Shown: one piece after another, positions 1-36,019 of the stretch | How the letters are laid out: every line of letters starts with the position of its first letter | Position numbering within the stretch: the stretch's first letter is position 1 | From: Candidatus Kuenenia stuttgartensis | GTDB lineage: Bacteria; Planctomycetota; UBA11346 | Assembly: GCA_945872305.1 (NCBI GenBank) | Contig: CAMCAC010000005.1 | Span: forward strand, 1-36,019 | DNA: 36,019 nt | Direction of reading: 5' to 3' | Notes under the pieces: model-generated | The model's input: only the letters and a program-made list of their open reading frames with translations | Told to the model about the DNA's origin: nothing | The model's database searches: none | Program-made: the position numbers and the translations under genes

Positions 1-48
1 GAGCCGGCGGGAGTCGCGGAGGTCGTTGTCACGGGGCTGGAGCAGCAT
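1..48 (-). CDS. Possible N-terminus of a GH2-family glycosidase (beta-glucuronidase-like), truncated by the window edge
   Basis: Reverse translation from 48 gives MLLQPRDNDLRDSRRL, resembling the MLxPxxNxxRDxxxLxG start of GH2 beta-glucuronidases; only 16 codons visible. Alternative start at 60. Confidence 0.25.
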   Translation of the reverse strand, partial: MLLQPRDNDLRDSRRL

Positions 49-114
49 GGCGGGCAGCATGCCGCGCCGTCCGGAGCCGCCACCCGGTCCGCGCACTGGG
101 GACGGGGATCCGGC

Positions 115-1116
115 TCACTCCCCCGGATAGCGCAATCCCCAGGGCGCCCGCAGGGCGTCGAGGGTGTCCATGACCGCGATGGTGGTGGCGAGGGGCCGCT
201 TCGGACTTTCCCGCAGGCCGGCGCGGAGGCAGCGGTCCACCTCGAGGATCTCGAACTGGTAGCCGTGGCCGGGGACCGGGTCCTCGACCCGGCGCGGGGG
301 CTGGCCCTCGGCCTCGACGGTGTAGGCGGCGGGGTGGAAGAAATCATCCACGACGATGCGGCCGCGGGTGCCGTGGATACGGGCCTGGTGCGGGACCTTC
401 AGGTCGAAGGCGGACATGAGTTGGGCCTGGCCGCCGCCGGGGAACTCCAGCAGGTAGGCGCTCTGGGCGTCCACGCCCTGGTCGCTGCGGCGCATGAGCG
501 AGAAGCGGGCGATGGGGTCGGCGCGGAAGATGAGCTGGGCGTAGGTGACCGGGTAGATGCCGAGGTCGAGCAGGGCGCCGCCGGCCAGGGCCGGGTTGAC
601 CATGCGCGACGACCGATCCCACTCGTGACGGATGCCGAAATCCGCCTGGAGCAGGCGCACCTCGCCGATGACGCCGGCGGCCAGTTCCCCGAGCAACCGC
701 TCGACGCCGGGAAAGAAGCGCGTCCACATCGCCTCCATCAGGAAGCAGTCCGCCACCGCCGCCGCCGCGGCGAGATCCCGGGCTTGGGCGGCATTCAGGG
801 TGAGGGGCTTCTCGCACAGCACCGCCTTGCCGTGGGCAAGGGCGAGGCGGGTGTTGGCGTGGTGGCGCTCGTGGGTGGTGGCGACGTAGACCGCATCCAC
901 ATCGTCGCGGCGGCACAGGGCTTCGTAATCATCCAGGGCCGCGCCGGCGCCGTGGGCCGCGGCGAAGGTGGCGGCCTTGCCCGGGGTCAGGCTGGCCACG
1001 GCCGCCAGGGATTGGCCGGGGACGAGCCGGAGGTCCTCGGCGAACTGGCGGGCGATGTTGCCGCAGCCGAGGATGCCCCAGCGCAGCGGACGGTCGGCGG
1101 GAATGGCGGTCGGCAT
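115..1116 (-). CDS. Gfo/Idh/MocA family oxidoreductase
   Basis: LRWGILGCGNIARQFAEDL Rossmann motif and CEKPLTLNAAQA signature; start taken at internal MPTAIPADRPLRWG. Confidence 0.9.
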   Translation of the reverse strand: MPTAIPADRPLRWGILGCGNIARQFAEDLRLVPGQSLAAVASLTPGKAATFAAAHGAGAALDDYEALCRRDDVDAVYVATTHERHHANTRLALAHGKAVLCEKPLTLNAAQARDLAAAAAVADCFLMEAMWTRFFPGVERLLGELAAGVIGEVRLLQADFGIRHEWDRSSRMVNPALAGGALLDLGIYPVTYAQLIFRADPIARFSLMRRSDQGVDAQSAYLLEFPGGGQAQLMSAFDLKVPHQARIHGTRGRIVVDDFFHPAAYTVEAEGQPPRRVEDPVPGHGYQFEILEVDRCLRAGLRESPKRPLATTIAVMDTLDALRAPWGLRYPGE

Positions 1117-1117
1117 G

Positions 1118-1892
1118 TCAGAGCCCCATGAGTTCGGCGACGCCGGCGGCCACATGCCGCGGGCGGTACGGGAAGCGGCCGATGTCCTCCCGGGCGGTGA
1201 CCCCGGTGAGGACGAGCACGGTGTCGATGTCGGATTCGATGCCGGCGATGATGTCGGTGTCCATGCGGTCGCCGACGATGACCGTCTGCTCCCGGGTCGC
1301 TCCGAGCCGGCGCAGGGCGTTGCGCATCATGAGCGGATTGGGCTTGCCGAGGTAATACGCCTTGCGGCCGGTGGCGACCTCGACCGGGGCGACCAGGGCG
1401 CCGCAGGCGGGGACCAGGCCGCCCTCGGTCGGCCCGGTGGTATCCGGATTGGTACCGATCAGCCGTGCGCCGCCGAGCACCAGGCGGATCGCCTTGGTGA
1501 TCGTGTCGTAGGTGTAGGCCTTGGCCTCGCCGATGACCACGTAGTCGGGATTCACGTCGTTCATGGTGATCCCTGCCTCGTACAGGGCGTTGAGCAGCCC
1601 CGCCTCGCCGATGGCGTACACGCTGCATCCGGGCATCTGCGTCGACAGGAACGCGGCGGTGGCGAGGGCGCTGGTGTAGAAGTGCTCCGGCGGCACCTCG
1701 AGTCCGAGCCGGGCGAGCTTCTGGGCCAGTTCCCGGGGCGAGCGCTCTGGAGTTGGTCAGGAACAGGTAGCGCTTCCCCGCCTGCTGGAGATGGCTCACG
1801 AACTCCTTCACCCCGGGCAGGAGGCGGTTGCCGTGGTAGATGACGCCATCCATGTCGCAGATGAAGGCGTCTTTGCTCAGGATCGGATGCAT
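1118..1892 (-). pseudogene. NagD-like HAD-IIA phosphatase interrupted by a frameshift near 1747
   Basis: N-terminal half in one frame (MHPILSKDAFICDMDGVIYHGNRLLPGVKEFVSHLQQAGKRYLFLTNS), C-terminal half in another (ERSPRELAQKLARLGLEVPPEHFYTSALATA...KPNPLMMRNALRRLGATREQTVIVGDRMDTDI). Confidence 0.85.
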
Positions 1893-1944
1893 GGCGCCCA
1901 GGATCCCGCGCCGGCGGTCCCGGGGCAAGGGGAGGCTGGGGCGG

Positions 1945-2526
1945 CTAGCGGTCGCCGTCCCAGGTGCCGAGCCGGACCAGGGTCGCGTGGATCCGATCGA
2001 CGCAGGCCGCGATCGGATCCCGCGCCGCATCGCACACCAGGTCCGGATCAGGGGATTCCTCGTAGGGATGGTCAAGGCCGGTCAGGTTGCACAGGGTTCC
2101 TGCCCGGGCCCGGGCATACAGGCCCTTGGTATCGCGCTGCTCGCACACCGCGAAAGGCGTGCTGACGAAGACTTCCAGGAAGGTTCCCGGCGGACAGGCT
2201 TCCCGGGCCTGTTGGCGACCGGCCCGGAACGGGGAGATGCAGGACACGATGGCGATCAGGCCGGTCTCGGCCACCATCGCCGCCACGGCGCCGATCCGCC
2301 GCACGTTTTCGTGCCGGGATGCGGCATCGTATCCGAGATCGCGGTTCAGACCGGCACGCAGGCGGTCGCCATCCAGGTGGGTGCACGGTCGACCCTCGGC
2401 CAGCAACCGGTCCATCAGCCCCCGGGCGATGGTCGACTTCCCGGATCCGCTCAGCCCGGTGAGCCAGACCACCCGGCCCCGCTGGCGGAGCAGGGATTCG
2501 AGCCGGGAGCGGGCGGACACGGTCAT
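1945..2526 (-). CDS. cysC: Adenylylsulfate (APS) kinase
   Basis: VVWLTGLSGSGKSTIARGL P-loop; HLDGDRLRAGLNRDLGY; RHENVRRIGAVAAMVAETGLIAIVSCISPFR; DTKGLYARAR. Confidence 0.95.
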   Translation of the reverse strand: MTVSARSRLESLLRQRGRVVWLTGLSGSGKSTIARGLMDRLLAEGRPCTHLDGDRLRAGLNRDLGYDAASRHENVRRIGAVAAMVAETGLIAIVSCISPFRAGRQQAREACPPGTFLEVFVSTPFAVCEQRDTKGLYARARAGTLCNLTGLDHPYEESPDPDLVCDAARDPIAACVDRIHATLVRLGTWDGDR

Positions 2527-3749
2527 GATGGGCGGACACCGGGCAGGAACTCCACCACGCAGGGCAGACGGGTGCCGATCGGCACCGCCTCCAGGTACCC
2601 GCCGTCGGCCTTTTTCAGGCGCAACGCGGCGCCGTGGCCCTCGGGGAGGTGCTTGGCGAAGGCGCGGATCCTGGGATGCATCGGCGCCCCAGCCCCGTCC
2701 GCGAAGCGGATGCCGCCGATCCGGGCCACCCCGGTCCAGGCCGACGCCGTGCCATGCCGGGCCATGAGGGTGCGGGCGGAATTCATCTCGCCGACGGTCG
2801 GATCACAGCCCAGAAAGGGCCGTCCACCCAGCTCCGTGCACCGGGCCTCGGCCTCTTCCCAGGTGGCCGGGCCGGGCTCGAAGCGGTAGGCATGGCCGTT
2901 GGCGAGGCGGACCGAGCCATCATCACCGGCCCGGCCCGGCGCCTCGGCCCGCCAGGGCGACCGGTAGTCGATGCCCGTCTCCTCGAACAGGTCCCGGGTC
3001 GCGTCGGCGGTGGCGCTGGTGATGATCTCCACCGCCGTCGGGTCCGGCTCCTCGCTCCACTGGCCCTGGTTCTGGCGTTCCATGCGCTGCGGGCGCAACG
3101 CAGGATCGAGATCGAGCCATTCCAGGAGGCTGGTCAGGGCCGGGGAATCCCCGTCGAGATCCTCGATGGTGAGCACCCGGCAGCGCTCGCGCCCGAAGAG
3201 ACGCCAAGCCCGGCGCAGATCATGGATGTACTGACCGCGTCGGGCATAGGCATGGCGCCAGGTCCACAAGCCGCCCCACCGGGTGCGCCGCGCCTCGGCG
3301 GCGAAGGCCTCCGCCATGGGCAGGGTTTCGCGATCGTTGCGGAACTCCATCCAGTAATGGCTGATCGCCCGCTCGACGGGATGACGGACGACCATGACCA
3401 GGCGCATGTCCGGAGCCACCTCGCGGATCCGCTCCAGCGCGTCCGGGATGCAGATGTAGTTCGGGGTGGATTCCCCGATGACCCGGTGGGCATCGCTGGC
3501 CGCGGCGAAATGGCGCAGGTACCGCGCCACGGACAGGCCCCGCAGCGGGTTGTCGAACTGGTGCAATTCCTTGGGATTCGACATGAGCGCCTGCGGATGC
3601 CTGGCAAGCCAGGCGTGCAGGGTCGAAGTGCCGCACTTCAGACCGCCGACAATCATCAGGTTCGGTGTCCGTTGGGCCGCCTTCCACTGCCGACGACGGC
3701 GAGGGGCCCCGGCCAGCCACAGCCCTCCGAGGAGGTGGTCGACGTTCAT
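2523..3749 (-). CDS. Sulfotransferase with C-terminal C-type-lectin-like domain
   Basis: PAPS-binding-like NLMIVGGLKCGTSTLHAWLARHPQ, PKELHQFDN, VMVVRHPVERAISHYWM; C-terminal ~129 aa has ANGHAYRFEPGPATWEEAEARCTELGGRPF...SAWTGV...CVVEF. Confidence 0.85.
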   Translation of the reverse strand: MNVDHLLGGLWLAGAPRRRRQWKAAQRTPNLMIVGGLKCGTSTLHAWLARHPQALMSNPKELHQFDNPLRGLSVARYLRHFAAASDAHRVIGESTPNYICIPDALERIREVAPDMRLVMVVRHPVERAISHYWMEFRNDRETLPMAEAFAAEARRTRWGGLWTWRHAYARRGQYIHDLRRAWRLFGRERCRVLTIEDLDGDSPALTSLLEWLDLDPALRPQRMERQNQGQWSEEPDPTAVEIITSATADATRDLFEETGIDYRSPWRAEAPGRAGDDGSVRLANGHAYRFEPGPATWEEAEARCTELGGRPFLGCDPTVGEMNSARTLMARHGTASAWTGVARIGGIRFADGAGAPMHPRIRAFAKHLPEGHGAALRLKKADGGYLEAVPIGTRLPCVVEFLPGVRPS

Positions 3750-3944
3750 GACCACCCACCACGGGCGTGCCGCATCGCGGGGGGCCGCAATGATCCAGGT
3801 GCCCGAAGGTCCATGCTCCCAGGTTCGCCGCCATCGGGACCAGGACAAGATGGTCCGGCGTCCGCCGGCCCGTGGCCATCACCGCGGGGCGGATATTGAC
3901 GCGGACCGGCGCGGCCGATGGTCCGCCCGCAGGAGGGCTCCGCC

Positions 3945-5042
3945 ATGGGACTGTGGGACAAGATCGCCGGGGAACTGGTCGACATCGTCGAGTGGCTCGA
4001 CCCGGACGACGGCACCGTGGTCCAGCGCTTCGCCCGCCACCAGAACGAGATCAAGCACGGGGCCAGGCTCACGGTACGCGAAGGCCAGATGGCGGTCTTC
4101 GTCAACGAGGGTCGGATCGCCGACGTGTTCGCGCCGGGCATGTACACCCTGGTCACCGCCAACCTGCCGATCCTGTCCACCCTCAAGGGCTGGATGCACG
4201 GCTTCAACAGCCCGTTCAAGGCCGAGGTGTACTTCGTCGCCACCCGGCTGTTCACCGACCGCAAGTGGGGCACCCGCAACCCGCTCATCCTGCGCGATGC
4301 GGAGTTCGGCATGGTCCGCCTGCGCGCCTTCGGCTCCGGCTGCCTGCGGGTGGTGAATGCCGAGACCCTGGTCCAGAAGGTGGTCGGCAGCGACGGGGTG
4401 TGGACCCTGGGCGACTTCGACGAGACCTACCGCAACCTGATCGCCGCCGCGTTCCCCGGGGCGGTGGCCGCCGCCGGCGTACCGCTGCTCGACCTGGCGG
4501 CGCACTACGGGCGGATCGCCGCAGAGATGCACAAGGCCGCCGGGCCGACCTTCGCCGCCTGGGGCCTGGAACTGAGCGAGTTCCGGGTCGAGAACATCTC
4601 CCTGCCGCCGGAGGTCGAGGCCCTCCTCGACAAGCGGACCGGCATGGGCGCCCTGGGGGATCTCAACCGCTTCACCCAGTTCCAGGCCGCCAACGCCATC
4701 CCGATCGCCGCCGCCAACCCCGGCGGCGGGGTCGCCGCCGCCGCCATGGGCGCCGGTCTGGGCTTCGGCATGGGCGCCCAGATGGCCGCCGGCTTCCCGC
4801 CGCCGATGCCGGCCCCCGCGGCCCCGGCCATGCCCCCGCCCCTGCCGGCGGCGCCGGCGTTCCATGTGGCCCTCGACGGCCAGCAGGCAGGACCGTTCGA
4901 CCCGGCCCAGCTCCAGCAGCTCGCCGCCGCCGGGCGGCTGCGCCCGGACACCCTGGTATGGCGGGCGGGCCTGGCGGGCTGGCTGCCGGCGGCCCAGGTG
5001 CCGGACCTGGCCGGACTGATCCCGCCGGCGCTGCCCCGCTGA
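3945..5042 (+). CDS. SPFH-domain protein with C-terminal GYF_2 domain (YdjI-like)
   Basis: MGLWDKIAGELVDIVEWLDPDDGTVVQRFARHQNEIKHGARLTVREGQMAVFVNEGRIADVFAPGMYTL; AEMHKAAGPTFAAWGLELSEFRVENISLP; C-terminal FHVALDGQQAGPFDPAQLQQLAAAGRLRPDTLVWRAGLAGWLPA. Upstream aggagg. Confidence 0.88.
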   Translation: MGLWDKIAGELVDIVEWLDPDDGTVVQRFARHQNEIKHGARLTVREGQMAVFVNEGRIADVFAPGMYTLVTANLPILSTLKGWMHGFNSPFKAEVYFVATRLFTDRKWGTRNPLILRDAEFGMVRLRAFGSGCLRVVNAETLVQKVVGSDGVWTLGDFDETYRNLIAAAFPGAVAAAGVPLLDLAAHYGRIAAEMHKAAGPTFAAWGLELSEFRVENISLPPEVEALLDKRTGMGALGDLNRFTQFQAANAIPIAAANPGGGVAAAAMGAGLGFGMGAQMAAGFPPPMPAPAAPAMPPPLPAAPAFHVALDGQQAGPFDPAQLQQLAAAGRLRPDTLVWRAGLAGWLPAAQVPDLAGLIPPALPR

Positions 5043-5045
5043 CCG

Positions 5046-6131
5046 ATGGCCGGAAGGACCTTCCCCTGCGCCTGCTGCGGTGCGGCGCTCGCCTATGGGC
5101 CGGGGACGACGCGCCTCGTCTGCGGCCATTGCGGTACGGAGAACGCCATCCCCGGGGATCCCGCGGCTGTCGCCGAGCGGGATCTGCATGCGGTCATCGC
5201 CGCCCAGGAGCATGCCGCTCCGCCCATCACCCGCCGGAGCCTCGACTGCCCGGGATGCGGTGCCGCCGTGCAGCTCGCCGCGGACCGGACCAGCGCCCCA
5301 TGTCCCTGGTGCGGCGGAGCCCTCGTCGCCACCGATGCACCGACCGCGATCCGCCGGCCCGACGCGGTGCTGCCCTTCGCCATCGCCAGGCCGGCGGCCC
5401 AGGCCGCCCTCGAGTCCTGGGTTCGCTCGCGCTGGTTCGCGCCCGCTGCCTTCACCGCCATCGCCGGCCCCGATCGCCTGCGCTCGGTGTGGCTGCCGGC
5501 ATGGACCGTGGATGCCCGGACGCGCAGCGACTACGAGGGGGAGCGGGGCGACTCCTACCGTGACACCGAGACCCGCCGGGTCCACGAACATGGGAAATGG
5601 GTGACCAAACAGGTGACGGTCACGCGCGTCCGCTGGCGCCACGCCGAGGGCCGGGTCGCCCGGGACTTCGACGACATCCTGGTCCCGGCCCCACGCAGCC
5701 TGCCCGAGGACCGGGCCAGGGAGCTGGAGCCCTGGCCCCTGGACCGGCTGGTGCCGTTCGACGAGGCCTTCCTCGCCGGCAGCGAGACCGAAACCCCGGG
5801 GCTTGCTGCGAGCGACGCCTTCGCCCGCGCCCGGACGGTGATGGACAAGGCCATCCGCGCCGACGTCTGCAACGACATCGGCGGCGACCACCAGCGGATC
5901 CACCGGGTGGACACGGTGGTCAACGATCCCACCACCAAGCAGATCCTCCTCCCCGTATGGGCCGCCGGCTACCGTCATTGCGGCCGCACCTTCACGGTGC
6001 TCGTCAACGCCGTCACCGGCGAAGTCCAGGGCCAGCGGCCATGGTCCGCATGGAAGATCGCCGCCACCCTCGCCGCCGCCCTGGCCGTCGCCGGCACCGG
6101 CATCCTGATCACCACCATGGTCCGCGGCTGA
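5046..6131 (+). CDS. Zinc-ribbon membrane protein (YdjG-like partner of the SPFH protein)
   Basis: Two zinc ribbons (CACCGAALAYGPGTTRLVCGHCG; CPGCGAAVQLAADRTSAPCPWCGG) and a C-terminal TM segment (IAATLAAALAVAGTGILITTMV). Confidence 0.75.
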   Translation: MAGRTFPCACCGAALAYGPGTTRLVCGHCGTENAIPGDPAAVAERDLHAVIAAQEHAAPPITRRSLDCPGCGAAVQLAADRTSAPCPWCGGALVATDAPTAIRRPDAVLPFAIARPAAQAALESWVRSRWFAPAAFTAIAGPDRLRSVWLPAWTVDARTRSDYEGERGDSYRDTETRRVHEHGKWVTKQVTVTRVRWRHAEGRVARDFDDILVPAPRSLPEDRARELEPWPLDRLVPFDEAFLAGSETETPGLAASDAFARARTVMDKAIRADVCNDIGGDHQRIHRVDTVVNDPTTKQILLPVWAAGYRHCGRTFTVLVNAVTGEVQGQRPWSAWKIAATLAAALAVAGTGILITTMVRG

Positions 6132-6250
6132 TCGGCTCCGCGGCTGCACGCGCGCTCACACGTTCCTGACCAAGGCCGCGACAGCCCACCCCGCGGACAG
6201 GCGCGAGCCCCATCGATACGCGCACCACGGCGTGGTGCGCTCCGCGTGAC

Positions 6251-6523
6251 GCGCAACGCCGGGGTAGCCCGCGAAGCGGGCAGGGGCGGAGCCCCTAGAC
6301 AAGCATTGATGCACGTCGGAGACGCGTCATGCGCAACGCCGGGGTAGCCCGCGCAGCGGGCAGGGGCGAAGCCCCTGGGCACAGCGCCAGCGCGGCCGCC
6401 GAGGGGCGGTGGGCGGATACCATCGGCGAAGCCGATCCGCCCATCGTTCCCCCGCCCGGCGGGGGAACGAAGCCCCGACAAAGGCCGGGGTAGTCCGCGA
6501 AGCGGCGTAGGGGCGAAGCCCCT
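6251..6523. repeat. Intergenic cluster of three related repeats (6251-6296, 6331-6376, 6484-6523) made of paired GNA-triloop hairpins
   Basis: Direct reading: gcgcaacgccggggtagcccgcgaagcgggcaggggcggagcccct, recurring with small changes; each carries a gcccgc-GNA-gcgggc and an aggggc-GNA-gcccct type hairpin (the third copy is diverged in the first stem). Confidence 0.9.
6446..6468. other. Perfect 10-bp stem hairpin with 3-nt loop
   Basis: gttcccccgc-ccg-gcgggggaac. Confidence 0.85.
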
Positions 6524-6530
6524 GAAGGTT

Positions 6531-7424
6531 TCAGCGCAGGAAGTCGAGCAGCGTCTGCTGGATCACCCGCGCTCCGGACTGCAGCCCCGCCTCCAGGGCG
6601 GTCTGGGTGAGCTGCATCTTGGCGATGACATCGGGGAGGTCGGCGTCCTCGGCGTCGGAAATGAGTTCGCCGACATACAGCCGGCTGTTCTCGAGCTGGT
6701 TGCGGGTCAGCTCCAGACGCTGCAACCGGCCGCCCATGGCGCCGTGCAGATCGTTGATGTGGTTGGCGGCGGTATCGATGGATCCCATCAGGTCGGCCAC
6801 CGTGGCAGGATCATTGTCCGCCAGGGCATCGCGCAGGTCGGTGAGGGTGCGGAAGATGTCGACCTCGCCCTGGAAGAGGGCGAAGCCGTTCTCGTTGACG
6901 GTGGCGGTGGCGGCCTGGGAGACCGACACCTCGAAGGTGTCGAGGTCGCCCTGGTAGGCGACGGCGGAACGGTCCTCGGCCATGATGAACGGCTTGGTCA
7001 GCACCGCGGTGCCCGAGAAGATGTAGCGGCCATCGTGGACGGTGTTGGCGATGTCGACCAGGCGGGTGAGCTGGGAATCCACCGCCGCCGCAAGGGCACG
7101 GCGGCTGGCCGCGTCCTGGGTCCCGTTGGCACCCTGGACGGCGAGGGATTTCACCTCGTCCATGGTCGTGGCCATCTCGCCCAGGGCACTGTCGGTGGCG
7201 TTCTGGAACGAGATCGCCTTGCCGACGTTGTCCAGGTGCTTGGCTGCCTGCTGATCCTCGGCGCGGTAGCGCATGGCGATCTTGGCGGCGACCGGATCGT
7301 CGCTGACCCGGTTGATGCGCTTGCCCGAGGCGAGCTGTTCCTGGTAGTCCGCCATGCGGGCCAGGGTGCGCTGGTTGTTGGCCAGCACGGTGTTCGACAG
7401 GACGACGTTGGTCACCCGTTCCAT
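6531..7424 (-). CDS. flgL: Flagellar hook-associated protein 3
   Basis: MERVTNVVLSNTVLANNQRTLARMADYQEQLASGKRINRVSDDPVAAKIAMRYR; flagellin-like N- and C-termini; adjacent to flgK. Confidence 0.93.
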   Translation of the reverse strand: MERVTNVVLSNTVLANNQRTLARMADYQEQLASGKRINRVSDDPVAAKIAMRYRAEDQQAAKHLDNVGKAISFQNATDSALGEMATTMDEVKSLAVQGANGTQDAASRRALAAAVDSQLTRLVDIANTVHDGRYIFSGTAVLTKPFIMAEDRSAVAYQGDLDTFEVSVSQAATATVNENGFALFQGEVDIFRTLTDLRDALADNDPATVADLMGSIDTAANHINDLHGAMGGRLQRLELTRNQLENSRLYVGELISDAEDADLPDVIAKMQLTQTALEAGLQSGARVIQQTLLDFLR

Positions 7425-7428
7425 GATC

Positions 7429-9885
7429 TCACCTCAGGATGTCGAGCAGGGTCTGGATGTTCTCGCGCGCGGTGCTCACGACCCGGGCGGCGGCGGCGTA
7501 GGCCTGCTGCTGGAGGATGAGGTTGCCCACCTCCTCATCGATGTTGACCCCGGCCTGGGAGGCCCGCCGGCCTTCCAGGCTCTGGGCCAGGATGGTCTGG
7601 CTCTCCAGGCTGCGCTCCGCCTGCTGGGCCCGGGCGCCGATGCCAGCGACCAGGCCCTGATAGCTGTCCTCGAGGGTGAAGGCGCCGCCGCCGAAGAGCT
7701 TGCTCTCGCGGACGCTGATCATCTCCAGCAGGCGGCTGTTGTCGCCCTGGGCCCGGGTCTGGCCCACCGAAAGCTGGGTCGGATCCGCCGCGACCCGTTC
7801 CGCCAGATCAAGGTCGAGGGCCCGGCTGCCGGAGAACAGGGCATTGACCCCGAGGGCGCCGAGCAGGCCCGCCTGGTCCGGCTGCGCGTCGGGATTGAAT
7901 TCCACCTGGTATCCGGCGGTGGACAGCGGGCCTGGGCCGAACTGGGCATACACGCCGTCGGCGATCTCGATGGGCGTTCCGGCGGGCTTGGTGTTGTCGA
8001 GGAGCACCTGGAGCTTGCGCTGCTCGGGAGCATCCGGGCTGCCGGTCCAGTAGGTGAACTCGACCAGGGGCGGATTGCCGGGCGCCGCGGTGCCGGCAGG
8101 CGCGCCGATGACGCCGGCGGTGACCACCCGGGCCGACCACGGCCGGGCGGGATCGTAGCTGAGCTGGCCGGTGTAGCGGCCCTTGACCGTCACCGAGGCA
8201 TCGGCCGCTCCCCAGCTGGGCGCCACCGACAGGACCGGGGGCGGCGCGCCGGTGCCATCCATGACCACCGTGAAGGTGTCGCCTGGGCGGAGGATGCCCG
8301 CATCGGCCGGAAAGGTGAAATCGATGCCGCCGACCGAGACCAGACCCCCCGCCGCCAGGGGCACGGTCCCGTGCACCGTCTCCGCTCCGGTGAGCGCATC
8401 CCGGGTGAAGACCTGCAGGTCCCCGGCGGTACTGGCACGGATGCCGATCGGCTTGCCGGCAAAGGCCGCATCCGACCCCGAGGTATTGATCGACAGGGCC
8501 GGACCCGTCCATGCGTTGGCGCTCGGCCGCACATCGAGGGCCGGGGAGAAATCGATGGAGCGGCCGGCGGCTGCGGTCAGGCGCAGGCGGAACGCACCGT
8601 CCACGGCCACCGCCTCGGCGGTGACCCCGGGGATCCCCGCCGACGGCGGGACCAGGGCGAAACCGCCCCCGCTGCCGGTGTTGATCGCGTTCACCAGATC
8701 GCGCAGGGACCGGCCGGTGTCGACCGCGGGATCGAAGCGGACCGTATGCTTGGTGGCGATGCCGGTGGTGGTGTCGAGGACGTTGATGGTCAGGTTGCGG
8801 GCGGTGAGCACCCCGTTCGCATCGCGGAACGAGGGCGCAAATGCGGTCGGGATGCCGTCGGCTCCGCTGACATCGGGGGCCAATGCCGGATCATCGAGAT
8901 CCAATCCGATGTCGGAGAGCGGGATGCCCACGGACCCGAGGTGGCTCTGGGCACGGTAGGCATGGCTCGTGGCGGTGGCGTGGAGCTGGTTGAGGGCCTT
9001 GGCCACCGTTGCCGCCAAGTCATCGATGTCCGCCTGGAGATCAGGCACGATCGTGCCCTGGAGCTCCATCAGGGCCGCGACCCGCCCACCCGTCGGGGAC
9101 AGGGAGGTCCCGCCTGGCGTGAGGATCTGCAGCACCCCGGAGGAGGCGACCGTGGCGGTGAGCGGGTTGGCGCCGCCCAGGCCGACCAGCAGGGCCCCAT
9201 CGCTGTCGATGAGCATCGCCCCATCCGGCTGCGGCCGGGTGCGGATGTCGATGCGCTCGGCGAGCTGGCGGATGAGCTCGTCCCGCCGGTCGAGCAGGTC
9301 GTTGGGATTGTTGCCGAGGTTCGTCTCGGCCCGGATCGACTGGTTCAGGCTGCCGATCTCGGTGGTCAGGTCGTTGATCGCATCGACCTCGCTCTCCAGG
9401 GCGCCGCGGTAATCGTCGCGCAGGGTCTGCAGCCGGTCCGCCAGATCGCGCAGGTTGGCGGTCCAGGTCTGCACCGACTGGGCCGCGGTCGAGCGCAGGG
9501 CCGAGGAATCGGAATTGTTCGACAGGTCCTCGAAGGCTGAGAACAGGTCGGCGGTGGCCTTGGCCAGGCCGGCGTCACCAGGCTCGTTGAACGCGAGTTC
9601 GAGGTTCTTGAGGTTGCCGTCCAGGCTGTCGAGCCGGCCGAGCTCGGCGGTGGCGAGGCGCAGCCGGTTGAGCAGGAGGTCGTCCACCGAACGGCGCACC
9701 GCATCGATGCTCACCCCGCGGCCGAGCTGGCCGGGGCGGATCGACTCCGGCAGCTGGGTGGTCAGCTCCAACCGCTGCCGGCTGAAGCCCGGCGTCGTCG
9801 CGTTGGCGATGTTGTGGCTCGTCACCTCCATCGCCCGCTGCTGGGCGGAAAGGCCGCTGAGCGCGATGAGGAGGGAGTCGGGCAT
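7429..9885 (-). CDS. flgK: Flagellar hook-associated protein 1
   Basis: MPDSLLIALSGLSAQQRAMEVTSHNIANATTPGFSRQRLEL and C-terminal INIDEEVGNLILQQQAYAAAARVVSTARENIQTLLDIL-type FlgK signature. Confidence 0.95.
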   Translation of the reverse strand: MPDSLLIALSGLSAQQRAMEVTSHNIANATTPGFSRQRLELTTQLPESIRPGQLGRGVSIDAVRRSVDDLLLNRLRLATAELGRLDSLDGNLKNLELAFNEPGDAGLAKATADLFSAFEDLSNNSDSSALRSTAAQSVQTWTANLRDLADRLQTLRDDYRGALESEVDAINDLTTEIGSLNQSIRAETNLGNNPNDLLDRRDELIRQLAERIDIRTRPQPDGAMLIDSDGALLVGLGGANPLTATVASSGVLQILTPGGTSLSPTGGRVAALMELQGTIVPDLQADIDDLAATVAKALNQLHATATSHAYRAQSHLGSVGIPLSDIGLDLDDPALAPDVSGADGIPTAFAPSFRDANGVLTARNLTINVLDTTTGIATKHTVRFDPAVDTGRSLRDLVNAINTGSGGGFALVPPSAGIPGVTAEAVAVDGAFRLRLTAAAGRSIDFSPALDVRPSANAWTGPALSINTSGSDAAFAGKPIGIRASTAGDLQVFTRDALTGAETVHGTVPLAAGGLVSVGGIDFTFPADAGILRPGDTFTVVMDGTGAPPPVLSVAPSWGAADASVTVKGRYTGQLSYDPARPWSARVVTAGVIGAPAGTAAPGNPPLVEFTYWTGSPDAPEQRKLQVLLDNTKPAGTPIEIADGVYAQFGPGPLSTAGYQVEFNPDAQPDQAGLLGALGVNALFSGSRALDLDLAERVAADPTQLSVGQTRAQGDNSRLLEMISVRESKLFGGGAFTLEDSYQGLVAGIGARAQQAERSLESQTILAQSLEGRRASQAGVNIDEEVGNLILQQQAYAAAARVVSTARENIQTLLDILR

Positions 9886-9937
9886 GACGCTGATCCGGGA
9901 CGCACGCCCTGTGCCAAGAGCGAGTCCGCACGGCCCC

Positions 9938-11155
9938 ATGGGGGACAAGGGCTTGCATCCCGCCGCCCGGGCATGGGCTGCCGGCGTGATCCGCCTGCGC
10001 CTTGCCGACCGCCGCCGCCACCGTTGCCAGCGTGGCCATCTGTGGGTGTACCGCTCCGACCTGGAGCCGGGCCAGGAGGTGCCGGATGGCGAGCCGGTGG
10101 TGGTCGAGCATCCCCGGGGCGGGGTGGTCGGCACCGGGCTCGCCTCGGCCCGGTCGCAGATCGCGGTCCGGCTGCTCGCCCGGGGCGAGGTGGCGGTGGA
10201 CGAGGGATTCCTGCGCGACCGTCTGTGCGCCGCGATCGCCCGCCGGGCCGGGGGCCGGCCATGCCACCGGCTGGTGTGGTCGGAAGGGGATCTCCTGCCC
10301 GGCCTGATCGTGGACCGCTATCACGACCGCTTGGTGGTCCAGGCCACCACCGCTGGCATGGACCGGCGGCTCGGGCTGCTGATCGATCTGCTGCGGGAGC
10401 TCACCGGCGCCGCCCAGGTGGTCGAGCGCAACGACCTGCCGGTGCGCGCCCACGAGGGGCTGGAGCAGCGGGCCGGAGTCCGCCACGGCCCTGCGGACAC
10501 GGTGCTGGAGGCGACCCTGGGCGCCGCCCGCTGGCGGATCGACCTCCTGGACCCGCATAAGACGGGCACCTACCTCGATCAGCAGGACGCGCACGAACGG
10601 GTGGCCGCCCTGGTCCGGCCCGGGATGCGGGTGGCGGATGTGTTCAGCCACCTGGGCGGCTTCGGCGTCCACGCCGCCCTGCGCGGCGCCCAGGCGGTGT
10701 GCGTGGACCAGGCGGCGGCGAGCGTGGCCGGGGTGCGCGCGGCGGCGGATCTCAACGGTGTCGGCGACCGCATCGAGGCCATCGAGGCGGATGCCTTCGC
10801 CTGGCTGCGCGGCGAGGCCCGGGCCAAGGCCCGCTACGATGTGGTGGTCCTCGATCCGCCCTCGTTCGCCCGCAACCGCGACGCCCTGCCGGCGGCCCTG
10901 CGCGGCTACACCGACCTGCACCGGCACGCCCTGGACCTGCTCGGGACCGGCGGCGTGCTTGCCACCTTCACCTGTTCGCATCACGTCGACGAGACGGCCT
11001 TCCGCGAGGCCATCCTCGACGCCGCCGCCGCCGGCGGCCGCACCCTGCGCCTGGATGGCCGTTTCGACCAGCCCACGGACCATCCGGTGCTCGCGGCGAT
11101 TCCCGAGACCGAGTACCTGCGCGGCCTGCGCTATACGGTCATCGACGGCGGCTGA
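9938..11155 (+). CDS. Class I SAM-dependent rRNA methyltransferase, RlmI-like (PUA plus methyltransferase)
   Basis: GHLWVYRSDLE PUA motif; GLIVDRYHDRLVVQ; DPHKTGTYLDQQ; VADVFSHLGGFGVHAALRGA; VVLDPPSFAR; TFTCSHHV. Start codon uncertain (ATG 9938 or GTG 9986). Confidence 0.88.
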   Translation: MGDKGLHPAARAWAAGVIRLRLADRRRHRCQRGHLWVYRSDLEPGQEVPDGEPVVVEHPRGGVVGTGLASARSQIAVRLLARGEVAVDEGFLRDRLCAAIARRAGGRPCHRLVWSEGDLLPGLIVDRYHDRLVVQATTAGMDRRLGLLIDLLRELTGAAQVVERNDLPVRAHEGLEQRAGVRHGPADTVLEATLGAARWRIDLLDPHKTGTYLDQQDAHERVAALVRPGMRVADVFSHLGGFGVHAALRGAQAVCVDQAAASVAGVRAAADLNGVGDRIEAIEADAFAWLRGEARAKARYDVVVLDPPSFARNRDALPAALRGYTDLHRHALDLLGTGGVLATFTCSHHVDETAFREAILDAAAAGGRTLRLDGRFDQPTDHPVLAAIPETEYLRGLRYTVIDGG

Positions 11156-11161
11156 TCCGGA

Positions 11162-12811
11162 TCACTTCACCTGGGGGTCGGCGGGGAAGGGGCCCTTGTA
11201 GACCTTCGCCTCGCCGCCCCGTTCCCGCCCGGCCAGCCAGGGGACCGGGATCCGGACCAGGGTGCCGGCATTGGGCCCGCGGATCAGATAGCCCTCGAGC
11301 AGGACATATCCGTTCAGGCCACGCCCGCACAATTCGACGGAGTAGGCATCCTTTTCGCCAGTGAAATACCACTGTGGCCAGCCCTTGGTGTTGATGCCGC
11401 CCTTCACCAGCGCGTCGGCGATGACGATGTTCGGCTTGGCCGGGGTCCCGGCATCCACCGCCCCGATGGTGTGGCCGTTGTTGCCCCGGGCGATGCGGAT
11501 GTTCAGGAATCCACCGCGGCCGGCATTGCGGTAGGCGGCCGCCATCAGGTCGGTGGAACGGATGCAGTCCATGTTGCCGGTGGCGCAGGCATCGCGCAGG
11601 GTCAGCACGAGTCCGGTATATTTTCCCTTCTGATAGAGGGCGTTGGTGAAGGCATGGGCCTGGACCAGGACATCCGCCGGTCCGCCCTTGGCCACGGCGA
11701 TGGCATCGAGCGCCGGCTTCTGGAACCGGTCGCCCCACTCCATCCCGGCGAAATTGTCACCCCGCAGCATCAGCACATCCATGAGGTCGGCGGCAGAGGC
11801 CTTGGGCTGGGCCTTGTCCATGCGGGCGAGCACCAGGGCGAGCGCATCGACCTTGTTGACGACCACCGCCCGTCCGAGCTGGGCCGCCAGGTAGCTGCGC
11901 TCGAACGGCAGGGCGGCGCACGCATCCCAGGTCGCCTGGTTGGCCTTGCCCAGGCGGCCGCGAAGGGTGGTGAAGGCGACCCGCACCGCCGGCGGCAGGT
12001 GGGCGGCGGCGCCCTCGGCGGCCGGCGGCAGCGCCGGCCAGGGCCGGAACAGGTCCTCGGCCTGGCGCTCGACCTCCAGATAATGCTGATTGAAGTAGAA
12101 AGACAGGTGCCCGCCGGGAAACCGGCCCAGGTGGGAGTCCGGATTGTACTTGCCGGCGTAGGGCTGGTCCATGAGGGTGAACACCGACTCCCCGCGCTCC
12201 ATGAAGGCGAGCTGGGCGAGGTGGTTGGCGATCAATGCCCCCTGCCAGCGCAGGAGATCGTGGAGGTGGGCGGTGGCGGCGACGAGCTCGCGGCCCGCCG
12301 GGGCCGACTCGGCACCGCCCGCGAGCCAGGCGGCGAGGGCGGCCTCGGGCAGGCTCCGCCCGCTGGGAGCGGTCAGACCCGCCGGGGCGGGTCCCACGGC
12401 GATCTGGGCGGCCCGGGCGGCGGCGCTGGCCGCGCGGGCCAGCAGGGCCGGAACTGGAGCCCCCTCCCGCTCAAGGAATGGCTTCAGGGTGCTCCGGTGC
12501 CAGGCGAGATCCGCCAGCGGCGTCTTGCCCCGCTCGCCGTTGCCGATGTACATGCTGGTCAGGCGGACGCCGAGCCCCGCATCGCGGATCGGCTTGAACA
12601 TCAGGTCCTGGACCTTCTGCACCGCGCCATCCGCGTGGGCATAGCAGTCGGCGACCGACGAGGAGCCGGGTTTCCGCGCCCCCATCAGGACCAGCTTGGA
12701 TTCGGCCACCAGCCCCGGCAGGTCCGCCACCAGGGCCCGGGCGGCCTCGTCCATGGATTCCCCGGCGACCAGGGTCAAGGGCAGGATCAGACAGAGCAGG
12801 AAGCGGCGCAT
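11162..12811 (-). CDS. Uncharacterised secreted protein (549 aa) with possible transglutaminase-like Cys-His-Asp pattern
   Basis: Signal peptide MRRFLLCLILPLTLVAGES; C-terminal GNMDCIRSTDLMAAAYRNAGRGGFLNIRIARGNNGHTIGAVDAGTPAKPNIVIADAL. Confidence 0.8.
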   Translation of the reverse strand: MRRFLLCLILPLTLVAGESMDEAARALVADLPGLVAESKLVLMGARKPGSSSVADCYAHADGAVQKVQDLMFKPIRDAGLGVRLTSMYIGNGERGKTPLADLAWHRSTLKPFLEREGAPVPALLARAASAAARAAQIAVGPAPAGLTAPSGRSLPEAALAAWLAGGAESAPAGRELVAATAHLHDLLRWQGALIANHLAQLAFMERGESVFTLMDQPYAGKYNPDSHLGRFPGGHLSFYFNQHYLEVERQAEDLFRPWPALPPAAEGAAAHLPPAVRVAFTTLRGRLGKANQATWDACAALPFERSYLAAQLGRAVVVNKVDALALVLARMDKAQPKASAADLMDVLMLRGDNFAGMEWGDRFQKPALDAIAVAKGGPADVLVQAHAFTNALYQKGKYTGLVLTLRDACATGNMDCIRSTDLMAAAYRNAGRGGFLNIRIARGNNGHTIGAVDAGTPAKPNIVIADALVKGGINTKGWPQWYFTGEKDAYSVELCGRGLNGYVLLEGYLIRGPNAGTLVRIPVPWLAGRERGGEAKVYKGPFPADPQVK

Positions 12812-12869
12812 GGGGGATTCCTAGCCCTTCCTGGCGGGAACGCCTGTGGAATTCCCCATCACCGGGACC

Positions 12870-13442
12870 TTATGCGCGCATCGCCTCGATCGCCTTGGTC
12901 GAGGCGGCCAGGACCTCCTTGTGGAGCGAGCCGCCGTGGCTGTCCATGGTCACGATGCATGGGAAGCGTTCGGCCCACAGGTGCCAGATCGCTTCCGGGG
13001 AGCCGAGGTCCATCCAGTCCACCCCGTCAACCCGGGTGATGCGCTCGGCGCACACCTGGGCGGCGCCGCCGATGGCATGCAGGTACACGCAGCCGTACTT
13101 CTGGCAGCCGTCGAGGGTCTTGGGGCCCATGCCGCCCTTGCCGATCACGCCGCGGATGCCGTGGTCGCGCATGACCTCCCACTGGTAGGGCTCCTCGCGG
13201 GAGCTGGTGGTCGGGCCGGCGGCCCGGCATACCCAGCGGTCACCCTCCTTCACCATCACCGGCCCGCAGTGGTAGATGATCGCGCCGCCCAGATCCACCG
13301 GCGGCTTCTCGCCGTGGTGGAGCCGGTGGTGCGCCGCGTCGCGGCCGGTGTAGAGCCGGCCGGTGATCTCCACCGTGTCGCCGACCTTGAGGGACCGGGC
13401 GACGGCTTCGGTGAGGGGAGTCTGGAGCTGGATGACCGCCAT
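12870..13442 (-). CDS. Fumarate hydratase class I, beta subunit (C-terminal domain type)
   Basis: LKVGDTVEITGRLYTGRDAAHHR; AGPTTSSREEPYQWEVMRDHGIRGVIGKGGMG; adjacent to alpha subunit. Confidence 0.92.
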   Translation of the reverse strand: MAVIQLQTPLTEAVARSLKVGDTVEITGRLYTGRDAAHHRLHHGEKPPVDLGGAIIYHCGPVMVKEGDRWVCRAAGPTTSSREEPYQWEVMRDHGIRGVIGKGGMGPKTLDGCQKYGCVYLHAIGGAAQVCAERITRVDGVDWMDLGSPEAIWHLWAERFPCIVTMDSHGGSLHKEVLAASTKAIEAMRA

Positions 13443-13449
13443 GGGAGCC

Positions 13450-14328
13450 TCAGTAGAGCCAACGGGTGATGCCGGCGTCGGCGCCGAGCACGACGCCCTG
13501 CCGCCGGAACGCCCAGCACATATAGGAGATGGACACGAAATAGCTGGCCGGGACGCGGTTCAGCTTGCCGACCTTGCAGCCGAGCAGGGTGGTCTTGCCA
13601 CCGAAGCCCATGGGGCCGATGCCGCTCTGGTTGGCCTTGCGGACCACGGTGGCTTCGAGCTCCGCCAGGACCGGATCGATGTTGGTGTCGTCGAGGGCGC
13701 GCAGGAGCTGGCTCTTGGCGCAGGCCATGCCACTGACCCGGTCGCCGCCGATGCCGACGCCGAGGATGCCGGGGCCGCAGCCCTGGCCCTGGGCGTTGAG
13801 CACGCAGTCCAGGATCGCGTTCTCGACCCCCTTCAGGTCGCGGCCGCCGAGCTTGGGGTTGGGCAGGGTGTAGGTGGCGCCGACATTCTCGCAGCCACCG
13901 CCCTTGAGCATGAGCACCACCTCGACCTCGTCGCGGCGCCACTGGTGGAAGTGCATGTCAGGGAAACCGGGGCCGACATTGTCGCCGGTGTTGGCGCCGG
14001 TGATCGAGTCGACGGAGTTCTGACGCAGGTAGCCCTTGGCGGTGGCCTGCTTCACCGCCGCGATGGCGGCCTCCTCGAAGGCGATCTGGTCGTAGCCGAC
14101 CGGGGTGTGGACATAGAACAGGATCGAGCCGGTGTCCTGGCACAGGGGCTGGCTCTTGTCCTTGGCCAGGCCGATGTTGCAGCCGATCACATCCAGGGCG
14201 TAGGCGGCGTTGGTGCCGGATTCCTCGGTGCCCTTGGCGGCCTCGACGGCGCGCACCACGTCGGCGGGCAGGATGGTCGAGGTGCGGCGGATGAGCTCGA
14301 CCAGGGAGGCGATCAGGGTGTCGGACAT
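13450..14328 (-). CDS. Fumarate hydratase class I, alpha subunit (Fe-S)
   Basis: QPLCQDTGSILFYV; LKGGGCENVG; NAQGQGCGPGILGVGIGGDR; conserved Cys positions of Fe-S hydro-lyases. Confidence 0.93.
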   Translation of the reverse strand: MSDTLIASLVELIRRTSTILPADVVRAVEAAKGTEESGTNAAYALDVIGCNIGLAKDKSQPLCQDTGSILFYVHTPVGYDQIAFEEAAIAAVKQATAKGYLRQNSVDSITGANTGDNVGPGFPDMHFHQWRRDEVEVVLMLKGGGCENVGATYTLPNPKLGGRDLKGVENAILDCVLNAQGQGCGPGILGVGIGGDRVSGMACAKSQLLRALDDTNIDPVLAELEATVVRKANQSGIGPMGFGGKTTLLGCKVGKLNRVPASYFVSISYMCWAFRRQGVVLGADAGITRWLY

Positions 14329-14375
14329 GGCGGTGGACCGTACCGGCGGCTCCGCCGCCGGAAGGGCCGGACCCC

Positions 14376-15083
14376 TCACGGGGCGATCGATGCGGCAGAC
14401 GCGCTGGGGATGAATGCGCCGGTGGCGGTGACCGGTCCGCCCGTCTCGACCGCCGCCCCGGTGGCGGCGGACCAGCCCCAGCTCACCCCCAGCCAGGCGG
14501 CGATGCCGATGGCGGCGAAGAACAGCAGGGTGACCACGAACATCACCCATCCGAGCATGGCCATCAGCCCGTCGCGGCACAGCCAGCCCATGCAGAGGAG
14601 GACGATGCCGTAGGACGGCAGGGAGTTGGTGAAGGGGACGACCATCGGCAGCGCGAGGAGAATCCCCAATGCCGCCATCACCAGCCCGCTGACCACCCGA
14701 ACCGGCCCCGGGGCGACCAGCGCACGATACCGGGGCCGGGTGAGGCGCTCCAACCAGGCCAAGGGCTTGGCGACCCAGGTCAGCAGGCGGCCAAGGACCC
14801 CCGCCGGCAATTCCCGCCGGGCGACGAAACCCGGCAGGCGGGGACGACGATGCCAGGCCGTGTACAGACCGATGGACATCAGGCCGATCCCGAACGGCGT
14901 GCTGATGCCCGGGACCGGCACCGGCGACAGGAACGGCACGGTCATGATGATGGCGAGCAGGAACGGGCCATTGGCCCCCAGCCGCTCGTACAGCTCGCCG
15001 ACCACCACCGGGCGCTCGCGCAGGTCGGCCCCGACCTCGGCGATGCGCTCACTGGGCAGGCGGCGACGGTGCGGCAGTGGCAT
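14376..15083 (-). CDS. Exopolysaccharide synthesis ExoD family membrane protein
   Basis: LYERLGANGPFLLAIIMTVPFLSPVPVPGISTPFGIGLMSIGL and multiple TM segments; alternative start at 15113. Confidence 0.8.
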   Translation of the reverse strand: MPLPHRRRLPSERIAEVGADLRERPVVVGELYERLGANGPFLLAIIMTVPFLSPVPVPGISTPFGIGLMSIGLYTAWHRRPRLPGFVARRELPAGVLGRLLTWVAKPLAWLERLTRPRYRALVAPGPVRVVSGLVMAALGILLALPMVVPFTNSLPSYGIVLLCMGWLCRDGLMAMLGWVMFVVTLLFFAAIGIAAWLGVSWGWSAATGAAVETGGPVTATGAFIPSASAASIAP

Positions 15084-15111
15084 GGCGGCGTCAGGGTCGT
15101 AGGACGCAGCC

Positions 15112-16101
15112 ATGGTGGAACCAGTCGTACAGGTCCGTGGGTTGGTCAAGCACTTCCCCATCCGCCGGGGCGTCTTCGGCCGCCAGGTCGGAGCGGTGCG
15201 CGCGGTGGACGGGGTTGATCTCGACCTTGCCCCCGGCGAAGCCCTTGGACTGGTCGGCGAGTCCGGCTGCGGCAAGACGACCCTCGGCCGCTGCCTGCTC
15301 CGGCTGGTCGAGCCGACCTCGGGTTCGATCCGCGTCCTTGGCACCGACCTGATGACCTTGCGCGGCGAGAAGCTGCGCACCTTCCGCCGCCATGCCCAGA
15401 TGATCTTCCAGGATCCGTACGGCAGCCTGAACCCGCGCCTGACCGTGGGCCAGGCGATCACCGAGCCGATGGTGGTCCACGGCCTGTGCGGACGCGACGA
15501 GGCCTGGACCCGGGCCGAGGCCCTGATGGACCGGGTCGGCCTGAAGCGTGAGCAGCTCCAGCAATACCCGCACCAGTTCAGCGGCGGCCAGCGCCAACGC
15601 ATCGGCATCGCCCGGGCCCTGGGCCTGGAGCCGCGCCTGGTGGTGTGCGACGAGCCGGTCAGCGCCCTGGATGTCTCGGTCCAGGCCCAGGTGCTCAACC
15701 TGCTGCGCGGGCTGCAGCGCGACCTGGGGGTGAGCTACCTGTTCATCAGCCACGACCTGTCGGTGGTGAGCTGGCTGTGCGAGCGGGTGGCGGTCATGTA
15801 CCTGGGCGAGATCGTCGAGATCGGGCCGCGGGCGGCGATCTACCGCAACCCCCTCCATCCCTACACCCAGGCCCTGCTCTCGGCGGTTCCGGATGCAGCC
15901 CGCCAGACCGGCCGGCCCCGGGTGATCCTGGAGGGCGACCCGCCGAGCCCCCTGGAGCCGAGCGGGCCCCTGCGCTTCACCGGCCGCTTCCCGCGCTTCG
16001 CCGCCGCCTTCACCGAGGGCGAGATCCGACTGCAGGAGGCTGGTCCCGGCCACTGGGTGCGCTGCGCCCGGCTGGATGTCCTGCGGGACCTGGCCGCATG
16101 A
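15112..16101 (+). CDS. Peptide/oligopeptide ABC transporter ATP-binding protein, OppF-like
   Basis: GLVGESGCGKTTLGRCLLRL Walker A; QFSGGQRQRIGIARAL; LVVCDEPVSALDVSVQAQVLNLL; C-terminal oligopeptide ABC domain NPLHPYTQALLSAVPD. Confidence 0.95.
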   Translation: MVEPVVQVRGLVKHFPIRRGVFGRQVGAVRAVDGVDLDLAPGEALGLVGESGCGKTTLGRCLLRLVEPTSGSIRVLGTDLMTLRGEKLRTFRRHAQMIFQDPYGSLNPRLTVGQAITEPMVVHGLCGRDEAWTRAEALMDRVGLKREQLQQYPHQFSGGQRQRIGIARALGLEPRLVVCDEPVSALDVSVQAQVLNLLRGLQRDLGVSYLFISHDLSVVSWLCERVAVMYLGEIVEIGPRAAIYRNPLHPYTQALLSAVPDAARQTGRPRVILEGDPPSPLEPSGPLRFTGRFPRFAAAFTEGEIRLQEAGPGHWVRCARLDVLRDLAA

Positions 16102-16126
16102 TCCACCATCCGTCGCAGCCACACCG

Positions 16127-19100
16127 GTGCTGACCCTGGCCGCCGCCACCCTGGCGGTGCTGCCGGCCATGGCCGTGGCCGCCGCCGTCCGTCAGGCCGT
16201 CCGGGGGCATACCACATCGGCCCTGGCCCTGGTCTGCTGGGCCTTGGCCTTGGCCGCGGTCGCATTCGCCACGATCAGTTACGGCGAGGAGGCGGCCCAG
16301 GACGAGGACCTCCGCCGCCGCGACGCCCTGGTCCGCGCCACCGGCCTCGCCGCCGACCAGTTGCCGGGAGGGGACCTCGCCCTGCTTGCCCGGGACGCCA
16401 GCGACTACACGCATCCGGCCTATCAGCGGATGGTTGGCCATCTGCGCCGGATCCAGGCCCGCTTCCAGGATGCCCGCTTCGTCTACATCCTTGAACGGGC
16501 CCCGGACGGCGGCCTCCGATTCGTCGCCGACGCGACACCGGCGGGGGATCCGGGCCATTCCGCACCCGGGGAGCCCTACGGCGGGAATGGCCTGCCGGAT
16601 TTCCTCGCTGGCGGCGCGGCAGCCGGGGTCGAGGGGCCGTTCACCGACGCCTATGGCCATTTCGTCACCGGGCACGTCCGCCTGGCGGACACGCCCGCGG
16701 ACCGTCCGGCGATGCTTGGCATCGACTACGATGCCGGCGCGTGGATGGCCGCCGTGGACGAGCACCGCCGGGAGCAGCTCCTGCTCGGCCTCGCGTCGCA
16801 ACTCCTCCTTGTCCTGTGCTACCTGCCCCTGCACCGGCAGGCGGCGGCCAATCGCCGCCTGCGCCGCCAGGGGGAGCTGCTCCAGGCCTGCGCCCAGGCC
16901 GCGGAGGCCCTCGCCGGCGGCGACGATCCCGCCATCGCCCTCGCGCCGCATCTCCGGGATCTCGGCCGTGCCCTCGATGCGGACTCCGCCGCCCTGCTCG
17001 CCCTGGAGGAGGGCGAGGAGCCGAGCCTCACCGGGCTGGCCGGGTGGGATGTCAGCGGGAACGACGGCGCGACCGCCCTGGCCGGTCCACTGCTGCCCGC
17101 CCTCGCGCGGTGGCCGGCGGCGTTCCGCACCGGCGCCGAGATCGCCGGCCCGGTCGCCAGCGCACCCCCGATGGAACGCCAGCGGCTCGCCGGCGCAGGG
17201 GTCCGCAGCCTCGCCCTGGTTCCGATCCACGCCGGGGGCCGGGCCTGGGGCTGCCTGGGCTTCACCGACCGCCAACGGGTTCGGTCCTGGGACGCCGGCG
17301 ACCTGCACGCCCTGCGCATCCTCGCCGACGCGGTCGGCGGGGCGATCGCCCGCCGACGGATCACCGCCGAACTGGAAGAGGCCCGGACCCGGGCCGAGGC
17401 CGCCGCCCGGGCCAAGGGCGAATTCCTCGCCAGCATGACCCACGAGATCCGCACGCCGCTCAACGGCATCCTCGGCATGGCCGGCATCCTCGTCGACGCC
17501 CGCCTGCCCGGCGACCTGGGTGAGCATGCGGCGACCATCCGCAGCAGCGGCGAATCCCTGCTCACGATCATCAACGACATCCTCGACCTGGCCAAGGCGG
17601 AATCGGACCACATCGAGCTGGAACGCACCCCGTTCTCGCCGCGCACCGCCATCGAGGACGCCGCCCTGCTGCTCGCCGAAAAGGCCCAGTCCAAGGGTCT
17701 CGAACTGGCGGTGCTGATCGATCCCGGCGTGCCGGACCGCCTGCTCGGTGATCCCGGTCGGCTGCGCCAGATCGCCCTCAATCTGATCGGCAACGCGGTC
17801 AAGTTCACCAACTCGGGCGAGGTGCTGGTGGCCTTCGCGCCGGTGGGCGGCCGCCCGGACTGGTGGGACCTGGTCGTGCGAGACACCGGCATCGGCATGG
17901 ATCCCGAGACGATGGAGCGGTTGTTCCGCCCCTTCAGCCAGGCCGATGCGAGCACCACCCGCCGCTTCGGCGGCACGGGGCTCGGCCTGGCCATCTGCCG
18001 CCGTCTCGCGGACCTGATGGGTGGGACGATCACGGTGGAATCCGCGCCGGGAGCGGGCACCACGATGCGGCTGCGCGTCCCCCTGCCGGTGGTCGATGCG
18101 GAAACCGGACCGCACCGCCGCCGCCGGCGCGGCGCCACCGCCCTCGCGATCGTGCCCCACCGGGCGACCCGCGAAGCCTTGGTGGAGATGCTCGACCGGG
18201 CGGGGGTCGCCACCACCGCCGTGGCCTCGGCCGACGGGATCCCAAGCGGGAGCTTCCCGCTGCTCCTCTGGGACGTCGCAGGCGGGGATGCGGCCGATTG
18301 CCGCGATCTCGCCAGGCGGATCCAGGCCGTCCGAACGCTCTGCCTGGCCCCGATCGCACGACGGATGTCGGCCCAGGATCTGGCCGCGTACGGGGCCGCT
18401 GCGGTCCTGCGCAAACCGCTCCGCCGCCGTCTGCTGCTCGATGCCATCGACGATGACCCCGCGACCGGCGCCCACCCGCGCATCCAGACCGAGACCGCAT
18501 CCCAGTTCGCCGGCCGGCGCATCCTGGTCGTCGACGACAACCCCGCAAACCTGCGCCTGGCATCCATCGTGCTCGAACACCAGGGGTTCCGCGTCGACTG
18601 TGCGGGCAGCGGCGCCGAGGCGGTGGCCGCCCATGCGCGCATGCCCTACGACGCCATCCTCATGGACTGCCTGATGCCGGAGATGGACGGCTGGACCGCC
18701 GCCCGGGCGATCCGCGCCCAGGAGCAGGATGGGCGGCGCATCCCGATCCTGGCGGTGACCGCCAACACCCCGGCGGACGAGCAGGAACGCTGCCGGGCCG
18801 CGGGCATGGACGGCGTGGTCGGCAAGCCCCTGCGCCCGCCGGAACTGCTCTCCCTCCTCGATCGCCTGCTCCGCCCGGCCCGCACCCTGCGCGACGAGAC
18901 CGTCGCCACCCTGGGCGGCGGCGACCTGCGCGCCGGGTTGAACCGGATCCTGGCCATGTGGGACGGTGCCATCGCCCCGCCCCTGGCCCGGATCACCGGC
19001 GGGACCACCGGCGAGGCCCGGCTCGCGGCCCTGCGGGAGCTCAGTTCCCTGGCCGGCACCTTCGGTCTCGACGCCCTGGCCAGCGCCGCATTGAACGCCG

Positions 19101-19201
19101 AAGGCTGCGTCGACGACGAGAACCGCTGGGAGGAGGCCGCGGCGCGGATCGTGGCGACCGCCGAACGCAGCCGGACCCGGGTCGAGCAGCGTCTGGCCTG
19201 A
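16127..19201 (+). CDS. Hybrid sensor histidine kinase (periplasmic sensor, GAF-like, HisKA, HATPase, degenerate REC, REC, degenerate Hpt-like)
   Basis: KGEFLASMTHEIRTPLNGILGMAG H-box; NLIGNAVKFTNSGEV N-box; DTGIGMDPETMERLFRPFSQADASTTRRFGGTGLGLAICRRL; REC RILVVDDNPANLRLA...AILMDCLMPEMDGW. Start uncertain (GTG 16127 or ATG 16076 overlapping oppF). Confidence 0.93.
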   Translation: MLTLAAATLAVLPAMAVAAAVRQAVRGHTTSALALVCWALALAAVAFATISYGEEAAQDEDLRRRDALVRATGLAADQLPGGDLALLARDASDYTHPAYQRMVGHLRRIQARFQDARFVYILERAPDGGLRFVADATPAGDPGHSAPGEPYGGNGLPDFLAGGAAAGVEGPFTDAYGHFVTGHVRLADTPADRPAMLGIDYDAGAWMAAVDEHRREQLLLGLASQLLLVLCYLPLHRQAAANRRLRRQGELLQACAQAAEALAGGDDPAIALAPHLRDLGRALDADSAALLALEEGEEPSLTGLAGWDVSGNDGATALAGPLLPALARWPAAFRTGAEIAGPVASAPPMERQRLAGAGVRSLALVPIHAGGRAWGCLGFTDRQRVRSWDAGDLHALRILADAVGGAIARRRITAELEEARTRAEAAARAKGEFLASMTHEIRTPLNGILGMAGILVDARLPGDLGEHAATIRSSGESLLTIINDILDLAKAESDHIELERTPFSPRTAIEDAALLLAEKAQSKGLELAVLIDPGVPDRLLGDPGRLRQIALNLIGNAVKFTNSGEVLVAFAPVGGRPDWWDLVVRDTGIGMDPETMERLFRPFSQADASTTRRFGGTGLGLAICRRLADLMGGTITVESAPGAGTTMRLRVPLPVVDAETGPHRRRRRGATALAIVPHRATREALVEMLDRAGVATTAVASADGIPSGSFPLLLWDVAGGDAADCRDLARRIQAVRTLCLAPIARRMSAQDLAAYGAAAVLRKPLRRRLLLDAIDDDPATGAHPRIQTETASQFAGRRILVVDDNPANLRLASIVLEHQGFRVDCAGSGAEAVAAHARMPYDAILMDCLMPEMDGWTAARAIRAQEQDGRRIPILAVTANTPADEQERCRAAGMDGVVGKPLRPPELLSLLDRLLRPARTLRDETVATLGGGDLRAGLNRILAMWDGAIAPPLARITGGTTGEARLAALRELSSLAGTFGLDALASAALNAEGCVDDENRWEEAAARIVATAERSRTRVEQRLA

Positions 19202-19207
19202 GCGGGC

Positions 19208-20413
19208 TCAGCGGGCCTTGGGATCGAACGCCGCGCGGAGGCCGTTGCCGACCAGATAGAGGGCCGAGACGAGGGCGAACACCGCCAGGCCCGGGGTCCA
19301 GATCAGCCACGACATGTGGATGTTCTCCCGGCCCTGGTTGAGCAGCTGGCCCCAGCTCGGGGCATTGGGATCGCCCAGGCCGATGAACGACAGGCCCGAC
19401 TCGCCGAGCACCGCGCCGGCGATGCCGAACACCGCCCCGATCAGGAGCGGGGTCATGCAGTTGGGCAGGATGTGGCGGAACATGATGCGCACCCGGCCAA
19501 GGCCGAGGGCACGGCCGGCGAGCACATAGTCGCGGCTCGACTGGACCAGCACCTCGCCGCGCACCAGCCGGGCATCGCCCGCCCAGCCGGTCAGGCCCTG
19601 GACAAGGATGATGATGAAGATGTCCCGGCCCAGGGCCGAGACCACGATCAGGATCAGGATGAAGGTCGGGAAGCACATCATGATCTCGACGATGCGCTGA
19701 AGCAGGAGGTCGACCCAGCCGCCGAAATAGCCGCTCACCGCGCCGATGAGGATGCCGATCGCCATGGCGATGCCGGTGGCGACGAAGCCGATGGTCAGGC
19801 TGATCCGCCCGCCGAAGAGCATCCGCGCGAGCACATCCTGGCCCCGGCTGTCGGTGCCGAGGAGGAATGGCCGCCCGGTGGCGGCGTTGACGGTGCCCGG
19901 CTCCTTGAGGACGGCCCCGGCATAGGTCTGGTCCCATTGGTGGCCGATCGGCGTGAACACCGCCCGCACGGTGCCGGGATCCGCAAGATGGGCACTCAGG
20001 CTGCGGCTCTCCGGCGGGTAGCCCCGCCACAGGGACCGCCAGCCGCCGTCATCCCGGGGGATGGGCACCACCATCACCAGCGCCGCCACCAGGGGCACCC
20101 CGGCGATCAGCAGGATCCGCCGCGGCCAGGACCAGGTCCCGCGGAACCACCAGGCGATCGCGAGGGTGAACGGCAGGGTCACCGCGAACAGGTTGAACAC
20201 CAGGTCGTAGGGCTTGGCGTAGGTCTTCCGGTTGAACAGCTCACCGAGCACCGGCGAGGTCCAGCCGCTGCCGTCGTTCCACAGCAGGGCCGCCTCGGAG
20301 GACAGGAACGGGGCATAGACCGCCCCGGCGACCAGCACCGCCAGGATGGCGAGACCGATGCGCACCCCGATGGAGCCGCGGAAGTGGGCCCAGGCGGCCT
20401 GGGACGGGGTCAT
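19208..20413 (-). CDS. Oligopeptide ABC transporter permease, OppC-like
   Basis: HPFLLGTDSRGQDVLARMLFGGRISLTIGFVAT-type motif; EVLVQSSRDYVLAGRALGLGRVRIMFRHILPNCMTPLL EAA loop. Alternative start 20425. Confidence 0.92.
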   Translation of the reverse strand: MTPSQAAWAHFRGSIGVRIGLAILAVLVAGAVYAPFLSSEAALLWNDGSGWTSPVLGELFNRKTYAKPYDLVFNLFAVTLPFTLAIAWWFRGTWSWPRRILLIAGVPLVAALVMVVPIPRDDGGWRSLWRGYPPESRSLSAHLADPGTVRAVFTPIGHQWDQTYAGAVLKEPGTVNAATGRPFLLGTDSRGQDVLARMLFGGRISLTIGFVATGIAMAIGILIGAVSGYFGGWVDLLLQRIVEIMMCFPTFILILIVVSALGRDIFIIILVQGLTGWAGDARLVRGEVLVQSSRDYVLAGRALGLGRVRIMFRHILPNCMTPLLIGAVFGIAGAVLGESGLSFIGLGDPNAPSWGQLLNQGRENIHMSWLIWTPGLAVFALVSALYLVGNGLRAAFDPKAR

Positions 20414-20417
20414 GACC

Positions 20418-21896
20418 TCAGGCATAGCGCGCCCGCACCCGCGGATCGACCACGGCATAGAGGATGTCGGCGATCAGGATGCCGATGAGCAGCAGGCCGA
20501 CCGAGATGATCGTCGAGCCCATGACGAGGGGCGCATCGCGCTGGATCGCCGCGTCGAGGAGGAGCTGGCCGAGCCCGGGGATGGAGAAGATCTGCTCGAC
20601 GATCACCGAGCCGCCGAACAGGCTGGCGAGCAGGCCGGAGCCCAGGGTGATCATGGTGATCATGCTGTTGGGCACCGTGTGGCGGTAGACCACGCCATCC
20701 TCGTCCACGCCCTTGGCCCGGGCGGTGCGCGCGTAGTCGGAACCGAGCTGGTCGAGGAGGCTGCCGCGCATGTACCGGCTCAGGCTGGTGAAGCTGCCGT
20801 AGCAGAGCACGATGAGGGGCAGGGTGGCATGCCAGGCGGCGTCCTTCAGCCATTCCCAGGTGGACATCCAGGCATGGTCGGGGCTGAGGATGCCGCGGTT
20901 GGGGAACCACGCCGTGCGGCCGCCGGGATGGTCGGTGCACAGCAGGTGCAGGAACAGGGTGCCGACGAAGAACGAGGGCAGGGACCAGGTGAGGAACAGG
21001 ACCTGGGTGGTGGCCTTGTCCTCGAAGGTGTTCATGCGCCGGGCGGAGCGGATGCCGATCAGAACCGCACCGATCCAGCCGATGGCGATGGCGATGAAGT
21101 TGTAGGTGAAGGAGATCTGCCAGCGTTCGGCGATCAGGTCCCAGACCGGCTGCTTGCGGGTCTCGGAATACAGGGTGCCGGTGAGCAGCTTGGCGAAGAA
21201 GTCGGTGAAGCCGGTCTCGCCGACCAGGGCGGTCCAGCGGCGGGTCGAGCGGTCCCACTCGCCGGGGGTGGCATCGACCAGGACGAGCAGACGCGCGACC
21301 TTGTCCGCCACCTTGGGATCGGTGGTGGCGAAGCCGGTCCCCCGCTCGTTGCGATAGCCGACCCGGAGCCGTTCCAGCTCCTGGATCCGGGTGCGCGCCG
21401 CCTCGACCCAGGCGACCCCCTGCCGCTCCGCCGTCTCCGGCAGGACGATGGGCATCATGGCGTAGGTCAGGGCGGTGGCCGCGGGTCCGTGATAGCGGGC
21501 CTGGGCCGGATCGCGCAGCACGCCGGCCAGGGGCTCGACCAGCAGGGAGCCGCCGGACCACAGCTCGACCTCGGCACGGAAGGCGTCGGAATCCTTGGTG
21601 GTGCCGACCCGCTCCGCCGCCCGCAGACGCTCGACGATGCCCTCGGGCCCGATGAAACCGCGGGTGTTGAGCAGGGCCGGCAGGTCCCGGCCGGTGCGCC
21701 GGAGCTTGACCAGATGGCCCTGGACCTGGGCCGCCATCTGCTTGCCGTCCGCCTGGCGTTCGCCGGCCTCGCCGCCACCCACCAGGGTCTCGGCCAGCGA
21801 CACGTCCTGCATGCGCAGCACGGCGAAATTGATGATCAGGATCCCGAGAAAGGTCGGGACCATCCACAGCATGCGGCGGAGGAGGTAGGCGAGCAC
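20418..21896 (-). CDS. Oligopeptide ABC transporter permease, OppB-like, with large periplasmic insertion
   Basis: MLAYLLRRMLWMVPTFLGILIINFAV; YARTARAKGVDEDGVVYRHTVPNSMITMIT EAA loop; VEQIFSIPGLGQLLLDAAIQRDAPLVMG. Confidence 0.93.
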   Translation of the reverse strand: MLAYLLRRMLWMVPTFLGILIINFAVLRMQDVSLAETLVGGGEAGERQADGKQMAAQVQGHLVKLRRTGRDLPALLNTRGFIGPEGIVERLRAAERVGTTKDSDAFRAEVELWSGGSLLVEPLAGVLRDPAQARYHGPAATALTYAMMPIVLPETAERQGVAWVEAARTRIQELERLRVGYRNERGTGFATTDPKVADKVARLLVLVDATPGEWDRSTRRWTALVGETGFTDFFAKLLTGTLYSETRKQPVWDLIAERWQISFTYNFIAIAIGWIGAVLIGIRSARRMNTFEDKATTQVLFLTWSLPSFFVGTLFLHLLCTDHPGGRTAWFPNRGILSPDHAWMSTWEWLKDAAWHATLPLIVLCYGSFTSLSRYMRGSLLDQLGSDYARTARAKGVDEDGVVYRHTVPNSMITMITLGSGLLASLFGGSVIVEQIFSIPGLGQLLLDAAIQRDAPLVMGSTIISVGLLLIGILIADILYAVVDPRVRARYA

Positions 21897-21908
21897 CGGC
21901 GTCCCGGA

Positions 21909-24092
21909 TCAGGGCTGGAGGAGGTACCAGGCGCGGGGATCGCGGCTGAACATCGGGTGGTAGGCATCGAGACCGAGCTCGACTCCACCGAGCCGCTCAC
22001 GGTTCCAGACGAAGATGCCCTCGGTGCAACGCACGAAGAGGTATGGCTGCTCGGCGAAGATCAGCGCCTGGATCTCCTTGGCGATGGCATCCCGGCGGTC
22101 GGCTTCGAAGGTCACCCGCAGGGCCTCAGCCAGCTCGTCGACCCGTGCGTTCTTGAAGCCGCAGTGGTTCGAGCTGCGCGGCTCGTCGGCGGCCTTGCTG
22201 TCCCACAGCTGCTTGAAGTCGAGGTCGAGGCCCATCCGCCAGCCCATCATCACCGCATCGAAATTCACGTCCTCGGTGCGCTGGAGCATGTCCTTCCACT
22301 CCACCGGCAGGGGCACCAGCTCGACGCCGATGGTCTTGAGGTTGTTGCGGTAGATCAGGGACAGGGATTCGCCCTCGGGGCTGTTGGCGCCCAGGAGCAG
22401 TTCGATGGAGAGGGACTTGCGCGCACCGTCGATGACCTTGTCCACCACGCCGTCGCCGTCGCTGTCGGTCCAGCCGGCTTCCGCGAGCAGGGCCTTGGCC
22501 TTGGCCGGGTCGAAGGCGAAATCCCGGAGCTCCCGGTTGAACGACGGATGGTCGGGATGGACCGGGCCGATCTGCGGCCGGCCGAGGCCCATGTACACCT
22601 CGTCGATGATGCGCTTCTTGGGGAAGGCGTGGGCCAGGGCATGGCGCACCCGGCGGTCGGCCAGGATCGGCCGGCGCATGTTCCAACCGATGTACTGGTA
22701 GCTGCTGCTGACCACCTTCTCCCAGGCGAAGGGGCCGGCGCGGCCGGCCTTGGGATTGGCCGGGTCGGCGGCCGGGAAGCGGGGCTCCTTGCGGTCGAGC
22801 ACCTCGGCCTTGAACTGGTTGGGGGTCAGGCCGTGGCTGAGCACCTGGCCGTTCTTGAAGGCGACGAGCTGGGCGTCGGGCTTGCGCACCTCGGCATCCC
22901 ACTCGATCGCCTCGAAGTGGCGCGACACGCCCCAGTAGGCGGGATTGCGTTCGAAGCGCAGCCGGCGGTCCGGGGCGATCTCGGCCACCCGGTAGGCGCC
23001 GACGCCGACGAACTGCAGCTCCGCGTCGAACCAGTGCTTGTTGAACTCGGCGCCGCGGGTGGCGACGGGCAGCTCGCGGCCCTGGCGGTCGCGGCCGTAC
23101 ACATGCCGGGGCAGGGGCGACAGGCCCATGCTGAAGGCGAGCGAGGTGTACACCTTGCGCTTCCAGGTCAGGCGCAGGGTGTGGTCGTCGAGGGCCTCGG
23201 CCTTGGCGAGATCCTCGTAGTAGGCGCGCAGGCTGGGCGCCTCGACGGTCGGATCCATGACCAGGTCGAGATAGAACACGAAGTCGTGGGCGGTGAGCTC
23301 CACGTCCCGGTCGAGCCAGGCGAACTCCGGGCGCTTGGCGATGGCCGGCCGGTGCCACAGCACGCCGCGACGGATGGTGAAGGTGTACACCGTCCAGTCA
23401 TCGCTGATCCGGCAGTCGGTGGCCAGGGACTGGCTCCACAGGTCCGGGGTGGCGGGATGGCGGTCCGCGAGGGTGTCGTTGGCCAGGGTCTCGACATCCT
23501 GGGCGTTGGCGCTGGTGCCGAGGATGGGATTGAAGTTGTTCGGCGTGTCCGAGAAGCCGCGCTGGACACCGCGCAGCCGCTTGGGGTCGAAGCCGGAGCG
23601 GTCGTAGGGCTTGAGGAAGGGGACCCCGAGCCGGGGCACGCCGTCAAGGGTGGCGGCGACCGGGGTGGGTGCGCGCAGGGCGGCGATGCGGGCCTCGAAC
23701 TCCCGCTGCTTGGCGGCCATCTCGGTCTGCAAGGCATCGAGGCGGGCGGCGAGGGCGGCCTGGTCCTGGCGGGACTGGTCGATGCCCGCCTGGGTGCGGG
23801 CCAGGCCCTGGGTGAGCAGTCCGATGCCCGCCTGGGTGGCCGCGGCGTCCTCGGCCGTGGTCTTGACGAGTCCGGAGACGGCGGTCGAGGATTGCTCGAC
23901 CTTCGCCGCCAGTTCCTGCTGGGCCTGGCGGGCACGGATCAGTTCCGCCTCGGTGCGGCCGGTGCCCTCGGCCACCGCGGCGACCTGGTCGCGCAGCTGC
24001 CGCATGGGCTCCGCCTCCCGGTGGCGGTCGATGAGGAAGACGGTGATCAGGAGGGCGACGGCGATGAGCAGGGCGACCTTGAGGCGTTCCAT
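21909..24092 (-). CDS. Oligopeptide ABC transporter substrate-binding protein (SBP family 5) with N-terminal TM anchor and coiled-coil stalk
   Basis: N-terminal KVALLIAVALLITVFLI then heptad-like Ala/Gln/Glu-rich segment; SBP_bac_5 features (DDWTVYTFTIRRGVLWHRP, LAHAFPKKRIIDEVYMGLG, PSFNRELRDFAFDPAKAKALLAEAGW). Confidence 0.9.
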   Translation of the reverse strand: MERLKVALLIAVALLITVFLIDRHREAEPMRQLRDQVAAVAEGTGRTEAELIRARQAQQELAAKVEQSSTAVSGLVKTTAEDAAATQAGIGLLTQGLARTQAGIDQSRQDQAALAARLDALQTEMAAKQREFEARIAALRAPTPVAATLDGVPRLGVPFLKPYDRSGFDPKRLRGVQRGFSDTPNNFNPILGTSANAQDVETLANDTLADRHPATPDLWSQSLATDCRISDDWTVYTFTIRRGVLWHRPAIAKRPEFAWLDRDVELTAHDFVFYLDLVMDPTVEAPSLRAYYEDLAKAEALDDHTLRLTWKRKVYTSLAFSMGLSPLPRHVYGRDRQGRELPVATRGAEFNKHWFDAELQFVGVGAYRVAEIAPDRRLRFERNPAYWGVSRHFEAIEWDAEVRKPDAQLVAFKNGQVLSHGLTPNQFKAEVLDRKEPRFPAADPANPKAGRAGPFAWEKVVSSSYQYIGWNMRRPILADRRVRHALAHAFPKKRIIDEVYMGLGRPQIGPVHPDHPSFNRELRDFAFDPAKAKALLAEAGWTDSDGDGVVDKVIDGARKSLSIELLLGANSPEGESLSLIYRNNLKTIGVELVPLPVEWKDMLQRTEDVNFDAVMMGWRMGLDLDFKQLWDSKAADEPRSSNHCGFKNARVDELAEALRVTFEADRRDAIAKEIQALIFAEQPYLFVRCTEGIFVWNRERLGGVELGLDAYHPMFSRDPRAWYLLQP

Positions 24093-24161
24093 GGGCCGGA
24101 CCCTAGGCGGACGGCCGCGGCTCCAAGGGGTGCCCCGTGCGGCAGGGCCCGGGTGTGGCCC

Positions 24162-24983
24162 TCAGCGGGTGGCGGATGGCCGCGGCGGCCGCGGGGCGCC
24201 GGGGAGGAAACCGGGCAGACGCGGATCGTCGAGGCCGCGCATGGAGAAATCCAGGCCGCCGCTGATCCCGAGGGCGTTCCCCTCGGGATCGCACGGGAGC
24301 ACGAGCTCCAGGCTCTCGGCGGCGTAGGTCAGGTCGGCGGCGGTCGGCTGGGCCGGATCCACGACCGGGTTGCGGTAGCGGCGCACCGCGGCCCGCTCCC
24401 GGGGCTGGCCGTCCGCCGCCGGCCGGCCAAGCAGACGCAATTCCCGCAGCACCGGGCCGCCGATGGCGCCGTTGATGATCGGCGCCTCGACCAGGACCTC
24501 GACCCGGCGGGCGGTGACCACATGGTGCAGCCAGGTGCCATCGGTTCCGCGGATGTCCGCGGTGAATGCTCCGGGCTCGGTCAGGACCAGCCGCCAACGC
24601 AGGCGGTCGCCATCGCGGCCAACGGCATCGAGCCGGCCGGCCGCCGGAGCCACCCGCAGACGGACCGGGAATCGGGCCAGGTCGGTGGCCGCGGTGTCGA
24701 TGAGCACACCCCCGGCCGGACCCGGCTGGAGATCGAGAAATGACGGGACGGTGCCACGCACCCCGGGCACCTGGACCTGGCCGAATTCGATCCGGTCCGC
24801 GGCGAGCACCAGGTGCTCATAGGCGATGCGCACGCCACCGGCGAAGGCCGAGGTCCCCGATTGCAGGGCGATGCCCCCGCCGTGCCCGGCGCTCAGTTCA
24901 AACAGGGCGGGCTGGAAACCCCCATCATCCGCCGCCGCCAGCCAGGCCGCCGCGAGGAGCGGGGCCAGGAGGGGACGGATCAC
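24162..24983 (-). CDS. Secreted protein of unknown function (weak resemblance to OstA/LptA-like beta repeats)
   Basis: Signal peptide MIRPLLAPLLAAAWLAAADD; GTSAFAGGVRIAYEHLVLAADRIEF is reminiscent of OstA-like repeats but weak. Confidence 0.65.
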   Translation of the reverse strand: MIRPLLAPLLAAAWLAAADDGGFQPALFELSAGHGGGIALQSGTSAFAGGVRIAYEHLVLAADRIEFGQVQVPGVRGTVPSFLDLQPGPAGGVLIDTAATDLARFPVRLRVAPAAGRLDAVGRDGDRLRWRLVLTEPGAFTADIRGTDGTWLHHVVTARRVEVLVEAPIINGAIGGPVLRELRLLGRPAADGQPRERAAVRRYRNPVVDPAQPTAADLTYAAESLELVLPCDPEGNALGISGGLDFSMRGLDDPRLPGFLPGAPRPPRPSATR

Positions 24984-25294
24984 GCCTTGGCGGCCTCGTC
25001 GAGGGGCAGGTCGCTGACCTTCTGCTTGAGCAGGCGGCCGACCTTGAACTTGACCACCCGGCGGGCCTGGACCGGCACCTTTTCCAGGGTCTTGGGATTG
25101 AGGGCGGTGCGGGCCTTGCGCGAGACGGTCATGAACACGCCGAAATCGCGGAATTCCAGGCGGTTGCCCTTGGCCAGCTCATCCGCCATCTCTTCAAGGA
25201 AGGACTGGATCACTTCGAGGGTCTGGTTCTGGATCAGGCCGTGCTTCTCGGCAATGCGGTCGGCGAGGTCGCGCTTGGTGATGGTCTGGTTCAT
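24980..25294 (-). CDS. HU/IHF family DNA-binding protein
   Basis: MNQTITKRDLADRIAEKHGLIQNQTLEVIQSFLEEMADELAKGNRLEFRDFGVFMTVSRKARTALNPKTLEKVPVQARRVVKFKVGRLLK. Confidence 0.93.
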   Translation of the reverse strand: MNQTITKRDLADRIAEKHGLIQNQTLEVIQSFLEEMADELAKGNRLEFRDFGVFMTVSRKARTALNPKTLEKVPVQARRVVKFKVGRLLKQKVSDLPLDEAAKA

Positions 25295-25471
25295 GGGGTC
25301 CTCGGTGGGTGGATTGGAGCTCCCCGGCCGGGGATGCAAGCCCTGGGGCGACAACATCCTTGACCGATGCACCAGGCCGGGTCAAGGAATGCGGCTGGCG
25401 GTGAACCGTGACCGCCGCCGGCCGTTGGCATCCCTTGCCGGATGGTCCCCCCGGCCCAGGGTCCGGCTCCC

Positions 25472-26398
25472 ATGTCCACCGATCCCCGCGCCATCGCCGC
25501 CGCCGTCAGCCAGATCTACCGCGGGGGCGAGGTGGTCGCCGGGCTGACCGCCGCGGACCTGGTGGCGGTGGCGGTGCTGGCCGGCGGCCATGTCCTGGTC
25601 GAGGACCTGCCCGGGCTTGGCAAGACCACCCTGGCCAAGGCCCTGGCCGGAGCCCTGGGCGGCACGTTCCGGCGCATCCAGGGCACCCCGGACCTGATGC
25701 CCGCGGACATCACCGGCGTATCGGTGTGGGACGACCGGGCGCGGATGTTCACCTTCCACCCGGGCCCGGTGTTCTGCGATGTGCTCCTGGCGGACGAACT
25801 GAACCGCGCCCCGCCGCGCACCCAGGCGGCGCTGCTCGAAGCCCTCGCCGAGGGCTGCGTGACCGTGGACGGCGAGCCGCGCCCCCTGCCGCCGGGCTTC
25901 CTGTGCATCGCCACCCAGAACCCCCTGGACCACGCCGGCACCTATCCCCTGCCGGACAGCCAGCGCGACCGTTTCCTGCTCGCCTTCCGCCTCGGCTACG
26001 CGGATCCTGACCAGGAACTGCGCATCCTCGCCGCCGGCGGCGCCCAGGCGGCCCTGGCCGAGGTCCGCCCGGTGGCGGATCCCGCCGCGGCCGGGGAGCT
26101 GCGCCGCATCGTCGCCGCGGTGCGGGTCCAGGACGACCTGCGCCGCTACCTCCTCGACCTCGTCCGCGCCACCCGCGGGCACCAGGATCTCATCCAGGGC
26201 GCAAGCACCCGGGCGGCCCTCGGCTGGCAGCGGGCCGCCCAGGCCCTGGCCTGCCTGCGCGGGCGGGACTTCTGCGCCCCGGACGACCTCCAGGCCCTGG
26301 CGGTGCCCGCCCTGGCCCACCGGCTGGTGGCCCGGCCGGGGGTCGAGGCCTCGGCGGTGGTCGAGGACCTCATCGAGACCCTGCCCGTCCCGCGATGA
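25472..26398 (+). CDS. MoxR family AAA+ ATPase
   Basis: GHVLVEDLPGLGKTTLAKALAGALGGTFRRIQGTPDLMPADITGVSVW; VLLADELNRAPPRTQAALLEALAEG; ATQNPLDHAGTYPLPDSQRDRFLL. Confidence 0.95.
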   Translation: MSTDPRAIAAAVSQIYRGGEVVAGLTAADLVAVAVLAGGHVLVEDLPGLGKTTLAKALAGALGGTFRRIQGTPDLMPADITGVSVWDDRARMFTFHPGPVFCDVLLADELNRAPPRTQAALLEALAEGCVTVDGEPRPLPPGFLCIATQNPLDHAGTYPLPDSQRDRFLLAFRLGYADPDQELRILAAGGAQAALAEVRPVADPAAAGELRRIVAAVRVQDDLRRYLLDLVRATRGHQDLIQGASTRAALGWQRAAQALACLRGRDFCAPDDLQALAVPALAHRLVARPGVEASAVVEDLIETLPVPR

Positions 26399-27450
26399 CC
26401 CGCGACCTGCGGCCCGGACGCCGGCTGACCCCGGTGGGATGGTGGGCCCTGGCCGCGGGGACCGCCCTCGCCCTCGCCCCGTGGTGGGGCGCCCACGGCG
26501 CCCCGGCGGTGGTCGGCGCCAGCCTGCTCGGGGCCCTGGCGGTGGCCCTGGTCATGGGCCCTCGGCTCGGCCGCGGCGTCACCGCCACCTGGCAGCCCGG
26601 GGATGCGCCCCGGGCCGGCGGCGAAGGCCGGCTGCGCCTGCGCCTGGAGCCCCGGGGTGACGGGGCCCCCTGCGAGGTGTGGTGCCCGGACCCGGGCGGC
26701 GGGGTGCGCCGGGCGGCCCGGCTGGCGGGGATGGAGCGGCCCCGGCCGGTGCCGGTGGCCTTGCATTTCCCGCGCCGGGGCCGCCAGGTGCTCGCGGCAC
26801 CGCTGATCACGACCCGCCAGCCGTTCGGCTTGATCGAGCATGTGGCGGTGGCCGGGGCCCCGGCCGAGATCCTCGTCCTGCCGGCCCCCGGACGGCTGCG
26901 CGGGGATCTCGCCCAACAGCTCGCCAGCCACCTCGCCACCCGGGCCGCCGAGGGCGGCGCCGACGACGAGCCGGACCGGCTGCGCCCGTACCAGCCCGGG
27001 GATCCGCCCCGGTCGGTCCATTGGCGGGCCTCGGCCCGGGCCGGGACGCTGCTCGTCTGCCAGCGCCGGGGCGGCGCCGGGCGCATCTGCCAGGTGCGGG
27101 TCGATGCCACCCCGCCCCCGGGCGGCGATCCCGAAGGCCGCCGCCATGACCGGCTGTGCGCCGCCGCCGCGGCGGTGGTCGAGCATCTCGCCGCCGACGG
27201 CTGGAGCGTGCATCTGGCGGGACCGGGACTGCACCCGTGCAGCGGCGATCCGCGCCGGCTCCTGGCCAGCCTGGCCCTGGCCGAGGCGGTGCCCGGCGAT
27301 GCATTGGTCGGGGCCGGGCCCGGGACCATCCTCCTCGCCCACCGACCGCCGGCGGAGGTACCCCCGGGGATCCTGGCCCTGGCCGGGGAGCCCCTGTTCA
27401 CCGCGGTCAGCTTCGCGCCCCGGGCCGCAGTCCGGCGGGGGCGGCGATGA
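26395..27450 (+). CDS. DUF58 domain-containing protein
   Basis: DEPDRLRPYQPGDPPRSVHWRASARAGTLLVCQ signature; overlaps MoxR stop by 4 nt. Confidence 0.9.
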   Translation: MTRDLRPGRRLTPVGWWALAAGTALALAPWWGAHGAPAVVGASLLGALAVALVMGPRLGRGVTATWQPGDAPRAGGEGRLRLRLEPRGDGAPCEVWCPDPGGGVRRAARLAGMERPRPVPVALHFPRRGRQVLAAPLITTRQPFGLIEHVAVAGAPAEILVLPAPGRLRGDLAQQLASHLATRAAEGGADDEPDRLRPYQPGDPPRSVHWRASARAGTLLVCQRRGGAGRICQVRVDATPPPGGDPEGRRHDRLCAAAAAVVEHLAADGWSVHLAGPGLHPCSGDPRRLLASLALAEAVPGDALVGAGPGTILLAHRPPAEVPPGILALAGEPLFTAVSFAPRAAVRRGRR

Positions 27451-29432
27451 GCAGCCCATGGCTGCGAGGGGGAGCGCCGGAGGCGCGGTCCGGGGGCCAA
27501 GCCCCCGGAGGGTCAACGAGCAGCTCCTGGCTGCGAGGGGGAGCGCCGGAGGCGGGATGGGGCGTTGGAAAGTGGACCTTCCCGGCCGCCGGCACCGCGC
27601 TGCTCCTCGGGGCGGCCGGGACCCTGGCCCTGGCCCATCCCGCCGAGACGCCCTGGTTGGTAGGCATGGCCCTGGTGGGCGGCGCCGCCGGGTGGCTGGC
27701 TCCCGCCGGTGGCTGGCGGCTGGTAGCGTTGTTCCTCGGTCTCGGGGCGCCGATCCTGGCGTTCCGTTGGCCCCTGGGCGATGCGGCCCTGCCCTGGCTG
27801 GGCATGGTCCTGGCCCTGGCCATCGCCGTGCCGGTGCGGGCGGGCAGCGTACATTATCTCGCCGCCTGGGCCGCCCTGGTGGCCATCGCGGTGGCCATCC
27901 GGGTGCCCGCGGCGGCCCTCCCGGTGGCGATGACCGCCGCGGTGGTGGCGGTGGCCGCCATGGCTGTGGATGCCCGTCTCGGGGCCGTGCGCGGCGCCCA
28001 GGGCCCGGCCCGGGGCCGCTGGCTGCTCATCGGCCTGACCTTGGCGGCCCTCGCCCCCGGCCTGGTCCCGGCGGCGGCGGGCGCCCCCCTCCTCGGACCG
28101 GCGGAGCCGCGGAACCGCCCGGCCCGGGCGGACCGGCCGCGCTCCGCCACCGCCGCCGGCCTCGATGAGCGTCTGGAGATCGGCCTGGGCGGCGATGTCA
28201 GCCAGGACCCCCAGCCCGCCGCCCGCCTGCAATGGGATCCCGCCCAACCCCCCGCCGACGCCCCGGGCGAGGGCATGCACTACCTGCGGGCCCGGGCATT
28301 TTCGCGTCTGATCATCGACGGCGGGCTGCTCCGCTGGGCATCCCTGCCCGGCAGTACGCCCGTGGTGGTGGATGGCCCCGCGGATGGCCCGTGGAGCGTG
28401 GTCCGGCGGACCGGCGGCGGCGACGTGGTGCTCCTGCCCGACGGCTCCGTGCCCCGGGGTCTCGACGGGCTGCTGCGCGACGGCGACGACGCCTGGTTCC
28501 GGCCCGGGATCGGACGGTCGATCCGCACCTACATGGCCTCGCCGGTGGAACCCCTGCCCGCCTCGCCCGAAGCGGTGGCCGCCGCCCGCCAGCTCCCGCC
28601 GGCGCTGGATGGCCTGCCCTGGTCCACCATCGAGGATCCGGTGTGGTCGACCCGCCGGCCCCGGATCGCGGCGGCGGAGATCGCATTCCGCCTCGCGGAG
28701 CGGGCGGTGTACCGCACCACCGGCCTGCCGGAATCCGACGCCACCCCCGCCGACGGCCTGCGCCGCTTCCTGTTCGGCACCGCGGCGGAGCGCATCGGCC
28801 ATTGCCAGTATTTCGCCACCGCCGCTGCGGTGCTCCTGCGCCGGGCGGGCCACCCGGCCCGGTGCGTGGTCGGCTACGCCAGCGACGAAACGGATCCGGG
28901 CACCGTGGTCTTCCGCGGTTGGCACGCCCACGCCTGGATCGAGGTCGCCGAGGACGGCCGCTGGTGGCGCATGGATCCCACCCCACCGGGCCCCCGCCGG
29001 GACGGCATCGACCGCATCCGCGAGAATCCTGAGGTGGATGAGGACGAGAAACCCCTCACCGAGTCCGCCACCGCCGCCGCATCCGCCACCGGCTGGCCCC
29101 CCGCCCCGGGGACCGTCCTCGCCGCCCTGGCCCTGGCCGCCGGGCTGGCCCTGGCCGCCGGCTGGCTGTGGCGCCGCCGCCCCGTGGACGCCGCGACCAA
29201 GGCCGCCCGCCAGGGCGCCGGCCTGCTCCGTCTCGCCGCGGAAGCCGGCATCCGGGTCCGCGCCGGCACCAGCGTCGACGCCGTCGCCGCGGAACTCGCC
29301 CGCCGCACCGGCCTGGACCTGGACCGCCACCGGGCCGCCCACCTTGCCGCCCGCTTCGGCGCCGGCGCCCCGCCGCCGCCCTGGCCCCTGGGGGAATTGC
29401 GGCGACGGCTGCGGTCCCGGCCGCCGGATTGA
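27447..29432 (+). CDS. Transglutaminase-like membrane protein (TgpA/DUF3488 type)
   Basis: Multiple TM helices; catalytic C-H-D: GHCQYFATAAAVLLRRAGHPARCVVGY, GWHAHAWIEV, WWRMDPTPP; ATGA overlap with DUF58 gene. Confidence 0.9.
   Translation: MSSPWLRGGAPEARSGGQAPGGSTSSSWLRGGAPEAGWGVGKWTFPAAGTALLLGAAGTLALAHPAETPWLVGMALVGGAAGWLAPAGGWRLVALFLGLGAPILAFRWPLGDAALPWLGMVLALAIAVPVRAGSVHYLAAWAALVAIAVAIRVPAAALPVAMTAAVVAVAAMAVDARLGAVRGAQGPARGRWLLIGLTLAALAPGLVPAAAGAPLLGPAEPRNRPARADRPRSATAAGLDERLEIGLGGDVSQDPQPAARLQWDPAQPPADAPGEGMHYLRARAFSRLIIDGGLLRWASLPGSTPVVVDGPADGPWSVVRRTGGGDVVLLPDGSVPRGLDGLLRDGDDAWFRPGIGRSIRTYMASPVEPLPASPEAVAAARQLPPALDGLPWSTIEDPVWSTRRPRIAAAEIAFRLAERAVYRTTGLPESDATPADGLRRFLFGTAAERIGHCQYFATAAAVLLRRAGHPARCVVGYASDETDPGTVVFRGWHAHAWIEVAEDGRWWRMDPTPPGPRRDGIDRIRENPEVDEDEKPLTESATAAASATGWPPAPGTVLAALALAAGLALAAGWLWRRRPVDAATKAARQGAGLLRLAAEAGIRVRAGTSVDAVAAELARRTGLDLDRHRAAHLAARFGAGAPPPPWPLGELRRRLRSRPPD
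27450..27554 (+). repeat. Two 36-nt direct repeats (27450-27485, 27519-27554) flanking an 8-bp stem hairpin (27490-27508), inside the transglutaminase CDS N-terminus
   Basis: agcagcccatggctgcgagggggagcgccggaggcg versus agcagctcctggctgcgagggggagcgccggaggcg (34/36 identical); hairpin ccgggggc-caa-gcccccgg. Confidence 0.9.
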
Positions 29433-29436
29433 CCGG

Positions 29437-29864
29437 CCGGTTGGAAACCGGCGGTCCCGGGGGGCATTCACCGGTAACGCATGGGCGACCGACGCCTGGG
29501 ACCGCCGGTTTTCAACCGGCAGGCATGTCCCCCGGCCGATTGGAAACCGGCGGTCCCGGGGGGGCATACACCGGTAACCAGGTGCGATGCGGGCAACGGC
29601 CACCTGGGACCGCCGGTTTTCAACCGGCAAGGCTGCCGTTCGGGCCGGTTGGAAACCGGCGGTCCCGGGGGGCATTCACCGGTGACGCATAGGCGACCTG
29701 CCTGGGACCGCCGGTTTTCAACCGGCAGGCATGTCCCCCGGCCGGTTGGAAACCGGCGGTCCCGGGGGGCATTCACCGGTGATGCATGGGCGACCGGTGC
29801 CTGGGACCGCCGGTTTTCAACCGGCAAGTCGTCCCGTGGGCCGGTTGGAAACCGGCGGTCCCGG
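29437..29864. repeat. Tandem array (~99-bp period, ~4.3 units) of alternating inverted repeats (5 forward, 4 reverse)
   Basis: Forward ccggttggaaaccggcggtcccgg at 29437, 29536 (1 mismatch), 29645, 29742, 29841; reverse ctgggaccgccggttttcaaccggc at 29496, 29604, 29702, 29801. Confidence 0.95.
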
Positions 29865-29913
29865 GGGACGCCCGCACTGGCGCGGGCTGCGGCGGGTGCA
29901 TCCTCCGCCGCCC

Positions 29914-31689
29914 ATGCCGTTCATCACCGTCGAGGATCTGCACAAGGCGTATGGCGGGCGGGCCGTGCTCGACGGGGCCGAGCTGGTGGTCGAGGCCCGG
30001 GACCGCATCGCGGTGATCGGGCGCAACGGGGCGGGGAAGTCGACCCTGTGCCGGATCATCCTCGGCTTCGAGGAATACGACGCCGGGCGGATCACCTTTG
30101 CCAAGGGGGCACGGATCGGCTTCCTGCGCCAGGACGATCCGTTCCTGGAGGGCGAGACGGGCCTCGGCTACCTGGAGCGGGCCGGGGGCCGGCCGGAGTG
30201 GGACTGCGCGCGCATGGCGGCCCGGTTCCGGGTGTCGAACGAGCAGCTCGCCCAGCCGGCGCTGCTCCTGCCCGGCGGCGTGCAGACCCGCCTGCGCCTG
30301 GCGTCGATGCTGCTCACGGACCCGGACTTCCTGGTGCTGGATGAGCCGACCAACCACCTCGACCTGCGCACCCTCGTCCTGCTCGAACGGTTTTTGCAGG
30401 ATTTCCGCGGGGGCTGGATGGTGGTCAGCCACGACCGGGCGTTCCTGGAGCGGACCTGCACCCAGACGGTGGAGGTCGAGCATGGGCGCTGCGAGCGCTT
30501 CCCCGGCACGGTGTCCGCATCGCTCGCCGCCAAGGCGGAGCGCCGGGAGCAGATCACCCGCACCAACGCCGCGCTGGAAACCAAGCTGCGCGACCTGGAG
30601 GACTTCGTCGCCCGCAACAAGGCCCGGGCGAGCACCGCGAGCCGGGCCCAGTCGAAGCAGAAGGAATTGGACAAACTTGCCGACCAGCGCATCGCCGTGG
30701 CCGCCCCGGAGCCGCCGCCGGTGGTGCGCTTCCCGCGCCTGGACCTCCCGGCCGGATGGGCGATCCGCGCCGAGGGGCTGGCGGTGGGCTACGGGACCAA
30801 GCTGGTGGCCAAGGGTCTCGACCTGGATCTCGACCGGGGCACCCGGCTGGCGGTGGTCGGTGACAACGGTCAGGGAAAGTCCACGCTGCTCAACACCATC
30901 GCCGGAACGCTGGCGCCCCTGGCGGGCGGGGTTCGCTGGTCCGCCAACATGCGCCTGGGCCACTATGCCCAGCACGTGTACCAGGCCCTGCCCGGCCATC
31001 TCACGGTGAAGGGCTGGCTCGACCAGTGCGCCCGCACCAGTCCCGGGCCGACCATCCCGACCCAGGAGATCCTCGACCTCGCCGGGGCCTTCCTGTTCCG
31101 CGGCGACGATGTGGACAAGTCGATCAAGGTCCTGTCCGGCGGCGAGCGCGGCCGCCTGACCCTGGCCGGGCTGATCCTCCAACGGGTGCCGGCGCTGCTC
31201 CTCGACGAGCCGACCAACCACCTGGATGTGGAAAGCGTGGACGCCCTCGCGGATGCCCTGGTGGGCTGGCCGGGCACCGTGGTCTTCGTCACCCACGACC
31301 GCGGCTTCGCCGAGCGCGTCTCGACCCACGTGGTCGAGGTCCGCGACGGGCGCATGGCCCGCTTCCCCGGCTCCTACACCGACTACGTCGCCACCCTGGA
31401 AGGCGAAGCCCGGGAGGCCCAGCCCGCCCCGGAGCCGGCCAAGAAGGGCGGCACGGCGGCGATCGCCAAGCCCACCGGGAATGGGAATGGGGAGCGCCGG
31501 GCCCTGGAACGGGAATGGAAGGCCGCCGAACGGCGGGTGCAGGATCTGGAGCGTGAGCAGGCGGCGCTGATCGCGACCCTGGATGAAGGCTACGACGAAG
31601 CCGCCGCCCAGCGCCTGGCGGATCTCGGCAGCGAACTGGCCGAGGCCGAGGAACGGTGGCTCGATCTGGGGGCCAAGGTCGAGGGCTGA
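29914..31689 (+). CDS. ABC-F family ATP-binding cassette protein (Uup-like, with C-terminal coiled coil)
   Basis: Two ABC domains (VIGRNGAGKSTLCRIILGF; VVGDNGQGKSTLLNTIAG), LLDEPTNHLD twice, LSGGERGRLTLAGL, C-terminal coiled coil EREWKAAERRVQDLEREQAAL. Confidence 0.95.
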   Translation: MPFITVEDLHKAYGGRAVLDGAELVVEARDRIAVIGRNGAGKSTLCRIILGFEEYDAGRITFAKGARIGFLRQDDPFLEGETGLGYLERAGGRPEWDCARMAARFRVSNEQLAQPALLLPGGVQTRLRLASMLLTDPDFLVLDEPTNHLDLRTLVLLERFLQDFRGGWMVVSHDRAFLERTCTQTVEVEHGRCERFPGTVSASLAAKAERREQITRTNAALETKLRDLEDFVARNKARASTASRAQSKQKELDKLADQRIAVAAPEPPPVVRFPRLDLPAGWAIRAEGLAVGYGTKLVAKGLDLDLDRGTRLAVVGDNGQGKSTLLNTIAGTLAPLAGGVRWSANMRLGHYAQHVYQALPGHLTVKGWLDQCARTSPGPTIPTQEILDLAGAFLFRGDDVDKSIKVLSGGERGRLTLAGLILQRVPALLLDEPTNHLDVESVDALADALVGWPGTVVFVTHDRGFAERVSTHVVEVRDGRMARFPGSYTDYVATLEGEAREAQPAPEPAKKGGTAAIAKPTGNGNGERRALEREWKAAERRVQDLEREQAALIATLDEGYDEAAAQRLADLGSELAEAEERWLDLGAKVEG

Positions 31690-31778
31690 TCCGGTCGGTT
31701 GCGTCTCGGTCATTCAGGGATCGCTGGATGACCTATGCGGATCGGGCATGCATGGCGGTGATTCATGCAGTCCAGCGA

Positions 31779-31796
31779 ATAAACGGACCCGTTTAT
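31779..31796. promoter_or_regulatory. 8-bp inverted repeat upstream of nuoA (candidate operator)
   Basis: ataaacgg-ac-ccgtttat, perfect arms, in an AT-richer stretch ~42 nt before the nuoA start. Confidence 0.4.
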
Positions 31797-31837
31797 CTTG
31801 ATTCAACCGGGGGCCATCCAACCGTGGACATCGCCCC

Positions 31838-32272
31838 ATGGATCCCGCGTCCGTCCCCCCATCCGCCGTTCCCGGCCCCGACGCCGCCTGGCTGAGCGTC
31901 GCTGCGGTGCTCGGCCTGGCCGTGCTCGTGGTGGGCGGCGCCCTGCTGACGGTGCGGATCATCACCCGGGTGGTGGACGGCATCGAAGACGGCGCCGCCC
32001 GGCGCAGCGCCTACGAGTGCGGCGAGCCGCCGGTGGGCAGTGCCTGGTTCCGCTTCAACAACCGGTTCATCACCATCGCCCTGACCTTCCTGGTCATGGA
32101 TGTGGAGCTGGCCCTGCTGTGGCCGATCCTGCCCCGCTGCCTCGACTGGGTCGGGCGGGGCGACGGGGGCATGGCCTTCATCGAGATCGCCGCCTTCGCC
32201 GGGGCCCTGGCGGTGGGGCTGGCCTGGGTCGCCCGCCGCGGCGGCTTCCGCTGGGACCGGAGGGTCGAGTGA
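31838..32272 (+). CDS. nuoA: NADH-quinone oxidoreductase subunit A
   Basis: YECGEPPVGSAWFRFNNRFITIALTFLVMDVELALLWP. Confidence 0.95.
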   Translation: MDPASVPPSAVPGPDAAWLSVAAVLGLAVLVVGGALLTVRIITRVVDGIEDGAARRSAYECGEPPVGSAWFRFNNRFITIALTFLVMDVELALLWPILPRCLDWVGRGDGGMAFIEIAAFAGALAVGLAWVARRGGFRWDRRVE

Positions 32273-32820
32273 TGGGCGGCACCGACCCCGACCTGCCCGA
32301 CGGCGTGCACCTGACCGCGGTCGACGACCTGTTCGCCTGGGGCAAGGAGCACTCGCTCTTCTACCTGCTGTTCGCCACCGCCTGCTGCGGCATCGAGCTC
32401 ATGCAGACCGGCGGTCCCCGCTACGACGTGGACCGCCTGGGCATGATCCCGCGCGCCACCCCGCGCCAGGCCGACCTGATGATCATCGCCGGGACGATCA
32501 CCCACAAGATGGCGAGCCGGGTGCGGACCCTGTGGGAGCAGATGACCGAACCGCGCTGGGTGGTGTCGATGGGGGCGTGCGCCAACAGCGGCGGGCCGTT
32601 CTCCAAGGCGAGCTACTCGGTGCTCAACGGCGTCGACAAGGTGATCCCGGTCGATGTCTACATCCCGGGCTGCCCGCCGCGGCCCGAGGCCCTGATCGAC
32701 GGGGTCATGGTCCTGCGCGAACGGGTCCGCCGTTACCGCACGCTCGGCCTGCGCGACCGCGATCCCCAGGTGATCGCCGGGGCGGACGACGATTTCGGCA
32801 CCCACCCGGGGAAGGCCTGA
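32272..32820 (+). CDS. nuoB: NADH-quinone oxidoreductase subunit B
   Basis: ATACCGIELMQTGGPRYDVDRLGMIPRATPRQADLMIIAGT; MGACANSGG; VDVYIPGCPPRPEALIDG. Confidence 0.97.
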   Translation: MGGTDPDLPDGVHLTAVDDLFAWGKEHSLFYLLFATACCGIELMQTGGPRYDVDRLGMIPRATPRQADLMIIAGTITHKMASRVRTLWEQMTEPRWVVSMGACANSGGPFSKASYSVLNGVDKVIPVDVYIPGCPPRPEALIDGVMVLRERVRRYRTLGLRDRDPQVIAGADDDFGTHPGKA

Positions 32821-32821
32821 G

Positions 32822-33361
32822 ATGGACGCCGACGCCCTGCTCGCCGCGGTCCAACGCACGGTGCCCGAGGCGGTGGCGGTGGCCGCCGGCCCTGGTCGAT
32901 ACCTGCTGGTCCCGGCGGCAGCGGTGGACGGGCTGATGCTCCGCCTGCGCGACGAGACGGAGCTCGCCTTCGCCAGCCTGATGGATCTGACCGGCTGGGA
33001 CCTGCTCGGCATGCCCGGGGCGGAGCCGGGCATCGCGGTGGGCTGGTGGCTGGAGAGCCCGCGCCATCGCCATCAGGTGGCGATCCGGGTCCATCTTCCG
33101 CGTGAAGCTCCGGCGGTGGCGAGCGTCGCCGCCCTGTGGCCGGTGGCCGGTTGGTGGGAGCGCGAGGTCTACGATCTGCTCGGCGTTCATTTCAGCGGCC
33201 ACCCGGACCTCCGCCGCCTGCTCCTGCCGGAGGACTGGGAGGGACACCCGCTGCGCAAGGACTACGCCTATCCCGTCGCCTATCGCGGCGTGGCCCATGC
33301 CCGCGACGGCCAGCGTTTCGCTGCGCCGCCGGCGGCGAAGCCCAAGCCGGGGGGAGCATGA
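32822..33361 (+). CDS. nuoC: NADH-quinone oxidoreductase subunit C
   Basis: WWEREVYDLLGVHFSGHPDLRRLLLPEDWEGHPLRKDY. Confidence 0.95.
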   Translation: MDADALLAAVQRTVPEAVAVAAGPGRYLLVPAAAVDGLMLRLRDETELAFASLMDLTGWDLLGMPGAEPGIAVGWWLESPRHRHQVAIRVHLPREAPAVASVAALWPVAGWWEREVYDLLGVHFSGHPDLRRLLLPEDWEGHPLRKDYAYPVAYRGVAHARDGQRFAAPPAAKPKPGGA

Positions 33362-34524
33362 GCGGCGAGCGCATGATCCTGAACATGGGGCCGCACCATC
33401 CGGCGACCCACGGGGTGCTCCGCCTGGAGGTCGAGACCGACGGCGAGGTGGTCGCCGCGGTGCGGCCGGACATCGGCTATCTGCACCGGTCGATCGAGAA
33501 GATCGGCGAGCGGGTCGAGTGGGCGCAGTTCGTGCCCTACACCGACCGCGTGGACTACGTCTGCGCGATGAACGCCAACCATGCCTATGTCCTGGCGGTC
33601 GAGGCGCTGCTCGCCCACGATCCCGCCACCCGGCTGGCCATCCCGCGCCGGGCCGAGGCGATCCGCGTCCTGGTCGCCGAGCTGAACCGGATCAGCAGCC
33701 ACCTGATCGCGGTCGGCGCCATGGCCATGGACATCGGCGCCTACACGCCGTTCCTGCACGCCATCGCCCAGCGTGAGGCGGTCAACGACCTGTTCGAGCG
33801 CCTGTGCGGCCAGCGTCTGACCTACAACTACATGACCGTGGGCGGGGTGGCCTTCGACCTGCATGCCGGGGCCGAGGAGCAGATCGCCGCCTTCCTCGGC
33901 GAGCTGGAGCGCGAGATGGTGCGCTTCAACCGCCTGGTGACCGCCAACGCCATCTTCCGCGAACGCTGCGCCGGGGTGGCGGTGGTGGGCGCCGCCGAGG
34001 CGGTGGCCTGGGGCCTGTCGGGACCGAACCTGCGCGGATCCGGGGTGGCGATGGACCTGCGCCGCGACGCCCCCTACGGGATCTACGGCGAACTGGATGT
34101 GCAGGTCCCGGTGGGCGAGGCCTATGCCGGCGCCCGCGGCCGGGTCGGCGACTGCTACGACCGCTATGTGGTGCGCCTGCTGGAGATCCTCGAATCGGTG
34201 CGTCTGATCCGCGCCGTGCTCGGCCTCCTGCCGCCGCCGGCGGCCAAGGCCGACGACCCGGTCGGCGGCTTCCAGGCAGATGCGACCAAGGCCCTGCGCG
34301 CACCGCCGGCCGGCGAGGTCCGGGTGCGCACCGAGGCGCCGCGCGGCGAGATGGCCTACATCCTGGTCAGCACCGGCGGCCGCCAGCCGTGGCGGGTGCG
34401 GGTGCGGACCGGCTCGTTCACCGCCTGCGCCATGCTCGGGCATCTGCTGCCCGGGGTCTTCCTCGCTGACGTGGTCGCGATCATCGGCTCCCTCGACATC
34501 GTCCTGCCCGAGGTGGACCGGTGA
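33358..34524 (+). CDS. nuoD: NADH-quinone oxidoreductase subunit D
   Basis: MILNMGPHHPATHGVLRLEVETDGEVV; DIGYLHRSIEKIGE; FTACAMLGHLLPGVFLADVVAIIGSLDIVLPEVDR. Confidence 0.97.
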   Translation: MSGERMILNMGPHHPATHGVLRLEVETDGEVVAAVRPDIGYLHRSIEKIGERVEWAQFVPYTDRVDYVCAMNANHAYVLAVEALLAHDPATRLAIPRRAEAIRVLVAELNRISSHLIAVGAMAMDIGAYTPFLHAIAQREAVNDLFERLCGQRLTYNYMTVGGVAFDLHAGAEEQIAAFLGELEREMVRFNRLVTANAIFRERCAGVAVVGAAEAVAWGLSGPNLRGSGVAMDLRRDAPYGIYGELDVQVPVGEAYAGARGRVGDCYDRYVVRLLEILESVRLIRAVLGLLPPPAAKADDPVGGFQADATKALRAPPAGEVRVRTEAPRGEMAYILVSTGGRQPWRVRVRTGSFTACAMLGHLLPGVFLADVVAIIGSLDIVLPEVDR

Positions 34525-35861
34525 GCTGGACCGTGTGGCTGGTGTGGCTCGCGCCGCTGTGCGCGATCGTCCTGCCCCTGGCGGCCCTGGGCCAGATCGT
34601 CGAGCGCAAGATCGCGGCGGCGATGCAGCGCCGGCGCGGTCCCGAGGACGCCGGCCTCGATGGCGTGCTGCGCTTCGCGGTGCGGATCGGCCTCGCCTTC
34701 CTGCCCCGGGCGGCCCAGGACCGGGTCGCGGCCGGCCTGGCCGGCCTGCCCGGCGTGCGCCAGCTCCTCCTCCTCGCCCGGCGCAGCGGCCTGGGCCAGC
34801 TCGCCGCCGACGGGGTGAAGATGCTCGGCAAGGAGGACCTGATCCCGTCCAGCGCCGACGCGATGGTCTTCCGCCTCGCCCCGTACGTGGCCCTGTGCGG
34901 CGCCCTGCTGCCGTTCTGCGCCATCCCCTGGGCCCAGCGGGTGGTCGCCCTGCCGGTCCCGGTCGGGGTGCTGTATGTCGTCGCGACCTCGGGGATGGCG
35001 GTGGTCGCCCTGTTCATGGCCGGCTGGGGCTCGGGCTCCAAGTGGTCGATGCTCGGCGGCATGCGCGCGGTGGCCCAGGTGGTCAGCTACGAGATCCCGG
35101 TCGGCATCGCCCTCGCCGGGGTGGTCCTGTGGAGCGGCAGCATGGACCTGCACGCCATCGTCGCCCGCCAGTACGACGGCCACGCGGTCGGGATCCTTGG
35201 CTGGAACCTGTTCCAGAGCCCGTTCCTGGCGGTGCTCGGGGCGATCCTGTTCATCGGCGGGCTGGCCGAGTGCCAGCGCACCCCGTTCGACATGGCGGAG
35301 GCCGAGAGCGAACTGGTCAGCGGCTTCAACACCGAGTACTCGGGCCTGCGCTGGGGCATGTTCGCCATGGCGGAGTACACCGAGATGCTGCTCGTCGGCG
35401 CCCTGTTCGCGACATTGTTCCTGGGCGGCTACCAGTCGCCGGTCGGCGAGGCATGGATCCTCGATCTGCCGGCGCCGGCCGAGACCGCCGTGCATGTCCT
35501 GGTCCTCACCACCAAGATCGTCCTCTGCCTGGTGCTGATGGTGTGGATCCGTTGGACGCTGCCCCGGCTGCGGGTCGACCAGGTGATGCGGGTGTGCTGG
35601 CTGACCCTGGTGCCACTCGCCCTGGTCTGCCTGGTCGGGCTCGCCGCCACCCTGGCCCTGGCGGGCGGCACCGCCCCGGGGCCGGCCTTCGGGATCCTCG
35701 ACCCCCTGGCGCATCCGGATCTCGGGATGCTGGGCCGGGCGCTGGCCTGGCTGATCCCGGCCGCCGCGGGCACCGCCCTGGTGGTCGCCGCCCGCCGCCG
35801 GCACGGCCGCCGCCATGCGGCCATCGACCGCCTGACCGGAGTCCGGCCCAATGGTGTTTAG
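34521..35861 (+). CDS. nuoH: NADH-quinone oxidoreductase subunit H with insertion after TMH1
   Basis: GQIVERKIAAAMQRRRGP; DGVKMLGKEDLIPSSAD; GSKWSMLGGMRAVAQVVSYEIP; RTPFDMAEAESELVSGFNTEYSG. Confidence 0.96.
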   Translation: MSWTVWLVWLAPLCAIVLPLAALGQIVERKIAAAMQRRRGPEDAGLDGVLRFAVRIGLAFLPRAAQDRVAAGLAGLPGVRQLLLLARRSGLGQLAADGVKMLGKEDLIPSSADAMVFRLAPYVALCGALLPFCAIPWAQRVVALPVPVGVLYVVATSGMAVVALFMAGWGSGSKWSMLGGMRAVAQVVSYEIPVGIALAGVVLWSGSMDLHAIVARQYDGHAVGILGWNLFQSPFLAVLGAILFIGGLAECQRTPFDMAEAESELVSGFNTEYSGLRWGMFAMAEYTEMLLVGALFATLFLGGYQSPVGEAWILDLPAPAETAVHVLVLTTKIVLCLVLMVWIRWTLPRLRVDQVMRVCWLTLVPLALVCLVGLAATLALAGGTAPGPAFGILDPLAHPDLGMLGRALAWLIPAAAGTALVVAARRRHGRRHAAIDRLTGVRPNGV

Positions 35862-36019
35862 CATCAGTCCATATGCGAGGCTCACAGGAGTTCGGGAGCT
35901 CGCGGAGGGCCGCGGAGCATGTCTTCTGGCCCTCCGCGGCCCTCCGCGTGCTCCCGCCCTCCTGTGAGCCTCGCATATGGACTGATGCTAAACACCATTG
36001 GGCCGGACTCCGGTCAGGC
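35830..36019. repeat. Long inverted repeat: 61-bp perfect outer arms (35830-35890 / 35959-36019) with imperfect inner stem, reaching the window end
   Basis: gcctgaccggagtccggcccaatggtgtttagcatcagtccatatgcgaggctcacaggag and its exact reverse complement; inner gcggagggccgcggag / ctccgcggccctccgc. Confidence 0.95.

Follow-up and report, generated by a model that had tools for sequence, protein, structure and literature searches.

Organization of the array and its adjacent genes

The window, as we call the whole stretch of 36,019 nucleotides that was analysed, corresponds to the whole of contig C5 of an assembly of 2.92 Mb, which is distributed in 275 contigs and is 79% complete. It contains a repeat array located between a gene encoding a transglutaminase-like protein (27156..29432, + strand; PF01841, 60.3 bits), whose stop codon is 3 bases before the array, and a gene encoding an ABC-F type ATPase (29914..31689, + strand; ABC_tran and ABC_tran_Xtn). 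The array occupies positions 29436-29864, which are 429 of the 481 bases of the gap between the upstream stop and the ABC-F start at 29914. An Rfam scan of the window showed no match.

The array contains nine palindromic units of 23 nt, five forward and four reverse, arranged as four inverted pairs and one odd unit. On its own head strand, each unit is GGGACC-GCCGGTT-TNC-AACCGGC, where the N of the loop distinguishes forward units (C) from reverse units (T). The unpaired forward unit stands at the 5' end of the array (unit 1, 29436..29460, - strand) and shows a CC head and a TCC loop. In the four pairs, the left arm is always a reverse copy on the + strand, with a CT head and a TTC loop, and the right arm is always a forward copy on the - strand, with a CC head and a TCC loop: REPIN 1 contains units 2 (29496..29520) and 3 (29535..29559), REPIN 2 contains units 4 (29604..29628) and 5 (29644..29668), REPIN 3 contains units 6 (29702..29726) and 7 (29741..29765), and REPIN 4 contains units 8 (29801..29825) and 9 (29840..29864). 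The pairs are heads-outward (foot-to-foot), with linkers of 14-15 nt, and each of the four folds as one long hairpin of -28 to -33 kcal/mol, with no shuffled sequence as stable (folding z -6.5 to -8).

Most of this anatomy agrees with the original prediction. The five forward starts (29437, 29536, 29645, 29742 and 29841), the four reverse copies (29498, 29606, 29704 and 29803) and the GGA and GAA loops of forward and reverse copies are exactly where and what it had described; the period of ~99 bp corresponds to measured spacings of 99, 109, 97 and 99, and the long stem between neighbouring forward and reverse units, predicted at ~22 bp, reaches about 24 bp in the fold. The forward copies, presented as uniform, are so in all but the second, which has one stem mismatch (CCGATT). 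The linker ggggcattcaccggtnacgcatgggcgacc, presented as conserved, is found in three of the four spacers, and the spacer after 29536 departs from it past 'accggtaacc'. The window also shows composite palindromes (GCCCGCGAAGCGGGC + GGGGCGAAGCCCC) at 6267 and 6347, within 6202-6516, which had been linked to the array through their GNA loop. This link is not supported: these palindromes have another stem and no GGGACC head, and the composite is present twice, in the window only, with no third site in the genome when one mismatch is allowed.

Distribution of the repeat families in the genome

Genome-wide counts were obtained from pattern searches and sequence stretches. With up to two mismatches, the unit pattern has 53 matches in the genome (26+27), on about 20 contigs, and the reversed control pattern has 0, so the copies are not due to chance. 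A wider search with GGGACCGCC-N11-GGC gives 109 matches versus 35 for its reversed control, and almost all the palindromic ones belong to two sister families, A and B. Family A, GGTT-TNC-AACC, is the type of the window array; family B is GAGC-ANN-GCTC, with 57 copies in the loci sampled. A third family, C, comprises GGGATC-GCCGAGT-TGC-ACTCGGC and its variants, with 18 copies. What distinguishes the three families is the upper stem, where both sides have changed together; the head and the GCC/GGC stem base are common to all.

Copies of the unit are found at many unrelated loci, also as single units and in either orientation, and their linkers are often different. Families A and B together form 34 heads-outward inverted pairs in the genome. 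Their copies are intergenic in 84 of 111 cases, although ~76% of the sampled loci is called coding, and this number is a minimum because the gene caller, which is crude, extends starts too far. Some REPIN linker types recur: GTTCGGG on contigs C5, C33, C127 and C160, and AGGTGGG on C34 and C122. Both the end of C127 and the start of C160 (L044 and L047) are occupied by a family-A array of one and the same REPIN type; the assembly is probably broken within it, which makes the copy number a lower bound. The units are short multicopy palindromes, mostly extragenic, and they show the inverted pairs and the clusters of alternating orientation by which BIMEs and REPINs are defined. The canonical GT[AG]G is not present 5' of the hairpin, where the head is CTGGGACC or CCGGGACC.

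RAYT genes in the genome

One complete RAYT gene (P0001) was found, on contig C29. The encoded protein shows the REP-associated profile, matching the REP-associated tyrosine transposase model NF047646 with 83.1 bits (cut-off 80), as well as the HUH motif NHVH, within NHVHVLI, and the Tyr motif, within YIMDNPVKAGL; its match to the E. coli TnpA_REP (PDB 4er8) is weak (E 0.0022). On both sides the gene is flanked by inverted family-B hairpins, GGGACC-GCCGAGC-NNN-GCTCGGC. It lies within an open frame of 638 aa (L034:2143-4059, G000:C29). This open frame crosses three REP units and, still in frame, enters a MoeA gene (MoeA_N 118.7 bits, MoCF_biosynth 101 bits); upstream it adjoins a MoaC-like frame. 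Several RAYTs of relatives are also inside very long open frames.

A second RAYT, of which the N-terminus is present, is cut by a contig end (G000:C19:1-300, L113). This fragment is 63% identical to P0001 over 27 residues and has an inverted family-C pair upstream. When the 79%-complete assembly was searched with the RAYT of G006, a genome of another genus in the same taxonomic family, it gave only the RAYT of family B, the fragment on C19 and, on C58, a weak match (E 0.07), and no family-A RAYT was found. In this assembly the RAYT flanks include only families B (C29) and C (C19), and the exact window unit is located beside a RAYT in G006.

Unit copies and RAYT genes in relatives

Copies of the unit are present in five other genomes of the taxonomic family, each from a different genus (97, 22, 8, 3 and 3 copies), and the exact CT-headed form was found in four of 392 genomes of the phylum, all of them within the taxonomic family of the window genome. 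G006 contains 22-26 copies of unit A and, on its contig C483, a RAYT-like gene (NF047646, 88.8 bits). Directly upstream of this gene are ctgggaccGCCGGTTtccAACCGGC and GCCGGTTgaaAACCGGCggtcccag, which are the exact window unit as an inverted pair. The conserved part of the G006 RAYT (170 residues) is open, and since it has no clear start codon and shows TGA codons at both ends, this family-A cognate RAYT may be decaying. The RAYT of G016 is 57% identical to that of G006 and has GGGAGC-GCCGGTT adjoining.

RAYT homologues were found in 57 of 98 relatives. Among the 33 RAYT loci of the taxonomic family, perfect hairpins of 7 bp or more are present within 300 bp at 31, and a GGGA head at 20; none of the 14 transglutaminase loci used as control shows such a hairpin. 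In the RAYT tree, closely related RAYTs have the same stems, GCGCGCC in L115 and L116 and AGGCGAGC in L126, L127 and L129, so RAYT and REP diverge together, as expected for a RAYT and its cognate REP. The array is absent at the orthologous transglutaminase genes of relatives, in seven forward-oriented loci, and the gene order around it, including the ABC-F neighbour, is not conserved.

Variation of the loop

The first loop base is invariant, T in 54 of 54 units of family A and A in 57 of 57 units of family B. The second base is variable in both families and the third in family B only. G014 shows TTC, TGC and TCC loops and a few TGT and TTT. TTC units pair with TCC units only (13 TCC/TTC pairs, six TCC/TCC and no TTC/TTC). 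In the REP of Stenotrophomonas maltophilia, the first loop base was shown experimentally to be essential, and the other two are not selected (PMC8266576). Since only that base is needed there, a difference between forward and reverse loops at the middle base is expected to be neutral; as this base also varies in relatives, the one-base difference in the window array is tolerated variation and not a code.

Origin and possible roles of the array

The array is very probably a REPIN cluster, made of non-autonomous elements spread by a RAYT, that is, a TnpA_REP-type HUH/Tyr transposase. Under this explanation, DNA in single-stranded form, for example the lagging-strand template, would give the RAYT access to the REP. 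Recognition by the transposase would depend on the GGGACC head and, within the hairpin, on the GCC/GGC stem base, on the upper stem specific to each family and on the first base of the loop; the cut would be made at a nearby CT dinucleotide, after which the REPIN would be copied or moved to other intergenic sites. Local duplication of a REPIN with its spacer, shown by the ~99-bp period with conserved linkers, would have given the tandem array. The original prediction had tied the array to the REP/BIME arrays mobilised by RAYTs, and this is supported by the dispersed copies, the RAYT genes of the genome, the sister units that flank a RAYT and the identical unit beside a RAYT of a related genus; a unique array with no transposase of this type and no related copies is contradicted on all points. 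The observations that carry the explanation are the repeat anatomy, the copy number, the intergenic bias, the association of RAYTs with the REP design and the identical REP in the related genus. Against it are the lack, in the own assembly, of a RAYT flanked by the exact unit, its complete RAYT being associated with sister family B, the possible decay of the G006 cognate, and a head other than GT[AG]G, the classical REP signature. The cognate family-A RAYT may be within the ~21% of the genome that is unassembled, or may have been lost.

The units could also be kept at this site mainly for a role in the host, either as transcribed hairpins that terminate or protect the transglutaminase mRNA or as sites on the DNA for gyrase or nucleoid proteins, with the RAYT accounting for their origin only. 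The position of the array, right after a stop codon and ahead of a co-oriented gene, and the strong folding of the pairs are in favour of such a role, and for the REPs of E. coli, gyrase binding, mRNA stabilisation and termination have been reported (PMC6006769). However, the copies are dispersed over many unrelated loci, some as single units, and in both orientations, the relatives have no array at the seven orthologous loci, and no T-run terminator follows the units in the sequence. We consider a host role as the main reason for their maintenance possible and rather unlikely; it is compatible with spread by a RAYT, and the two explanations are not mutually exclusive.

Two other origins are far less probable. 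A derivation of the units, as ends or remnants, from an ordinary IS200/IS605 insertion sequence that moves whole is very improbable: the genome does contain an IS200-type transposase gene (contig C1; NF033573, 64.2 bits), but its flanks are unrelated palindromes, it is a RAYT gene that has the GGGACC design on its flanks, copies of the unit occur without a gene between them, and no complete IS copies bounded by the window unit were seen. The C1 gene (L033:1450-2700) was rejected as source of the units on account of these other palindromes, which are inverted GAGCCCTGAAGGGGC and CCCAGGGCAACGCCCTGGG flanks; a tandem repeat of ~61 bp is located upstream of it. Still less credible, and almost negligible, is an origin as a minisatellite, in which an accidental palindrome was merely duplicated in tandem at this site with no transposase. 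It would agree with the period of the array and its conserved linkers, but not with 53 copies on about 20 contigs, often single or with other linkers, nor with copies in five other genera and a unit that adjoins a RAYT in G006.

Comparison with known RAYT-REP systems

RAYT-driven REP and REPIN populations are best known from gammaproteobacteria. The explanation of the array as a RAYT-spread REPIN cluster extends them to a family of uncultured Planctomycetota, in which many RAYT genes have a hairpin of their own and the CTGGGANC head is common to them. Like the REPINs and BIMEs of Pseudomonas and E. coli (PMC3116915, PMC2817692), the repeats are short intergenic hairpins in inverted pairs, with tens to hundreds of copies, clusters of alternating orientation, sister REP types in one genome and a RAYT flanked by REPs. 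They differ in the head, CTGGGA[C/G/T]C and not GT[AG]G, in the perfect stem of 7 bp with a loop of 3 nt and no bulge, and in the host, a family of Planctomycetota. The REPtron Sm of S. maltophilia, with a group 3 / subclass 2.5 TnpA_REP (PMC8266576), also has a REP of 23 nt whose stem is short and perfect and whose loop is 3 nt long, and its essential first loop base matches the invariant first base found here. CT is the cleavage dinucleotide there and a putative cleavage site here; that system has a GTAG head and a stem of 8 bp, whereas the window family is known from sequence.

GT[AG]G and CGTC heads are known from REPs of numerous phyla, Planctomycetes among them (PMC3733652). Feet of atypical sequence have been reported for other RAYT-like genes, CnGA for class 3 TnpA_Y1 (Planctomycetes and Acidobacteria) and GGGGWSAS for TIRYTs (PMC6006769, PMC3733652). 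TIRtrons with their TIRYTs and class 3 TnpA_Y1 are similar to the present case in that non-GTAG repeats flank RAYT-like genes, also in Planctomycetes (PMC3733652, PMC6006769), and differ in the motif, CTGGGANC in the present case, and in that the protein here matches the REP-associated model and not IS200. This head was not found in the running text of the literature searched, and its novelty is not established. The window family works like a REPIN population, full membership in the classical GTAG REPs failing on the head; it is a repeat of a known kind that forms a new lineage, and its mechanism is ordinary, not new. Its interest is in the series of RAYT/REP pairs within one taxonomic family, a natural series for the choice of REP by RAYT in which the head is constant and the upper stem and first loop base change, and in the asymmetry of the heads.

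Asymmetry of the heads

In G014, G006 and G013, CT is directly before GGGACC in nearly all the copies sampled, and CT is the dinucleotide cleaved by the TnpA_REP of both E. coli and S. maltophilia (PMC8266576). In the own genome, a CT head is combined with a CC head in 15 of the 17 clean heads-outward pairs (p 0.0003, with copies taken as independent). Because array members are copies of each other, only the figure per locus is fair (seven of eight, p 0.025), and it is suggestive only. It is improbable, though consistent with this asymmetry, that the REPIN has turned directional, with a CT head that can be cut and a CC head that cannot, so that cutting by the RAYT would be confined to one strand at a single end. 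A directional REPIN of this kind would have left and right ends, as IS200/IS605 elements do.
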